A stretch of DNA of 64,000 nt. Source: Metallosphaera tengchongensis (GTDB lineage: Archaea > Thermoproteota > Thermoprotei_A > Sulfolobales > Sulfolobaceae). Made by a program: the position numbers and the translations under genes. The stretch covers positions 1,655,501-1,719,500 of the forward strand of contig NZ_CP049074.1 of NCBI RefSeq assembly GCF_013343295.1. The letters are read 5' to 3'. Shown piece after piece: positions 1 to 64,000 of the stretch (positions within the stretch are counted from its first letter, which is position 1; every line of letters begins with the position of its first letter). The notes under the pieces were generated by a model, which worked only from the letters and a program-made list of their open reading frames with translations, did no database searches and had not been told where the DNA came from.

Positions 1-374
1 ACCTATCAGCTGGGACTAGTACAGGAGGCATAGCTGGTAAACTTCCAGGCAGAGTTGGAGATTCTCCCATACCAGGGGCTGGCTTCTACGCTACCAAGTT
101 AGTGGCAGTTTCCTCAACAGGGATTGGGGAGTTAATTTTGAGGACGCTTCCAGCCAAGGAGGTGGAGATTCTAAGATCCATGGGTTACCCTCTTGAGGAC
201 TCCTTGAGGGCAGTTGTGAACAAGTTTACCAGTTGGTTTGGGAGGGATAACCTAGGAATGATAGCCTTAGACAACCAGGGATACGCCTCAGCATTATTTA
301 ATACTTACGCAATGCCAAGAGGAATTAAGTGGTCTGGAGGAGAGAAGACGTTCTTCAAGGAGGGAGAAATATGA
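1..374 (+). CDS. isoaspartyl peptidase / L-asparaginase, C-terminal part (5' cut by window edge)
   Basis: The reading frame is open from base 3 and lacks its own start, so the N-terminal part and the autoprocessing Thr lie outside the window. What remains is the beta-subunit of an Ntn-hydrolase of the plant-type asparaginase family: the stretch TSTGG near the cut edge, then PGRVGDSP and GAGFYA, match the family core that forms the substrate pocket. Such enzymes cleave themselves into two chains and hydrolyse isoaspartyl peptides and asparagine. The stop codon overlaps the ATG of the next gene (ATGA), which suggests translational coupling. Family assignment is firm; which substrate is preferred cannot be told. 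Confidence 0.9.
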
Positions 375-910
375 AAATCCTGGTCATAAGCAACGTTAGG
401 TTTCCAGAACCCCACATAGAAAGTGTGCTCTCCAATATAATAAAGAAGGAGGAACCTGAGACCATAGTCTTGGATGGGGATACAACCCAGTGTTACTGGG
501 ATTACGAGTGCCCTAGGGTTATTGACGTCCTATACGTAATAAGGAGCATCGCACCTTGGGCCCAATTGGTCTATATCCAGGGGGATATGGATCCACACGC
601 CCTCAAGTGCATAATGGCAGAGCCTAGATATAGGGAGGAAATAATAGGTACAACCATGTACATCGCCGACATATCTTCAATAAAATATTACATAATTCAC
701 GGCCATCAGGGCGACATAGATCAATTGAGGAAAACAGTTGGGGCTGGTCCCTGGGATTGGCTCGTCATAGGTCAACAAAAGAGGTTAGAAGTGGACAAGC
801 TAGCCAGAGTGATATACACGGGGGGTATAACTAGGGAGTACCCCCCAGAGAGTAGGGGTTACGTTGTAATAACGGACTCTGCCCATTATACCAGGAGCCT
901 CAGCCACTAA
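371..910 (+). CDS. calcineurin-like (YfcE-type) phosphoesterase homologue with altered metal site
   Basis: The 179-residue protein keeps the order of a small metallophosphoesterase: an N-terminal beta strand, LDGDTT (GD motif, about residue 36), QGDMD (at the GNxD position, about 72) and IIHGHQGD (HGH motif, about 115). The first motif, normally DxH, reads SNVR, so two canonical metal ligands appear to be missing; it may be a weak or inactive enzyme, or use another metal arrangement. The ATG at 371 overlaps the previous stop by four bases and fits better than the upstream ATG at 329. The last 11 bases overlap the convergent gene at 900-1133. Function is unknown. Confidence 0.75.
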
Positions 911-1133
911 TTTGAGGGTTTATTTCAGAAATCCTTTTTAGAATTGTTATGTCATATATTCCATCTATCGGATCTCCCTTTCCCTCCTCCCACGCAAGCA
1001 AACCGTCAGCCAAGATCAGGTTCCTGTCCCCCTTATAGAATAAAATTTCATCTATCAAATGAAATTTCCTTAACTTTCTAACTACTCTGCGCATCTCTGG
1101 GGTAAATTTATTGTAAATGACTTGGACTATCAC
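900..1133 (-). CDS. conserved-looking small hypothetical protein
   Basis: This is a 77-residue soluble protein with a GTG start, no signal or membrane segment and no motif I recognise. It is basic in its first third ([10 protein letters not shown]) and acidic and hydrophobic later. An AATATAATG-like A/T box just before the GTG gives some support for expression, and it fills the space between a plus-strand gene end and a divergent promoter region. The 3' end overlaps the phosphoesterase-like gene by 11 bases tail to tail. It could be a real short gene or a chance frame; codon use looks like that of its neighbours. Confidence 0.55.
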
Positions 1134-1177
1134 AACATTATATTGGTGGTATAAAGTTAAAAGGCGATTGAAAGGTG

Positions 1178-1195
1178 CCGAGGGTATAACCTCGG
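1178..1195. promoter_or_regulatory. inverted repeat in divergent promoter region
   Basis: Six-base arms CCGAGG (1178-1183) and CCTCGG (1190-1195) flank the 6-base core GTATAA. The site sits midway between the divergent starts at 1133 (minus) and 1241 (plus), the usual place for a dimeric regulator site. It could equally be a short RNA hairpin. Confidence 0.3.
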
Positions 1196-1240
1196 TCGAG
1201 TGTACATTACTAATATTAACTAGAGCCGTTATCCCTCTTC

Positions 1241-1618
1241 ATGGAAGTAAGAAACAAGTCCCTTCTAGTTTTCGTCGGGGCTAGGGAGGACACTTTGGCT
1301 GACCTTTTTAGGAAGATAATGAAGGACGCTAGAACTTCTGGGTTTAGGAAAATAGTAATTGACGTAATTTCAGACTCTCCTCATTGGCAGGTTCTAGCTA
1401 GCGTTAGAGAAGCTATCCTGGACAACATTGATTTGGGCCTGGAGGTATATACGTGGAAGGCAGAGGAAGCAGATAGGATGTTAAAGAAGGCCGAAGAGAT
1501 TCGACCTGATGGAGTCATGACCTATTGCGATGAGGATAACAAATTCTTCATGTCTAGGCTCTTAAGTAATCTCTCTGAAAAGCTCAAGATCAATATAGTT
1601 AGAGATAATTGTAAGTAG
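1241..1618 (+). CDS. hypothetical protein, 125 aa
   Basis: The protein is soluble, of alternating beta/alpha character: a hydrophobic strand at the start (SLLVFVGA), then a helix rich in charge, a second strand KIVIDVIS and later regions ending in a Cys-Lys tail. The pattern is that of a small Rossmann-like or ferredoxin-like fold, but no signature motif is visible and I do not recognise the family. The ATG at 1241 follows a long A/T-rich leader after the divergent repeat. It lies 39 bases before the geranylgeranyl reductase start and may be co-transcribed with it. Confidence 0.7.
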   Translation: MEVRNKSLLVFVGAREDTLADLFRKIMKDARTSGFRKIVIDVISDSPHWQVLASVREAILDNIDLGLEVYTWKAEEADRMLKKAEEIRPDGVMTYCDEDNKFFMSRLLSNLSEKLKINIVRDNCK

Positions 1619-1657
1619 ATTTTTATTTTGGACAAGAATGTAGGAATAGGGATATTT

Positions 1658-3019
1658 TTGAAACAGGTCAACTATGACTTACTAATCATAGGTGGAGGTT
1701 TTGCTGGATCAACTGCGGCCTGGCATTTGGCGAACAAGGGCCTGAAAATATTGCTTATAGACAGCAAACCTTGGAGCAGAATAGGAGATAAGCCTTGCGG
1801 AGATGCAGTAAGCAAGGAGCATTTCGACAACTTAGGTATGCCCTATCCAGAAGGAGAACAACTGGAGCAGAAGATAGAGGGCATTAAGCTCTATAGCCCG
1901 GACATGTCCACTGAGTGGACCGTTAAGGGCGAAGGTTTCGAGATAAACGCACCGGCATATACGCAGAGGTTACTGAAGGAAGCTCAAGATCGTGGAGTTG
2001 AAGTCATGGATCTAACGACTGCAATGAAGCCAATCTTCCAAGATGGTTACGTTAAGGGTGCAGTGATATTTGACAGAAGAAAGGAGGAACAGATAGAAGT
2101 TAATGCGAAAATAGTTATTGAGGCAACAGGATACTCGAGAAGCTTCAGGAGTAAGTTGCCTCAAGAGCTACCAGTCGCCGAGGACATGGACGAAAAGGAC
2201 TCTGACATCGCGTACAGGGAGGTAGCGTACACCAGGTCCGACATAGAAGAGCCCACATACCTGAAGATATTCATAAACCAAACCACATCTCCTGGAGGGT
2301 ATTGGTGGTACTTCCCGAAGGGAAAGGACAAGGTCAACATAGGCTTAGGGATTCAGGGTGGTATGGGTTACCCGAGCATTTACACTTTCTATGAAAAGTA
2401 CTGGAAAGATTACGGAGCTGACGTAGACAGGAGCAGGATGATAGTCAAGGGAGGAGCTCTAGTCCCAACTAGGAGACCCCTTGACACTCTAGTGTGGAAC
2501 GGAGTGATCGTAATCGGTGACTCTGGTTACACAGCTAACCCCGTTCACGGAGGAGGTAAGGGATCAGCTATGATATCCGGTTTCTGCGCAGCGAGAGCAG
2601 TACTAAACGCCTTTGAGAAAGGTGATTTCTCAGCCAACTCCCTGTGGGAAACCAACATTTGCTACAACGACAGATATGGAGCTAAGCAGGCCAGTCTTGA
2701 GCTCTTTAGGAGGTTCTTGCAGAAACTCTCAGATGACGACATAAACTACGGGATGAGAAAGAAGGTAATAAGGGAAGAGGACTTATTGGAGGCCAGCACG
2801 ACTGGAGATCTCCAGCTCTCTGTGGCCGACAAGGCAATCAGGGTAATAGCTGGAATAGGGAGACCATCGTTACTTTACAAGTTGAAGAACGTAGCTCAGT
2901 ACATGAAGGACGTGAAGGCGCTATACAAGAATTATCCAACTTCCCCAGAAGGTCTAGGGCAATGGAGGAGTAACGTAAGGCAACTCATCTCAGAGTTTGA
3001 CAAAGTAGTCTCCAAATAA
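1658..3019 (+). CDS. digeranylgeranylglycerophospholipid / geranylgeranyl reductase
   Basis: This FAD enzyme saturates the geranylgeranyl chains of archaeal ether lipids. It starts with the dinucleotide-binding motif GGGFAGS about residue 11, then carries KPCGDAVSK with the Cys typical of the family near residue 47, [10 protein letters not shown] in the substrate region, and GDSG...[12 protein letters not shown], the second FAD motif. The length of 453 residues is normal. An upstream TTG at 1628 is in frame, but the TTG at 1658 gives the family's usual N-terminus ([14 protein letters not shown]) and is preferred. The 3' end overlaps the convergent DUF2070 gene by 30 bases. The similarity to Sulfolobus geranylgeranyl reductases that I remember is strong along the full length. 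Confidence 0.93.
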
Positions 3020-4594
3020 AAGAAGGAAGAGAAGTAGATAAGGAAAGATTAAAGGAATCCAAAAGGTTTTCATAGCTAAATTACCTACTTGTTCAAGTCC
3101 CTCTACCATTGCAGATATGAACCTACCTATTATTTTCGTCCTTACGCTAATTATCATGTATTTACTCTCAACGTCTTCCTTGAAATTAGACTCGGCATTC
3201 TCAACTGCTCGTTCGAAAGAATTCAGAATGGCTGGACATGCCTCTACGGGCGTGTATAAGTTCCCAAACGAGGTTCCAGTACACGAGTGATCGTCAGGGG
3301 TCACAAGTATCACGTGATCGAACTTGTCCTTGAATCTTTCCTTTGCCAGTTTTCCCGTCTCCTCGTTGGCGTTATTGGCGAAGACGTAGAGGATTAGTAG
3401 TCTTCTCTTACCGTCCCCTATAATCAACGCTTTAACTTTTCTGCTACATATTCCCTCGCATCCTGATTCAATCTCTGCCTCACCGTACCCAACACCGAGC
3501 TTGGTCTCTCCAGTCACAAGGCGCTTTCTGGAGATAAAGTTTTTCAAGGCTCTCTCGTCCCTGTGACCTATCTCCTCCTTGAGTGACTCGTTGTGACAAT
3601 CTACTAGGAAATTGCCTGTCCTCAGCATCTCTTCCCAAAGTCCTCCGGGAAGATCATCTATTCCGAATCCAGGTCTCTCTGAGAAGCTTACGGATATCTT
3701 GTCAAATAGGAGCGTTGTGAATCTGAACCTATCCTCCTTGAAAGAAGCTATGCCCCCTGGTCTCAGGGAGGTCCATTTGTCTTCGTTGATCGCCGAGGAA
3801 ATGGCTTTTGCAACTTTCATTGATTCGCGCTTAGAAGGGCAGTCCAACTCGTGGCTTCCTGGACCATGGAAAATTAACATTTTACCCTTGGTCAACTCCT
3901 CCACTTGATAGGGGAAGGGGGAACTCCCCACGTTTCCATACATACCGTAATGTAGCCTAGGGAGGACAAGCACTACATCGCCTAACTTCAGTAGGAGAAT
4001 TGAGGTGGTGAAGTTAGTGGAGATCCTCTCCAGGAACGCCTCCAGTTCCTCCTCCCTTCTGTAACTCATGGCCTTCAAGAACGGTCTTACAATATTTAAT
4101 GAGGGGATTCCAGTAATCTTCCTACCTCTCCTATTTATGAAGATAAGGTAAAAGTAGGAAAAGAGGCCAACAGCCAAGTAAAATGCTACGTCTAACAAGA
4201 AGTCCCCCTTGAGTGTAAAGAGGGACGGGATAAATCCTGTTGCAGTGGATATGGCTGGTGAGGATAGATCACCATAGTCGATTAGCATAACGTAGGTGTA
4301 CAAAGGGATGAAAAGACCGAAGGAGAGCGGGATTACAAGGGGAAAAAAAGATACTATAAGATATACAACTCCAAACATTCCGGTCATTGCAAGGGCAGTC
4401 CTAATCCTTTTTCTTAGAGCCATAAAGGATAAGACCATGTATACACCGAAGCCCAATGCATAACCGAAACCATCGGACAGAGACCTAAGGATTGATAACA
4501 CAAACTCAATTCCTACCCACACCGAAAGGGCTTCAGTTGATGGTAACCTTATGAACTTGGAATAGTAATTTCTAGTTAACTTTTCTGAATCCAC
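2990..4594 (-). CDS. DUF2070 family multi-pass membrane protein
   Basis: About 534 residues from a GTG at 4594. The N-terminal third holds roughly six hydrophobic segments, then a soluble domain of about 330 residues with [12 protein letters not shown] and PDDHSC motifs rich in His and Cys, and finally a hydrophobic tail segment ([14 protein letters not shown]). This arrangement fits the archaeal DUF2070 family, whose function is not known; the conserved His/Cys/Asp positions suggest a metal-dependent hydrolase domain on a membrane anchor, which is inference. The longest frame begins at 4693, but that would run across the divergent neighbour at 4624, so the GTG is more credible. A T-rich box lies about 26 bases upstream of it. 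Confidence 0.8.
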
Positions 4595-4623
4595 GAGAAT
4601 AGACCTGAGGAGTGGATAAAAAA

Positions 4624-4902
4624 ATGATTGAAATTGACTTTCGGGAGCTAAACCCCTTGAAAGTGATAAGGAACAACCTAGGGGAATGTACAATGTATTA
4701 CCTTAGCGTGGGCGACTTAGGCGACTTTCTAGTGTTTGCTTTTCAAGGTAAAGTGAGGTACGTTAAGCTAATGAGGCCGTATCCTGGTAAGTGGACTTGT
4801 GAAAGTGCCCTATATAGACCTGAAGGTTTATACGTTTTTGACTTGGGGAATAAGAGCTTCCTTGAGGAGCTGAGGAGGAAGATGGAGATGATCCCAAAAT
4901 GA
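4624..4902 (+). CDS. hypothetical protein, 92 aa
   Basis: A small soluble protein beginning MIEIDFREL, with a beta-rich central part ([17 protein letters not shown]) and a charged helical end. No motif is recognised. The ATG at 4624 has GAGGAG about 12 bases ahead; a GTG at 4612 is in frame but abuts that purine stretch and is less likely. The stop overlaps the ATG of the HAD phosphatase (ATGA), so the two are almost certainly translated together, and this protein may serve the same process. Confidence 0.7.
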
Positions 4903-5690
4903 TGGAGGACTACGACCTTATAATAAGCGACGTGGATGGAGTACTCTTAAGGGAAGGAGAACCTATATGGCAAAATATTGAAGCCTTGAAGAAGCTCATC
5001 AATGATGGAAAGAGGGTTATCCTAGTGACAAACAACTCCGGTTTTAGCCGGGTTCTTCTGTCGAGGCAATTAAATTACCTAGGACTGCCAGTCAGACCTC
5101 AAGATATTGTAACTAGCGGGTTGGCTGCTGTTCTTTACATGAAAAGAACGTGGGACATAAGAAAAGTCTTCACCATTGGGGAAGAGGGACTCGTTGAGGA
5201 AATAAGGAACGGAGGATACGAGGTCATGACTAGCTCCGAGGCAGAGGAGGGGACGCCAGACGCAGTGGTCGTTGGCCTAGATAGGTTAGTGACCTACGAT
5301 AAACTTTCAATAGGCATGAGATGCATTTCCAAGGGAGCTAAATTCGTGGCGACCAATATGGACAGATTATGGCCTTCTAGGGACGGTTTGAGACTTGGCG
5401 CTGGCGCCCTAGTTAACGCCATATCTTATTCTCTTAGAAGGGAACCTGATTTTGTTGCTGGAAAGCCTAACATATGGATCATACAAGTTGCCATGGATCT
5501 GGCAAAACTCAAGGACTTGAGCAAGGTTTTAGTGATAGGGGATCAATTGGAAATAGACGTAAAGATGGGCAACGAGATGGGAGCAGACACAATTCTAGTG
5601 TTAACAGGTATATCCAAAGTTGAGGACATCGAGAAGACAGGGGTTAAGCCTAAGTTTATCTTCAGGGATCTATCTGAGATAGAATCTTGA
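4899..5690 (+). CDS. HAD-superfamily phosphatase, NagD/phosphoglycolate-phosphatase-like (subclass IIA)
   Basis: The protein has 263 residues and all HAD motifs: motif I DVDGVL with the nucleophile Asp near residue 12, motif II TNNSG near 48, and motif [17 protein letters not shown] near 215 followed by the DTILVLTG strand. The cap domain lies between motifs II and III, as in NagD-type enzymes (class C2 cap), which dephosphorylate small sugars, nucleotides or 2-phosphoglycolate. The exact substrate cannot be read from sequence. Two consecutive ATGs (4899, 4902) are possible starts; the first overlaps the upstream stop. Confidence 0.88.
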
Positions 5691-5696
5691 AGTAAT

Positions 5697-5706
5697 CCTT
5701 AATAAC
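5697..5706 (+). promoter_or_regulatory. probable TATA box of the sdh operon
   Basis: CCTTAATAAC is centred about 26 bases before the ATG of sdhA at 5727, the spacing expected for a leaderless archaeal transcript. Confidence 0.5.
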
Positions 5707-5726
5707 AATTCTATTGAGCTTTTTGT

Positions 5727-7427
5727 ATGGATAAACTTGTCTACGATGCGATAGTTCTCGGAGGAGGTCTTGCAGGTTTAATGTCAGCTCACGAGATTGC
5801 GTCCGCTGGGTTTAGAGTAGCAGTAATATCCAAGGTTTTCCCAACAAGGTCTCACTCCTCCTCCGCCGAAGGAGGTATAGCAGCTTACGTAAAGGGGAAC
5901 TCCGATCCCAACGACGATCCAAACTATATGACCTACGACACAGTGAAGGGCGGAGACTATCTGGTTGATCAGGACGCTGCTGAACTCCTTTCAATAAAAT
6001 CGGGGGATATAGTAGAAATTATGGAGAGGTGGGGTACTCTATTCAATAGACAGCCTGACGGAAGAGTGGCTCTGAGATATTTCGGAGGTCAGACCTATCC
6101 TAGAACAAGGTTCGTCGGGGATAAAACTGGAATGGCGCTTTTGCACACCCTTTTTGAGAGAGTCTCTGGGTTGTCAGTGGACTTCTACAATGAGTGGTTT
6201 GCGCTTGATCTGGTCACGGACGAGAGGAGAGTTGTGGGAGCCGTTGCCATGGAAATGAAGAGTATGGAGCCCTATCTGTTTCTTGGGAAGGCTGTTATCC
6301 TAGCTACCGGTGGAATGGGAATGCTTTACGCTCACACCACCAACGCTTATATCAACACCGGAGACGGGTACGCCATGGCCCTAAGGGCAGGGGCAGCTCT
6401 CAAGGACCCGGAGTTCGTACAGTTTCATCCCACTGCCCTCTACCCATCTGACATCCTGATCAGTGAGGCAGCGAGGGGTGAGGGCGGAATACTTAGGAAC
6501 AATAAGGGAGAGAGGTTCATGGCCAGATATGCACCTAAAAAGTTGGATTTAGCTCCCAGGGACATAGCTTCCCGTTCCATTATGATTGAGATCAGGGAAG
6601 GACGCGGGTTCCCAGGAAATTATGTGGGTCTAGATCTTACCCATTTAGGTGAGAGTTACATTAAGGAGAGGCTAGCTTTAGCCTATGAAGCGGCTATGAA
6701 TTTTGCCGGCGTGGACGCAACCAAGGAGTACATACCAGTGAGGCCAGCGCAACACTACTACATGGGAGGAGTTGACGTGGACATAACAGGCAAAAATGGT
6801 GACCTCCAAGGACTTTTCGCGGCAGGAGAGGCCGCATGCGTCTCTGTTCACGGGGCAAATAGGTTGGGCTCAAACTCCCTTCTGGAGACCCTCGTGTTCG
6901 GTAGGGAGACAGGCCAAGCAGTGGTTAGTTATCTGAAAAGGGCTGAGGGCTCTTCCTCAACTGATATCCAAAAGGAGGCAGAAAAGATAGTGAATGATGC
7001 TTACTCTTTCGTTAAAAGCGAGACAGGGGTACATTTCGGAGAAATTTTGAACAAGATGCGTAACGTTATGTGGGAGGACGTTGGCATATTTAGGAATGAA
7101 GACCTCTTGAAGACTGCTCTCTCCGAAGTGGAGAAGCTGAGGGCCCAGGTGAAAAACATGTATGTAACCGATAAGAGTAAGGTGTACAATACTGAATTCT
7201 TCAATGCTCTCGAGTTGAGGAACATGATGGATCTAGCAGTTGTTATCGCCAAGGCAGCTCTCACTAGAACCGAGTCAAGAGGGGCCCATTATAGGACTGA
7301 CTATCCAGAAAGGGATGATAAGAACTGGTTAAAGCACACAATTGCCTACCTTAAGGCCGACAAAGTTGAAATAGGGTTTAAACCCGTTACACTGACCAAG
7401 TATCAGCCAGAGGCGAGGGTGTACTGA
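5727..7427 (+). CDS. sdhA: succinate dehydrogenase flavoprotein subunit SdhA
   Basis: SdhA carries the covalently bound FAD and oxidises succinate to fumarate at the membrane. Seen in the sequence: GGGLAG at residues 12-17, the FAD-linking histidine in RSHS (about His43), EGGIAAYV, the substrate-binding HPTALY, the catalytic Arg region SEAARGEGG, and the C-terminal FAD motif [14 protein letters not shown]. The length of 566 residues is normal. It is the first gene of the contiguous sdhABCD operon; sdhB starts on the very next base. In the autotrophic cycle of Metallosphaera this complex connects succinate to the caldariella-type quinone pool. Assignment is firm. Confidence 0.97.
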
Positions 7428-8396
7428 ATGGAAACTCAATCGATACAAAACAATCTAGAGCAGAGGGAAGTGCTAGTTAAGGTAAAGCGCTACAGTAAGG
7501 AAAGGGGGGAGTACTGGCAGGAGTATAAGCTCAATGTGGACAGATTTACCCAAATGACGGAGGTGTTGAGGAAAATTAAGACTGAGCAGGACCCGACGCT
7601 TGCCTATAGGGCATCATGTCATATGGCTGTATGCGGAAGCTGCTCAATGAAAATAAACGGCGAGCCTAGGCTTGCCTGTAAGACATTGGCTTTGGATATC
7701 GTTAAGAAGTATAATTCTAACGTTATAACGTTAGAACCAATGGACTTTTTCCCAGTTGAGAAGGATCTAGTAGTGAACCTTGACGATTTTTATGGGAGGA
7801 TGTTTAAGGTAAAGCCTAGGCTATATCCTCCAAAGGAGTTTATGGAAGGTACCGCCGAGCCTAGATTGAGACCTGAGGATCAAAAAGAACTATGGAAGTT
7901 CGCTCAATGCATTTGGTGTGGTCTTTGCGTCTCTTCATGTCCCGCTGTCAAGATAGATCCTGAGTTTTTAGGTCCAGCAGCCCACGCTAAGGGGTACAGG
8001 TTTTTGGCGGATCCTAGGGACAGCATATACGAAGAGAGGTTGAAAATCCTTGTAGATAGCTCCTGGAGGTGTACCTACTGCTATCAATGCTTTAACGTCT
8101 GTCCTAGGGACGTTGAACCGGTAACCACTATAAAGAAGACGAGATCTCACACCAAATTCCTTAAAGATAAAGGTGAGGTTGCCAGAACCGGAGAGAAACA
8201 TGTAAAGGCCATCTTCGACAGCATAAAAGAGACCGGGAAGCTGGAGGAGGCTAAGGTTTACCTGACGACTTACGGTCTAGCCACAGCCATAAGGGACATG
8301 TTATACACTATGAGGAACGGGAAGGTCGGATTTGCAATGATAAAAGAGAAGAAAATAAATGAGCTGGATCAGGTTAGAAAGCTGATGGGTGAGTAG
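7428..8396 (+). CDS. sdhB: succinate dehydrogenase iron-sulfur subunit SdhB
   Basis: A 322-residue electron-transfer subunit. The plant-type [2Fe-2S] ligands are Cys64, Cys69, Cys72 and Cys84 ([10 protein letters not shown] ... LAC). Two clusters follow: [12 protein letters not shown] and [12 protein letters not shown]. The second has four cysteines, which fits the Sulfolobales enzymes reported to carry a second [4Fe-4S] in place of the usual [3Fe-4S] cluster. The protein is longer than bacterial SdhB by about 80 C-terminal residues. It begins one base after sdhA ends, so coupling is near certain. Confidence 0.96.
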
Positions 8397-8397
8397 C

Positions 8398-9270
8398 ATG
8401 AAAGTAGCGTATTATCCAGGTTGTGCGACACACGGTCTCTCAAAAGACGTGGATATAGCTACAAAAAAGGTTGCTGAGGTTCTAGGTTTGGAATTGGTGG
8501 AGGTAGAGGATTGGAACTGTTGTGGTGGCGGATTTCTAGACGAGTATGATGAGAAGTCTCACGTCGCATTGAACTTGAGGAACTTATCCAAAGTGGAGAA
8601 GATGGGTCTAAACAAAATGGCAACTCCCTGCAGCGTGTGTCTACAAAGCCATAGGTTGGCTACAAACAACTACAAGGAAAACAAGGAGCTGAAGAAGGAA
8701 GTAGACTCGAGACTGAAGTCAGCCTCCCTTGAGTATAAGGGGTCAGTTGATGCAGAGCACATAGTGTGGGTTTTGGTAAGAGATGTCGGAGTGGAGAAGA
8801 TAAAACAGCACGTGACTAAACCACTGAAACAACTCAAAGTAGGAACATATTATGGCTGTCAGATGCTTAGACCAGAGCAGATCATGGGATTCGAACCGGC
8901 TTACAACCCCCATAGCCTAGAGGATCTAGTTTCAGCCACAGGTGCAACACCTGTGAGATTCCCCATGGCAACTGCATGTTGCGGTTTCCCTCTAATGGGT
9001 AGCAACCCTAAGGGAGGGCTAAAGCTAGCTTACAACGTTCTATCTTCAGCTAGAAGCGTCGGTGCAGATCTCGTTGTTCACCCGTGCAGTCTCTGCCATC
9101 TTCAACTAGATGTGACCCAGTTTAAGGTTATGGAAGAGTTTAAGACTGGCTGGACAATGCCTACAATTTACGTGACTCAATTGTTGGCAATATCGTTCGG
9201 AGTAAGCCCTAAGGAGTTGGGACTAAGTAAGATAGCCATGCGAGCTTTAGAGGAGAGGGGGATAACTTGA
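8398..9270 (+). CDS. sdhC: succinate dehydrogenase subunit SdhC, CCG-domain type
   Basis: This 290-residue subunit is not a membrane cytochrome subunit but a heterodisulfide-reductase-B-like protein with two cysteine-rich CCG repeats: NCCGGGF near residue 40 with partner Cys in PCSVC, and ACCGFP near 200 with partner HPCSLC. Such SdhC (sometimes called SdhE) defines the non-classical Sulfolobus-type complex, anchored by amphipathic helices rather than haem-b helices. The ATG at 8398 gives the family N-terminus KVAYYPGC; the in-frame GTG at 8389 overlaps sdhB and is less likely. Next gene overlaps by 4 bases. Confidence 0.93.
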
Positions 9271-9605
9271 TCCAGGATCTAAAATCCATCAGTGGGGATC
9301 TCGGTCCTTGGAGAGATGTGTCCGAGAGACCGGGTAAGGAAGCGTTTGCGAAGGAGGCAGAATACAAAGTACAAGACCTATTTTGGGGTAAATTACATCT
9401 TAGAAACACAGGGGATCTTTACGTCCTTGTGATCTCAAAGATTCCCTTTAATTGGAAGGAAAGGGTAAAGGATTTAAAAATAAAGGGAGAAGTGGTGGAC
9501 GCAGCAGGAGGGATAATGTGGATTAAGACGGACGAGAGCAACCTGCTCAACGATTTGAAAGAGGTAAAGGATTTACTAGAGAAGCTGAAAAGCGAAAAGA
9601 AATAA
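9267..9605 (+). CDS. sdhD: succinate dehydrogenase small subunit SdhD (Sulfolobales type)
   Basis: The fourth gene of the operon starts with a TTG that overlaps the sdhC stop (TTGA). The 112-residue product is soluble-looking, with no clear membrane helix, one beta-rich centre ([12 protein letters not shown]) and a long charged C-terminal helix (LEKLKSEKK). Position and size match the poorly characterised fourth subunit of the archaeal non-classical complex; the sequence itself has no catalytic motif. The call rests mainly on context. Confidence 0.85.
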
Positions 9606-9674
9606 GAGGAGGCCCTAGCTTCACTCTGCCATGGTCCCATGGCTGTATGCTAGGTATGGCAATCCCAACTCCTC
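9606..9674. other. nested inverted repeat between sdhD and the cystathionine synthase gene
   Basis: Directly after the sdhD stop, three pairs of arms nest inside each other: GAGGAG (9606-9611) with CTCCTC (9669-9674), CCTAGC (9614-9619) with GCTAGG (9649-9654), and GCCATGG (9628-9634) with CCATGGC (9637-9643), the last separated by two bases. The region is intergenic between convergent genes. It could be a structured 3' end or bidirectional terminator, a small RNA, or a protein site. It does not fit a tRNA, since no T-arm is present. Confidence 0.4.
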
Positions 9675-9721
9675 GTACACACTAAAAAATTTTCCGCAAC
9701 CTCCATAAAGGATTTCTCCTG

Positions 9722-10861
9722 TTAAATACTAGATAGAGCTCTATCAAGATCCTCTATTAAATCTTCAACGTCCTCGATTCCCACTGATAGTCTAAGTAGT
9801 GAATCTGAGATTCCTGAAGCCTTCCTCTCCTCCGGGGATAATGTCCTATGGCTCATGGTGGCCGGATGAGAAATAAGTGAATTCACCCCCCCTAGACTTT
9901 GGGCAGGGGTAATCACCTTAGTGGATTTCATGACCTTTAACGCTGACTCAGAATTACCCTTTACCTCAAAGCTCACTACCCCACCGTAACCTTTGAGAAC
10001 TCTTTTAGCTACATTGTGGGTCTCATGGGATTTAAGTCCTGGATAGTACACTTTCCTTACTTTCTTGTGGTTCTCTAGGAACTCTGCGACCTTCATGGCG
10101 TTACTGTTTATAACGTCCATTCTAATTTTCAACGTTTTCATCCCCCTAATGGTCAAGAACGCAGGGTGTGGATCTAATGATGTTCCCAAGGTTCTCCTCA
10201 TCTGGTCAATGGGTCTTACTATTTCTTCCTTTCCAGCTATTAACCCTGTTATAACGTCGTTATGTCCAGCTATGAACTTGGAGGCACTATGTACCACTAA
10301 AGAGGCGCCGAACATAGTAGGTTTCTGGTTTATTGGTGTAGCGAAAGTTGAGTCCACAATTAAAGTTGATCCCAGGTCTCTGCATACCTTTCCAATACTT
10401 TCTATGTCTATTACCCTTAGGGTTGGGTTGGTGATACTCTCCACAAAAACGACGTCATATTTTTGCTTGACCATCTCTAACATAACGTCATTGTCAGCAG
10501 GAGCTACGTCGACTTTTATTCCCCAGGAAGTTAGGTAGTCCCTAGCGAACCTTACGCTCCTCCCAAACATATCAACGTGAATCAGTAGTTTACTTCCAGG
10601 TCTCAGGAGGGTCAGTAAGCTGGTGGAAATTGCTCCCATACCTGAGGAGAAGGCTAAACCAGCCTCTGCTTCCTCAAGTTCAGCTATTTTCCTAGCCAAC
10701 TCTAGGACAGTGGGGTTGACTTCCCTAGAGTAACGGTACCTCTCTCCTTCCGGGTATAAGAAGGCTGATGTCTGATAGATTGGTGTGACTATCGCCCCTG
10801 TAGTTGGGTCTATCGTCTCTCTAACCGATTTAGTTGAATCTTTCAGTTTCAACACCTCCAC
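9722..10861 (-). CDS. cystathionine gamma-synthase / gamma-lyase family PLP enzyme
   Basis: The 379-residue enzyme belongs to the Cys/Met-metabolism PLP family. SASKFIAGH about residue 200 holds the PLP lysine; YRYSREVNPT and SSGMGAIS bind the phosphate of the cofactor; the C-terminus has SLGGVNSLISHP and LRLSVGIED. The family includes cystathionine synthases, cystathionine lyases and homocysteine-forming sulfhydrylases, which sequence reading cannot separate with certainty. The gene overlaps homoserine kinase upstream by 32 bases, which makes O-phosphohomoserine the likely substrate and cystathionine gamma-synthase the likeliest activity. That link is inference from context. Confidence 0.85.
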   Translation of the reverse strand: MEVLKLKDSTKSVRETIDPTTGAIVTPIYQTSAFLYPEGERYRYSREVNPTVLELARKIAELEEAEAGLAFSSGMGAISTSLLTLLRPGSKLLIHVDMFGRSVRFARDYLTSWGIKVDVAPADNDVMLEMVKQKYDVVFVESITNPTLRVIDIESIGKVCRDLGSTLIVDSTFATPINQKPTMFGASLVVHSASKFIAGHNDVITGLIAGKEEIVRPIDQMRRTLGTSLDPHPAFLTIRGMKTLKIRMDVINSNAMKVAEFLENHKKVRKVYYPGLKSHETHNVAKRVLKGYGGVVSFEVKGNSESALKVMKSTKVITPAQSLGGVNSLISHPATMSHRTLSPEERKASGISDSLLRLSVGIEDVEDLIEDLDRALSSI

Positions 10862-11765
10862 CCAATTGTGTATCCACGAAGTCGCATACGGTCTCGAACC
10901 CGTTGCAAACTGTTGAGACTTCCCTCTTTATGCCTTCGAGGTCAGTTTCTTCATCACTTAAGACTAAAATTGTCGGTCCCGCACCGCTAACGCATACTCC
11001 CACTGCATCTTTCCTGAGAGCTATCTCCCTGATCTTAGGGTAGTACGGAAACAGGGGTTCCCTTGACTTCTCCACAATCTCGTCGTTAAGACCCATCCTA
11101 GTTAACTCCCTATCTCCCTTGGTAATACCCAAGACGAAAGAGGACAAATATCTCATGTTTTCAACCATTTTTCCGATATCAACTTGCTTTGGGACAAGTT
11201 CCCTAGCTCTCTTGGTTTTTCCCTCTCCTGTATGAATTCTGGGAACTATCAGAGTTATTTTAAAGTTCAATCTAACTGGTATGGTCACTATCCTTACAGG
11301 GCTTGTGGATACTACAGCTACCACTCCACCAAACGCACTAGCGGCTACGTTGTCTGGATGGGGGGAGCCACTAACGGCCTTCTCACCTGCGGTGGCGTAT
11401 CTCACAACCTCCTCAAGGGAGAGCTTCAAATTAAGGAGGCTGTTGAGAGCAGCTACCGCTGCGACCGCTGAAGCCCCGCTGCTTCCCAAGCCTAGCCCGT
11501 AAGGCACTCCTTTGTGAATCCTCAATTTTACCCTGTACTTGAGTCCCATTTCATTAAGTAAGTTTAAAACAGGTGCACCTGCCGAATTTTTAAGAGGATC
11601 TAGAGGCAAGTCGCTGTTGGACTGTATGACAACTTCGCTCTTCCCTTCTCCAACTATCTCCGCCTCTACCACATCCTTGTAGGCTTGATGTGCTAAGGAA
11701 AGGACGTCAAATCCTGCACCCAAATTTGCTGAAGATGAATATGCGGTTGCTCTCACAAAAGGCAT
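10830..11765 (-). CDS. thrB: homoserine kinase ThrB
   Basis: A GHMP-family kinase of 311 residues that phosphorylates homoserine in Thr/Met biosynthesis. Seen: the N-terminal AYSSSANLGAGFD signature of homoserine kinases, the ATP loop GLGLGSSGAS about residue 90, and the C-terminal GAGPTILVLS motif. The gene begins the minus-strand pair and its tail overlaps the cystathionine synthase start by 32 bases. No threonine synthase is visible nearby, so here the product O-phosphohomoserine seems to be directed to methionine or cysteine as well as to threonine. Confidence 0.92.
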   Translation of the reverse strand: MPFVRATAYSSSANLGAGFDVLSLAHQAYKDVVEAEIVGEGKSEVVIQSNSDLPLDPLKNSAGAPVLNLLNEMGLKYRVKLRIHKGVPYGLGLGSSGASAVAAVAALNSLLNLKLSLEEVVRYATAGEKAVSGSPHPDNVAASAFGGVVAVVSTSPVRIVTIPVRLNFKITLIVPRIHTGEGKTKRARELVPKQVDIGKMVENMRYLSSFVLGITKGDRELTRMGLNDEIVEKSREPLFPYYPKIREIALRKDAVGVCVSGAGPTILVLSDEETDLEGIKREVSTVCNGFETVCDFVDTQLGGGVETERFN

Positions 11766-11805
11766 GGCATAAGCTTAATCATTGGAGTAAAAGGTTTTCC
11801 TATAG

Positions 11806-13461
11806 CTAATGTTCAGAAAATATTCTTTCTAAGAATTCTACATAACTCTTCCTAGCGAGAATCCTTAACTTTTCCTCAGCCAATCTCTCGCCATGTATGT
11901 AACCTGAGGGCGCTATTACCTTTGCCTTGCCAAGGAACAGCTTCGCAGTGGAAGGTGACTTGAGTTTTACTGAGGGATTGTCAACCAACTTGCTCATCCC
12001 AACCCACTCGTGATAACCCACTGGATCACCCTCACCGTTTCTGAGTATCCACCTGCTCTTCCTGATTTCGACAAAATCGTCGTTGGTCACATCTTTACAT
12101 AGGAACTCACTTAGAACTAGCACATCCCCTAAACCATACCTCAACGCTTGGCAGGCTGGGACAGTACCCAGTAGTACCTTTCTTCCCTCGAACTTTTTTA
12201 GGCTCTCGTCCTCTTCTCCTATTAAGACCGGCCTCGTATCGACGCTCTTAATGTTGACCTCCACCTGGTCTCCGCTTTCAAGATTACTCCCTGGGGGAAG
12301 AGTTATGTACCCATCTGCTAAGGCAAAAGTTCCAATCATGTAACTATCGAAGGGTAGGGGAATAGCGAAGAATTTCTCCCCTTTTTCTAGGACGTAAACA
12401 GGGGTATTTGTAGTCCTGTGGGGATCCGCCCTGGTCGGCATTATTAAAGTAGCAATTACTCTCGACGAGACTGAACGCCTAGTCGCGCCACTTATCCCAG
12501 AGAAATGTTCAATGTATTTCCTCACCAATTGGTTGAAAGTCATCACCGTAGCCACTATATTTCCAGAGAGACCGAACACTGGCTTTCCGTAGAGGGCTCC
12601 CATGATGGTTGGCTTCCCAGGCTTAAAGTTTATACCATGTATTATGATTTTACCATCCTCCCTGATTATTTGATGGATGTAGTCTTTTTCTCCAGAGCTC
12701 GTCCCCCCTGTGGTTATTATAATGTCGGCCTCTTGAGCCGCCTTCTTCAGGGCTTGCCTAATTTTTTCCTTCTCATCGGGTAGTACTACTCCACCTACAA
12801 TCCTGCAACCCAACTGCTTTAACCTAGCAGACAGATAGTGGACGTTGCTTTCGAATATCTTTCCTGGCCCTAGGGCTTTCCCAGGCTCCACTAGTTCGTC
12901 CCCTGTGGCTAGTATATAAACTGAGGGCATGTCGTAAACTTCAAGAGAGGTGACCCCTAGTGATGCCATTGCCCCAACGTCCTCTGGGGTTACCTCCTGA
13001 TTTTTTTCTAGGATCGTGGTGCCTCTCGGTATATCGCTTCCAGCCCAGGCTACGTTAGTTCCAAACCTCAACTTGTTCTTTACCGTGACGAGGTTATCCA
13101 CTACTTCAGTGTTCTCAACCTTAACTACCGCATCAGCACCTTCTGGTAATGGTGAACCTGTGTCAACTTCAACAGCCTCTCCCTCCCCGATTTTGATATC
13201 CTTCCAATCCCCAATTGATATTTTTCCGACGATCTTCAATTTTCCTGGTGTAGAGGTTGACCTCAGGGCAAATCCATCAACTGTGGACCTATTAAATGGG
13301 GGATAGTCCATTTCCGCTATCACGGGAGAAGAAGTGACCTTACCTGATGCCTGCAAAAGGTCAACTATGATTGACCTTCTCTTTATAGGGAATTCCTTAA
13401 GGAAAAGGTTTAGGGCATCCTCAGGATCTGGTAAGTTCTCCTCTGGGACAAAAGCTCTCAT
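11806..13461 (-). CDS. moeA: molybdopterin molybdenumtransferase MoeA with C-terminal extension
   Basis: MoeA inserts molybdate (or tungstate) into adenylylated molybdopterin. Residues 1-400 are full MoeA: PPFNRSTVDGFA at about 54, GDWKDIKIGEGEAV, the TGGTSSGEKD motif near 253, and KPGKPT. A further 140 residues follow (from RPVLIGEEDE on) that are short for the periplasmic-binding-like domain fused to many archaeal MoeA proteins, but contain GTVPACQALRYG and VIAPSGYIHG that look like part of it. This may be a reduced form of the domain. It is followed downstream by thrB at 40 bases and preceded by the PqqD-like gene, all on the minus strand. Confidence 0.9.
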   Translation of the reverse strand: MRAFVPEENLPDPEDALNLFLKEFPIKRRSIIVDLLQASGKVTSSPVIAEMDYPPFNRSTVDGFALRSTSTPGKLKIVGKISIGDWKDIKIGEGEAVEVDTGSPLPEGADAVVKVENTEVVDNLVTVKNKLRFGTNVAWAGSDIPRGTTILEKNQEVTPEDVGAMASLGVTSLEVYDMPSVYILATGDELVEPGKALGPGKIFESNVHYLSARLKQLGCRIVGGVVLPDEKEKIRQALKKAAQEADIIITTGGTSSGEKDYIHQIIREDGKIIIHGINFKPGKPTIMGALYGKPVFGLSGNIVATVMTFNQLVRKYIEHFSGISGATRRSVSSRVIATLIMPTRADPHRTTNTPVYVLEKGEKFFAIPLPFDSYMIGTFALADGYITLPPGSNLESGDQVEVNIKSVDTRPVLIGEEDESLKKFEGRKVLLGTVPACQALRYGLGDVLVLSEFLCKDVTNDDFVEIRKSRWILRNGEGDPVGYHEWVGMSKLVDNPSVKLKSPSTAKLFLGKAKVIAPSGYIHGERLAEEKLRILARKSYVEFLERIFSEH

Positions 13462-13485
13462 AAGAAAAATAACTGAATAAAGTTT

Positions 13486-13854
13486 TTAAATAGATATTAG
13501 AGCCGCCTCTTGGAGTTGCTCAAGCACAGCAACAATGGGGGCTCTGATCTGATCTTCCTCAATTTGTGCTTCTTTGCTGATCTCCTGTATGATATCATTA
13601 ACAGTTTTATCACCGTCACACATGGCCCATATGTAGTAAGCTACGGCTGCAACTTCGTAAACCCTATCCTCAGCAAGCTTAATTATGAATTTCTCTCCGT
13701 CCTCGCTCTTCTCTATATATTCACCTTCTCTCCTGGGCTTCTTATCCTTAATATCATCGAAATTTAGGGAAACATGCACGTGCTCGTGGGCTCCTTCCGA
13801 GTCATCCTCTTCAGGGCTCATCCTCCTTTCAGTATTATCCTCCTCAAAGTTCAT
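13486..13854 (-). CDS. PqqD-family small protein
   Basis: The C-terminal 75 residues fit the PqqD fold: [23 protein letters not shown] followed by the helical [24 protein letters not shown]. PqqD proteins are peptide-recognition (RRE) domains, best known from PQQ and other RiPP pathways, but no PQQ genes or radical SAM peptide maturase are visible here. The first 45 residues are acidic with His ([10 protein letters not shown]) and probably unstructured. Start ATG overlaps the SSB stop by 4 bases, so expression is tied to SSB. The role is unknown; a protein-binding adaptor is a reasonable guess. Confidence 0.75.
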
Positions 13855-14315
13855 TCTTCTTCCTCTCCATCTTCCCTTGGCCTTCTCCTATAGCCACCGT
13901 AGTTCCCGTAGCCTCCTCCGCCGAAATTCCTTCTTCCTCTTCCCCTGAAACCGCCTCTTCTAGGTGGCGAGTCATCAGTTGGTGAGGACTCGGGTATTTG
14001 ATCAGCCTCAGGTATAGACTCTTCGGCTGTTTCGCTGATTTTAGACCTACTGCCCGCGTTCAGCTGGACCTGACCCTTAAAAACAGTGGTCCAGGCGTTT
14101 TCGACCTTGATTATTTGTCCCTCCTTTACTTCGTCTCCTTGATTTCCCCACAGGGTCAACTTAACTCTCCCTGTGTCGTCTCCAACCATCACTTCGCGAA
14201 TGGTCCTTGGACCATTCTTGGTTTGAACAACTTTTTGCTCTCCTACTTCTAAAACACGGGCGGTCACATTTATATTTTCCATCCCGCCTTTTAGGTTACC
14301 TATCTTTTCACTCAT
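13851..14315 (-). CDS. ssb: single-stranded DNA-binding protein SSB (crenarchaeal type)
   Basis: A 154-residue SSB with a single OB fold (about residues 8-105: [48 protein letters not shown]) and a flexible Gly/Arg-rich, acid-ended tail ([18 protein letters not shown] then EEEE). This is the same layout and size as the Sulfolobus solfataricus SSB. It coats single-stranded DNA and its tail recruits partners. The downstream PqqD-like gene overlaps it by ATGA. The assignment is strong. Confidence 0.95.
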
Positions 14316-14394
14316 ATATCTCGACTCACACGATTTGTTAATTCTGTCTTTGAATTCCCGATATATAAATTAGTTGGTTACAAAGCTAGAGAAA

Positions 14395-14418
14395 GCCTCG
14401 CCCTTTGGTAGGAAGTCA
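14395..14418 (+). repeat. orphan IS200/IS605-type end (TnpB guide-RNA scaffold relic)
   Basis: In the 281-base gap between ssb and moxR lies GCCTCGCCCTTT followed by GGTAGGAAGTCA. The same order (CTCGCC-CTTT-AGG-CGG-GAGGAAGTCA) is seen at the right ends of the TnpB elements in this window. No transposase gene is attached, so this is a solo relic. The rest of the gap holds no gene I can support. Confidence 0.5.
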
Positions 14419-14596
14419 ATACGGATAAAGGGTTTAGGAATGGAACTTATTCCATGTCCATGTCTGGCGTTACAAGATGATTTAATGAAAATTATCGTAT
14501 CTAGTAAAATACAATATTATAAACTAAAGATAACTTTTGAGTTACTTAATCTCTGTTTATAAGCTCGTGGGAGGTAAATAATAAAGGGAGAAAATA

Positions 14597-15742
14597 GTGA
14601 GTACTACGCTCCTTGAACTTCCCAAAAAATTCTTAGAGTCTCTTCATTCACCGTTTGTAGGAAGGGACGAAGAGGCTAAAGTTCTTACATTAGCTCTATT
14701 AACGAAGGAGCATATAGTTTTAATAGGAGAGCCGGGTACGGCTAAGTCAGCTCTTGCCAGAAGGGCAGCTGATCTCTTGAACGCAAAGTTTTTCATGTAT
14801 TTGTTAACTAAATACACTGAGCCAGCTGAGCTTTTTGGAGCCCTGGACGTAAACGCCCTTAAACAGGGGATATATAAAAGGATAACTAAGGAAAGATTAC
14901 CGGAGAGCGAGTTGGCGTTTCTAGATGAGATCTTCAACGCCAATTCAGCTATCCTGAATGCTTTACTGTCCCTACTCAACGAGAGGGTGATTTACGATGG
15001 CTATAACGTCATTAAAGTTCCTCTACGGACTCTAATTAGTGCAAGTAATAGGGTACCTGACGAGCCAGAACTGGAGGCGCTTTATGACAGGTTACTGCTA
15101 AGACACTACGCCAAGCCTGTAGGTGAGGACATGTGGAAGGACCTGTTGGATTCCTCTTGGGAGCTTGAATTCACGGAGAAGTGGAAAGTTAGGGAGCCCA
15201 TAATGTCGGTGCAGGACCTTGACAGACTATATAACATGTTACCGGAAGTTGACTTAAGCCAAATCAAGTCAAAATTGTTGAAGCTTTACGTTATGCTAGA
15301 GGAGAAAGGGGTTCACTTAACAGATAGGAGAAAGGGAAAAGTCCTGAAGATAGTCTCCGCCCACGCCCTCTTGAACTCCAGGACCAAGGCTACTGAGGAA
15401 GATCTGATAGTGCTCAAGTACATAGCCCCCAGGGAAATTGACGATTTCGAGAAAGTGTCGGCCCTGCTTTCTGAAGAGTTGAAAACCCCCATAAAGTACA
15501 TGAGAGAACTAAATGAGATATTTAACAACATCAAGGAGGCAGGCAAGTACGTCGAGGCCGCATCGGAGTCCGATCCAAGACTAATTGATATGATCAGAAG
15601 TCTGAGAGCTACCAAGGATAGGGTGATATCTCTAGGTAGAGAAAGCGGAGATGAGAAGGTGGAGGAGTTCTCTAGGGAAGTAGCCTCTGAGATCGATAAG
15701 TTAGTGGAAAAGGTGGGGAGAAAGCTGGGGATCTACACATGA
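14597..15742 (+). CDS. MoxR-family AAA+ ATPase
   Basis: The 381-residue protein starts at a GTG. It has Walker A GEPGTAKS near residue 46, Walker B LAFLDEIF near 112, sensor 1 SASNR and the arginine-rich lid typical of MoxR/RavA-type ATPases. The last 120 residues are helical. MoxR proteins act as chaperone-like ATPases together with a VWA-domain protein encoded next door, and here the next gene is exactly that, overlapping by ATGA. The partner complex is probably cytosolic; its client is unknown. Confidence 0.92.
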
Positions 15743-17094
15743 GTGGTGTACTAAGAGGGGTAGATTATGAGAGTCCAGTGGTGAAATATAGAGGAGAGAG
15801 GATACTCCATACCATAAGGAGAGTTTCGGGAAAAGAGTCCAACATAGATCCCACATTCTTGGTGGACACGTATTATGTTCACTATTTGCCATTACCCTTG
15901 CTCAAGACGAGAAATGAAATGGAACAAGGGGAATCAATTAAGTATTCATTAATTGATTTAACCATCTCATCTGAAATTGTAAACAGAAATAGAAATTACT
16001 CCATCGCCAATTCCGCTGTTAGCATGGCACTCTCCGTTAGCTACGTCCAGAATCTGATTGAGGAGCTGGAGAGAATTAGGAGAACCTCCCAATCTCAAGA
16101 AGAAAGGGAGGCTGCTGAACAAATACTTAACGGACTCATGAGGGGAAGCCAAGGAAAGGAGTCCAACAAGAATCAGAATCAGCAGCAGGAAAACCAAGCC
16201 ACTGATAAATTAATGAAGCAGGTTCACGAGAAAGCCATGGCTAAAGCATCCGAAGACGCGAATTCGGTAAGGAGCATGCAAAGGATAATGGGTGGTAATG
16301 GAGCAGGTACCGGGTCTATGATGACCTTTGAGGGCGATATTCATGACGTCTTGAGGTTAGCGAGAAACACTGAAATAAAAAAGATCTTGGAATTCCTGAG
16401 CGGAATACCGAAGCTCGGTAGTTTCACCAAGAAGAGAACGACCAGGTATGCTAGAGGTGAACTTTTCGGATATGAGGAAGGGTCTGATTTGGAGAGATTG
16501 GTATCCTCAGAACTAGCTTTACCTGAGGAGCTATTTGATGTTAAGCTAGCAGAAGGACAGCTACTATTATACCAGAAGCAGATTAAGGAGACTTTAGGCC
16601 CCATATATCTACTCCTGGATAAGTCTGGGAGCATGGATGGCGAAAAGATTTTGTGGGCTAAGGCAGTAGCCCTAGCCCTTTACAGTAGGGCTAGGAGAGA
16701 AAACAGGGACTTCTACTTAAGGTTCTTCGATAACATTCCCTATCCCTTGATCAAGGTAATTAAGAACGCAAAGAGCAAGGACGTTATAAAGATGGTGGAG
16801 TACATAGGCAAAATTAGGGGAGGAGGCGGGACGGATATTTCAAGGTCGGTAATGTCAGCCTGCGATGATATAAAAGATGGACACGTTAAGGGTGTCAGTG
16901 AGGTCATCATTTTAACTGATGGCGAGGACAAAATTGCGGAAACTACGGTGAGGAGGTCGTTAAAGGAGGCCAACGCTACTCTCATTAGTGTAATGATAAG
17001 GGGAGACAACGCGGATCTCAAGAGAGTTTCCGATAACTACCTAGTGGTGTATAGATTGGATCAAGGGGATCTCCTCAAAGTCGTGGAGTCCTAG
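15739..17094 (+). CDS. VWA (von Willebrand A) domain protein, MoxR partner
   Basis: Of 451 residues, about 270-450 form a VWA domain with a complete [15 protein letters not shown] (DxSxS) near 295, a Thr in GGGTDIS near 360 and ILTDGED near 395. The first 250 residues are mostly helical with a Gln/Asn-rich linker ([13 protein letters not shown]) around 145. Together with the upstream ATPase it forms a typical MoxR-VWA pair, thought to remodel or mature other proteins. It is followed within about 110 bases by TnpB relic A, so downstream genes give no hint of the client. Confidence 0.92.
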
Positions 17095-17204
17095 AGCGAG
17101 CTTATATTATTTCTCTCGAGAAATAAACTAATATTATTTTTGAAATAAGTAAACAGGTGTAAACTATTTCCTAACTGGTTAAGCCCGATAAAAATAACGG
17201 CAAA

Positions 17205-18621
17205 CCTCGCCTTTTAAGGCGGTGTAACGTTTTTGACTTCTTTATCTACCTTTCCCTATGGCCCTCCCTTCTGGTCAACTTCTCCATGAGAAGCAGGAGC
17301 CGATCTCTCCGGTAATACTATAGTGTCCGCATTGTCACTGTCAGGTATTTACCTAGCGGGGCAGAACAGAAAAAGCTGAGGAAGTTCGCAGATGCATCAG
17401 CGAGGCTATACAACGAGGTCAACTACGATAAGAGGCAACAGTCCTTCAAGGGCAAGAAGGTAGACTTTAAAGATACGTGGGACAAGTACTACGGGAAGTA
17501 CAAGAGGTGCTAGGGGTTTATGCACAAGCTGTACTGCGTAAGGACAACGGGGCTTGGTCATCTTTCTTCTCTTCTCTGAAGGATAAAGAGGGTCTACCGC
17601 AATTCGTTCAGCATATCTCTCCACCAGGTTATTGGAAAGACAAGAGGGGGAAGAGGGAGCAGGACTTGTTGTGGATGTGTACCTCTAGCCTGCCTTGTGT
17701 ATCAGACCGCCTTAACCTCCTGAGAAGGTATTTCAATCTTCCCAGTCCTTGAGGACGGGGACGTGCCTTCCTCTGTCAACTTCTTAGCGGGCTTGTCTAA
17801 TGACAAGGATCTGCGCTCAGATCCCAGTTGTCTAGGTAGGGTTACAACGAAGGAGAGCAAGAAACCAATCAAGGGCTCCCTCATCGTCCACGGTTAGAGG
17901 GACGAAGTACAGCTAGCGTCACCTAAAGGTAACAAGGTAGCCTCAATTGACTTAGGTAAAAACATGTTGGCAACAGGTACCGTAGACGGCGGTACCGTGC
18001 TGTCCTACCGTGGTCCAAGAGTCAAGAGCATACTTCTACTTCCAGAAAAAGGTGGCAGGACTAGACAAGTTGAAGGCTAGAGCAGAGAAAGTCCACGAGA
18101 CTGAAGCTAGGGGAAGAGTCTTAAGAGAAGGGGTCTTCAAGAGACTATACCGCAGGCTCCTAGACTACTACAGAAGTTTTTATCCTCTCACCTATCTAAA
18201 ACGCTGTGGGGTAGGTGTCTCAACCGTTTACTTGGGTTACCCTTACTTTATCTCCCAGGACAGGGGTAACAAGTCCACTTGAAACACCTGGTCTTACTGT
18301 AGGTTTATTCAGGTAACCATGTTCAAGCTCTACGAGTATGGCATAAAGGTGTCCCTCGTTGTTGAGTACAACACCTCTAGACCCTGTGCTTTCCGTAACG
18401 TCGTTGAGGGGAAGTCTAGATGAGTCGTTAGCTGCCTAAAAGGTCAGAGGCTCCACAGCTGCATCAACGGTGTTCAAAACATAATGAAGAGAGCAATAAA
18501 GAAAGCCGCAAACGTATTGAAGAACTTTCTTCCCTTTCTCGTAACGTCAGACGGAGTAACTCTCATAAAGGGGAGTACCACTTTAGACCTCGGCGGAACC
18601 CTTACATTGCGGCGAGGAAAT
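17205..18621 (+). mobile_element. decayed IS200/IS605-family (TnpB-only) element A
   Basis: The left end carries CCTCGCCTTTTAAGGCGG (17205-17222) and about 130 bases of leader with GGAGCCGATCTCTCC, also present in element C at about 57750. A broken tnpB follows, and the right end at 18593-18621 keeps CGGCGGAACCC and GGCGAGGAAATT, a damaged copy of the family's guide-RNA end. There is no tnpA. Many frameshifts and stops show that the element has long been dead. It separates the MoxR-VWA pair from a minus-strand operon end. Confidence 0.8.
17340..18590 (+). pseudogene. TnpB (OrfB) pseudogene of element A
   Basis: Pieces of a TnpB protein can be read across changing frames: an N-terminal part with EQKKLRKFADASARLYNEVN (from about 17359), a part in another frame with VLRKDNGAWSSFFSSLK and SPPGYWKDKRGKRE (about 17534-17660), a RuvC-I-like SIDLGKNMLATG (about 17945), a RuvC-II-like GIKVSLVVEYNTSRPCAF (about 18340) and a final helix with NIMKRAIKKA (about 18480). 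TAG stops and frameshifts separate them; the zinc finger and the last RuvC Asp are lost. It cannot make an active RNA-guided nuclease. Confidence 0.85.
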
Positions 18622-18718
18622 TAGTAGTATTTGGGTAGTAAAGTAATGATGTCATAGGTACAGATCCCCTGAAAGCGTCTAATCCAATAGTTCTGAGTTT
18701 TAATAAGCAAGTACCCTA

Positions 18719-19033
18719 TCATAAAAGAGCCTTTATTTCCCTCTTAATTTCCTCCTCCAACAGAAGCTTAATCTCAGAGTGATGCATCCTAGTCAAATGG
18801 AGAAACATTCCTCTCTTAGTGAAGGGCCCTTTGTTACAGAGCTTACAGTACAAAAGAGTTGACTGTTGCGTGACCAACCAAAAGCTCACTTTAGTAACGA
18901 CTCTCCTTCCCATCTCCCGGGACGAGAAACCTACAGCCCTTACATATTCCTCCTCCTTCACAGCTATTTTGGAGGCGTACTTTGCAGTTACCTCCACTAG
19001 TTTTTCCGCAGTTATTGAGATTCCGCTATCCAT
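18719..19033 (-). CDS. small C2H2 zinc-finger protein
   Basis: A 104-residue protein. Residues about 62-85 contain a classic C2H2 finger: YCKLCNKGPFTKRGMFLHLTRMH, with Cys-x2-Cys and His-x4-His spacing. The N-terminal half is helical and basic, the C-terminus charged (EEEIKREIKALL). Single-finger proteins of this size are common in Sulfolobales and their viruses and are thought to bind DNA. The start overlaps the end of the upstream gene by 22 bases. It may be a chromosomal regulator or a domesticated virus gene; the sequence does not decide. Confidence 0.75.
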   Translation of the reverse strand: MDSGISITAEKLVEVTAKYASKIAVKEEEYVRAVGFSSREMGRRVVTKVSFWLVTQQSTLLYCKLCNKGPFTKRGMFLHLTRMHHSEIKLLLEEEIKREIKALL

Positions 19034-19536
19034 TTTCTATCCCAAACCGAAGCTATTCCTACAGCCAAAGCGAACAGTGAGACTGTTCTCCTCATTTTCT
19101 GTAATAGATCTGAGTTCTCCAAGAACCTCCCAAAATCGTTCATTTCTAGGCCAAGTGCCCTAAATACCCTTTCCATCCTGACCTCAGCTTCGGCAATGTT
19201 ATATGGTATATCACCCATATCTAATGATCTTTTCACTGTAGTTAATATTTCAAGAGTCTCCCCAAGCTCCTCCTCGGAGATTTCATCGAAGACGTCCATG
19301 AGGGATCTCTTCAGTTTTCCACCTACGAATTCAGCCATCCCTGGTATGTATTCCAACGGAACCAAGGTCGATATCCAGTTATCTACGTACCTCCTCGCTA
19401 TCTCCAGGGACTCCAGATTTAGCTCGTTGAGTCCCTTTAATATTGAAACCGCAGCCAGTATGTGGGCAGCTGCCTCTCCAGTGCCCTCTGTATTCATTTG
19501 TAGTGGAGGTGAATTACTATCAATGTCTACGCTCAT
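19012..19536 (-). CDS. hypothetical helical protein, about 174 aa
   Basis: The protein is almost wholly helical, with an acidic middle (DVFDEISEEELGETLEIL) and a more basic C-terminus; there is one moderately hydrophobic stretch near the end (RTVSLFALAVGIASVW) that could be a weak membrane helix or buried core. The frame is open back to 19611, but the ATG at 19536 starts after an A/T-rich stretch and is the more plausible start. It overlaps the zinc-finger gene, so both are probably one transcript. I do not recognise the family. Confidence 0.6.
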   Translation of the reverse strand: MSVDIDSNSPPLQMNTEGTGEAAAHILAAVSILKGLNELNLESLEIARRYVDNWISTLVPLEYIPGMAEFVGGKLKRSLMDVFDEISEEELGETLEILTTVKRSLDMGDIPYNIAEAEVRMERVFRALGLEMNDFGRFLENSDLLQKMRRTVSLFALAVGIASVWDRKWIAESQ

Positions 19537-19751
19537 CGTATCACTAAAACATGAATTAACGATATCATTGTTTAAACTAAAAGCCCACATAATACTGCCG
19601 TAGAGTACCAATAAGGAGGGTATTAGTCCCGTCCCTTAGGTCGGTTAGTTAATGGGTGTGAGGCGACAAAATCGATTAAAAGGATATTGAATGTGAGAGG
19701 AACTCAGAAAACTTACTCTTCTTCACCTTCATCCGTTTCAAAACCGTCTGC

Positions 19752-20825
19752 TCACTTCACGTGGATCTCCACAATATCCTTATCCTCTAGCACGTGATCC
19801 TCCCCAACCCTCTGACCTGGAAATCTAGCTGACTTTCCCCAAACCCTTGCGTACTTGAAATTTTCAGATAGGGCACTGTGAAGTTTCTGCGCGACGTCTA
19901 TAACAGTTGAACCTCTTCTCATGAACATAGGGTCGGTTGTAGGTTCCTCCATAGGTTCCTTGGTGTAAACTCTTATCACGTCAAGGCTTAAGAAAAGCTC
20001 TCGCCTAAGGGAATCAAGATCCTCAATGTGGACTACCCTTATGTCCTGGGCTTCGAAGGGTTTTATCGAAGCCACTACGGCTGGCTTAAAGGTTATGGCT
20101 TCGAAAAGGGACTTCTCCACGTCATCTAAGGTCACTTCCCCTATAACTTTAACTATAGCTGACTTTATTCCGAAATCTTGTAAATACTTTCTCACTTCCT
20201 CTTCGCTCGTCCCTGAAAACTTACCGAGGAGGACTATTCTTAACCCCTCCTTGCTACTCCTGAATCTCTCAATTACAACCTTTCCCTTAGGCTTTCCAAG
20301 GATGACGTTGTTGTTCTCCAGGAATTCCTTCATTTTGAGAAATTCCTCTTTATCCTCTACTGCAAAGAGTAGTGAATCAGCGTTCCTCGCTAGTCCAAGG
20401 AGCTTGCTAACGATAAGTCTGGAGTCGAGAATTATCTGTGGTGGATTAACTAGTTGTATTAGGGCATCTTCGTAAACCATCATCCCTGGGACAGGGTAAT
20501 CCCTAGGCTCTGTCTTCACGTTGGTTAACCTTTTCATTACGAAATTCCTCAGGTCTTGTCTCCCTAGGAGCAGGATTTGCCCGGCACCTTCCTTTTCCAG
20601 GAAAAAGGATAAACCCCCTCCCTTGGATTTCTTTCTCTGTTTCTCTGACTCTTCCCTGAGCTCCGATAACCTCCTCTTGGCCCAATACACTAAATTTTCG
20701 GTACCCTTATGTTTCGGAACGCTACTCAGAAAATCTTGGATAGCCTTGATCTTCTCCTCAGGCGTCTTGGCGTCCATGACCCTGAGCCATTTGGTCTTAG
20801 CCTCAGCTGGTAAGTTAGTGACCAT
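19752..20825 (-). CDS. TGS-domain protein with eroded GTPase domain (DRG/Obg-like)
   Basis: 357 residues in three parts: a helical N-terminus (1-70), a G-domain-like region (about 80-270) and a C-terminal TGS domain (about 280-357, ending GEDHVLEDKDIVEIHVK). The order matches DRG-type GTPases, which bind ribosomes. In place of the P-loop GxxxxGKS there is LLLGRQDLRNF, and no clear NKxD motif can be seen, so GTP binding is probably lost. The gene ends the aIF2-beta, DUF424, NMD3, RNase HII operon, one base after rnhB, which points to a role in translation or ribosome biology. After its TGA the frame continues 12 acidic codons to a TAA (see findings). Confidence 0.8.
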   Translation of the reverse strand: MVTNLPAEAKTKWLRVMDAKTPEEKIKAIQDFLSSVPKHKGTENLVYWAKRRLSELREESEKQRKKSKGGGLSFFLEKEGAGQILLLGRQDLRNFVMKRLTNVKTEPRDYPVPGMMVYEDALIQLVNPPQIILDSRLIVSKLLGLARNADSLLFAVEDKEEFLKMKEFLENNNVILGKPKGKVVIERFRSSKEGLRIVLLGKFSGTSEEEVRKYLQDFGIKSAIVKVIGEVTLDDVEKSLFEAITFKPAVVASIKPFEAQDIRVVHIEDLDSLRRELFLSLDVIRVYTKEPMEEPTTDPMFMRRGSTVIDVAQKLHSALSENFKYARVWGKSARFPGQRVGEDHVLEDKDIVEIHVK

Positions 20826-20826
20826 C

Positions 20827-21453
20827 TCAGCTCACCTTCTCGATGTAAAACGAGGGGGCATGTTTTAGTAAAAATTTCCAACTTCTCCTTATAATATTTG
20901 GTGGATCTCTTCCCTCCGAGATAACCTGGTTAATCCACTGTACCGTCCTCCTGTCAGAGGGGTACCCGCTCCCGAAATCTCCAAACTCTCTTTTCAAGGA
21001 GTCCACTATCCTGTCCCTTATAACCTTCGCAATGATACTTGCTGAGCTAGCTTCAGTGAACATTTCATCAGCCCTATGTACAACATTCGGCTCGAAACCC
21101 ATCTCTCTTATTCTCTTGACGACCTCCTCTTCAGGTCCAACCTTATCCACAGTGATCACGTTTGGCGAGAGCCAAGCCATTCCATCTATTACTTCTATCA
21201 CTTTCTGGTATGTAATTTTATTTAAGTTATTAGAATCTATTTCCTCTGGTGTCGCCTTACTCACAATGATAGCTTCACTCGACTCTAAGATCTTATCGAA
21301 AAGTTCCTCCCTACGCTTTCTCGTCAATTTCTTACTATCCTTAACTCCAGCATCCTTCAATGTCTTAATTGAATAATCACTGAGAGCTACTCCGGCTACA
21401 ACCATAGGTCCTATGAGACAACCCCTACCTGCTTCGTCTATACCTACTCTCAT
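20827..21453 (-). CDS. rnhB: ribonuclease HII
   Basis: RNase HII removes ribonucleotides and RNA primers from RNA-DNA hybrids. The 208-residue protein has the first catalytic pair in GIDEAGRG (Asp5, Glu6), KDSKKLT near 40, a central VDKVG strand near 100 and EASSASIIAKVIRDR near 135 with further active-site residues. The ATG overlaps the upstream NMD3 stop by 4 bases. A C-terminal helix completes the normal archaeal length. Confidence 0.95.
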   Translation of the reverse strand: MRVGIDEAGRGCLIGPMVVAGVALSDYSIKTLKDAGVKDSKKLTRKRREELFDKILESSEAIIVSKATPEEIDSNNLNKITYQKVIEVIDGMAWLSPNVITVDKVGPEEEVVKRIREMGFEPNVVHRADEMFTEASSASIIAKVIRDRIVDSLKREFGDFGSGYPSDRRTVQWINQVISEGRDPPNIIRRSWKFLLKHAPSFYIEKVS

Positions 21454-22145
21454 ATTCTGAGTGATATAACTAGCTTCCCCTCCCTTTTACCTCTTTTTAT
21501 CCTCTCCCTCTGATAACTTTCCTTCACATCGGCCTTGACCTCGTCAATGAACTTGGCAACTAGCCTTTTAGCTACTGTTCTGTTAATGAAGTAGTAATCT
21601 ATTCCCTCTCTTAACTCTACAACATCTGAGAGGTTAGAGACTTCTTCTCTGGAGAAGAAGGACTCAAAAAAGCTCTTTTCGCTGTCCTGAACCCTTCCAG
21701 ACTTTGATCTGAGCTGAACTATAGCCTCGTAGTATTTACCTCTTCTCTTTACACATGAGTCGCAAAGACCGTAAACTACTTTCACTGTTACGTCCTTATT
21801 TTCGTTGAACTCAGCCCCGGAAACCTTACCTCTTATCCTCAACCCTAAGTGTCTAACCCCGAAGTAATCTGTCCAGATTTTACTCGACTCAAGTTTGTAC
21901 TCACTGACATGGTCGTCTAGAGCCAATGAGCTGACAACCTCCTCCTCAGCTACAGTATCCAGATCCTCCCTCATCGAGACCCACTTGTTTCCGACCTTTC
22001 TTGCGCCACAGACCTTACACAGCGTCAGCTCCAAGGTTTTATTTACTTTGGCGATTTCCCTGGACTTCACGTAACAGGAAGGGCAAAGTCTATCTATGAG
22101 ATCTGCGTCCTCCCTGCCGCACATGACGCAGAACTTTCTACCCAT
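21450..22145 (-). CDS. NMD3-family protein
   Basis: 231 residues with the N-terminal zinc ribbons of NMD3: CVMCGREDADLIDRLCPSC and CKVCGARKVG, then a third pair CDSCVKRR near residue 130. In eukaryotes NMD3 is the export adaptor of the large ribosomal subunit; the archaeal protein is presumed to bind the large subunit in assembly. The gene is sandwiched between DUF424/aIF2-beta and RNase HII, as in many archaea. A 6-base gap separates it from DUF424. Confidence 0.9.
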   Translation of the reverse strand: MGRKFCVMCGREDADLIDRLCPSCYVKSREIAKVNKTLELTLCKVCGARKVGNKWVSMREDLDTVAEEEVVSSLALDDHVSEYKLESSKIWTDYFGVRHLGLRIRGKVSGAEFNENKDVTVKVVYGLCDSCVKRRGKYYEAIVQLRSKSGRVQDSEKSFFESFFSREEVSNLSDVVELREGIDYYFINRTVAKRLVAKFIDEVKADVKESYQRERIKRGKREGKLVISLRI

Positions 22146-22151
22146 GTCCCA

Positions 22152-22448
22152 TCACAGGTTGTATACTTGGGCGAACTTAACGCCTGAGATCGTGAGCACC
22201 GAATCCTTGTGAATTAGTCCTCTCCTTATAGCTTCCTCTATGACCTTCCCACCCACTATGCTAGCTACCGTGGCTTCTTCCACCAGGTTAAGAGCGTGGT
22301 TTACATCCACTTCCTCTCCCCCGTAAAACTCCTCATTAACGTGAAGGATAACCTTGTTCTCTATGAACTTCTTACCGAGGTACTCCTTCTCACAAATGTT
22401 TACAAAAACCTGCCCTTCTCCTCTAATTACGTTTAATACGACCTTCAT
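22152..22448 (-). CDS. DUF424 protein
   Basis: A 98-residue beta/alpha protein without catalytic motif; residues VNHALNLVEEATVASIVGGKVIEEAI match the DUF424 core that I know from archaea, where it is commonly placed beside aIF2-beta and NMD3. The function is not established; the constant neighbours suggest a part in translation. It starts ten bases after the aIF2-beta stop. Confidence 0.85.
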   Translation of the reverse strand: MKVVLNVIRGEGQVFVNICEKEYLGKKFIENKVILHVNEEFYGGEEVDVNHALNLVEEATVASIVGGKVIEEAIRRGLIHKDSVLTISGVKFAQVYNL

Positions 22449-22457
22449 TGTCCCACA

Positions 22458-22880
22458 TTAGAGAGGTTTAACTGAGCTCTTGGCTCCGCAAGCTAGACAT
22501 TGTATATACCATATCTTCTTGTCCTTTACCAAGACAGTGTCAAGGCTCTTACACGTTGAGCATTGAACATAGGTCTTGATGAATCTGTCCATGAAGGTAT
22601 TGACTATGGATGAGGAGAACTTCCCTTGAATTGAAAGCTGCCCATTATCAGACAGGGATCCTGCTGCAGCCAGTTCCTTCAGGAGGTATCTCATACAGAG
22701 CTTGTCCTCCCTTCTAATCCTATCACAAAACTCGCTGAAGTTCTTTATTATGGTAGTGTTGCCCACTGTAATTATGCTTAAGACGGGTAAAGTTTGGGTT
22801 TCGGTAGCTAAGTCCTTCTTAGGAAGTTTGGCGTATAGCCTGTCCAAAAGCGCGGTGTACGACTTGTCCCTTTCAGACAT
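22458..22880 (-). CDS. translation initiation factor aIF2 subunit beta
   Basis: aIF2-beta is a subunit of the factor that brings initiator tRNA to the ribosome. The 140-residue protein has the helix-turn-helix-like core (KNFSEFCDRIRREDKLCMRYLLKELA) and the C-terminal zinc ribbon CSTC...CLACG. The ATG at 22880 (MSERDKSY) is preferred over the upstream TTG at 22889. It heads the minus-strand operon of DUF424, NMD3, RNase HII and TGS protein. Confidence 0.93.
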   Translation of the reverse strand: MSERDKSYTALLDRLYAKLPKKDLATETQTLPVLSIITVGNTTIIKNFSEFCDRIRREDKLCMRYLLKELAAAGSLSDNGQLSIQGKFSSSIVNTFMDRFIKTYVQCSTCKSLDTVLVKDKKIWYIQCLACGAKSSVKPL

Positions 22881-22893
22881 GTATCTCAATTAA

Positions 22894-22905
22894 CTCTATA
22901 TAATG
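22894..22905 (+). promoter_or_regulatory. TATA box of the methylthiotransferase gene
   Basis: CTCTATATAATG is centred about 35 bases before the ATG at 22935. A start site about 26 bases downstream would fall between the GTG at 22920 and that ATG, which favours the ATG as the true start. Confidence 0.6.
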
Positions 22906-22934
22906 TCGAAGTTAAATTTGTGACTAGTAGTAAC

Positions 22935-24191
22935 ATGAGAATTTACTTTGAAACCTACGGCTGTGCTCTGAACAAGGGAGACACTTACTCGATGATGACC
23001 CTACTTAAAGAAAGGAATCACGAAATTGTGGGGGATCCAGGTGATGCAGACGTTCTGGTGATAAACACTTGTGCGGTTAGGATGGAAACTGAGGAGAAAA
23101 TGAAGAAAAGAATCAAGGAACTACGAGAGATGGGTAAGAAATTAATAGTTGCTGGCTGCCTGGCTGGAGCGGAGCCAGGGCTAGTTAACTCCTTGGCACC
23201 AGAGGCTTCCCTAGTGGGTCCCCAATCTTTGGAGGAAATCGCAAGCGCGGTGGAGAGTAAGACTAAGGTCATCAGTTTGGCAGGGAAGTCCCCCCAAATT
23301 TTACCGAGAGTCTTCGATGGTCTAATATCTGTAGTCCCAATAGCAGACGGTTGCGCAGGTTCATGCAATTTCTGTATCACCAAGCTAGCGAGAAAGAACT
23401 TAAGAAGCTATCCTCTTAGGGCTATTGTTAGCACCGTAAGGGAACTGGTAAATAGGGGGGCTAAAGAGATCGAGCTTAGCGGTCAGGACACCGCAGCCTA
23501 TGGGTTGGACCTGGAAGGAAAGGTTAGTTTGCCTCAAGTGGTTAATGAGGTAACTTCGGTAGATGGTGACTTCATGGTCAGGGTGGGTATGATGACCCCT
23601 GAGCTCGCGTGGAGGGTACTCGACGGAATAATCGAAGCTTGGTCCCATCCAAAGGTGTACAAGTTCTTTCACATCCCAGTTCAGAGCGGGAACGATGAGG
23701 TTCTCAGGGTTATGAACAGGAAGTATAGGGTGGAGGAGTTCAAGGAGTTGGTGAAGGAGCTTAGGAGAAAGTTTCCGCTTTCCAATATAACTACCGACAT
23801 CATTATTGGCCATCCGGGGGAGGACGAAGAAGCCTTTCAGGACACCCTGAACCTCATCAGGGAGTTGAGGTTCGAAAGGATCCATATTGCGATGTACTCC
23901 CTCAGGCCTAATACCAGGAGCGCTATGATGCAACAGGTTCCAGGTCCAGAAAAGAAAGAGAGGTTAAGGAGAGCAATAGAACTTTATGAGAAGGTGTCCC
24001 ACGAAGTCCACAGGGAGTACGTTGGAAAGACCTTCAGAGTCCTTGCATTGGAGAAAGGTAAGGGTAATTCCATTATAGGTAGGACAATAAATTACATACC
24101 AGTCATCTTACAGGGAGTGGAGCTCGGAAAGTGGTATGACGTAAAAATTACCGATTCTTCATTCTTTGATTTGAGGGGTGAAGTGCTTTAA
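22935..24191 (+). CDS. tRNA-t6A37 methylthiotransferase (MiaB/CDKAL1 family)
   Basis: This radical SAM enzyme adds a methylthio group to t6A at position 37 of tRNAs. Three cysteines of the N-terminal domain are present (YGCALN, NTCAV, AGCLAG), the radical SAM motif is CAGSCNFC near residue 142, and a TRAM RNA-binding domain forms the last 60 residues. The form and length (418 aa) fit the archaeal and eukaryotic CDKAL1 branch rather than bacterial MiaB. It is divergent from aIF2-beta with its own promoter. Confidence 0.92.
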   Translation: MRIYFETYGCALNKGDTYSMMTLLKERNHEIVGDPGDADVLVINTCAVRMETEEKMKKRIKELREMGKKLIVAGCLAGAEPGLVNSLAPEASLVGPQSLEEIASAVESKTKVISLAGKSPQILPRVFDGLISVVPIADGCAGSCNFCITKLARKNLRSYPLRAIVSTVRELVNRGAKEIELSGQDTAAYGLDLEGKVSLPQVVNEVTSVDGDFMVRVGMMTPELAWRVLDGIIEAWSHPKVYKFFHIPVQSGNDEVLRVMNRKYRVEEFKELVKELRRKFPLSNITTDIIIGHPGEDEEAFQDTLNLIRELRFERIHIAMYSLRPNTRSAMMQQVPGPEKKERLRRAIELYEKVSHEVHREYVGKTFRVLALEKGKGNSIIGRTINYIPVILQGVELGKWYDVKITDSSFFDLRGEVL

Positions 24192-24200
24192 AAGTTTAAA
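24191..24200 (+). promoter_or_regulatory. probable TATA box of the thiolase gene
   Basis: AAAGTTTAAA lies about 28 bases before the ATG at 24224, the spacing for a near-leaderless transcript. It directly follows the stop of the upstream gene. Confidence 0.5.
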
Positions 24201-24223
24201 TTGTTCTATACAGATGAGAACCC

Positions 24224-25411
24224 ATGAATGAAGTTTACATAGTATCGGCCGTCAGAACCCCCATAGGAAAGTTCGGAGGGTCATTAAGAAACGTTAAACC
24301 TCAGGATCTAGGCTCAGTGGTTATTAGGGAGTCGCTGAACAGGGTTGGAGTAGATCCTAAAGACGTAGAGCTTGTAGTGATGGGTAACGTCCTGAGGGCA
24401 GGACACGGTCAAGATGTGGCCAGACAGGCTGCGTTTAAGGCAGGAATCCCGTGGAATATAGACGGCTATTCCGTGGACATGGTGTGCTCCTCTGGAATGA
24501 TGAGCGTCACCAATGCAGCCCAAATGATCAAGGGTGAAGATGCAGATATTGTTGTTGCTGGAGGAATTGAGAGCATGAGCCAGGCCATGTTGGCTGTAAA
24601 CTCCGAGGTCAGGTGGGGGATCAAAAGTCTGACAGGAAAGTCCCTCAATTTCATTGATACGATGTTATATGACGGTCTTACTGATCCCTTCAACTTGAAG
24701 CTTATGGGCCAGGAGGCTGACATGGTTGCCAGAGAGAGGGACATATCTAGAAGGGAACTTGACGAGGTAGCTTACGAGAGTCACAGGAGGGCTTCCCAAG
24801 CCTGGGAAAAGGGATTTTTCCAATCGGAGGTTGTGCCTGTTAGGTTAGAGGAAGGAAAGCTTGAGAGGGATGAGGGCATAAGACCCGACACCACCGTAGA
24901 AAAATTAGCGTCCTTAAAGCCTGCCTTTTCTGAGAACGGTGTTCATACAGCTGGCAATTCCTCTCAGATCTCTGACGGAGCTGTATCGTTAGTTTTAATG
25001 AGCAAGAGAGCCCTAAATCAATACGGAATTGAACCAATAGCTAAAATCCTGGGTTACTCTTGGGTCGGGATTGAGAGTTGGCGATTTACGGAAGCACCAA
25101 TTTATTCAGTGAAAAAGCTGCTTTCCAAGATAAACGCATCTGTGAAGGACTTCGACTACTTTGAGAATAACGAAGCCTTTGCCGTTAACAATGTTCTTCT
25201 AAATAAATTCCTAGGAGTCCCCTATGACAGGTTAAATGTTTTCGGTGGAGCCGTTGCCTTAGGGCACCCCATTGGAGCTAGCGGTGCAAGGATTATGGTG
25301 ACGCTCCTCAACGTATTGAGTAAGATGAAAGGTTCCAAGGGAGTAGCGAGTATATGTCACGGTACTGGAGGCTCAACCGCTATAGCCCTGGAACTTTTGA
25401 AACCTCTCTGA
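24224..25411 (+). CDS. acetyl-CoA acetyltransferase (beta-ketothiolase)
   Basis: A 395-residue thiolase with every catalytic motif: nucleophilic Cys in MVCSSGM near residue 88, NEAFAVN with the Asn/Glu region near 317, GHPIGASGARI with the active His near 350, and the second Cys in CHGTGGS near 381. In Metallosphaera-type autotrophs the last step of the 3-hydroxypropionate/4-hydroxybutyrate cycle is cleavage of acetoacetyl-CoA by such a thiolase, and methylmalonyl-CoA genes of the same cycle are 17 kb away. It could also serve fatty-acid or mevalonate metabolism. The 264 bases after it hold no gene. Confidence 0.92.
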   Translation: MNEVYIVSAVRTPIGKFGGSLRNVKPQDLGSVVIRESLNRVGVDPKDVELVVMGNVLRAGHGQDVARQAAFKAGIPWNIDGYSVDMVCSSGMMSVTNAAQMIKGEDADIVVAGGIESMSQAMLAVNSEVRWGIKSLTGKSLNFIDTMLYDGLTDPFNLKLMGQEADMVARERDISRRELDEVAYESHRRASQAWEKGFFQSEVVPVRLEEGKLERDEGIRPDTTVEKLASLKPAFSENGVHTAGNSSQISDGAVSLVLMSKRALNQYGIEPIAKILGYSWVGIESWRFTEAPIYSVKKLLSKINASVKDFDYFENNEAFAVNNVLLNKFLGVPYDRLNVFGGAVALGHPIGASGARIMVTLLNVLSKMKGSKGVASICHGTGGSTAIALELLKPL

Positions 25412-25675
25412 GAAAATTGAAACCTTCACGGCTCATGATTCTAACTATTGTAACAGGAATTCACTGCCTTTGCCTCTCCCCAGTAAAGTACTTGTACATA
25501 GAATTAGAAAGCCCACATGACATCCCTCTGACGAGCTCAATCTAGGTTTAGGCGCTCTTTTCCTCCACGTGTCCTTACGCTTGTATAGATCTCGAAAAAG
25601 GGGTAATGTCCCAACAACTTAAGTATAAGTTTTTTATGCTGTGGCAAGTTTTGATACGCAATGGTGTTTAATTAG

Positions 25676-26002
25676 TTGCCAAAGAAGGATAGAACGACAC
25701 AGGCTCCTTCAAGAGAAGTCCCAAAACCTCAAGAAGGCGAGGTTATTTGTGTTGTAAAGAAAATGCTAGGTGCAGAGCACATAATAGTTGCCTGCCTTGA
25801 CGGTAAAGAAAGAACTGCGAGAATCCCGGGAAGAATGAGGAAAAAGACCTGGATAAAGGAAGGGGATGTAGTTTTAACTGCCCCCTGGGATTTCCAGCCC
25901 AACAAAGCAGATATAATTTACAGGTACATGAACGATGAGATAAGGAAGTTAATAGAAGAAAAGATAATTAGTAGGGAAATAATTGATCAGTTGAGGGGTT
26001 GA
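25676..26002 (+). CDS. translation initiation factor aIF1A
   Basis: aIF1A supports subunit joining and start-site scanning on the small ribosomal subunit. The 108-residue protein has the OB fold with [33 protein letters not shown] and [12 protein letters not shown], exactly as in archaeal and eukaryotic IF1A. Its start is a TTG; a methionine start upstream is not available. The next gene (Rio kinase) starts inside its stop codon, so they are coupled. Confidence 0.94.
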
Positions 26003-26748
26003 ATAGAATACGGAGAGGCAAGGAGGTAAGGCGGGAAAAAGACTCTGACCTTTTCAAGACCGTTGACTCTACGTTTGACACTTCCACATCTTTAGCCCTG
26101 TTGTACGTCATGAGAAAACTGGGAATAGAAGTTATCATGGGTGCTATTGCCTCAGGTAAAGAGGCTAAGGTCTACCCTGCTAAAACGAGGGAGGAAAACT
26201 ACCTTGCCCTAAAGGTCTACTACACCTCAACAGCCTCCCATAAGAAAGCTTTGAGTAGATACATCGCAATGGACAGCAGACATAAGATTAAGGCTACAAG
26301 TACAAAGGATCTCATCTACGGCTGGGCTAGGAAGGAATTCGGCAACCTTAAGAGACTTTATGAAGCTGGAGTAAGCGTTCCCAAACCTTATCTCGTCCAT
26401 AAGAATTTACTTGTCATGGAGTTCTTAGGTCACGATGGCGTCAGAGCTCCCCTACTTTTTGAATATGAGGATATAACACAGGAACTGTATGAGAAGGTTC
26501 TGGAGCAAATAACGTTGATGATAGGGAAAGCCAAGATGGTCCACTCGGATCTTAGCGAGTACAACATCATGGTATTCGACTCCTCCCCGGTTATTATAGA
26601 CGTTGGTCAGTCCATCCAGCTCTCCGACGACCCTAATCTTGAATTTTTAAACAAAGATTTAAAAAATATAAATAGGTTCTTCTCTAGCAGGGGTATAAAC
26701 GTTAGACCTGTGGAAGAAATATTAAATTCCGTGTTATCTACATCTTAG
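25999..26748 (+). CDS. Rio1-type atypical serine/threonine kinase
   Basis: Rio kinases act in late maturation of the small ribosomal subunit. In 249 residues: an N-terminal helix, a nucleotide loop in [14 protein letters not shown] near 52, the hinge [11 protein letters not shown] near 135, the catalytic loop HSDLSEYN near 177 and the metal Asp in IIDVGQS near 195. These fit Rio1 more than Rio2, which would carry an N-terminal winged helix. The TTG start overlaps the aIF1A stop. The KH protein gene begins 8 bases later. Confidence 0.92.
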
Positions 26749-26756
26749 GAGTATAA

Positions 26757-27293
26757 ATGTTCATAAGCGTTCCAGACGAGAAGTTAGAATTCGTTAAGGG
26801 TTTGATTCCAAAGCTGACGGAAATGGGAGGGGTGGAGATAGAGTACAGCCAAGACCTTAAGTATTTCATAGTCGATCCTAAAAATCAAAATCCCTACCAA
26901 GCTCTTAAGGTAGTTTCCGTAATAAAGGCGCTAGGCTACGGAGTTCCAATCTCAGAAGCCTTAAAACTGCTTGGGGAGGACTATATGATGGACGTAATTG
27001 ATTTAAAAGAGTCAATTGAAAATAAATATTCCATACGAAGAATAAAAGGGAGAATAATTGGGGAAGACGGTAAGACTAAGAGAATAATACAGGAGTACAC
27101 TGGAGTTACTCTAGTGGTGTCAGACAGAAGCGTGGCTCTCCTAGGCCCATATGAGCAAATACCCATTGCCAGAAAAGCTCTCGAGCTCTTGCTCAAGGGA
27201 AAAGAGCACTCATCTGTGTATAGATATCTTGACAGGGCTGAGGAGCAACTGTTGAGATATAGGGGCTCATCCAGACGGAGACCGACTGAGTGA
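26757..27293 (+). CDS. KH-domain ribosome-assembly protein (Dim2/Pno1/Krr1-like)
   Basis: 178 residues with two KH-type units; the second has the RNA-binding loop RIIGEDGKTKRIIQEYTG. In eukaryotes the homologue Dim2/Pno1 binds pre-18S rRNA; the archaeal protein is linked to 16S 3'-end maturation together with Rio kinases and aIF1A, and here the three genes form one operon. The C-terminus is basic (RGSSRRRP). No catalytic function is expected. Confidence 0.9.
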   Translation: MFISVPDEKLEFVKGLIPKLTEMGGVEIEYSQDLKYFIVDPKNQNPYQALKVVSVIKALGYGVPISEALKLLGEDYMMDVIDLKESIENKYSIRRIKGRIIGEDGKTKRIIQEYTGVTLVVSDRSVALLGPYEQIPIARKALELLLKGKEHSSVYRYLDRAEEQLLRYRGSSRRRPTE

Positions 27294-27355
27294 ACTCCCT
27301 TTCGTAACTCCATGGTCAATTGGCGATAACTACCGATCGACTCTCTTGAGCGGAG

Positions 27356-27973
27356 TCAGGTAAGGAGCACCTCGCTTTTACCCCTCAAGGTCGATGCTAT
27401 TACCTTATCGTAAGATAGGATTATTTTCTTATTTTTCTCGTCCTCTAAAAATTTTTTCAGCTCATCATCCTTGTTATTTATAGCTAACCTGAAGAAATTC
27501 AATAAAATCCTTTTAGGCTCGCTTAGAATATCTTCAGTATTGAGAAGTGTAGGTTTTGGTGTCATCAATAGGGTTAGATGTGTTCCAGACAGCTTAGCTA
27601 TCATTGCTAATTTGTAGGCACTGTACTCCTTGGTAGGTGATCTCTTGGAGGCCTTGACTTCCACATAGTATTTACTACCATTCTTCTCTGCCTCGATGTC
27701 GTGAGTTGGCAGATCTACGTACTTAACGTTAATGAAATTCATCGACTCAAGGACAAGCCTAGCCCTGTATTCCATGGCAAAGCCCATTATAATGCCTTTG
27801 GCTCTGCTCACCCCATATTCCAACTCGTCATCGGTAAATCCATATTCTTCCTTCAGGAGCTGGAGGATATCCACACACCTTCTACTATCTCCTACATTAA
27901 AAACGTTTCTAGAACCACACCATAACTCTACACAGGGATGAAGATCTTGCAAAGTGAGGAAGGCCTCGTCCAT
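27356..27973 (-). CDS. hypothetical protein with PD-(D/E)XK nuclease-like core
   Basis: 205 residues. Around residues 70-115 the order of the restriction-endonuclease-like fold can be read: an alpha helix with AMEYRARLVLE, a strand NVKYVDLP, then Asp in HDIEAEKNG and the YYVEVKASK strand with the E-x-K pair. The rest is helical with no further motif. It could be a DNA or RNA nuclease (repair, restriction or RNA processing) or a non-catalytic relative. It stands alone between the ribosome-maturation genes and TnpB relic B, convergent to the KH gene, so context says little. Confidence 0.6.
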   Translation of the reverse strand: MDEAFLTLQDLHPCVELWCGSRNVFNVGDSRRCVDILQLLKEEYGFTDDELEYGVSRAKGIIMGFAMEYRARLVLESMNFINVKYVDLPTHDIEAEKNGSKYYVEVKASKRSPTKEYSAYKLAMIAKLSGTHLTLLMTPKPTLLNTEDILSEPKRILLNFFRLAINNKDDELKKFLEDEKNKKIILSYDKVIASTLRGKSEVLLT

Positions 27974-28020
27974 CAGGGTGGGGATGAGAAGTATATAAAC
28001 ACCTTTTCCTATTCCATCTT

Positions 28021-29099
28021 ATGGGAAGGGGAGTTAAGAATGGTAACGAAATCCGGGTTACAGTCACCCTTCAGGTCTCCCCGCAGCTCCCCTGCTCTCC
28101 CTTGTTGAAAGGTATGGGAAAGGTCTCCATTTTGTCCTTCAATGGTTAAGACAAAACAGGCCAGAAAAGCTGTTGAAAGACACCCATAAGGGTACTTAAG
28201 ATATATTAAGGCAAAGGTCACCCTACTATCTAAAGTTCTGGACTATTATAGGGACGCGTTGTTCAAGTACAATTCGTGGTTAAACAGCCCTAACCTGGTA
28301 GCTACCCCAGAGTCGGCAAGGTCTTAGTTTGGCTAAGCCCAGTCCAGTCTTACACCGTAGAATTCCACAGGATGGTGGTAAGAATAGCAAGGATAGGAGG
28401 ACTATCCACGTTAGACTATCCCAGAAACTTGAGCCCATACAAGGACTGGGGAACTAAGGAAACTAGGTTAGTCTTGAGGGATGATAAAGTCTTCCTCAAG
28501 GTAACCCTCCTTATGAAGGATTGGAAAGTGCCCTTGGAAAGGGATGGCGTCACTGTGGACACTAACATAGGCGAGGAAGTTGTAGGAAAAGACAACATGT
28601 ACGTCAGGGTACCAAACCGTTCAGAGGATCCTCGCCACTACAAGGGTCTGGCTGAGGGTCTACAGAAGAAGTATAAAAGATAGAAAGAGAACTACAGCAC
28701 CCTGGATAGGGTCAGGTACTTTCACAGGAAGGCAAGTGACATCTTGGAGGACTCAGCTAGGAAAGCCGGGGAATGGGTTGTTGGCAAGTTAATGGACGTC
28801 TCAGTCATCTTCCTAGAGGACTTAATCAACATGGTCAAGGGTGTGAAGAAGTTTTTAAGAGAGTTCAGGGACGGGCTTTATCTAATGCAGTACCGCCGTG
28901 TCCAGTACTGGGTTGAGTGGGAAGCTGGAAAGCACGGGTTGAAGGTCGTGTACGTAGCCCACTTATTCTCCACTCAATGTCCCAAGTACGTTAGCAAGAC
29001 GGAGGGAGTCGCCCACAGGTACTTCCGTTGTGTTAATTGCGGTTATGATAAAGACCGTGATGTTGTCGCAGTCATGGATCTGTATGGGAAGGGTCTCTG
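28021..29099 (+). pseudogene. TnpB pseudogene, relic B (a different TnpB subfamily)
   Basis: A TATA box AGTATATAAAC at 27990-28000 stands 26 bases before an ATG at 28021 that opens a 42-codon frame with VTVTLQVSPQLP; it soon breaks. From 28372 on, one frame runs to 29099 with a single in-frame TAG at 28681: it has VDTNIGEEVVG (RuvC-I-like), a helical region, FSTQCPKYVS (first half of the zinc finger, one Cys lost), FRCVNCGYDKDRDVVAVMDL (second half and the RuvC-III Asp). The gene body is better preserved than in elements A and C, but frameshifts in the first 350 bases and the stop show that it is inactive. Confidence 0.82.
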
Positions 29100-29153
29100 A
29101 CCCTCTCGGCTCCTCTCCACATGAGAGATGTAGACCCGAATCGATGAGGGGGA

Positions 29154-29184
29154 TCCCTACCCTTTACGGCGTGGAGGAAGTCAG
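29154..29184 (+). repeat. right end / guide-RNA scaffold end of TnpB relic B
   Basis: TCCCTACCCTTTACGGCG followed by TGGAGGAAGTCAG is a good copy of the end found at the other relics. In TnpB systems the guide sequence would start right after it (29185 onward), reaching into the promoter of the pilus-type gene at 29242. Confidence 0.6.
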
Positions 29185-29205
29185 CTTTCATATCTTTCTC
29201 CGCGA

Positions 29206-29216
29206 ATATTTTTAAA
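29206..29216 (+). promoter_or_regulatory. probable TATA box of the pilus-type membrane protein gene
   Basis: An AT-rich box ending TTTTTAAA is centred about 29 bases before the ATG at 29242. It lies only 22 bases after the TnpB relic end, so the insertion landed just upstream of this promoter. Confidence 0.5.
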
Positions 29217-29241
29217 TTTGAGATATACAAATTAACCCCGT

Positions 29242-31089
29242 ATGGCATTTAAAGGGCTGAAAAGAGGGTCAGGCACCAAGGGCCAGGGAAATTCTAAATC
29301 ATCCACGGGGATTATAGGAAATTTCTATGATCTGGGAATAGTAAAGTCTATGTCTAAGAGTATAGAAAGAAAGCTTTTGCTCGCTGGAATGAGTACAGAT
29401 CCAAGAATGTTTGCCGCCCAAATATTCTTCTACTTGATAGTTTCCTCAGCCTTTTCAGTTCTTCTAGCTTTCTTTGGAATTTATATTATAGTGAAGTTAT
29501 ATTTAGTATTTAGATTAGCCAAGTTTGCAGTGCTGGGTCTGATGTTTCTTATATTCGCCTTTATAATTCCTCCAGTAGCATATCTGCTTCTTAACGTTAA
29601 CATATCTCAAGCCATTGAGAACAGAAGGATTGGAATAGACGCGGAAACGGCTGCATTCTCAGCGGTTTTCTCTATATTCCTGAAATCAGGGCTTAGCCCT
29701 AGGATCCTGTTCGAAAGGATATCCAAGACTATAGCTTTCAATTACATAACTCAACTTACTCTCTATGTCTCTAAGAGAATTAACTTCCTGGGGGAAAGCG
29801 TGGAGGATGCTCTCCTGCACGCTGTGAAAATCTCCCCCTCGAAAATGCTAAATGACTTTATAGTGAGTTACGTGTCCGCAGTGAGGAGCGGGGCTCCCGT
29901 TCTTGACGCCGTTACGGCTAAGGCTAAGGACATACTAAAGCAGTTGGAACTATCGGCTGCGATCGCTGCGGACAAGTTATCTGGAGTAGGTGAAACGTAC
30001 GTAATATGGTTGGCCTCAGGATACATCACGTTTTTCTTGATCTTACTACTCCAAGCGCTTTTCCCTAGTATCGTTGGAGCCTCTGTTCCTTTAAACGTAT
30101 TTGGGGCTATTCTAATACTTATTTTACCCCTGGTGGACGGAGTCTTTATTCTACTGGTGGAACAATCCCAGCTTAGGTTCCCAGAGCGGAAGTTATCGTC
30201 GTACAAAATCTTCTACATAACTCTTGGGATAGGTTTTGTGGCAATGTTCGTTATGTTGGGAGTTACAAAGCAACTGGTTCCTTTCCTTACCTTAACCGGA
30301 AATATCAATAACGTTACTCCGACGGTTATTTCCATGTTGGTGGGGCTACTAATAGCGACCATACCTCCGGCCATAATAACTTCAAAGGAGCTAAAGGAAG
30401 GCACTGGATACGACCCATATGTAGTGAACTTACTGAGGGCGATATCAGAGGGAATTAGGGCAGGACTCTCCCCTGAGGCAATCATTAAGAACATAAAGGA
30501 TAGTCCAGAAATGGGGAGACTATCAAACGTTCTGAAGGAAATTTACGCGTATTTGTCCTTAGGCTATCCACTTAGGGATGCGTTCATAAAGGGAGCTGAG
30601 AGAATACTGGACTTTACCTCAAGGATTTCACTTGTATCCATGGCAGACATGATAGATGTGGGGAGCATGACACCTGATAGTATTGAAAGCTTAGCTGAAC
30701 AAGTTGAGAGCCAAATTAAAATAAAAAGAGAGTATGAGAGCAAAATAAAGATACTCCTATATACGCCATATATAGGGGTCATTATTTCAATAATAGCAGT
30801 CAATTTCCTATCTGCAGCAATTTTAGGTCTGATAGAGGGTAATCAGTACGCTTTCACCTCTGGAGCCTTAGGAGCAGCAAGAGTTTTGCTTCCACAGGCA
30901 GTTTTCATTACTGCAATAGCTTCAATGATAAATGCATTCTTTGCAGGTCTGTTAGTAGGGAAGTTAGGGAGAGGAAAGGTAGCCTCTGGTTTCGTTCACG
31001 CCGCCGTGATGGTCACCGTTACAGCTATCTTGATGATAATCATAGTCCACATTCACTTTACCTTCGGAGCTCCACCTCCCCAAGGATAA
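29242..31089 (+). CDS. type IV pilus / archaellum-type assembly membrane protein (TadC/ArlJ/GspF family)
   Basis: 615 residues with two copies of the T2SSF unit: a cytosolic helical part with ILFERISKT...FLGESVEDALLHAV (about 155-220) and a second with GYPLRDAFIKGAERIL (about 435), each followed by pairs of hydrophobic segments; about nine membrane helices in total, with no signal peptide. Such proteins form the membrane platform for pilus subunit assembly driven by the ATPase encoded next. No class III signal pilin gene is found nearby. It might belong to the Ups, Aap, Bas or an unnamed system; length alone does not tell. Confidence 0.85.
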   Translation: MAFKGLKRGSGTKGQGNSKSSTGIIGNFYDLGIVKSMSKSIERKLLLAGMSTDPRMFAAQIFFYLIVSSAFSVLLAFFGIYIIVKLYLVFRLAKFAVLGLMFLIFAFIIPPVAYLLLNVNISQAIENRRIGIDAETAAFSAVFSIFLKSGLSPRILFERISKTIAFNYITQLTLYVSKRINFLGESVEDALLHAVKISPSKMLNDFIVSYVSAVRSGAPVLDAVTAKAKDILKQLELSAAIAADKLSGVGETYVIWLASGYITFFLILLLQALFPSIVGASVPLNVFGAILILILPLVDGVFILLVEQSQLRFPERKLSSYKIFYITLGIGFVAMFVMLGVTKQLVPFLTLTGNINNVTPTVISMLVGLLIATIPPAIITSKELKEGTGYDPYVVNLLRAISEGIRAGLSPEAIIKNIKDSPEMGRLSNVLKEIYAYLSLGYPLRDAFIKGAERILDFTSRISLVSMADMIDVGSMTPDSIESLAEQVESQIKIKREYESKIKILLYTPYIGVIISIIAVNFLSAAILGLIEGNQYAFTSGALGAARVLLPQAVFITAIASMINAFFAGLLVGKLGRGKVASGFVHAAVMVTVTAILMIIIVHIHFTFGAPPPQG

Positions 31090-31220
31090 TTTTAAAATAA
31101 ACTGAATAATATTTATTTTATAAATTAAGATATTATCATACTAGTGCTCTTTTTTAAATTAATAAATGAACTAAGGAGTAGAAGTAATATTCATATAGAA
31201 GATTTGACCGAAATGTAATA

Positions 31221-31229
31221 GTTTATAAG
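31221..31229 (+). promoter_or_regulatory. probable TATA box of the secretion ATPase gene
   Basis: GTTTATAAG is about 28 bases before the ATG at 31253. The gene therefore seems to have its own promoter in the 163-base A/T-rich gap that separates it from the membrane protein; no other feature is visible in that gap. Confidence 0.5.
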
Positions 31230-31252
31230 GGAGATAGAAGTATATTTAATTA

Positions 31253-32971
31253 ATGAAAATACCCTCTAATTTAACCTTTCGTTCACAAAAATCAACCGTC
31301 AAAACTACTGATGTACAACTAGATATCCCAATAAGTCTATATCCAATATCCATGCCTTACGAGGAGTTACCGGAGATAGTATCAGAGTATGAAGTAAACA
31401 TGTTGGCTTTAGTTCCTCAAAGTATTATACAGACATTCAACGCCCACAACGTGGAGTTGTCCATCGCCAATCCGCACACCTTCATTGTTTTCGATCAGGA
31501 GAAAGGTATATTTCGCTATGTCTTGGTTGAGCCCCCAATAGATTCCGGTATTCTGAACTCTTACTTGCTCCTCATAAGGGAGATTGAAAGATCACTTCTG
31601 AATAAGGACGAAACTTTGGATATAGCACAGATATTATTGGAAACTAACGCCAAGATGCCCTCTCTCCAATTGATTCAAGGGCAAGTAGGAGGAGTCACTA
31701 AGCTTAGTACTAAGGGTAAAGTGGTTCTCTACTATTTATTAAGGAATATGTTTGGCTACAACGTCCTAACACCATTATTAGCAGACACAAAGGTTGAGGA
31801 CATATCTTGTAGCGGAATAGGGTTGCCCATTTACGTTTATCATAGGGAGTATGACTATGTGCCTACTAATATTAATATTGCATCGAGTATTAAAATACTT
31901 GACAAAGAGATAAGTGGACCTGACCTTTTAGATCAAATTGTGTTAAGGCTCATATCTCTCTCCGGTAAGACAGTGTCCATAGCGAATCCAATTGCTGATG
32001 GTATCCTACCTAAGGGGGATAGAATTGCCGCAACTTTTAGATATGAAGTGAGCGCTAGGGGATCTAGCTTCGTTATAAGGAGGTTTAGCGAGACCCCTAT
32101 CACTATACTCAACCTTATAAATTCAGGCGTTCTCTCACCAGAGACTGCTGCCTATCTGTGGTACTCCATAGACTTAAGGATGTCGTTTATGGTTATTGGG
32201 GTGACAGGTGCAGGTAAGACCACCGTTTTGGGGTCGATACTGAACTTGGCTAAGGAGTCCCTAAAAATAGTGTCCATAGAGGATATCCCTGAGATCAGGT
32301 TAGCTCAGGAAAACTGGGTTCAACTATACGCTAGACAGGCTTACGGTGAGAGTAGCAAGGAAATCGGCTTAATGGATTTGTTGAAGCTCTCATTGAGGTA
32401 TAGACCAGATATAATTGTTGTGGGCGAGATAAGGGGTGCAGAGGCTTACATTCTATTTCAAGCTCTATCGACAGGTCACGGTGGAGCTACAACTTTTCAC
32501 GCCCACGATGCGGAAAGCGCTGTGAAGAGGTTACAGAACCCACCTCTCAATATCCCTCCTGAGTGGATACCCATGAATAACATAATAATAAACGTAAGGA
32601 GGCTACCGGTACTGATAGGCGACAAGATTCAGTTGAAGAGAAGGGTCGTAGCAGTAGACGAGCTGGTGACAGCTTCTGACTTTAGGAGAGTTGTGGATTG
32701 GGATCCAAGGAAAGATAATCAACAATTAGATCTAGATAACGCCAAAGTCCTGCGGACAAGGCTGGAAGAGGCGGGAAGATCCCTTGAGGAGGTAAGGGAG
32801 GAAATACAGAGGAGAGCTCTTTACTTAAGGTACATGGCAGCAGCAAAGGACATAGTTCAACACCCTGAAAGCTATAAGATGGTGAAGAGATACATCATCA
32901 AGTATAGCTTAAGACCGGAAGAGGCAATGAGAGAAGTAGCTAGGATGTCCTCAATTAAGGTCACGGTATAG
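31253..32971 (+). CDS. type IV pilus / secretion ATPase (GspE/ArlI/TadA family)
   Basis: 572 residues. The N-terminal 250 form a domain with weak family features; then RRFSETPITI leads into Walker A GVTGAGKTT near residue 320, the Asp box IEDIPEIRL, Walker B IIVVGEIRG near 385, and the His box GHGGATTFHAHD near 408. It powers assembly of pilus or secretion fibres together with the membrane protein upstream. The C-terminus adds about 120 residues after the ATPase core, longer than usual for ArlI. Ends 11 bases inside the convergent glycosyltransferase gene. Confidence 0.9.
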   Translation: MKIPSNLTFRSQKSTVKTTDVQLDIPISLYPISMPYEELPEIVSEYEVNMLALVPQSIIQTFNAHNVELSIANPHTFIVFDQEKGIFRYVLVEPPIDSGILNSYLLLIREIERSLLNKDETLDIAQILLETNAKMPSLQLIQGQVGGVTKLSTKGKVVLYYLLRNMFGYNVLTPLLADTKVEDISCSGIGLPIYVYHREYDYVPTNINIASSIKILDKEISGPDLLDQIVLRLISLSGKTVSIANPIADGILPKGDRIAATFRYEVSARGSSFVIRRFSETPITILNLINSGVLSPETAAYLWYSIDLRMSFMVIGVTGAGKTTVLGSILNLAKESLKIVSIEDIPEIRLAQENWVQLYARQAYGESSKEIGLMDLLKLSLRYRPDIIVVGEIRGAEAYILFQALSTGHGGATTFHAHDAESAVKRLQNPPLNIPPEWIPMNNIIINVRRLPVLIGDKIQLKRRVVAVDELVTASDFRRVVDWDPRKDNQQLDLDNAKVLRTRLEEAGRSLEEVREEIQRRALYLRYMAAAKDIVQHPESYKMVKRYIIKYSLRPEEAMREVARMSSIKVTV

Positions 32972-34241
32972 CTAAAACGATCAAAGAAATTATTAAAAGA
33001 ATTGCCCCATGAGTCACATCCCTTACGAGGTCTTCACCTGTTATGTCTAACGTTCCGGCCAACAGAAACAGGAACGAGATCAGGTTAACCTCCCAAGGAA
33101 TCCAGAGGTCATCGTTTATTCCTATTTTAGGGGTAACTTTCCATTTGAACTTTGTTCTGAGGGCTCCTAGGAAGTAACCTGTGAGGAATGCAGTCAACAT
33201 GAGGGTAGGTATTCTTATGTCGTACTCCTCCATTCTGGACCTAATGGATAGAAGGAAAGATGATAAGAGAAATATTGATAGTCCGAAAATCCAGGCAAGG
33301 ATAGATGAGGTTAGAAAGGGGTAGACAAGACCTGCGATTAAAAGCATCAGAATAAACAGAGGGTAAATTCCCCATTGATTCGCGTAGATTATGCCCTCAA
33401 TTCCCTTAATGCCTTTTCTAGCCATGGATAGGCTGTATATCATCAGTTGCCCTGACCCATAAGCCCAACGCTTCATCTGTTCAAAAAGGTCTTTCCATGA
33501 AAAGGGAGCTAGGGTCTCGACAACTACATCATCAGCATAGGCTACGGTCACACCTTTTAGGAAGAGTCTAATCCCCATTTCAAGATCCTCTGCTATAATA
33601 CCCTCTCTCCAATAACCCACCTTTACCACGGTCTCCTTTCTAATGGAAAACGCTGAACCGTTGGGAAATATGGGAAGCCCCCGTAACCACCTTCCCTTAA
33701 ACAAGGAGTTCATTGAAAAATCGGTCATCTCAGAGTAAAGTCTTTGAAGTTTAGACTCTGGATTTCTAATCCTGAGCCTCATGGCCACGGCCTCATACTT
33801 GTTCATGTACGGCAAAATTCTGGATAGAAAGTCCGGCTCCACCCTAGCCTCAGAGTCGAGGAAGATGAGGATTTCCCCTGTGGACTTCTCAATACCATAG
33901 TTTAGGGCTCCAGCCTTCCTTCCCCCCTGAAAATCTCTCCTAAAAAGAGAAAAGTTGGGGGGGACTGGGAGCGCCTTTAACTCTTCAAACTTCTCTTCAG
34001 AATCATCGGAAACAATTATAACCTCATAGTTATCATACTCTATCCTTGAGAGGTTCTCAACTAGTTTCTCTATCAATTCCTTAGGTTCGTCTTTTACGGC
34101 CACTATTATGGATACCCTAAAGCTGAAACTTCCATTAAGCTTGTCCATGATAACCTTATCGGTGTAGTAGGCCCCCTGTAAAATAATCCAAGAAGAGGAA
34201 AGAATGGCTGAAAAGAGAATCAGTATGTCCATAAAGAGCAT
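32961..34241 (-). CDS. membrane-bound family 2 glycosyltransferase
   Basis: 426 residues: one N-terminal membrane helix, a GT-A domain (VSIIVAVKDEPKE near 45, IFLDSEARVEPDF near 130 replacing the DxD, IAEDLEMGIRL near 215 with the catalytic Asp region, QMKRWAYGSG near 260, a QxxRW-type motif of processive enzymes) and about six C-terminal hydrophobic segments. It likely extends a glycan on a lipid or polymer at the membrane. The start codon shares a base with the pyrophosphatase stop (TAATG), so it is translated after that gene; pyrophosphatase would pull forward sugar-nucleotide synthesis, but this link is inference. Confidence 0.88.
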   Translation of the reverse strand: MLFMDILILFSAILSSSWIILQGAYYTDKVIMDKLNGSFSFRVSIIVAVKDEPKELIEKLVENLSRIEYDNYEVIIVSDDSEEKFEELKALPVPPNFSLFRRDFQGGRKAGALNYGIEKSTGEILIFLDSEARVEPDFLSRILPYMNKYEAVAMRLRIRNPESKLQRLYSEMTDFSMNSLFKGRWLRGLPIFPNGSAFSIRKETVVKVGYWREGIIAEDLEMGIRLFLKGVTVAYADDVVVETLAPFSWKDLFEQMKRWAYGSGQLMIYSLSMARKGIKGIEGIIYANQWGIYPLFILMLLIAGLVYPFLTSSILAWIFGLSIFLLSSFLLSIRSRMEEYDIRIPTLMLTAFLTGYFLGALRTKFKWKVTPKIGINDDLWIPWEVNLISFLFLLAGTLDITGEDLVRDVTHGAILLIISLIVLAIP

Positions 34242-34756
34242 TACTTGCCCTTCCTCTCCATGGCCTTGACTATTTTCTGCTTAGCCTCTGCGGCGGATCC
34301 CCATCCCTCAATCTTTACCCATTTTCCGGGCTCAAGCTCCTTGTAGTGCTCAAAGAAGTGAACTATCTTATTCTTGACTGGCTCCTCTAGATCGTTGATA
34401 TCCTTAATTCTTGAGAACGTGGGGTCTGTTTTGTCCTTTGGAACAGCGACTATTTTTTCATCAGTTCCCTCCTCATCCTTCATATGAACTACTCCAACCG
34501 GTCTGGCCTCGATCACCGTTCCTGGCATCAGCGGGTAATTGGTTATGACCAGCACATCTATGGGATCCCCATCCTCCTCTAAAGTTCCTGGAACGAAGCC
34601 ATAATTGAAAGGATAGACCATTGAGGTGTAGAGCACTCTGTCCACTTTTATTACATCCTCTTCCTCATCGTACTCGTATTTGATATTTGAACCACTTGGA
34701 ATTTCAATTAAAACATTAACTAATTCAGGGGCTTTTTTCCCTGGACCCAGCTTCAT
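34241..34756 (-). CDS. ppa: inorganic pyrophosphatase
   Basis: A soluble family I pyrophosphatase of 171 residues, hydrolysing PPi to phosphate. The metal-binding motif DGDPIDVLV near residue 60 and the [18 protein letters not shown] and [12 protein letters not shown] segments are present. I prefer the ATG at 34756 ([11 protein letters not shown]), which gives the N-terminus of the Sulfolobus enzyme, over the ATG at 34768. A TTAAATA box at 34786-34793 lies about 30 bases ahead, suggesting its own promoter although the operon continues from upstream. Confidence 0.95.
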
Positions 34757-34793
34757 GTCTATCACCATATAGTCAACTTTGGTATCTTAAATA

Positions 34794-35348
34794 TCATTCG
34801 TCTTTATCCAATTCATCATTATTCAATAGGGAACCCTCTATCTCCTCCCTAATTTTGGCGAGAGGGCCTTCTTTCAACATTACCTCAAGGGCACCCTTAT
34901 ACGTTGCAATTATTTCATCAACTTGTAAACCTAGCCTTTTGTACCTCATGGCCTGTTTGAGGGTAGCCAACATCTCCGAAAATTTTGCAACTATTCCCTC
35001 CAGAGTCTTCCTCTCTTCGTATTCGAGGAAGAGCTCCTTCCCTATTCCCAAGGTCTCCAAGGCCCTCAGTTCGACTTCGCTCTTATCAATCCTGTCCGTC
35101 AACCATTTTGGTAGATCTCCGATAAGGCTCTCTCCTACATCATGAAATAGGGCGATAACTGCTGCATGATCTGGGTCCACGTTTAACCCATTTTCCCTCA
35201 ATTTGGTGGAGATGAAATAGGCAATGACTGCAGCCTCGAAGCTGTGAGAGGCGACAGTCTCCCCCATTGATGGAGGGACGCCCTTCTGCATCCATCCTGT
35301 TCTCACTAAGTTTTTGCACCCTACTATCAACCTCTCTAAGTCCATCAT
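34794..35348 (-). CDS. HD-domain hydrolase (YfbR/HDDC2-like nucleotidase)
   Basis: 184 residues with the metal motif His...HD...Asp: ASHSFEAA near residue 34, LFHDVGES near 68 and a later Asp in DEIIATY near 143, all within a bundle of helices. The closest family known to me is the HDDC2/YfbR group of 5'-deoxynucleotidases. The ATG overlaps the thiDN stop by 4 bases, so it is in the cofactor operon; it might hydrolyse a phosphorylated nucleotide or cofactor intermediate. Substrate unknown. Confidence 0.82.
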   Translation of the reverse strand: MMDLERLIVGCKNLVRTGWMQKGVPPSMGETVASHSFEAAVIAYFISTKLRENGLNVDPDHAAVIALFHDVGESLIGDLPKWLTDRIDKSEVELRALETLGIGKELFLEYEERKTLEGIVAKFSEMLATLKQAMRYKRLGLQVDEIIATYKGALEVMLKEGPLAKIREEIEGSLLNNDELDKDE

Positions 35349-36679
35349 AGATCCCTCAGAACGCTTTTCAGGGATTCCACCATCTCATCGATCGATGACG
35401 TCCAAAACCTAATCATTGCTTCTTTTCCAACCTTGCCCCGATCGAATATCACGTTAGGTATCTTTCCTAAAGTGGAGTAGACGTACTCAGCTAACCAGTT
35501 CATGGTTCTTCCCTCAGGTCCCTCAGGTTCCTTCGTTCTGTCGACCTCAAACACTTCATATCCGAGCTTCTTGAACGAGTTTACTATGTTTGGATCATAT
35601 CTGATGTTCATGAGGGTGTTGGCTCTTGAACCCTTGGAAATAACTGAGAGTAACAACCTGGCGGTATGGGTAGGAAACCCAAACATGGCTGGCATTCCCA
35701 CTCTCACTCTTCCCCCCCACTCCCTGATTATTCTCCCCCTGTACGTAGCTACATCCTCTAAACTCCTTACGTATCTAGGGTCAATGGAGTGAGCTAGATT
35801 GGACTGGACTTCAGGTATCAACATGTGAAATTTCCTCTCGTTTTCCGCGAAATCGGCAAACTTAACCATATCTTCTAAGACTTTCAGTTTGTCAATTTTT
35901 CTATGTAGCGAGGCTATAGGGTCGACGGGTCCAACTCCTTTTCCTATCCCAAGCCCGAATCCAATACTCTCGTCTAGCAGGTCCTTTGCCACTCTTGTGG
36001 AATTTTCCACCGAGTGACCTTGAGCCAACATTGAGCATATGGCAGACGCGAAGACGCTTCCCGTGCCGTGGGTGTGTTTAGCCTCTATCCTCCTGGATTT
36101 AAATATGACGTTATCCTTTCCGTCATAGAGGACGTCAACGCTTTCCTCAGCCACCACATGACCACCCTTTACGATAACGTAGGGGACAGAGAACATCTCA
36201 TGTATTTTCCTAGAGGCTAGAATTTGATCTTTCAACCCAGATATTTTAATACCGGACAGGATCTCAGCCTCAATGGCGTTTGGAGTAATGACAAAGGCCT
36301 TAGGAATGACGTATTGTTTGAACGACTCAACGTCTGCTATTAGCTTTGTGCCGTCCTTCGCGTAAATAACAGGGTCCACCACCACGGGGATATTTCCAGG
36401 TAAGACTTGGTGGATTATCTTCATCTGCTCTGGCGTATATATCATCCCAGTCTTAATGCACTTTACCTGAAAGTCTTCAAGGATAGCCTCGATTTCCCTT
36501 CTAAAGAAGTCAGCGCTGACTGGGAGAACTTCCCTTATTCCCTGAGTGTTCTGAGCTGTTAGGGCGCTTACTACAGCCACACCGTGAACCCCAAGTGCTT
36601 CCATAGTCTTGATATCGCTCTCTACCCCAGCTCCGCCCCCGGTGTCGAAACCTCCTATCGCCATGGCCACATTTTTCAT
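35345..36679 (-). CDS. bifunctional ThiD-ThiN (HMP-P kinase fused to thiamine-phosphate synthase)
   Basis: 444 residues. The first 260 are ThiD, which phosphorylates hydroxymethylpyrimidine: [36 protein letters not shown] and the anion-hole [10 protein letters not shown]. The last 170 residues are the ThiN domain (from about [14 protein letters not shown], with [15 protein letters not shown]), the archaeal thiamine-phosphate synthase. Fusion of the two is typical in archaea. Head of the overlap chain is moaDE (ATGA overlap), so thiamine and molybdopterin synthesis genes share a transcript. Confidence 0.93.
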
Positions 36680-37365
36680 TCTCTTTTCACCCTTGTATTA
36701 CCTGCAACCACCCAATACTCACCGTCATCTCTCACTTCAAGTTTCCATATCCCTGTTGTATGTTTAACCAGCTCGATTGCCTCTTTCACGGCATCAATGG
36801 CGTCCTTCCTCCCTTTCCCAAGAACCATAATAAGGATGACGTCATCTCCAGGTTCCATGTCGTCTATGGCATGTATGATCTTTATCTTCACCACATCTGC
36901 GTATTTGCTGGCAATTTCTCTTTCAATCTCATCCAGTCTAGTCTTAGTGTAGGAGTCGTAGGCCTCGTACTTTAGACTAGTTACCTTATGACCTTCCACG
37001 GTACCCTTAACGAATCCTAAGTATACTACTAGGGATCCGGCCTCTGAGGGGGCCTGTTGCCTGAATTTCCTTATCTCTTCCATGACATCGAGTTTACCCC
37101 TTACTAGGTCTCCCCCTGCCGGAGGAGGGATTAACGCTATCTCGTCCCCTTCCTGGATCTCATTTATGCCCATTTTTCCGTTAACAAGGGGAAATATTTT
37201 AACTCCTGGTATTTCTCCGTCCAGTAACCTCTTCAGCTTTCCACCATACTTAACGCTAAGCTCCTTCAGTAAGCAGTCTAAGGTAGTGCAGTTAGTTTCG
37301 TATTCCTCCGAGCTCTTTCCCACAGCGTCTTTCACCAGGGCGAAATATCTGATCTTTACCTTCAT
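36676..37365 (-). CDS. MoaD-MoaE fusion, molybdopterin synthase
   Basis: 229 residues from the ATG at 37365 ([11 protein letters not shown]). Residues 1-82 are a MoaD ubiquitin-like domain ending in PPPAGG, the usual C-terminal di-glycine. Residues 90-225 are MoaE, with [21 protein letters not shown] and the catalytic-lysine stretch. In normal enzymes MoaD must have a free C-terminal glycine to carry sulfur; here it is followed directly by DLVRGKL, so the fusion must either be cleaved after GG or be inert as sulfur carrier. Fused MoaD-MoaE proteins of this form occur in other archaea. Confidence 0.9.
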
Positions 37366-37687
37366 AGGATGTAAGTCATCTAGTGGTTTTTTATCTCTTT
37401 GCGGATAGGTCAACCATAACTTGGGCATTTGGCCAGATCAAAAGCAGTTCCGTTAGTTCAACATTCCAGACCTTAAGGATTTCTTCTAAAATCCATTCAT
37501 GGCGGAGAGGAAGTCAGATGATCAAAATGCGAGGGTTTCCTCAACTTTGTAAAATAAGAAAGTTACAATGGGGGGTATTACGTGGACATTGAGGACAAGG
37601 CGCTCAACCTCATTCATAAGCTTTGACTAGACGATGAGGAGGGTTTTTCTGTAAAGCTTTTTTCCTTGGCTTGAAAATCTAAGTTCT
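37366..37687. other. 322-base intergenic region between moaDE and the CoxG pair
   Basis: The gap holds an orphan IS200/IS605-type end (37501-37517), short T-runs near 37640-37665 and no convincing gene; the short open frames in it have neither start signals nor protein-like composition. Promoters for moaDE (left) and coxG (right) must be in its two ends. Confidence 0.5.
37501..37517 (+). repeat. orphan IS200/IS605-type end fragment
   Basis: GGCGGAGAGGAAGTCAG matches the last part of the guide-RNA scaffold end at 29165-29184 almost base for base. Only this 17-base tail remains and no tnpB is nearby. Confidence 0.45.
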
Positions 37688-38113
37688 ATGAAGTACCAAG
37701 GAGAAGTTAAGATCAATGCGAGTAAGCAAGATATTTGGAACACGCTAAACAATCCCGAACAAGTATCCTCCTGTTTCCCAGGCATAAAGAGCGTCACTAA
37801 AGAGGGAGACTCACTGAAGGTAGTAGGATCAGCTGGAATAGGGTTCATAAAGGGGGAGTATAAGGCTACCGTCAACTTCTCGGATATAAAACCACTTGAT
37901 AGCATGACTATCATTGCCAAGGGAAGTGGGCTCAACAGCAACGTTGATATTGTAGCCCACGTGAAGGTCGGTGACGGATCAATCTCTTATGACGCCGATG
38001 TCAAGGTTGCTGGTACTTTGGCGTCAGTAGGGTCTCGGCTAATGGATCCAGTTGTTAACAAGTTAGTGTCGGATCTGTTCGATTGCATTAGGGGTAGAGT
38101 TGAGAAGAAATGA
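37688..38113 (+). CDS. CoxG-like SRPBCC protein (CO dehydrogenase subunit G family)
   Basis: 141 residues with the CoxG/SRPBCC signature: N-terminal MKYQGEVKINASKQDIWNTLNNPE, then SCFPGIKSV, GSAGIGFIKGEYKA and a C-terminal helix with a Cys in LFDCIRG. CoxG proteins help to place or mature molybdenum-containing CO dehydrogenase or aldehyde oxidoreductase at the membrane. A second CoxG-like gene follows with an ATGA overlap. The neighbouring moaDE suggests a link with molybdoenzymes, but no CoxLMS genes are in the window. Confidence 0.88.
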   Translation: MKYQGEVKINASKQDIWNTLNNPEQVSSCFPGIKSVTKEGDSLKVVGSAGIGFIKGEYKATVNFSDIKPLDSMTIIAKGSGLNSNVDIVAHVKVGDGSISYDADVKVAGTLASVGSRLMDPVVNKLVSDLFDCIRGRVEKK

Positions 38114-38520
38114 CGAAGTTGAGTGGACAGGAACGCATAAAGGAGAAAAAGACGGCCCTTTCATTTTTTTCAGATTATAAAAATCTCCTTCAGTGCGTAC
38201 CAGGAATAAAGCAAATAAACGGAAAGAAGTTCGTCATTGAGGCTAGCTTAGGTCCTTTGAGGGCAGAGTTGACTGGAGAAGTAAAGAGCTATGAATTTGA
38301 GGGTGATGTAGTAAAGAACCTGCTAGAGGTTCAGGGACCAGGTCTGGTTGTGGCCATAAGAACGGAGGTTAGGTTGGGCGAGAACTCTCTTGAGTGGACC
38401 GCTGACTACACAATGGAAGGTTCACTAGCCAAGGCTCTGTCCAATACAATATCCAAGCAAGCTGAAGAAGTTTCCAGGAGAATAATCTCTTGTTCCATCT
38501 CGAAAATCAATCAGTCTTAG
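38110..38520 (+). CDS. second CoxG-like SRPBCC protein
   Basis: 136 residues with a similar order of elements as the preceding gene (CVPGIKQINGKKFVIEA, LGPLRAELTGEVKSY, EVQGPGLVVAIRTEVRLG) but a weak N-terminal strand and a helical end. It looks like a divergent tandem copy of the first CoxG, and both are translated together. The last 14 bases overlap the convergent GTPase gene. Whether both are needed as a pair is unknown. Confidence 0.8.
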   Translation: MTKLSGQERIKEKKTALSFFSDYKNLLQCVPGIKQINGKKFVIEASLGPLRAELTGEVKSYEFEGDVVKNLLEVQGPGLVVAIRTEVRLGENSLEWTADYTMEGSLAKALSNTISKQAEEVSRRIISCSISKINQS

Positions 38521-40069
38521 TAATGATACCTATTCCCCTTGTACGACCTTCTCGGAAAACGAAGATCTGTCCAGGCTCAACATACTCAGATCTAAACAGG
38601 AACGTCAATTGCACTTCCGCGCTGTCCCCTGTCCTGAGCAGTCCCTTTGAGATCTTGCTGAACTTAACGGCCTGCCTTATGGTATGGAGGTGCATGGTAG
38701 CTACGTATCCCTCCTTTATTGTAGTGGGGTGATGAAGGAGAATGACCTTGCTCCAAAAGCTCTTGACCGCCTGAGGCTTACTCCTTAACAGAACCATACC
38801 TTTTCTTAAGCCATCCCTATCGATACCCTGAATAGCGAAGGTGGCTATTGAGCCCTGCCCAACGGAGTCCACAAATACCCTGTTTAACTGTATACTCTTT
38901 ACTCTGACCTCCTTAAACTCGTTGAGTTTCGTGGGTCCTATAAGAAGGTTGTCATTAACGTTGACTTTCCCTCTAATGACCGAACCAAGGACCACAGTTC
39001 CTACTCCAGGCACGTTATAGGTCTCGTCAATGTACACAAGAGGTTCAGCTGCGCTTGGACCCCTCTTTGGGGGTAACAGGTTCAAGAACTTGGTTAAGAG
39101 ACCCAATCCCTCTCCTGTAACGTTAGACACCTTGAATATGGGTACGACCCTTCGCGTCCTCATTCCAATTATGGCGTTTAAGACGTCCCCCTCGTCCTCC
39201 ACTTCCATTGCGAGCCTGTTTATCCCTGGGATCTTCAGGACGTCCTTTATCTGTCCAATTATTTCCCTTATCCTCTCCTGAGGGAACTTATCGACCTTAG
39301 TTATGACAATGAAGATCGGGAACTTAAGGATTGTCGAGACCGCTAGATGTTCCCTTCCCATTATACTTAGCCCATCGTCTGACCCCACGACCAACATGAC
39401 ATAGTCTACCTCATACCCCATAAGTCCCTTCAGCGTCGTCCTAAGATATCTCTCATGACCCCCTAAATCTATGAGCCTTACGATTTTGGAGCTCTTCAGG
39501 GTAATCTCAGCTTCGTCTGTGGGATCCCTGCAACTTGGGTTAACTGTATCTCCCTCGCCGTTAAATCCCAAGAGCCTCATTGTGATCGACGAAGTCCTAC
39601 CACTTATGACCTCGTGGAGGTATCTGGCTACAGCTGCTCTTAGTGACCCGTTTCCGTCATCCAGCTTTCCTAGTATTAGGGTTCCCGTTAAAGTGCTTTT
39701 ACCAGCGTTTACGTGCCCCATGACAGCAACGTTCACCTGTACCGGAATCCTATCCCTGTGAAGTCTAATCAAAACCTCCCCGACGTAAAGGTCTTCCTTA
39801 AGTTTTACTATCCTCTTATGGGAAATCTTCGCGCTTATCATGGACGCTATTTTTTCCAAGGTCTTCATGGTGGACTCGAGATCATCTAGGGTGAGCCCAA
39901 TGGCATCTCCATCATCGCTTACTCCGATTATGTATATAGCCTCCCCTCCCCCTTCCTCCAATCTGAACTTCATCTGAGTTGCTAACTCCTGAAGCCTCTC
40001 TTCTCTAAGGTCGGAAAGAATAAGTTTATATTCTATTTTCCCTAGGTCATTTTCACGCGGAAATTTCAT
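38507..40069 (-). CDS. GTPBP1-like translational GTPase (EF-1A related)
   Basis: 520 residues. An N-terminal 110-residue region precedes the G domain (P-loop GHVNAGKSTLT near 128; DLGGHE near 215 in place of the usual DxPGHE/DTAGHE; TKVD near 270), then two beta-barrel domains like EF-Tu domains 2 and 3 (YNVPGVGTVVLGSVIRG and the C-terminal FRSEYVEPGQIFVFREGRTRGIG). This is the GTPBP1/GTPBP2 branch, which in eukaryotes rescues stalled or decaying mRNA complexes; the archaeal role is not known. It is transcribed divergently from zpr1. Confidence 0.9.
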   Translation of the reverse strand: MKFPRENDLGKIEYKLILSDLREERLQELATQMKFRLEEGGGEAIYIIGVSDDGDAIGLTLDDLESTMKTLEKIASMISAKISHKRIVKLKEDLYVGEVLIRLHRDRIPVQVNVAVMGHVNAGKSTLTGTLILGKLDDGNGSLRAAVARYLHEVISGRTSSITMRLLGFNGEGDTVNPSCRDPTDEAEITLKSSKIVRLIDLGGHERYLRTTLKGLMGYEVDYVMLVVGSDDGLSIMGREHLAVSTILKFPIFIVITKVDKFPQERIREIIGQIKDVLKIPGINRLAMEVEDEGDVLNAIIGMRTRRVVPIFKVSNVTGEGLGLLTKFLNLLPPKRGPSAAEPLVYIDETYNVPGVGTVVLGSVIRGKVNVNDNLLIGPTKLNEFKEVRVKSIQLNRVFVDSVGQGSIATFAIQGIDRDGLRKGMVLLRSKPQAVKSFWSKVILLHHPTTIKEGYVATMHLHTIRQAVKFSKISKGLLRTGDSAEVQLTFLFRSEYVEPGQIFVFREGRTRGIGIITKTD

Positions 40070-40130
40070 ATTGGGGATACGCTCTAATATGTAAGTAGTA
40101 ATAATACCAAATAAACTTTGGTTGATAGGT

Positions 40131-40637
40131 ATGGAACCTCAACTAATAATGGATGAGCGTTTTAAGTGCCCTGTATGTGGTAATGAGTCTCTTCAGGCTA
40201 AGGATTACGTTTATGAGACTCCCACAGGTAAGGTAATTTTGTCCAACTGGGAGTGCGAAACATGTCACTTTAGATACAGAGACGTTAAGCCCTATGAGAC
40301 AGGGTCACCAACCAGACTCGAGCTACTGGTTTCCACAGATGGCGATCTCTCCTCGGTCGTGTACAGGTCAGCCTTTGCCTCCTTAATTATTCCTGAGTTG
40401 GGCGTGGAAGTTCAACCAGGTTCCTCTTATCAGGGTTTAGTCTCTACCATAAGGGGAGTCTTGGAGGTTATCGTGGACAATCTAGGTACAATGTGCAGGG
40501 GTAAGAAGTGCGGAAAAATTAGAGATGCCATGGAAGGAAAAGTAACCTTTACTTTCATCTTGGAGGATCCTTCAGGAACTAGCTTCATAAAAAATGAGAA
40601 GGTAAAGGTTACTCAACCTTTATATCCTTCCCAGTAG
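40131..40637 (+). CDS. ZPR1-type zinc-finger protein
   Basis: 168 residues with one ZPR1 module: CPVCGNESLQ...CETCHFRYRDVKP (Cys4 zinc finger) followed by the beta domain RLELLVSTDGDLSSVVYRS. Eukaryotic ZPR1 has two such modules and binds EF1A; archaeal proteins have one. The ATG at 40131 has GGT ahead. It is divergent to an EF1A-related GTPase (start 40069), and its last 29 bases overlap the hsp20 gene tail to tail. Confidence 0.87.
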   Translation: MEPQLIMDERFKCPVCGNESLQAKDYVYETPTGKVILSNWECETCHFRYRDVKPYETGSPTRLELLVSTDGDLSSVVYRSAFASLIIPELGVEVQPGSSYQGLVSTIRGVLEVIVDNLGTMCRGKKCGKIRDAMEGKVTFTFILEDPSGTSFIKNEKVKVTQPLYPSQ

Positions 40638-41121
40638 CTACTGCCTTCTTCTTGAGAATGACCTCCAAGACGCCGTTCTTGTAATTTGCCTTAGCTGTGT
40701 TCTCATCAACTGGTGCTGGTAGCTCAACTTCCTTATAGTATTTCTTGTCCTGGGCGTTAGCTGATATTACTAACATGTTGTTGTTAACCTTAACCTTAAT
40801 GTCGTTCTTATCCACTCCAGGAACTTCAGCCACTACTCTGATCTCATCTCCCTTCTCAATGACGTCCACTAGTGGCTCTCTCTCCTCGCTAAGCAGAGGT
40901 TTGTTTCCAAGTCTCTTCACGTTACCGAACTCCTCTACCACCGGCTTACCGTCTGGTCCCATGGTTACCTTAAATCCGTACACGTAGGGTCCGTAAGTCT
41001 TAACCTCCCCTTTGGCAGCTGACCTGAAGAATTCCCTCTCCATGTTTTCGAACTCTTCCTCTATTTGCCTTATGAGGTCATCAAAGTATTCGAATATATC
41101 TTTAGACCTCTTGGTGGGCAT
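40609..41121 (-). CDS. Hsp20-family small heat-shock protein
   Basis: 170 residues. The N-terminal 75 are charged and helical; the alpha-crystallin domain covers about residues 80-168 (PLVDVIEKGDEIRVVAEVPGV, IKVKVNNNMLVISA, YYKEVELPAPVDENTAKANYKNGVLEVILKK). These proteins form oligomers that hold unfolding proteins. The I-x-I tail of many sHsps is absent. Own promoter in the 74-base gap after the epimerase gene. Confidence 0.92.
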   Translation of the reverse strand: MPTKRSKDIFEYFDDLIRQIEEEFENMEREFFRSAAKGEVKTYGPYVYGFKVTMGPDGKPVVEEFGNVKRLGNKPLLSEEREPLVDVIEKGDEIRVVAEVPGVDKNDIKVKVNNNMLVISANAQDKKYYKEVELPAPVDENTAKANYKNGVLEVILKKKAVATGKDIKVE

Positions 41122-41151
41122 TGATAATCACCGAATATATACTAGATTGTG

Positions 41152-41160
41152 AAAATATAA
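41152..41160 (-). promoter_or_regulatory. probable TATA box of hsp20
   Basis: On the minus strand the box reads TTATATTTT about 34 bases before the ATG at 41121. A second AT box (AGTATATATTC, 41133-41143) is too near the ATG to be the main promoter unless transcription starts inside the gene. Confidence 0.4.
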
Positions 41161-41195
41161 AATTAACGCCAAAAGTTTAAACTGTATCAAACGAT

Positions 41196-41618
41196 TCAGT
41201 GACTCTCCTGCACCAACTCGAGTAGAAGCCCCATTACGCTCTTGGGATGAACGAACGCCACTAGGTGCCCCCTTGCTCCCTTCCTTGGCTTCTTATCTAT
41301 CAACGTTAACCCCTTCCCCTCGAGATCCCGTAGAGAACTCTCTATGTCTTCAACCTTCACTGCTAAATGGTGCATACCCTGACCTCTGCTTTTGAGGAAT
41401 TTCGCCACAGTGTTGTTTTGATCTTCGTGGTTCATGGGCTCCATTAGCTCCACTGCGGTTTTTCCATCCCTGCCCACTAGGAAAGCCACCTTTATCCCTC
41501 TATCTGGTAGGTCCTCCCTGTGAACGAGCTTCATTCCCACCTTATCCTCGTACAAACTTATGGCTTCTTCCAGATTTTCCACTGCTACACCTACGTGATC
41601 TATGTCCAGAGTATCCAT
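41196..41618 (-). CDS. methylmalonyl-CoA epimerase
   Basis: 140 residues of the VOC/glyoxalase fold in two beta-alpha-beta-beta-beta modules: DIDHVGVAVENLEEA with the first metal His near 8, AVELMEPMNHEDQ, GMHHLAVKVEDIES with another His near 88 and the C-terminal VAFVHPKSVMGLLLELVQ with Glu. It interconverts (S)- and (R)-methylmalonyl-CoA. It is divergent to the mutase gene across 90 bases, so both enzymes of the propionyl-CoA to succinyl-CoA branch are side by side. Confidence 0.94.
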   Translation of the reverse strand: MDTLDIDHVGVAVENLEEAISLYEDKVGMKLVHREDLPDRGIKVAFLVGRDGKTAVELMEPMNHEDQNNTVAKFLKSRGQGMHHLAVKVEDIESSLRDLEGKGLTLIDKKPRKGARGHLVAFVHPKSVMGLLLELVQESH

Positions 41619-41708
41619 GGTAATCTGTGATGATTTTTCCTATTTAAGTTTAAGCAAAAAGCAAAGGTTATATACTGTATAAACAAAATGTAGCTGGGTA
41701 TTCCTTAC

Positions 41709-43370
41709 ATGGTTACTCAGGATAGAATTAAGGACTGGGAAAGTAAATTACTTACTCCTTGGATATCTAAAAGAAAAGAGCGAAAAACAAGATTTCTGAC
41801 ACCATCAAATATTGAAGTCAAAGCGCTTTACACACCTCTAGATGTTAAGGGAGAGTACGAGGAGAGGATCGGCTTCCCAGGGGAGTACCCCTACACTAGG
41901 GGAATATACCCCAACATGTACAGGGGGAGAATATGGACCATAAGGCAGTACGCAGGGTTTGGATCAGCGGAGGACACCAACTCTAGGTTCAGGAAGCTTT
42001 TGGAAGCAGGACAAACTGGGCTCAGCATGGCTCTGGATCTCCCAACACAGTTGGGGCTCGATCCAGACAACGAGTTGGCGTTTACTGAGGTCGGGGTTGT
42101 GGGCGTCTCCATGTTCCACTGGAAGGAGATGGATCTCGTGACCAGCGGAATTCCGCTCAACAAGGTCTCAACGTCAATGACCATTAACGCTACTGCAATG
42201 GAGCTTCTATCCATGTACGTAGCTACTGCAGAGAGTAGGGGGGTGAATCTCAACGAAATAGACGGCACTGTCCAGAACGACATACTTAAGGAGTACATTG
42301 CCAGGAAGAACTTCATCTATCCCCCTGAACCTTCAATGAGGTACGCTGTTGACATAATCGAGTATTCCTACAAGAACGTACCGAAGTGGCACCCAATTAG
42401 TATAAGCGGATACCACATAAGGGAAGCTGGCGCGGATGCGGTGCTGGAGGTAGCATTCACCCTAGCCGATGGAATCGAGTACGTGAGAAAGACCGTGGAA
42501 AGGGGAATTCCGGTGGACGATTTCGCACCCACGCTATCGTTCTTCTTCGCTGGTTACACCAACCTGTTTGAGGAAGTCGCCAAATTTAGGGCTGCCAGGA
42601 GAATGTGGGCAAAGATCATGAGGGACATGTTCAATGCCAAGAAGCAGGACTCCCTCACGCTTAAGTTCCACACCCAAACTGGTGGGGCTGAGCTGACAGC
42701 CCAACAACCTGAGATCAACATAATAAGGACTACGATCCAGGCTTTGGCAGCTGCCCTTGGAGGAACTCAGAGCCTCCACGTCAACTCCTACGATGAGGCA
42801 GTTGCCTTGCCTAGCGAAAAGGCAGCCAAAATCGCCATAAGGGTACAGCAGATAGTCGCTTACGAGAGCGGGGTGACTGAGACTGCAGATCCTATGGGCG
42901 GTTCATACTTCGTTGAGTGGCTAACTGACGAAATCGAGGAGAGGGCGTGGAAGATCATCGAGAGGATAGAGGGTATGGGAGGTATGATGAAGGCAATAGA
43001 GAGGGGGTTCCCTCAGGCTGAGATCGCTGAGAGTGCCTACAGGCTTCAAAAGAGGATCGAGGAAGGTGAGACAGTGAAGGTGGGGATAAACATGTCCTAT
43101 GAGCCTGATTGGATAGGCACCACGGAGATTTTCAGGGTTAGACCCGAAGTGAGGGAGAGAGTACTGAATAGGTTAAAGAAGTACAAGAGCGAGAGGGACG
43201 AAATGAAGGTAAGGGACTCGTTGAACTCGTTGAGGAAGATGGCAGAAAAAGATAACGTGAACATCTTCCCGTACGTTTTAAATGCCATTAAGAAAGGTTG
43301 CACTGTGGGGGAGACAAGCAGGGCTCTAAGGGAAGTTTGGGGAGAATATAAGGAACCCGTTGTTTTCTAA
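41709..43370 (+). CDS. methylmalonyl-CoA mutase large subunit (catalytic domain only)
   Basis: 553 residues cover the TIM-barrel substrate domain of the B12-dependent mutase: YPYTRGIYP, GQTGLSMALDLPTQLG, STSMTINATAM, the YHIREAGADAVLEVAF stretch and the C-terminal GGSYFVEWLTDEIEERA. The cobalamin-binding domain (DxHxxG) is not fused, so it must be encoded as a separate small subunit elsewhere. In the 3-hydroxypropionate/4-hydroxybutyrate cycle this enzyme makes succinyl-CoA. An A/T box GTATAAAC at 41677-41684 gives a promoter about 28 bases ahead of the ATG. Confidence 0.95.
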   Translation: MVTQDRIKDWESKLLTPWISKRKERKTRFLTPSNIEVKALYTPLDVKGEYEERIGFPGEYPYTRGIYPNMYRGRIWTIRQYAGFGSAEDTNSRFRKLLEAGQTGLSMALDLPTQLGLDPDNELAFTEVGVVGVSMFHWKEMDLVTSGIPLNKVSTSMTINATAMELLSMYVATAESRGVNLNEIDGTVQNDILKEYIARKNFIYPPEPSMRYAVDIIEYSYKNVPKWHPISISGYHIREAGADAVLEVAFTLADGIEYVRKTVERGIPVDDFAPTLSFFFAGYTNLFEEVAKFRAARRMWAKIMRDMFNAKKQDSLTLKFHTQTGGAELTAQQPEINIIRTTIQALAAALGGTQSLHVNSYDEAVALPSEKAAKIAIRVQQIVAYESGVTETADPMGGSYFVEWLTDEIEERAWKIIERIEGMGGMMKAIERGFPQAEIAESAYRLQKRIEEGETVKVGINMSYEPDWIGTTEIFRVRPEVRERVLNRLKKYKSERDEMKVRDSLNSLRKMAEKDNVNIFPYVLNAIKKGCTVGETSRALREVWGEYKEPVVF

Positions 43371-43906
43371 TTACTCATCCTAGAGAAGATCTCGTGAAGT
43401 TCGAAGTAGACTTCCTTTTTCGAGACAGGTGCGTTGGGATCCGTACGGACAACCTCCCATTTGTCCCAAGGGAAAATTATCCACTTCCCTACTTCCTCAC
43501 CGTAATAATCTGGGATCTTCCTAGACCAAGGTTTAACGTAGATCGTTGCTGTCCTTATGACAGCAGGGGAGAACATTGAGATAACGTTAGTAACAGCCTC
43601 TAAGGTCTCTCCGGTGTCAGATACGTCATCCACTATCAAGACCCTCTTGTTCTCCAGGTCATTTGCGTAGACAGCTTTTATCACAGGCCTACTCCCCGTC
43701 TGTCCGACATCTCTATAGAATTTAATATCAATATATTTAATATTTTTCATATTCAAGATATCGGAGAAAAGCTTAGCTGGTATAACACCCCCAGTAAGTA
43801 TGGCAACTATGGCATTGGGCAGGAACTGGTCCTGTGCCATCCTCCTCGCTATTCTTAGTATTTGGTCCTCTATGTTTTCCCATGTCGGGGTGAAGAACTC
43901 AGCCAT
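43367..43906 (-). CDS. purine phosphoribosyltransferase-like protein (gpT-type)
   Basis: 179 residues with the PRPP loop VLIVDDVSDTGETLEA near 88, a hood strand PNAIVAILTGGVIPAK near 30 and a C-terminal KWIIFPWDKWEVVR motif resembling the xanthine/hypoxanthine group of archaeal transferases. It would salvage a purine base. Its stop overlaps the convergent mutase gene by 4 bases and its ATG overlaps the gene upstream by 8. Substrate cannot be assigned. Confidence 0.87.
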   Translation of the reverse strand: MAEFFTPTWENIEDQILRIARRMAQDQFLPNAIVAILTGGVIPAKLFSDILNMKNIKYIDIKFYRDVGQTGSRPVIKAVYANDLENKRVLIVDDVSDTGETLEAVTNVISMFSPAVIRTATIYVKPWSRKIPDYYGEEVGKWIIFPWDKWEVVRTDPNAPVSKKEVYFELHEIFSRMSN

Positions 43907-44987
43907 TAATGGTCACCAAAGGGACTTCTATCTCCTCCTTGAAGAGACCTCCGTGATGACCTTTAAGTCTTGCGTAATTGGACTTCTCCCTAAAGTTGAA
44001 AATGTATGCGGTGTAGTCCAAGGGAACCGCCCCGTAGTCTGGTAAAGCGCTCTGATCCCCTTTTCCACCAAGAATTTGGAAGAGCTCCTCCTTAGTGAAG
44101 ACCTTTAGGTTGTACTTTCCATGTATGTAAGTTTTCATATCATATCTGGTCCTAAGGAAGACCGCCCTGGAATCACCGTAAGGTGGCAACTCCAGCATGG
44201 ATAGTAACTCCTCATCCTTGTCAAGCTCTACTAAACCCCTGGTTTCCACTAGACCGTGATCCGCAGTTATTAGGGTTGTATATTCCTTGACGTCCTTGAG
44301 GAGAGAGTAGAACTTCATGAATATCTCTCTGGCTGAGGCCAGTGTAGGGTCTGCGTATGGACCGTACTTATGGGCTAAGGAATCCACATCGGGTATGTAG
44401 ACGTAAATGAACTTGTACTTCTTTTCTATGATTGACCTGAGAGACTCATATGCGTCCCAAACGTTCAGGTAAGTTTTAGTCTCCTGGACCTTTCCTTGAA
44501 CCACTTTGGTGAACTCTGTGTTCTCTATACCTGCAGGCAAAACTGCAGCAGTTCCCTCGTTGACTTGCCAGAGATAACCTTTCGAGTTCGGGAACGCCTT
44601 CTCAAATGGCATTCCATTGGAGAGGGAGTCCCTCTGACTTTCTGAGGGGTGGTTATACCTAAGCGAGTTAACTATCCCACCTAGGCTCTTGACAAATGTG
44701 TTGTATCCCAGAACCCCATGCTGTGAAGGTGTCTTAGCTGTAAAAAGAGTGGTCAATGTGGTTGAGGTAGTGGATGGGAACACTCCGTGGATTTTAGTCG
44801 CCTCTTTAACCTCACCCAAAGCCCTCTCCATGATGTTCCAACCGAAGCCGTCCATAAGAAGGAGAATTAGTCTCTCACCCTGTATCTCAATCCTTGAATC
44901 GCATTGGGTCTGTATCCCCAACCAGCTCGCAATGCCACAACCTAGGGAGTAAAGATTCCTGCCATAGTTAGGCTGTTCCAATTCCAT
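43899..44987 (-). CDS. alkaline-phosphatase-superfamily nucleotide pyrophosphatase/phosphodiesterase
   Basis: 362 residues with the metal and nucleophile residues of the type I phosphodiesterase family: LLLMDGFGWNIM (Asp near 41), STTSTTLTTLF (Thr nucleophile near 82), VYIPDVDSLAHKYGPYAD (Asp/His pair near 200) and TADHGLVETRG (Asp-His near 240). There is no signal peptide, so it probably acts inside. In archaea such proteins hydrolyse nucleotide or phospholipid esters. It overlaps the phosphoribosyltransferase by 8 bases, a hint of nucleotide metabolism. Confidence 0.88.
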   Translation of the reverse strand: MELEQPNYGRNLYSLGCGIASWLGIQTQCDSRIEIQGERLILLLMDGFGWNIMERALGEVKEATKIHGVFPSTTSTTLTTLFTAKTPSQHGVLGYNTFVKSLGGIVNSLRYNHPSESQRDSLSNGMPFEKAFPNSKGYLWQVNEGTAAVLPAGIENTEFTKVVQGKVQETKTYLNVWDAYESLRSIIEKKYKFIYVYIPDVDSLAHKYGPYADPTLASAREIFMKFYSLLKDVKEYTTLITADHGLVETRGLVELDKDEELLSMLELPPYGDSRAVFLRTRYDMKTYIHGKYNLKVFTKEELFQILGGKGDQSALPDYGAVPLDYTAYIFNFREKSNYARLKGHHGGLFKEEIEVPLVTING

Positions 44988-44995
44988 GGGATAAT

Positions 44996-45020
44996 GTTTA
45001 AAACAGGAATTATTATAAAC
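44996..45020. promoter_or_regulatory. face-to-face TATA boxes between divergent genes
   Basis: On the plus strand GTTTAAAAC (44996-45004) is about 27 bases before the ATG at 45027. On the minus strand GTTTATAAT (45011-45020 region) is about 28 bases before the ATG at 44987. The two boxes overlap in the same 25-base stretch, so the promoters are likely to compete. Confidence 0.5.
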
Positions 45021-45026
45021 TAGCTT

Positions 45027-45131
45027 ATGCCAATTCAGGAGATTTTAGTGGACATGGTTTACGTTGCCATGGGTCTCACCCTGGTGGCAGTGGCCCTCTC
45101 CGTTATAGCGTGGTTGGGCTCCAGGAAGTGA
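45027..45131 (+). CDS. 34-residue single-pass membrane protein (unannotated-size gene)
   Basis: An ATG frame of 34 codons and a TGA stop gives a polar N-terminus (MPIQEILVDMVYVAM), a hydrophobic stretch of about 18 residues (GLTLVAVALSVIAWLG) and a basic end (SRK). It has a promoter box at proper distance and ends 5 bases before the oxidoreductase ATG, so it is probably the first gene of that operon. Too short for most gene finders. The call as a real gene is a judgement from composition and position; no family is recognised. Confidence 0.6.
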   Translation: MPIQEILVDMVYVAMGLTLVAVALSVIAWLGSRK

Positions 45132-45136
45132 AGTAA

Positions 45137-46711
45137 ATGTTAGACGTGGCTGTGGTAGGTGGGGGACACAACGGGCTCGTTGCCGCCTCTTATCTTGCCA
45201 TGAAAGGGTTGAAAGTAGCTGTGTTTGAGAGAAGGGAGATTGTAGGGGGAGCCTGCGTATCAGAGGAGTTGTGGCCAGGGGTGAAGGTATCCACTGGGGC
45301 TTACGTTCTCAGTCTGCTTAGGCCCAGGATAGTGGAGGACTTGAGGTTGAGGGAACATGGACTGGAGGTTATGACTAAAGATCCTGGTCTCTTTGTCCCT
45401 TTTGGAAACGGAAAGTCCTTGTATATGTGGAACAGTACAAAAAAGACAGTCAAGGAAATCGAGAAGTTCTCTAAGAATGACGCTAAGAATTACGAACGAT
45501 GGTTAAAGTTTTGGGACCCATTCTATCAATTGGCTGACCTTCTCATGTTATCCCCTCCTCCGTCTCCTCAAGATTTAGAGAAACTAACGTCCCTCCTCAG
45601 CGTCCCAGGGTTACAACTAAAGGAATTTCTGGAATCGTTGAGGAGCATAGTCCAAGACGCTTCCTCCCTGCTCAACGAATTTTTCGAATCCGATGAGGTA
45701 AAGTCGGCATTGGTTGAGGACGCAGTAGTTGGGACTATGGCATCCCCATCTACACCTGGTACAGCTTACGTCTTAGCCCATCATGTGTTAGGGGAAGTAA
45801 ACGGTATCAAGGGTGCTTGGGGCTACGTAAAGGGAGGCATGGGGGGAGTGACTCAGGCTTTAAAGAGCTCAGCTGAGAGCCTAGGGGTAGAGATCTACAC
45901 TGGGGCTGCAGTTGACGAAATCTTGGTCAAAAATGGGAGAGTGGAAGGAATTAAGCTAGCCAACGGGAAAATCATAAACGCCAAGATTGTCCTATCCAAT
46001 GCAGATCCTAAGACTACATTCCTAAAGCTTTTGAGAAATGCAGACCTTGATAGCGAGTTCTTGAGGAAGGTCGCTACTCTAAAGAGTAGAGGGGTATCTT
46101 TCAAAATAGTTGGTTATCTGGAGGAGTTACCTGACTTTGGTAACGGTAAGTCCTTGAGTCCAGAGCACATAGCCTCTGAGCTCATATTGCCTTCAGTCCA
46201 GTACGTCGAGAGAGCTTTTACAGACGCTAAGGTCTTTGGGTACTCCAAGGAACCTTGGCTGTCCATTAATATACAGTCTTCAGTTGATCCTACAGTTGCC
46301 CCACCAGGGAAGTTCTCGTTTTCCATTTTTGGACAATATGTTCCATACGACAAAAAGCTAGACGACCTTAAGGACACCATCTACCATATTTCCATAGACA
46401 AAATCAGAGAGTTCGCACCTAATTTCAGACCGGTGAAGTATGAAGTTCTAACTCCGTTGGATATAGAGAGAAGATTTGGGATTTTTGAGGGTAATATCTT
46501 CCATCTGGATATGACTCCTGATCAACTTTACGTCTTTAGGCCGTTACCTGGGTTTCAAAATTACACAACTCCTGTAGCTGGGCTCTACCTTTGCGGGTCA
46601 GGGACCCATCCAGGGGGAGGGGTTACTGGAGCCCCAGGCTACAACTGTGCCCAGAAAGTTATCTCAGATCTGAGCTCAGGACTAGGGAAAAGTGGTGACG
46701 ATAGCCCATGA
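45137..46711 (+). CDS. phytoene-desaturase-like FAD oxidoreductase (PYROXD2/CrtO type)
   Basis: 524 residues with an N-terminal FAD motif VVGGGHNGLVAASYLA, the RExVGGACVSEE region near 33 typical of carotenoid dehydrogenase and ketolase relatives, and a C-terminal FAD-binding GSGTHPGGGVTGAPGYNCAQ near 490. This family includes carotenoid desaturases, CrtO ketolases and the mammalian PYROXD2; it probably oxidises an isoprenoid or lipid substrate. It is translated just after the tiny membrane protein. Exact role not known. Confidence 0.85.
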   Translation: MLDVAVVGGGHNGLVAASYLAMKGLKVAVFERREIVGGACVSEELWPGVKVSTGAYVLSLLRPRIVEDLRLREHGLEVMTKDPGLFVPFGNGKSLYMWNSTKKTVKEIEKFSKNDAKNYERWLKFWDPFYQLADLLMLSPPPSPQDLEKLTSLLSVPGLQLKEFLESLRSIVQDASSLLNEFFESDEVKSALVEDAVVGTMASPSTPGTAYVLAHHVLGEVNGIKGAWGYVKGGMGGVTQALKSSAESLGVEIYTGAAVDEILVKNGRVEGIKLANGKIINAKIVLSNADPKTTFLKLLRNADLDSEFLRKVATLKSRGVSFKIVGYLEELPDFGNGKSLSPEHIASELILPSVQYVERAFTDAKVFGYSKEPWLSINIQSSVDPTVAPPGKFSFSIFGQYVPYDKKLDDLKDTIYHISIDKIREFAPNFRPVKYEVLTPLDIERRFGIFEGNIFHLDMTPDQLYVFRPLPGFQNYTTPVAGLYLCGSGTHPGGGVTGAPGYNCAQKVISDLSSGLGKSGDDSP

Positions 46712-46799
46712 GGCTAAAGAAGGTGGACCCTTCAAATCGTTTGTGAGAGTATTCATTTTACGCCAGCTTAAATACGAGGAAGGGTAATTTGTTATTAGA

Positions 46800-48617
46800 A
46801 TGAACTACGCCGAAACAATGGTTATTATTTTTATATTGCTTGGTATTATAGTCTACATACTTATGGGTCTATTTAAAAGGTTTACTACTAACTTCAGTAC
46901 TAGCGAGAAAGCTTCGCAAGTCCAAGTGAAGAACAAGAAGAAGGAAGAGGATGAGAGGAAGATTACATGGAACGACATTGGGGGTTACGAGGACGTAAAG
47001 AAGGAGATCAGGGAATACATAGAGTTCCCCATGAAAAACAAGGAGCTGGCGAAGACTTACGGTCTGAGACCTCCCAAGGGCGTACTTCTCTTTGGTCCTC
47101 CAGGCTGTGGTAAAACTCTTATGATGAGAGCCCTAGCTGGGGAGGCGAAATTAAACTTCATTTATGTTAACGTCAGTGATATAATGAGTAAATGGTACGG
47201 AGAAAGTGAGGCTAGGTTAAAGGAGCTCTTTGCCAATGCTAGGAAGAATTCGCCCTGTATCTTGTTCTTTGATGAGATAGATACCATAGGGGTGAGGAGG
47301 GAGACCCACAGCGGGGACTCTGTTACACCTAGACTTCTCTCCCTAATGTTATCTGAAATAGACGGTCTTCATAGCGATGACGGAGTAATAATAGTAGGTT
47401 CCACGAACGTGCCCCAAACCTTGGATAAGGCACTGTTGAGGGCTGGTAGATTTGACAAACTCATCTTTATCGGTCCTCCCAACAAGCAGGCTAGACTCGA
47501 GATACTTAAGGTTCACTGTAGCGGAAAACCTTTAGCGGAGGACGTGGACCTTACGAAGGTAGCCGATGCGACTGAGAGGTATAGCGGAGCGGATCTAGCC
47601 AACATATGCCAAGAGGTGGCGAGGAAAGTTGCTGTGGAGGCGCTGGAGAGCAAGTCTGAGAGGAAAATTACAATGAAGGACTTCATGGAGATTATCCAGA
47701 GATATAAACCCAGTATAACCCTCCAAATGTTGGAAGAGTTTGAGAAGTTCCGTTTAGATTATGAGCGCCGGTCCAGGAAGTCAGATGACAGCAAGGAGGG
47801 GGACGATAGAATAACCCTGGACGACATAGGGGGTTACATGAAGGTCAAACAGGAACTCAAGGAACTACTAGAGCTACAGTTAAAGTATGCGAAGTTAATG
47901 GAGCAGATGAAGGTACCCCCCATAAGGGGTCTACTACTTTACGGACCACCAGGAGTTGGCAAGACCATGATGGCGAAGGCTTTAGCTAGAACCCTGGACG
48001 TAAAGTTGATATCCGTAAGCGTCGCAGAAATAATGTACAAGGGTTATGAGGGAGCAGTTGCTACAATAAAGGAAGTGTTTAATAGGGCCAGAGAGAACAG
48101 GCCTTCAATTGTCCTCTTGGATGAACTAGACGCCATAGCCTCAAGGAGGACTCAGAGGAGTAATACAGAGTCGTCAAAGCTTGTAAATCAATTGCTCACT
48201 GAGATGGACGGAATTAGAAACCTAAAGGAAGTTGTAGTCATAGGAACTACCAATAGAATCTCAGCTATTGATCCAGCACTGTTGAGACCTGGAAGATTTG
48301 ATATTGTGGTCAAGATGAACCTACCAAACACAGAGGAAAGGATGGACATTTTAGAGAAGTATTTGGGAACTGAGAGCTGTAAGGAGGTTGACTGCAAGGT
48401 TATAGCTGAGCTAACTGAAAGGTTCTCGGGTGCAGACCTTGCAGCCCTAGCTAGGGAGGCCAAGATGAAAGTCTTAAAGGAGATGATAAAGGGGAATCCG
48501 GACAGGAAACTGACGAAAGAGGATATGATGGAGGCCCTCAAGAAGATAAAGCCTTCCACTCTGATAAGATCTGTTGAGAAAGGGAAGGGTCAGAAGTTAC
48601 AAGAAGGCTCTTTATGA
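46800..48617 (+). CDS. membrane-anchored double-AAA ATPase, Cdc48/VAT-like
   Basis: 605 residues. A single N-terminal membrane helix (residues about 5-25, [18 protein letters not shown]) replaces the usual Cdc48 N-domain. D1 (about 58-300): Walker [10 protein letters not shown], Walker [20 protein letters not shown]2 (about 340-585): Walker [10 protein letters not shown], Walker [20 protein letters not shown]. Such membrane-held tandem AAA proteins could extract or unfold membrane proteins, like FtsH or Cdc48, but there is no protease domain. A TTAAATA box about 30 bases upstream gives its own promoter. The 3' end overlaps the IMPase gene by 80 bases. Confidence 0.88.
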
Positions 48618-49326
48618 CTGACACTTCTTTGAGGTTAATGTCTACTTTACCCCCTTCCAGTTGAACCGGGTTTACGTTTACTCTTTCACAAAAATTCAGG
48701 GAGGAGGCCACGTCAACGTTCCTGAGCTTATTTCTTACGTCTATGAAAAGGTATGCTCTTCCAGTGCAAACAAGCAAGACGTCCAAGGATGCCGAACCCA
48801 GGTTCCTACTCTTGTAGCCTCCCTTAATCTTGGTGAGTACAGGAATGACCTTCTCCAACTTCCCCTTCTCAAAATAGGCAAGAACGATCCTCTGTTTAGG
48901 AGGGAAGGTTGGTGAAAACTTCACTCCATTTACGTAAGCATTTCTTTCGTCATAGGAATAAACTCTATTGGAGAAAATTTCTCCAACGCTACCAGCTACT
49001 GGCCTCCCAGCCCTGGTGTAGATTGCAATTGAGACAGAGGCCCAAGTTATACCATTCAGGTAGTTCGTGCTCCCGTCTAACGGATCAATGACGGCCACGT
49101 ATTCAGTTCCTTCCTTTCCAATAAACCCGCCTTCCTCAGTAACGAAGGACATGGAGTATCCTAGGTTGTTTATACGATCTAGAATAAAGTCCTCAGCCAT
49201 CTTATCTATAACTTTTGTTGTGTCGTTCTCCTTAACCTTCAGGACTTTATCTAGACCTTCCTTTCCGTTTAACTCATTGAGATAAGCTGCGGCTTCTCGG
49301 GTAACCTTTTCGATTTCCTCCCTCAT
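48538..49326 (-). CDS. inositol monophosphatase / fructose-1,6-bisphosphatase-like phosphatase
   Basis: 262 residues of the Li-sensitive phosphatase fold: EEGGFIG near 64, the metal motif [12 protein letters not shown] near 81, [10 protein letters not shown] near 180 and VDVASS near 203 (WDxA motif with Asn-Val instead of Trp). Archaeal members often act on fructose-1,6-bisphosphate, inositol or glycerol phosphates; which one is not decided. The start codon is part of the trxB stop (TAATG). The 3' end overlaps the AAA gene tail by 80 bases. Confidence 0.88.
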
Positions 49327-50297
49327 TACGTTTTACCTTTCCTCTCGTTTAGATAATTATAGGCACTGTGAGCTGCCACAGCTCCCATAGCTGTTGAAGT
49401 GGCCACTTGTCTGAATCCGAGCCAAGTCCCAGTACAATCTCCCGCAGCGAACACTCCTGGGAGGTTAGTCCTCATCCACTCGTCCACTTTAATGTAACCA
49501 TTAACGTCCACCTCTAAGTTATTTAGTCTTGCGAACTCCGTAGGGGGTTCGAAACCAATCTCCACAAATATACCATTAACGTCCAACTCTCTGGTTTCTC
49601 CGGTCTTTAGGTTCTCTACCACTACTTTCCTGACCAACTTATCGCCCTTAATCTCCTTTACTGTGGAATTCAGAATAAACTCCACATTTGGCTTCTCCTT
49701 CACCAACTTCAGTATAATAGGTTGTGCCCTAAACTCATCCCTACGATGGACTAGGTACACCTTTGTAGCGTACCTGCTAAGAAGCTCAGCCCCATCTAGA
49801 GCCGAGTTCCCTCCTCCCACCACAACCACAGGCCTATTCTTGAAAAGGGGCGCATCACACACCGAGCAATACGATACTCCCCTTCCCGTGAATTCGTTCT
49901 CACCTGGAACGTTTAGCTTTCTCCTCTTGGTGCCGACGGTCACGATAATGGTGGACGCTCGGAACTCTCCCTTCCTCTTGGTCTTAACCACATACTCCTC
50001 TCCATCCGCTCTGAAGGACTCCACCCTGTCCATGAGAATAGGTACATTGTATTTTTCTACATGAGAATTAAATAATTTGATCATATCAGACGCCTGGACC
50101 CCTATCAATCCCAAGTAGTCGTCCACTTCTCCAGCCTCGGTAAGTTGACCACCGGGAGTTTCTCCTATTACAAGGGTTTTTAGCATGTATCTAGCTGCGT
50201 ATAAAGCTGCGCTGTAAGCCGCAGGACCAAGGCCTATAACTATAGTATCGAACTTCTCGTTCGGTTTAATATTGGACGCTCTCGGTATGAGACTCAT
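49326..50297 (-). CDS. trxB: thioredoxin reductase
   Basis: 323 residues with the whole set of motifs: FAD-binding [16 protein letters not shown] near 22, the redox-active pair CSVC near 145, NAD(P)H-binding [14 protein letters not shown] near 165 and C-terminal FAD motif AAGDCTG near 290. It reduces thioredoxin or a similar disulfide carrier. The motif for the cofactor has [14 protein letters not shown], with arginines that fit NADPH, though some archaeal enzymes differ. Operon with the IMPase downstream (shared A of TAATG). Confidence 0.93.
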
Positions 50298-50583
50298 ACT
50301 GTCATCTACAGAACAAAAATATTAAACATTTTCTCTCATCTTTTAGGTTTAGTTTTTAATTACTTTGTTGCCACTTAATAAGTGGAAAAGTGCAAAGTAT
50401 CTAAGCTCAGGCTCGTCCAAATTGTGAAAATAAAAAGCGTTTATAGTCTAGACATATCTAGGAGCTTTTGGTTCCTAACCTACAGTGATAGCGGTTATTA
50501 CGTGCGTCATGCGCAATCATTTAGTATCCTAGGGTTTGATTAAACGCGGGAATATTAAACTGCAAGCTAATTTTCAACGTGTA
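50298..50583. other. 286-base intergenic region upstream of the pterin cluster
   Basis: A divergent region between trxB (minus) and the dihydropteroate-synthase-like gene (plus). It holds A/T-rich boxes such as AATATTAAAC close to the right-hand start, and the palindrome-like GTGCGTCATGCGCA near 50502-50515. No gene or RNA could be supported. Confidence 0.4.
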
Positions 50584-52083
50584 ATGAAGTTCCTTTTAAT
50601 AACTGGGAGGTTGGCACGACCGATCCTCGAGGAAGCTGTGAAGGACTTGAAGGAAAAGGTCACAGTCCTAGCTCTAGATTACCCCGTTGCCTCACTCATG
50701 AGCGTTACATACATCCTTGAGAAGATGAAGCAACTAAGGGGCAAGGTACTTGGATATGATTTCATAGTACTACCTGGCTTAGTTTACGGAGACGCTAGCG
50801 CAATAGAGAGGGAATTTGGGGTCAAGACAGTGAAGGGTTCAGAGAACGCTTGGGACGTACCCAGGGTTATTGATGCACTGGAGAGAGGAGTCAAGCTATC
50901 TACAGTTTACCCTGCTGATAAGGTACTAAGTGATGTAGCTAGATATGACGTATACGAAGATCTTAGGAGAATAGAAGAAAAGGGAAATTACGCTTTTGAC
51001 GTAGGATTCAAGGTCCCTGTGAGACCTCCCCCATTTAGAATACTGCTGGAGCTCAACCCATCGTCTACCCTAGAGAAGTGGATTGCAGACGTTGAAAGAT
51101 CTAAAAAGTTTGTGGACGGGGTAGTTGTGGGTTTCCCCGTAGGTTTCTCGGATCTGGACGAGGTTAGAAGGAGGGTCAGGAAGATCGGTGAAATGGTAAA
51201 TACAATAGGGATAGACAGCGATTCCCCTTCGGTTCTGAGAGAGGGAGTAAGGAGCGGAGCCAACTTGGTATTTAACTTAAACGAAACGAACATCGACGAG
51301 TTAACTGACATAAGGGATGGACCTGCATTCGTAGTCGCCCCATTTTCCACTGAGGATAGAGGTAACTTGACTGTGGCCCTCGTGGAGAGGGCAAGGTCTA
51401 AGGGTTTCTCGAAGTTGATTGCCGATCCTGTCCTATCCCCTCCCTTAATGGGAATGACGGACAGTTTAGGTTATTACTTACAATTAAGAGAAAAACTGAA
51501 GGACGTCCCCTTGCTCATGGGTGTCCTAAACGTTAGTGAACTTATAGACGTGGATAGTCACGGGGTTAACGGTCTCATGGCTGCCATAGGAGCCGAATTG
51601 GGAGTTTCAATTTTCCTTACAATGGAAAAGGGGAAAACTAAGTGGAGCCCCTGGGAGTTGAGGGAGGCTTCAACAATGGTGTCCCTCGCTATGACCAGGG
51701 GGAAAACCCCGACCAATTCAGGGAAAGACCTCTTAGTCATAAAAGATAAGAGGAGGACAAGGCAGGCTTTACCGATAGGGGATAGGATCAGAGCTGAGAA
51801 AATAGAGCCCTCTATGGACAGTTCCGGTTTCGCCCACATAGTAGTTAATGATAGGAGGATACTCGTATCTTTTTCAGGTTCAAAGGATTTACTTGTGGAA
51901 GGGGAAGATGGTTTGGCAGTTGGACGTACTTTGCTAAAGCACATAGAAAACATTTCGAAGGATCATGCTCTATACCTTGGGTACGAGCTTGCCAAAGCTG
52001 AAATTGCCTGTCTCCTTGATAAGGAATACGTGCAGGACAAGCCCCTGTTGAGGAGGATAGGAGTTGAGAGTGGTAGTTCCTAG
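50584..52083 (+). CDS. dihydropteroate-synthase-like protein (DUF6513 family)
   Basis: 499 residues. The N-terminal 160 form an extra domain; residues about 170-400 look like the DHPS TIM barrel, with ILLELNPSSTLEKW, DGVVVGFPVGFSD, GIDSDSPSVLREGV, IADPVLSPPLMG and GVLNVSELIDVDSHGVNGL. True DHPS makes the bond between pterin and p-aminobenzoate; the archaeal proteins of this type are linked to C1-carrier pterin synthesis without a proven reaction. The frame opens at 50536, but the ATG at 50584 (MKFLLITGRLARP) fits the family. PTPS and MptE-like genes follow within 4 kb. Confidence 0.85.
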   Translation: MKFLLITGRLARPILEEAVKDLKEKVTVLALDYPVASLMSVTYILEKMKQLRGKVLGYDFIVLPGLVYGDASAIEREFGVKTVKGSENAWDVPRVIDALERGVKLSTVYPADKVLSDVARYDVYEDLRRIEEKGNYAFDVGFKVPVRPPPFRILLELNPSSTLEKWIADVERSKKFVDGVVVGFPVGFSDLDEVRRRVRKIGEMVNTIGIDSDSPSVLREGVRSGANLVFNLNETNIDELTDIRDGPAFVVAPFSTEDRGNLTVALVERARSKGFSKLIADPVLSPPLMGMTDSLGYYLQLREKLKDVPLLMGVLNVSELIDVDSHGVNGLMAAIGAELGVSIFLTMEKGKTKWSPWELREASTMVSLAMTRGKTPTNSGKDLLVIKDKRRTRQALPIGDRIRAEKIEPSMDSSGFAHIVVNDRRILVSFSGSKDLLVEGEDGLAVGRTLLKHIENISKDHALYLGYELAKAEIACLLDKEYVQDKPLLRRIGVESGSS

Positions 52084-52465
52084 CATCTCCCTCTTCCGCT
52101 TCGGTGAGTACACTCTAGGGATTGCTCACTATCCTCTTCAAACTTCAGGAGAACTGCTCGAGAGGGTTAAAAACACCATGAGATTGTCCTCGTGCAGTGA
52201 CAAGGAAAGTTGTTACCCCATGATTTTTGGGGGAATAATACTCTTCGAGCGAGGGTCTCCAGTTTGGAGGCTGGAATACGAAAACTATTTTGAGGTAACT
52301 ATGGAAGAGCATTGTAGGACTTCCCTATCCCAGTTCCTTGATGCCTCCTCTAGGGGTGAGGAGACGTGCCTGAAAGGTGAGGGCTGGTCTCTATTCCTGA
52401 GGGCGAGTAAATGTGCAAATTGTAAGAAAGTAGACCCAATGGGCATAAGAGCCATTGTGACTTAG
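52064..52465 (+). CDS. hypothetical Cys-rich protein, 133 aa
   Basis: Starts at a TTG or at one of the GTG codons just after, inside the end of the DHPS-like gene (20-base overlap), so it is coupled to it. It has seven cysteines, in part spaced like metal ligands ([20 protein letters not shown]). A zinc or iron-sulfur site is possible. It is convergent with the PTPS gene by a 4-base overlap. Not recognised; likely a helper in the same pterin pathway or in C1 metabolism, which is inference from position. Confidence 0.65.
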
Positions 52466-52878
52466 GGGTATTCTATAACCGCGTAGGAGTCCTTCCCCTC
52501 ATATATCTTAATGGTTACCTTATACTCTGTACCTAAGGTCTTTGAGATGTATTTAGCTACCTCAGTGCCTATGTACTCCACAGTTGGGAATGGGGAATCG
52601 ATTACCTTTACCTCAAGACGAAACGGGGACCTAATCTGTATCTTGTCCATGTCCCTCTTCGGAACAATAAACTTATGGTCCCATAGGGCTATAGCCTCTT
52701 TTACAATTTCTCTTAGTTTATTGAAGTCAATAACAAATCCGCTCTCCTCGTGGAGTGGTCCTTCCACTTCCACGTTGACCGTGTATGTGTGCCCGTGAAG
52801 CTGGTCATCCCTGGGCGATGAGAGGGTATAATGCGCAGAGTCTATGGTAAATCCCTCCATACCCACTTTCACTTTCAT
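52462..52878 (-). CDS. 6-pyruvoyl-tetrahydropterin synthase-like enzyme, acidic active-site variant
   Basis: 138 residues of the PTPS/QueD fold. Zinc-binding histidines are His16 (SAHYT), His28 and His30 (QLHGHTY); GFVIDFNKL near 66, ALWDHKF near 84 and a Glu in IKIYEGKD near 128 complete the active site. The catalytic Cys of ordinary PTPS (C-x3-HGH) is replaced by Asp24, and Asp25 sits at the place (x2 before HGH) where PTPS-III enzymes have Glu. This suggests cleavage of dihydroneopterin triphosphate to 6-hydroxymethyldihydropterin, a step needed before the MptE-like kinase. Overlaps the next minus-strand gene's stop (ATGA). Confidence 0.87.
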
Positions 52879-53360
52879 TTAACAGTCACCAAGTTCTTAT
52901 TGAAGTGTTCCCAGAGGGCCTCAATTAAATATTTTATCTCGTCGCAGATCATCCTGATATCTTGGTCCTGTCTCACTTTCTCTATAATATTGTTGACTGT
53001 GACCAGTTCCTTGAAGCTTCCTCTAGCCAGAACTCTATCGTGGAAAGTTAACCTCTCGCCCATAGTAGTGTTTCCACCGTACTCTATTAACCTGAAAACA
53101 GCGTAGGTCATGGAATCAATGTCCACATCAGCTACGTTAAACCTCTCGTTAAGCTCCCTTCTTAGCACACCAACTTGTTCCTTTACCAGTTCCACAAGAC
53201 TATCCACTACCTCCATCCTCGATCTGAAAGTCTCGTTTTCCAGGAGAGACCTAAATTCAGTAGCCTGAAGGCAAGTGCTGTTGCACGGTACGTCAACTTC
53301 AATTACCTCTATCCTCATTGAAGGTTTCTCGGCCTGGTATCGTTGGATCCAGTAATCCAT
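52875..53360 (-). CDS. hypothetical helical protein, 161 aa
   Basis: It starts with an ATG about 30 bases from the divergent MNT-like gene and is translated into the PTPS gene (ATGA overlap). The N-terminal 30 residues are beta-rich with [10 protein letters not shown] (two Cys, possible metal or disulfide), then long helices full of charged residues. No family is recognised. By place it is part of the pterin transcription unit together with PTPS. Confidence 0.68.
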
Positions 53361-53392
53361 AACTTTAATTCAGATCCTTTAAGACTTTAAAT

Positions 53393-53824
53393 ATGTCCTT
53401 TTCAAAATTTATTGCCGACGTCTCAGAGTCAGTTTTTGACCACTATGGAGACAAGCTTAAGGCCTTAGCGATTTTCCCTTCTGACCCAATTCTTATGTTG
53501 ATTATTCTGGAAGATGTGGATTCCATCTCCTTTTTAGCTAGGGGTCAAATCTTTAATCATTTCTACAAGAAGCAGAGGAACAAGACCGAGTATAGGAAGT
53601 TCATTGTAGACAACCAGTCCGATCCTCCTGTTATAGGGCTTATATTGAGCCCGGGTGAGGTAGGACACTTTTACCCCATAGTGATCTCAACGATCACTTT
53701 CGGATATGTAGTTTACGATCCTGATAAAATACTGGACATTAAGAACTGGAAGGCTATCGAAGATATGGGGATAAAGTTCATAGATCTCAAAAACATCAAA
53801 AAGGGGGAGGTATTGGAGCTTTGA
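53393..53824 (+). CDS. nucleotidyltransferase-like (MNT) protein, active site eroded
   Basis: 143 residues with the profile of a minimal nucleotidyltransferase: an N-terminal helix HYGDKLKALAIF leading to the strand-turn that should carry GSxxxGxxxxSDxD, followed by LMLIILEDVDSI, and late PIVISTITFGYVVYDPDKIL, typical of these proteins. The Gly-Ser and Asp-x-Asp residues are not visible, so catalysis is probably lost. The following gene codes for a HEPN-like protein and overlaps by 4 bases, which supports an MNT-HEPN pair. Assignment is by fold reading only. Confidence 0.6.
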   Translation: MSFSKFIADVSESVFDHYGDKLKALAIFPSDPILMLIILEDVDSISFLARGQIFNHFYKKQRNKTEYRKFIVDNQSDPPVIGLILSPGEVGHFYPIVISTITFGYVVYDPDKILDIKNWKAIEDMGIKFIDLKNIKKGEVLEL

Positions 53825-54237
53825 ACACCAGTTCCTTAGCGTCGGAGTACCTCTTGAGGGCTACCAGAACCTTGCAGGAGTCTACTAATGCCTTCAATGA
53901 GGGGGACATGTACTTCACCATTGTAAGAGGTAAGGAAACCCTTGAGAACTTGGCCTCCGTCCTGCTGTCACTCTACGGGATATTACCCTCCTCTGGCTCG
54001 CCTGTTAACGTGCTTGGTTACATGTTGGAATCCAGGGAGTTGGATCACGACACTAAGGTCGTAATTTCAGAGATACAAGATATATGGAGGGAAGCCTCAT
54101 TCATAACCTACGTTAACGAGTCTCCAACTAAGGCACCTACTGTCCTAGCTAGACAAGTGGAGGTAAAATCGTTTCTTGAGAGGATAACTAAGACCTTCGA
54201 TAAGGTGAGGGAGGTATTCGATGGATTCCACAATTGA
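53821..54237 (+). CDS. HEPN-like helical protein
   Basis: 138 residues, TTG start overlapping the MNT-like stop. YLLRATRTLQESTNAFNEGDMYFTIVRGKETLENLASVLLSLYG is a typical HEPN first half (long helices that pack as a dimer). The RNase motif R-x4-6-H can be read only at the very end (REVFDGFH), at an unusual place, and the classic polar site is not obvious; it may be non-toxic. MNT/HEPN pairs are mostly toxin-antitoxin systems, but this one lies inside a metabolic operon and overlaps the next gene by 17 bases. Confidence 0.6.
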   Translation: MNTSSLASEYLLRATRTLQESTNAFNEGDMYFTIVRGKETLENLASVLLSLYGILPSSGSPVNVLGYMLESRELDHDTKVVISEIQDIWREASFITYVNESPTKAPTVLARQVEVKSFLERITKTFDKVREVFDGFHN

Positions 54238-54412
54238 CTTAGAAGAGTTCACCTGTTCCAGTGACCCAATAGAGACCATAGGGTTTCTAAAAGGGAAGAA
54301 AGTAATTTTCGCTATTTCCAGAAGGAGCCCATTTTACCACGCCATAAAAGAGAAGTATAACGTTCATGAAGTGAAAAGAGAGGGAGATACGATATACTTC
54401 ATGATAAATTGA
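54221..54412 (+). CDS. small hypothetical protein, 63 aa
   Basis: Begins within the end of the HEPN-like gene (17-base overlap) and ends inside the start of the MptE-like gene (TTGA). The product has two short beta/alpha units (FLKGKKVIFAISRRSPFYHAI, EVKREGDTIYFMIN) like half of a small mixed fold; no motif is recognised. Its tight embedding suggests a true gene whose product works with one of its neighbours. Confidence 0.6.
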   Translation: MDSTIDLEEFTCSSDPIETIGFLKGKKVIFAISRRSPFYHAIKEKYNVHEVKREGDTIYFMIN

Positions 54413-55041
54413 GATGGTTATCCTTTTACAGCTTGATTAGGAGGGAGTTCGGTTTCTCTGAAAGGGAGGACTATAGATCGGCACTAGTCCTTAACATGAT
54501 CATAAGGGAAGACTTTGAAGATCTATTGAGATCCAAGATAATGGGGAGGGAGGTTGCTGTAGTTGGTGCAGGCCCCTCACTTAATGCGCTGAAGGATGTT
54601 GAGGAGGATGTGATTGTAGCAGCTGACGGCGCTACCAATTACCTAGTCTCTAGGGGGATAATTCCAGACGTAGTTGTTACAGACTTGGACGGAATTGAGA
54701 CCTACCCAGACTCAATCTACGTAGTTCATGCCCACGGTGACAACATCTCCAAGATGTGGAAATTGAGTTACATGGGTATAGTGTTGGGCACCTCCCAAGT
54801 TTTCCCCTTCGGGAGGCTCAAGCTTTACGGCGGGTTCACGGATGGCGATCGGGCAGTTGTGATGGCCATGACTCTAGGCGCAAAGCGAATAACTACTTAC
54901 GCAATGGACTTGGACTCAGATAAGATTGGGATGTATTCAAAGCCATTCTACAAAAACGATGTACCCATGAATTACGTCAAGAGGAAGAAACTTAATGTAG
55001 CAAAGGAGATTCTACATACCCTATTTAGGAAAGATTTATAA
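54409..55041 (+). CDS. MptE-like 6-hydroxymethyl-7,8-dihydropterin pyrophosphokinase
   Basis: 210 residues of the DUF115/MptE family, which in archaea replaces bacterial FolK: AVVGAGPSLN near 50 and DVVVTDLDG near 88 with the key Asp pair, then VVHAHGDN near 108 and GFTDGDRAV near 144. The enzyme would pyrophosphorylate 6-hydroxymethyldihydropterin made by the PTPS at 52462. TTG start overlaps the previous stop. It ends the plus-strand chain MNT-like, HEPN-like, small protein, MptE. Confidence 0.86.
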   Translation: MRWLSFYSLIRREFGFSEREDYRSALVLNMIIREDFEDLLRSKIMGREVAVVGAGPSLNALKDVEEDVIVAADGATNYLVSRGIIPDVVVTDLDGIETYPDSIYVVHAHGDNISKMWKLSYMGIVLGTSQVFPFGRLKLYGGFTDGDRAVVMAMTLGAKRITTYAMDLDSDKIGMYSKPFYKNDVPMNYVKRKKLNVAKEILHTLFRKDL

Positions 55042-55081
55042 AAACCACGAATCCTTATAATAGTAGTGGGTAGAGGGATGA

Positions 55082-56215
55082 GTGTTCTCCACTAGGAAAA
55101 TTAGGATATTTGATACGACTTTGAGGGACGGAGAGCAGGCTCCTGGAATAGATCTAACTCTTGAGCAGAAGGTGAGGATTGCCAGGCAACTCCAGAGGTT
55201 GGGTGTAGACACGATTGAGGCCGGATTTCCAGCCTCTTCGGAGGGAGAGTTCTTCGCCACCAAGAGGATAATAGAGGAGGTAGGTGACTCGGTAGAGGTC
55301 ACTGGTCTTGCCAGGGCTAACAAGAATGACATAGATAGAGGGATAGAGGCAGGTCTAGCCAGCATTCACGTCTTTATAGCCACATCTGATGTACATCTCA
55401 AGTACAAGTTAAAGATGACCAGAGAGCAAGTTCTGGACAGGATATACGAGTCTGTCAAATACGCCAAATCTCACGGTCTGATAGTCGAGTATAGCCCTGA
55501 GGATGCAACAAGAAGCAACGTTGAATTTCTATTACAGGCTGTCAAAACCGCAGTAGAGGCAGGCGCTGATAGGGTAAATATCCCCGACACGGTAGGCGTT
55601 ATGACTCCCTTCAAGTTCCAAGAATTGATAAAGAAGATTGTGGAAGTCTCATCTGGTAGAATTATCAGTGTTCATTGCCACAACGACTTCGGCTTAGCTA
55701 CCGCAAATTCCATTGCTGGCGTAGTTGGCGGAGCTGGGCAAGTTCACGTGACTGTAAATGGAATCGGGGAGAGGGCTGGAAATGCTTCTTTGGAGGAAGT
55801 GGTGATGGCGCTTAAAAAACTCCTCAACTATGAGGTCAATGTCAAGTCTTGGTTGCTCTATGACACGAGCAAACTAGTCTCAGAGTTAACAGGAGTCCCA
55901 GTACCCTTCTTCAAGGCTATAGTGGGGGATAACGCTTTTGGTCATGAAGCTGGAATACATGTGCACGGAGTTATAGAAAATCCGCTGACCTATGAGCCCA
56001 TGGCTCCAGAGGAAGTTGGTAATTTCCGAAGGCTGGCTCTAGGAAAACACAGCGGGATACATGGTCTAAGGAAAATATTAGAAGACCAGGGAATATATCT
56101 TGATGACGAGAAGCTAAAGGAGGTACTTCAAGAGGTTAAGAAGATAGCAGATTCAGGAAATAAGGTCAGTGCTGAGGACGCGAAAAGGATAGCAACTAGA
56201 TTTTTGACTTCTTGA
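55082..56215 (+). CDS. alpha-isopropylmalate synthase-type enzyme (LeuA/citramalate/homocitrate synthase family)
   Basis: 377 residues with the family signatures [37 protein letters not shown] (metal His pair), [14 protein letters not shown] and AGIHVHG. The C-terminal regulatory domain of bacterial LeuA is absent; the length is closer to archaeal citramalate or homocitrate synthases. The substrate (2-oxoisovalerate, pyruvate or 2-oxoglutarate) cannot be told by eye. The GTG start at 55082 has GAGGGATGA just ahead. It is followed by a hydrolase gene in a TTGA overlap. Confidence 0.9.
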
Positions 56216-56841
56216 GTAAACACTCCTTCATGATACGCTTGTTTGGTCATTCAATGGTCTCCATAGATAATTCCGTTGTTATAGATCCTCACGATGGGGG
56301 CAGTATAGGTCTTCCTAAACCAATCATAGGACGAACGGTTCAAGTTCTAATAACCCACGACCACTATGATCACAACGCTTTCCAAAACGTGGAGAGCAAG
56401 GACGTAAAGATTGGCTTAGAGGGAAGCCTTGAAGTGGGGGGTTACAAAATAGAAGGCTTTCGGGCGTACCACGACAATCTGAAGGGAAAGAAATATGGTA
56501 AGACCAGCATTTATCAGATCAAGGGTAACTCCATATCTTTTCTTCACATGGGGGATATAGGGGAATTTCCTTCAGAGAGAATCCTCAAGAATTTGAGCGC
56601 AGACATTGTTGCTATACCTATAGGGGGGATAATCACCATCGGACATAGGGAGGCTCAGGAAATTATAAAGATCATTTCTCCCACGGCAGTTATACCACTG
56701 CACTACTGGGTTAGAGGGCTCTTGATGCCATTAGATCCTCCTGAAGATTTCATTAAATACATGAACTGGAACTTGTATAAGACTAAAGAAATAGATGAAA
56801 ACAACCTAAAGAAAGGTATTTACTTATTTGACATTGATTAG
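56212..56841 (+). CDS. metallo-beta-lactamase-fold hydrolase (UPF0173-like)
   Basis: 209 residues: [11 protein letters not shown] near 48 is the metal motif HxHxDH, followed by LHMGDIGEF near 107 and IPLHYW near 165 as the remaining ligands. Proteins of this type have no agreed substrate. Start TTG overlaps the synthase stop; an ATG at 56230 (MIRLFGHSM) is an alternative. It converges with the RHH gene at 56838-57014 by 4 bases. Confidence 0.83.
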
Positions 56842-57014
56842 AGCTTTATCCTCTCCACTCTAGCAACTGGCACAGTTTCCTTACTCATTTCCTCCTTAAC
56901 CATCTTCTCTATTGCTTTCCTTATTGCCTCCGACCTGTTTAAACCTGACTTTATTGCATACCTGTCTAAAAGCTCCAACAAGTCTTCTTCCGCTTTGAAT
57001 GTAATTACTCTCAT
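56838..57014 (-). CDS. ribbon-helix-helix transcription regulator, 58 aa
   Basis: An ATG frame at 57014 encodes [21 protein letters not shown], then [21 protein letters not shown], the ribbon (RVITFKA) and two helices of a CopG/MetJ-type DNA-binding dimer, with a short basic tail. It is too short to be listed by many gene finders but composition and length fit well. It is divergent from a second RHH gene at 57158, with an inverted repeat between them. The TAA stop lies inside the end of the hydrolase gene on the other strand. Confidence 0.8.
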
Positions 57015-57074
57015 CGAGCACCTAATAGGTATATTGAATCGGGAAGGCTTAAGTATTTTCTGTAGCGATACTAC

Positions 57075-57094
57075 CCTCTTCCTATATGAAGAGG
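57075..57094. promoter_or_regulatory. inverted repeat, candidate operator of the divergent RHH pair
   Basis: Perfect 7-base arms CCTCTTC and GAAGAGG are separated by CTATAT. The heptamer AGAGGAA occurs three times nearby (57090, 57104, 57145), the last just before the TTG start of the second RHH gene. Both genes are transcribed away from this block, as in autoregulated RHH systems. Confidence 0.45.
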
Positions 57095-57157
57095 AATACT
57101 ATAAGAGGAAGATTAATATAATAGCATGTCCTATACTTTTTATTAGAGGAAAATACA

Positions 57158-57448
57158 TTGCCAACAGTTCACCTCTCTATCCCAGAGTGGATGTACGAGG
57201 AGCTAAAGAGAAAAGCAGAAGACATGGGGATACAGGTAACCGACCTGGTAAAGTTTTACATAAAAAGTGGGATGGAGGGGAAAGAAGAGTCTCCTTCTAA
57301 GGAAAATACAGAGAAAGTAGAGGAGTCCATAGCTTACCTGGAAGCTCGCGTGGCTCAGTTGGATCTTCTGGTCATGGAGCTTGTCAAGAAGTTGAAAGTT
57401 TTAGAGGAGGAAGACGAAGAGGAGCAGGTTGAGATAGAGAGGAGTTAA
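57158..57448 (+). CDS. ribbon-helix-helix protein with C-terminal coiled coil
   Basis: 96 residues from a TTG with AGAGG ahead. The first 40 form an RHH domain (PTVHLSIPEWMYEELKRKA then DMGIQVTDLVKFYIKSGM), the rest is an acidic coiled coil with leucine heptads (VAQLDLLVMELVKKLKVLEEE), which may be a dimer or partner-binding part. It is divergent from the 58-residue RHH gene. As a DNA-binding protein with an acidic tail it might control itself and its neighbour. Confidence 0.78.
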   Translation: MPTVHLSIPEWMYEELKRKAEDMGIQVTDLVKFYIKSGMEGKEESPSKENTEKVEESIAYLEARVAQLDLLVMELVKKLKVLEEEDEEEQVEIERS

Positions 57449-57488
57449 CGGGATAAAGATTATTAAATATTAATCTGGTTTAAGGTTA

Positions 57489-57545
57489 TGGGCCTATGGG
57501 ATTGTGACCCTGGGTTCCAGGGAAGGATGAACATAGGTGGGTCCC
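57489..57545. other. two-part hairpin between RHH gene and element C
   Basis: Outer arms CCTATG (57493-57498) and CATAGG (57532-57537), inner arms CCCTGG (57508-57513) and CCAGGG (57517-57522) around GTT. Two nine-base strands lie between the stems. It may be a small structured RNA or the terminator region of the RHH gene; no match to tRNA, C/D or K-turn was found by eye. Confidence 0.3.
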
Positions 57546-57657
57546 CTAAGATTATCCCTTTTAATCACTTGGAAGTTTAGCTCTCAGGGAAAATGATGTA
57601 GCAGAGACGTGCCGACTAGATGAGGAAAAAAGTTGTATCTGATAAAGGAAAGACAAA

Positions 57658-58222
57658 CCTCGCCTTTCAAGGCCGATTAGAGCTTTTTAAACATGAAGGT
57701 AGTTTCCCTTCATGACACTCCTCTCTACTCAACTCCAGATGATGGGGGGAGCCGATCTCTCCCGCAATACCAGAGTAAGGAGTCAGAACAGTCGTAGTTA
57801 GGCTATCCCCAAATGTTTTGCCAAAACGTTATGGGATTAGACGTTCTCCTACGACAAGGGCAATAAGTTCACTTGAACCATCTGGTCTTATCAAGCTAAT
57901 GTAGGCTATAGTGTATAAACTCTATGAGTGTGGTATAAAGGTATGCTTAACAACTGGGTGTAGCACCTCTAGGCTCTATGCACATTATGACATCAAGGTC
58001 GAGAGAAAGCCTAGGGAAGTCATCACTTGTCCTCTTGCTTGCAGGTTACATAGTTAAGTTAAAGGTGCCCTCAATATCATGAGGAGAGGATAAAGAAAAC
58101 CGTTAAAGCACTGAAAAACCTCTTTCTTTCTTTGTATCCTCAAACGGAGTAACTCCTACAAAGGGGGAGTGACACCCATGACCTTGGTGGAATCCCTGCC
58201 CTTTAGGGCGGCGATGAGGTCA
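57658..58222 (+). mobile_element. decayed IS200/IS605-family (TnpB-only) element C, internally deleted
   Basis: The left end CCTCGCCTTTCAAGGCCG (57658-57675) is close to that of element A, as is the GGAGCCGATCTCTCC block near 57748. After it only scraps of the last part of TnpB can be read (YKLYECGIKV, STSRLYAH at about 57920-57980; NIMRR about 58075), with stops and shifts. The right end at 58192-58222 keeps TCCCTGCCCTTTAGGGCGG and ATGAGGTCAA. The element is thus a 565-base deletion form of the A type. It ends 1 base before the stop codon of the Lrp-like gene. Confidence 0.8.
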
Positions 58223-58223
58223 A

Positions 58224-58454
58224 CTACATTGAAATTAGAGTTACAGATCTTATTATGTTGGGGTTCCTTCTTATTTGGTTTATAGTTTTATTGATATCGT
58301 CTAGGTCCTTTCCTTCAACTTCAACAACGACATCATATTCGCCATAAACTGCAGTTCCATCCCTTACACCTTCGATCTTTTTTAATTCATTTACAACATC
58401 CATTTCTTTTCCAATAGTGGTTATTAATAAAACATATGCTTTTAGAGTACCCAT
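58224..58454 (-). CDS. stand-alone Lrp/AsnC ligand-binding (RAM) domain protein
   Basis: 76 residues with the RAM fold only: [26 protein letters not shown], then [21 protein letters not shown] and [10 protein letters not shown]. The helix-turn-helix of full Lrp regulators is missing. Such proteins bind amino acids and join with full-length regulators or enzymes. The stop codon abuts the end of TnpB relic C, so the insertion came right next to the end of the gene without cutting it. Confidence 0.88.
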
Positions 58455-58665
58455 ACATATATAGTAGTCTTAAGATTTAAAAACTTACAACATCACGACG
58501 TTTATTGTTTGTGAAGTAAATTGTTTCTAAATTTGCAATTTGGTATAATGTAAACAAACATGATATTACTTTCTTCCTTGAGGGATTATTACTTTCTCGC
58601 TCACGGAAAACCTAAGGGTAATTTGTGGTATTTCAGCTCTCGCCTTTTAATAAAAGAACTGTAAA

Positions 58666-58693
58666 CCTCGCCCTTTAGGGCGTGGGGGAGTCA
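58666..58693 (+). repeat. solo IS200/IS605-type end
   Basis: CCTCGCCCTTTAGGGCG followed by TGGGGGAGTCA has the stem-loop and the GGAGTCA tail of the TnpB guide-RNA end. A partial CTCGCCTTTTAA also lies 25 bases to the left (58639-58650). No tnpB is attached. The 58455-58665 stretch before it is A/T-rich, holding the promoter of the Lrp-type gene and an imperfect inverted repeat (TGTTTG near 58507, CAAACA near 58555) but no gene. Confidence 0.55.
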
Positions 58694-58716
58694 TTATTGA
58701 GCATCACGATGGATAC

Positions 58717-59895
58717 CTACTTCAGTAATATCCGCTCTGGGTTCAAAACCCTTGAAGAGATTAATATCAAAGCGACGGACACAACAAATGTACCTATGAA
58801 GAGACCCATTGTATAGAAAGTAAGGCCGAAGACACTGTCCAGTAGACCTGCAACGATTTGTACATACGGTATTACCAAAATGAACGAGAGCGATCCTAGA
58901 GAGGCGAAGTTGAGGATCAACGCTGAAAATGACGCTAACATTCCAAACCCCGTGATCAGGAAATTGATAATTTGGACATTCCGCTGTGTTCCCCCTATGA
59001 ATATTAGTAAAATTAAACTAATTGATGCAGTCAAGAGGATCATAAGTAGGTAGGCCGCGATTACCGTGGCAGAGAAGGATAACGTTACTCCCGCGTTCCC
59101 TCCTATAATGAATGGGGCAAAAACGGAGAAGGCTATTAACCCCATTAGGTCTCCCAGAGAGGATATAATACCAAGTATCATGGAGATACTCAACTTTGAA
59201 ATTATGAACTCCATAGGGGAGACAGGGGACGCAAGGAGGGACTCTAGGGTCTTTCTCTCCTTCTCCCCTAAAATACCGTCCGTCAGGAAAAATATCACAG
59301 GAGTGGCAGCCGGGAATAGGATGAGGGAGACAACCCTAGCTAGCTGACCTAACCTGTCAACGTTACTTGAGGTAGCCTGTTTCGTGGGTTTGTAGTAACC
59401 TAGGTAAACTTCCAAAGGCTCCCTAACTACGTTAGGGGAAACGTTTATGTGAGAACCCTTCTCCAACACGGTAATCCTAGCTAAGGAGTCGTTTACCAAT
59501 ATGTTATAGAGCGCGTTATTTACCAGGGTCTGAGCGTTACTTTGAGATGATATTAAGACCTTCTCTTGTACGTAGGCGACCCTATCTAAGGAGGTTAGAT
59601 TGCTGGAAAAATTTGGGGGAAAAATTACCTCAACGTCAGCTACAACTGAGAAATTATTTATGTATACTATACCACCATGCTGGACCACGTAGTCCTTTAA
59701 GTAGTTAACATAGGGCAAGTTCCCAGTGCTGTTGTTGACTATCATAACCGTAGGAGGTTGACTGGAAACCGAAGCGTAAATAATTACCCCAATGAGGGGT
59801 AGCAGAAGTAACGGGAGTAGGATGGAGGTGAGAAGAATTCTCCTATCCCTCTTGAGGTCTAACCACTCCTTTCTGAGAAGGTCGAGTATCGTCAG
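58717..59895 (-). CDS. ABC-2 type (NatB-like) transporter permease
   Basis: 392 residues if counted from the frame's beginning beside the ATPase stop. The N-terminus [16 protein letters not shown], a first membrane helix ([21 protein letters not shown]), a 150-residue external domain, then five or six helices with [20 protein letters not shown] are the standard layout of NatB/ABC-2 exporters. In this frame no ATG, GTG or TTG lies before the ATG at 59745, which would remove the whole first helix. The first possible start is a CTG at 59895 that forms CTGA with the ATPase stop. The neighbouring ATP-binding gene makes it an exporter pair; cargo unknown. Confidence 0.8.
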
Positions 59896-60623
59896 TCTTC
59901 ACCCACTAACTTTATGAAAGACTCCTCAAGGTTATTGGTACCGGTCGCCTCCACGATCTCCCTGGGCTTACCAATCTTGATACCCTCTCCCTTGTTTATC
60001 ATGAGGACCCTGTCACACATGTACTCTACCTCCAACATGTTATGCGATGATAAGATCACTGTTGTTTGTCCTCTAATTTCCCTTATTACGTTCCTAATTC
60101 TGACTGCAGACTCTACATCCAGGGCGGACGTGGGTTCATCTAGGATAGCCAACTTTGGCTCGACCATTAAGGTTCTAGCTATTATCAACCTCCTCTTCAT
60201 TCCTCTACTGAAGTTCATGGCTTTGTCATATATTCTATCTCCGAGGGAGGCTATTTTAATCCCTTTCTCTAGGAAATCTTCCTCCAGTTTCTTATCACCC
60301 TTTGAGTAAATTCTAGCATAAAACTGTAGATTTTCGATCCCGGTTAATCTGTCATAAGGGAACGCATCTTCCGGCATATAGGAGATGTATCCTCTCTGCT
60401 TAGCCTTTACAGGGGTTTCCCCAAATATCTCGACTTTTCCATCATACTTGATTATTATTCCGCTCAGAACCCTCAGGGTTGTGGTCTTCCCTGCGCCGTT
60501 AGGTCCTATAATGCCATAAACCTCCCCCATGTCTACAGTAAAGTTAATGTTATTGAGGATCGTTTTCCTATTTACAGTTCTGGTTAATGAAGTAACACTG
60601 ACTGCCGTAGGCTCGTTGATCAT
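59892..60623 (-). CDS. ABC transporter ATP-binding protein
   Basis: 243 residues with Walker [10 protein letters not shown] near 38, Q-loop region [17 protein letters not shown], the signature [10 protein letters not shown] near 133 (SGGQ variant) and Walker [13 protein letters not shown] near 155, plus SSHN as the H-loop. It drives the ABC-2 permease encoded just downstream (3-base CTGA overlap). The ATG at 60623 is preferred over a TTG at 60629. Divergent from a winged-helix-like gene. Confidence 0.93.
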
Positions 60624-60654
60624 ACACAATCCTATCAGAAGAGAGCTAATAATA

Positions 60655-61326
60655 ATGTTTTCAGTACTCTATTCATTGATAGGGGGTTTAAAGGACAGAT
60701 TAACGGAAGCGACTTTGAAATTTGATAGGGCAAAGGTCATCCTAAAGGTAGCTTTGGACATAGTTGATGAGAGGGGTAGAAGCGAAGTAGGGGACTTTGA
60801 CTACAGGACATTAGTCGCTAGGCTCTACGAGCTGGGGCATTCCTTTGAACCCAAGATGATTTTGAGGGCCCTTGAGAGGGATTACGGTATAATTGAGACT
60901 TCCTATAAATCTTCTAATCAACATTGGTGGAGGTTCATTGACGTAGATGAGGTGAGAGATTTTCTGGGTCAAGAGGAAGAGGACCCGGACGTCATGTTGA
61001 TTAAGGCCCAGGCAGCCAGCTTGTCCTTGGACGAGTTAGAAAGGAAGTTAATAACCCTTCAGCAGAGAGGAATGAGGAGCGACATGGATAAGGCAATCTT
61101 CAGGAAGATAGCTTTTGAGGATTTACCGCTTTTGGTCGAGATTTACAAGAAGTCCATCCAATACGAGGAGACGAAAAATATATCCATGAAAGTGAAGAAA
61201 ATTTTAACGTTAGCCTCTAAACTAACAAGGATTAACAATGCAAAAAATAACAATAAGGGACTTCCTGAAAAAGAAAGGGAAGGAGAAAATAACGATGTTA
61301 ACAGTTTACGATTACTCGATGGCTAA
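60655..61326 (+). CDS. winged-helix-like hypothetical protein, 223 aa
   Basis: Starts at an ATG ([14 protein letters not shown]); a longer open frame goes back into the ABC gene and is not used. Residues about 30-90 look like a winged-helix domain ([13 protein letters not shown]...[24 protein letters not shown]...HWWRFID), then long helices rich in charge. It may be a DNA- or RNA-binding protein. The end of the frame overlaps panB by 89 bases; the last 30 residues ([11 protein letters not shown]...) read out of frame through panB and may not be important. Confidence 0.68.
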
Positions 61327-62026
61327 GGTTCTCTCGGAGACGAACATTGACGGGGTTTTGGTCGGAGATTCCTTAGGTATGAATGTTCTGGGTTTCCCTT
61401 CAACCCTTCAAGTTGACATGGAACACATGATCCACCACACCAGGGCTGTCAGCAGGGCGTCCGTGAGGCAACTCCTTGTCGTAGATATGCCTTTCATGTC
61501 CTACGAACCTTCAATAGAGGTTGCCGTGAAGAACGCTGGGCTCCTTGCTAGGGAAGGGGCTGATGCCGTGAAACTTGAAGGAGGGATTGAGGTCTTCGAT
61601 AGGGTGAGGGAGATTGTCAAATCTGGGATTCCGGTTATGGGTCACATAGGTCTGACCCCTCAGAGGTACCTTACACTGGGAGGATATAGAACAATAAAAG
61701 ATGAGGGAAGGCTTGTAGAGGACGCCATGGCGTTGGAAGAGGCTGGAGTCTTCTCTATCGTAATTGAAAATACCTTAGCCGAAATCGCCCAGAAGATCAC
61801 TGAAAAGGTCTCAGTGCCCACCATATGTATAGGTGCAGGTCCGCACTGCGATGGACAAATACTAGTAATACACGATCTCTTAGGACTAGGGGATATATCT
61901 CCATACTTCGCCAGAAAATATCTGGATCTGAAAAAGGAGATAAGGGATGCAGTGGAGAAGTACGTCGCTGATGTGAAGTCTGGAAGCTTCCCTAGTGAAG
62001 AGAATTATAAGACTAGGGACAGTTGA
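61238..62026 (+). CDS. panB: 3-methyl-2-oxobutanoate hydroxymethyltransferase (ketopantoate hydroxymethyltransferase)
   Basis: PanB makes ketopantoate from 2-oxoisovalerate and methylene-tetrahydropterin, the first step of CoA synthesis. 262 residues: [16 protein letters not shown] with an active Asp, [37 protein letters not shown] and [15 protein letters not shown]. It overlaps the preceding gene by 89 bases and converges with the phosphopantothenate synthetase gene by 22. Its C1 donor would come from the pterin system encoded 7-11 kb to the left. Confidence 0.95.
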
Positions 62027-62802
62027 GCTAATCTTTCAGACATGAACTTCATCGCCTCCCTAAGCACAGCCTTGTTATTGTAATTTGAAATTAGCTTTTG
62101 AACCTCATCCTCTTTCATTTTCTTCATTTCCTCGACCTTTTTTATTAATAAGGGAAGAGCCCTAGTTACGTTATCCACTATGGTTACATTCGCAGTTAGG
62201 GAAGTCCTAGATAGGGGATTCAAGTCAATGGCTATGACTTTTTTCCCCATTTTAACGAGAGCTTCCGTCCTGTCTCCGTCCTCCATACCCAACAGAACAA
62301 CATCTGCGGTGAAAATCCCCTCTCTACTGACTTTTCTTCTCTCGCTAAATAATTCAGGTATCACCTCTGAAGTGTCATCTACTCCTAGAACTTTCTTCGC
62401 CCCGTGGTCTTCTAACACCTTCTTTATGGCCAACTCCCTTTCCCTGTCTCTATAGAACAGGTTAACCTCTATCTTAGCTGGTATTATCTCACTTAACCTC
62501 ACCACTTCAGCAGGGACAAGGGACGCCATGTTACCGTTCACAGATATAACAGGGTTCTTTGCGGTTATTAGAAGAGCACTTGCGTTCTCTATTGCAGTTT
62601 CTGCAAACCGTTCAGTCTTCTCCCCAATAATATAGTCAAAGCACTCCCCTCTTCCGTGAGCTATTAACCCTTGTGGAACCACAACGTGATTCTCCATGGC
62701 CTCAACCAACTTCTCCCTAACCAAGATAGAATCCCTTCTGGGGTGGTTTTCCGGGACTACTCCACGAATGCCCCTTGATTTGCTATCTTGTGTCTTATCC
62801 AT
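62005..62802 (-). CDS. 4-phosphopantoate-beta-alanine ligase (archaeal phosphopantothenate synthetase)
   Basis: 265 residues of the DUF137 family that joins phosphopantoate and beta-alanine in archaea, replacing the bacterial PanC/CoaA route. Features are [41 protein letters not shown], the [16 protein letters not shown] region and [25 protein letters not shown], all typical. The start overlaps the pantoate kinase stop region by 46 bases, so the two enzymes are co-translated. Confidence 0.93.
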
Positions 62803-63500
62803 GATTCAGATTCAGGTGATCCCAATTTAAGGATTAAGCCTTTTTTCCTTATGGAGTCGGGATAGGGGCTTTTGAATCCCATGGCTTCGGTGAATCTCCT
62901 AGAACATGAAATGAAGTTCTGAAGGGAGGGGCTTTTCTTGAACTCATCTATTAACTCCAGGGCCTGTTTAAGCGGTTTGAGGATACTTCTGGTAGGAATT
63001 GCTTCAATAGGTTTAGAATATAGCTGGTCACTTTCCAATTCAAATATAGTGATCCTGCCGTAAGGAGGAACTCCTGGGGACTCCCTAAGGACTAGATTCC
63101 TTCCGTAGTATTGCGAGACCACATCTCCCAGTCCGTTCCCTGAGACCACTTCGCTTTCATGTGCGACTGAGATGGCATTATCAGGATTCATGGAGAACAA
63201 CTCTGATGCACCTAAAGCGTAGGCAATACTAATGGACGCACTCATTCCGTATCCGTATCCCAAAGGAACTGAGCTTTGTAAGTCTACTTTCAACTTTCCC
63301 AATTTAGCTTGTAGGATTTCTTGATTCGAAATCTTCACCAACTTACCGTTTAAGTATATTCCCTCCCCTTGGGTTACGCGAGCGTAAGAGAAGGGCTCCA
63401 GTATTAATGTCAGACCAATTGACCCTGACTTCTTAGGCTCTTCAAGGTCTATTGGATACCATATCCCGGAAACACTAATTGGTATTACAATGTCCACCAT
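62757..63500 (-). CDS. pantoate kinase
   Basis: A GHMP-type kinase of 247 residues that phosphorylates pantoate in the archaeal CoA route. The ATP loop is in [19 protein letters not shown] near 85, preceded by an N-terminal beta-rich domain starting [25 protein letters not shown] near 130 is a second family motif. It overlaps the synthetase gene by 46 bases. The gene starts divergently to the FAD-linked oxidase. Confidence 0.92.
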
Positions 63501-63553
63501 TAGGACACACTAGATATAAACAAATTTAAATCCAAAGATTTATTGATCTTCAG

Positions 63554-64000
63554 ATGCTATTAGACGCTTCCATCTTCAGTAGGGCCTTGTCCGTAATGGG
63601 TTTGGATACTGTACGGAAACAGTTGATCCAGGGGGAGAGGGAGGTTATAGTAGGCAAGGGGACGTCCATGTCAGGTTCTATACTGCAGTTCATGAACCCT
63701 AAGGTGATCTCTCCTCCCTCCCGTTTTGAAGATGGAAGCGTTTTCAGAATTGAAAGTAACAGCGGAACCTACTCAAGATTATTGGTCCCATCTGGGGTAA
63801 GCTTTAAGGACTTGATAGAAAGGCTTTCAAGGGACGGGCTGTTCCCGGCCCTTTTCCCCTTATACCTTGAGGGCACAGTCGGAGGTTTTGTTGCGACCAA
63901 CGGGTCAGGCTTCGGAAGCTATAAGTTTGGATTTGTAAATTTTAGAAAGACTGTTCATGAATTGAAGGATAACATGTCAGTTTCCTTACTCGCGGTGAAC
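63554..64000 (+). CDS. FAD-linked oxidase of the glycolate oxidase GlcD/GlcE type, N-terminal part (cut by window edge)
   Basis: 149 codons are visible from an ATG; the rest lies outside. The FAD-binding PCMH-type domain is recognisable: VIVGKGTSMSG, LVPSGVSFKDLIERL near 77 and GTVGGFVATNGSGFGSYKFG near 108, the flavin-binding part of the family. The first strand is short, more like GlcE than GlcD. It probably oxidises a hydroxy acid such as glycolate or lactate, with electrons going to quinone through a partner. The start is 53 bases from the pantoate kinase start, with AAATTTAAAT in between. Confidence 0.8.
   Translation, partial: MLLDASIFSRALSVMGLDTVRKQLIQGEREVIVGKGTSMSGSILQFMNPKVISPPSRFEDGSVFRIESNSGTYSRLLVPSGVSFKDLIERLSRDGLFPALFPLYLEGTVGGFVATNGSGFGSYKFGFVNFRKTVHELKDNMSVSLLAVN

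Follow-up and report, generated by a model that had tools for sequence, protein, structure and literature searches.

A conserved three-unit gene block in Sulfolobaceae combines three pterin enzyme families with lineage-specific proteins

The closest described counterpart of the locus analysed here is the archaeal H4MPT/folate pathway, which employs the same three protein families, namely MptE (PF01973), DHPS-like proteins (TIGR00284/DUF6513) and PTPS proteins of COG0720. In that pathway, PTPS-III and PTPS-VI replace FolB/MptD. Members of PTPS-III serve archaeal methanopterin synthesis, PTPS-VI is a validated folate enzyme, and hybrid PTPS-I/III enzymes have been described (PMC5041015). QueD (PTPS-I) of the preQ0/archaeosine pathway belongs to the same superfamily and carries the signature CxxxHGH (PMC5041015). 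A further related system is the MNT-HEPN (MntA-HepT, type VII) module, which two genes of the locus resemble in gene order and family relationship.

A block of eight genes in a 64,000-nucleotide stretch of DNA from Metallosphaera tengchongensis (hereafter, the window) resembles the archaeal H4MPT/folate pathway in its three enzyme families and in having a PTPS in a genome without MptD. The neighbourhood of PTPS and MptE also recurs outside Sulfolobaceae, within about 1 kb in nine genomes from three other families of the order. In contrast to the known pathway, the window PTPS carries none of the described PTPS-I, -II and -III signatures, and Sulfolobaceae add three proteins, U133, U161 and U63, that are absent elsewhere in the order. 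As to QueD, the window protein is the only PTPS of a genome that also holds GAT-QueC and TGT; however, it lacks CxxxHGH and is linked to MptE rather than to QueC, a gene some 200 kb distant from the block.

The eight overlapping genes, at 50584-55041, form three transcription units on two strands and are not a single operon. The first unit, on the plus strand, encodes a 499-aa DHPS-like protein (50584..52083), a candidate dihydropteroate-synthase-like coupling enzyme composed of DUF6513 and PterinBD-DUF4346, and the rapidly evolving U133 (52064..52465). The second, on the minus strand, consists of U161 (52875..53360) and the sole PTPS/QueD-superfamily protein of the genome (52462..52878). The third, on the plus strand, comprises NT143 (53393..53824), HEPN138 (53821..54237), the 63-aa U63 (54221..54412) and an MptE-like 6-hydroxymethyl-7,8-dihydropterin pyrophosphokinase (54409..55041). 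The initial annotation had placed these reading frames correctly, and the three pterin enzyme families that it named match their profiles above cut-off: the DHPS-like protein matches TIGR00284 over its full length (residues 1-488; 501 bits, cut-off 257), the MptE-like protein PF01973 (83.1 bits, gathering score 34.6) and the PTPS PF01242 (75.3 bits, gathering score 22.4). Its four unrecognised genes are actually five, and the pair starting at 53393 and 53821 can be recognised as a decayed MNT-HEPN pair that has lost its catalytic residues. The overlaps of 4-20 bases that it described hold for all adjoining pairs but one, measuring in the window 20 bp for DHPS-like/U133, 4 bp for the convergent U133/PTPS, 4 bp each for U161/PTPS, NT143/HEPN138 and U63/MptE, and 17 bp for HEPN138/U63. 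They do not extend to the divergent starts of U161 and NT143, which are separated by 32 bp, the sole gap in the block.

This divergent intergenic region (53361..53392) contains an AT-rich (TATA-like) box in each direction and may serve as a bidirectional promoter from which two leaderless transcripts start. The gap measures 30-36 bp in 27/27 loci, among which it takes 24 different sequences, and all 27 have A or T at -27/-26 on the NT143 side and at -28 to -26 on the U161 side. The Aramenus genus retains the same promoter segment despite the loss of NT143-HEPN138. Judged from its sequence, the region is a compact and conserved promoter common to both divergent operons.

In Sulfolobaceae, a family of thermoacidophilic archaea, the eight genes form one collinear series in 27 of 31 genomes, and two further genomes keep the order minus NT143-HEPN138 only. 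The DHPS-like protein belongs to the block in 29 Sulfolobaceae loci and in genome G119. Such an arrangement could reflect a passively conserved chromosome stretch, in which the five partner genes would be unrelated to pterins. The AAA ATPase, FBPase, TrxB, LeuA and MBL genes likewise retain their order across most of the family, and the restriction of U133, U161 and U63 to Sulfolobaceae also fits such an explanation. However, in genus g60 (L133, L134), MptE is no longer followed by LeuA and MBL, and TrxB-FBPase-AAA is inverted beside the block, yet the eight genes are still together, which indicates more than backbone synteny. In genome G118, the block is split exactly between the two promoter-sharing operons, both of which are intact; its DHPS-like and U133 genes were not found within the 1.6 Mb searched, about 0.5 Mb of the genome lying outside that search. 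The gene overlaps and the length of the divergent gap have also been maintained, and passive synteny appears distinctly improbable.

The comparison of gene order in other Sulfolobales, which the initial annotation had proposed, yields a divided answer: the eight genes travel together within Sulfolobaceae, even with moved flanks, but U133, U161 and U63 do not accompany the pterin genes outside the family. MptE is present in 100 of 117 genomes of the order, and the three proteins were found in 0 of the 101 non-Sulfolobaceae genomes, 84 of which carry MptE. The expectation that the unrecognised genes would co-occur with MptE across archaea therefore fails, and the observation that had been named as counting against their membership, namely partners absent in relatives that keep the pterin enzymes, is made outside Sulfolobaceae. 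Because so many MptE-bearing genomes lack them, none of the three can be needed for the shared steps. In a mirror-tree analysis with the common signal removed, rate covariation carried no pterin-specific signal (PTPS-U161 residual correlation 0.03). The main text of the S. islandicus essential-genome paper does not mention the block genes. It also counts against a pterin-specific block that the position of the non-pterin neighbours (AAA, TrxB, LeuA, MBL) is conserved almost as well.

The Sulfolobaceae PTPS retains the zinc His triad region, with H16, H28 and H30 invariant and HGH present. The window protein reads DDQLHGH and contains neither CxxxHGH, CxxxxxHGH nor the ExxHGH of PTPS-III (FolB replacement); the QueD motif is likewise found in no Sulfolobaceae locus. 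The earlier statement that acidic residues replace the catalytic Cys describes the window accurately but not the family, where all 29 listed Sulfolobaceae loci, like the window, have Asp or Asn at the site of the Cys, and the site of the PTPS-III Glu varies among N, D, Q, A, S and E, being Asp in the window and Glu in three loci only (L044, L045, L126). In G018, a genome with a second PTPS, the MptE-linked copy is likewise without the Cys/Glu motif. PTPS is single-copy in all Sulfolobaceae genomes checked, save G119, which has none, and a search for MptD (PF04038), with positive controls in three archaea, found it in 0 of 31 Sulfolobaceae genomes. Since MptD is absent and PTPS is single-copy, PTPS plausibly stands in for MptD, possibly together with U161.

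U161 adjoins PTPS in 30/30 Sulfolobaceae genomes, including G118 with its split block, and both are missing from G119. This constant pairing and the one joint loss make U161 the best pathway candidate among the partners, and it is most likely an obligate partner, as subunit or stabiliser, of the Sulfolobaceae PTPS. Its invariant residues are Pro25, Cys26, Cys30 and Cys139. The AF2 model of U161 has a pLDDT of 92, and fold searches against the PDB and against viral models gave no match with E below 0.5. A PTPS without both known catalytic residues might be active only with U161, Cys26, Cys30 and Cys139 forming a catalytic or metal site, an arrangement that we consider rather unlikely. If U161 were an obligate second subunit, the pair would represent a new route to 6-hydroxymethylpterin or 6-carboxytetrahydropterin, confined to Sulfolobaceae.

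We give about even chances to a reading in which the block encodes the later steps by which Sulfolobaceae make the archaeal pterin that serves as C1 carrier, together with lineage-specific accessory proteins. PTPS, without the Cys of queuosine and biopterin synthesis, would cleave 7,8-dihydroneopterin, or a phosphate of it, and yield 6-hydroxymethyl-dihydropterin, replacing MptD. MptE would activate this product by diphosphate formation, after which the DHPS-like protein would couple the activated pterin to the aryl unit. U133 may be an accessory to the DHPS-like unit and U63 to the MptE unit, whereas NT143-HEPN138 would be an inactive, domesticated MNT-HEPN pair taken up into the MptE operon, from which it can drop out. 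The gene families, the intact block, the PTPS-U161 linkage, the lack of MptD, the lost catalytic motifs and the constant promoter spacing are observed; what PTPS catalyses in this family, what U161 does and what, if anything, U133 and U63 do are inferred, as is a contribution of all block partners to the C1 carrier. The proposal that the unrecognised partners act in C1-carrier pterin synthesis, made in the initial annotation, gains from block integrity, the PTPS-U161 pairing, the conserved promoter and the missing MptD, and loses from the dispensability of NT143-HEPN138 and the family-restricted occurrence of U133, U161 and U63. A tight conserved block in which one companion is never found without its adjoining enzyme makes the companions good candidates for missing pathway parts.

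PTPS-U161 may serve archaeosine synthesis instead of, or besides, the C1 carrier. The two proteins could provide the QueD step to preQ0, with U161 compensating for the lost Cys and the pterin genes being neighbours by position only. Full-length GAT-QueC is present in 30 of 31 Sulfolobaceae genomes and those examined have a single PTPS, so a source of the QueD product is required. Moreover, G119 (79% complete), the only genome without PTPS and U161, keeps the DHPS-like protein, U133 and MptE and lacks MptD, which counts against the C1-carrier reading; it also lacks full-length GAT-QueC and TGT, which ties PTPS-U161 equally to archaeosine. This is, however, one loss event in an incomplete genome, and G128 (71% complete), in which TGT has no match, still has U161 and GAT-QueC. 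The missing QueD signature, the linkage of PTPS to MptE in other families and the promoter region held in common with the MptE operon also argue against archaeosine as the sole function, which we deem unlikely. A bifunctional PTPS, acting as QueD and as a dihydroneopterin-aldolase replacement with U161 adjusting or enabling one activity, would agree with a lone PTPS in genomes with GAT-QueC and no MptD, and PTPS-I/III hybrids are on record (PMC5041015). Known hybrids, however, have Cys and Glu, and the Sulfolobaceae PTPS has neither in most loci, making bifunctionality quite unlikely.

Because MptD is lacking and the single PTPS is without known catalytic residues, the PTPS step has no clear enzyme assignment in Sulfolobaceae, either for the C1-carrier pterin or for the preQ0 precursor of archaeosine. 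The locus thereby provides a short list of testable genes, PTPS-U161 first, in the genetically tractable Sulfolobus acidocaldarius and S. islandicus.

NT143 and HEPN138 follow the order MNT then HEPN. The NT143 profile matches the canonical MNT of G118 (2.2e-6), which is located ahead of a HEPN gene, and alignment to the canonical MNT L207 shows that the nucleotidyltransferase motif GS..DxD has been lost. HEPN138 was assigned by Pfam scan, which is more informative than profile comparison with a single canonical HEPN: 12 of 13 family members match PF05168 (best 2.3e-6), the window member alone scoring 0.031, below the cut-off. The RNase motif R-x4-6-H is not conserved in the family alignment. 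The order and the kinship to the G118 pair would suit a functional toxin-antitoxin module that entered the MptE operon by chance. Unlike MntA-HepT modules, however, the pair lacks both catalytic motifs and lies within a biosynthetic operon; unlike mobile modules, it is fixed on the chromosome across most Sulfolobaceae genera, with a dN/dS of at most 0.25. A functional module has a negligible probability. PADLOC matched no window protein to any defence family. NT143-HEPN138 is dispensable: both genes are missing in the Aramenus genus, which retains PTPS, MptE and the DHPS-like protein. A decayed pair that can be lost in this way is unlikely to supply pathway enzymes.

The AF2 model of U133 (pLDDT 91, pTM 0.85) found no PDB match with E below 0.5, and the U161 and U133 models thus appear to be well-predicted folds that none of the solved structures matches. 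A sequence search of solved structures with U161, U133, U63, NT143 and HEPN138 gave nothing convincing. U63, which has a single invariant Cys12, seemed by eye a plausible TusA-like sulfur carrier, but hhalign (probability 0.03%, E 0.93) and the lack of a Pfam match led to rejection of this candidate. Purifying selection acts on each of the eight frames (dN/dS 0.01-0.25 in close pairs), which indicates that even the 63-codon U63 is a real gene.

The window is part of a complete 2.18-Mb genome. Positions 50584-55041 encode eight proteins, in genes that overlap slightly and fall into three units. The first (+ strand) comprises a DHPS-like gene (TIGR00284/DUF6513) and U133; the second (- strand), U161 and a PTPS/QueD-superfamily gene (PTPS, PF01242); and the third (+ strand), NT143, HEPN138, U63 and an MptE-like pyrophosphokinase gene (MptE, PF01973). 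U133, U161 and U63 are companion proteins confined to Sulfolobaceae, NT143 is a degenerate MNT nucleotidyltransferase, and HEPN138 is a HEPN-domain protein. The enzyme families of DHPS-like, PTPS and MptE are clear, and all eight reading frames show purifying selection; the block reported in the initial annotation is sound.

MptE loci of 15 additional Sulfolobaceae were fetched, along with those of 25 Sulfolobales genomes outside the family; 14 more Sulfolobaceae loci were picked via a U161 match, and gene order was read with iterated profiles. This comparison with relatives, which the initial annotation had suggested, found the full set of eight genes in the same order in 27 of the 31 family genomes, a count that includes the window. 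Two genomes of the genus Aramenus are missing only NT143 and HEPN138. In G118, the block lies in two pieces, U161-PTPS and NT143-HEPN138-U63-MptE, ~60 kb apart, with no match to DHPS-like or U133 within the readable part of that genome. In G119 (79% complete), DHPS-like, U133, MptE and the flanking gene MBL are contiguous, all genes between having been removed. Collinearity alone is weak evidence because flanking genes without a pterin link (AAA, FBPase, TrxB, LeuA and MBL) are likewise kept in most family genomes. However, in two loci of one genus (L133, L134), LeuA and MBL are gone and TrxB-FBPase-AAA is inverted beside MptE, with the eight block genes still in order, and the G118 breakpoint falls exactly between two divergent operons, both intact. 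These rearrangements favor functional units over a chance neighborhood, and within Sulfolobaceae the block forms a coherent unit. After MBL, a small predicted DNA-binding-like protein (VHLSIPEWMYEELKRKAEDMG...) is encoded at 57158-57448 of the window and also in G119 (L229:2966-3391).

The starts of U161 and NT143 are spaced 30-36 bp apart in 27 of 27 loci carrying both, across 24 different sequences. An A/T-rich stretch ~26-28 bp upstream of the start codon, on the U161 and NT143 sides alike, fits a pair of putative archaeal promoters for leaderless transcripts within a single short segment. Given this compact, conserved two-way arrangement, the operons of PTPS and MptE are probably expressed together. 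In Aramenus, this promoter segment persists, and between it and U63 lies a short leader carrying a GGAG-like, purine-rich motif; the absence of NT143-HEPN138 there is clean (L039:9429-9697 and L040:9119-9383).

Described PTPS signatures include CxxxHGH (PTPS-I), CxxxxxHGH (PTPS-II) and ExxHGH (PTPS-III); archaeal methanopterin synthesis involves PTPS-III members, and PTPS-VI has been validated as a folate enzyme (PMC5041015). Sulfolobaceae PTPS departs from types I and III, with Asp or Asn replacing the Cys of PTPS-I and no fixed residue where PTPS-III has Glu. Thus, the acidic residue initially noted in place of the catalytic Cys is real in the window but is not a conserved replacement across the family. 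No family genome checked encodes a PF01242 protein besides PTPS, and MptD was found in 0 of 31. Outside Sulfolobaceae, nine genomes from three families have, by their coordinates, PTPS and MptE no more than ~1 kb apart, and the MptE-linked copy of G018 also lacks both Cys and Glu, a second PTPS lying elsewhere in that genome. This linkage and the G018 copy support a pterin role for PTPS. Two MptE-linked PTPS proteins outside the family (L063, L065) have both residues (CENLHGH, CESLHGH), in line with descriptions of PTPS-I/III hybrids. In G118, PTPS is convergent with a putative hexulose-6-phosphate-synthase-like, C1-related gene, as read by eye from sequence (L135:7850-8518).

PTPS and U161 are a strong genetic pair. 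U161 (161 aa) is mostly helical (structure model pLDDT 91.9, pTM 0.85), is invariant at Pro25, Cys26, Cys30 and Cys139 among 30 sequences, and has no fold match in the PDB or among viral models. The pair may serve archaeosine synthesis instead of, or besides, pterin synthesis, because G119, the only family genome without U161, also lacks PTPS and full-length GAT-QueC, a crenarchaeal archaeosine enzyme (PMC5485725), and no TGT was found there; MptE and DHPS-like are retained. GAT-QueC is full-length in the other 30 of 31 family genomes, and G119 has only a short, weaker match. However, this tie comes from a single event, in a genome that is incomplete, and G128 illustrates that incompleteness can account for a missing TGT.

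U133 and U63, too, are still candidates for the pterin pathway. U133 has a mixed alpha/beta model (pLDDT 91.2) with no fold match in the PDB; its evolution, the fastest in the block, and its few invariant residues argue against a catalytic role. U63 has a single invariant Cys; by profile comparison it is no TusA relative.

Of 117 genomes of the order, 100 have MptE, including 84 from outside Sulfolobaceae; 37 of the 100 have no PTPS match. U161, U133 and U63 are present in all 16 Sulfolobaceae of this set and in none of the 101 other genomes. This places them outside the pterin pathway common to archaea and leaves them only as additions particular to the family. General co-occurrence of the unassigned genes with pterin enzymes, as first proposed, is refuted outside the family. 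The initial interpretation is thus half borne out: the block coheres, PTPS and U161 form a strong pair, and U133 and U63 stay candidates, whereas NT143-HEPN138 is dispensable in Aramenus and hence not needed for pterin. HEPN138 has weak matches outside the family, as expected for a HEPN protein. NT143-HEPN138 is related to MNT-HEPN pairs, but the catalytic motifs of both genes are gone, and the two are explained as a decayed MNT-HEPN module; the RNase residues of HEPN domains are usually lost on exaptation from MNT-HEPN pairs (PMC3710099). The NT143 profile matches a canonical MNT gene upstream of a HEPN gene in G118 (L207:17917-18826), a distantly related pair in which GS..DxD is intact.
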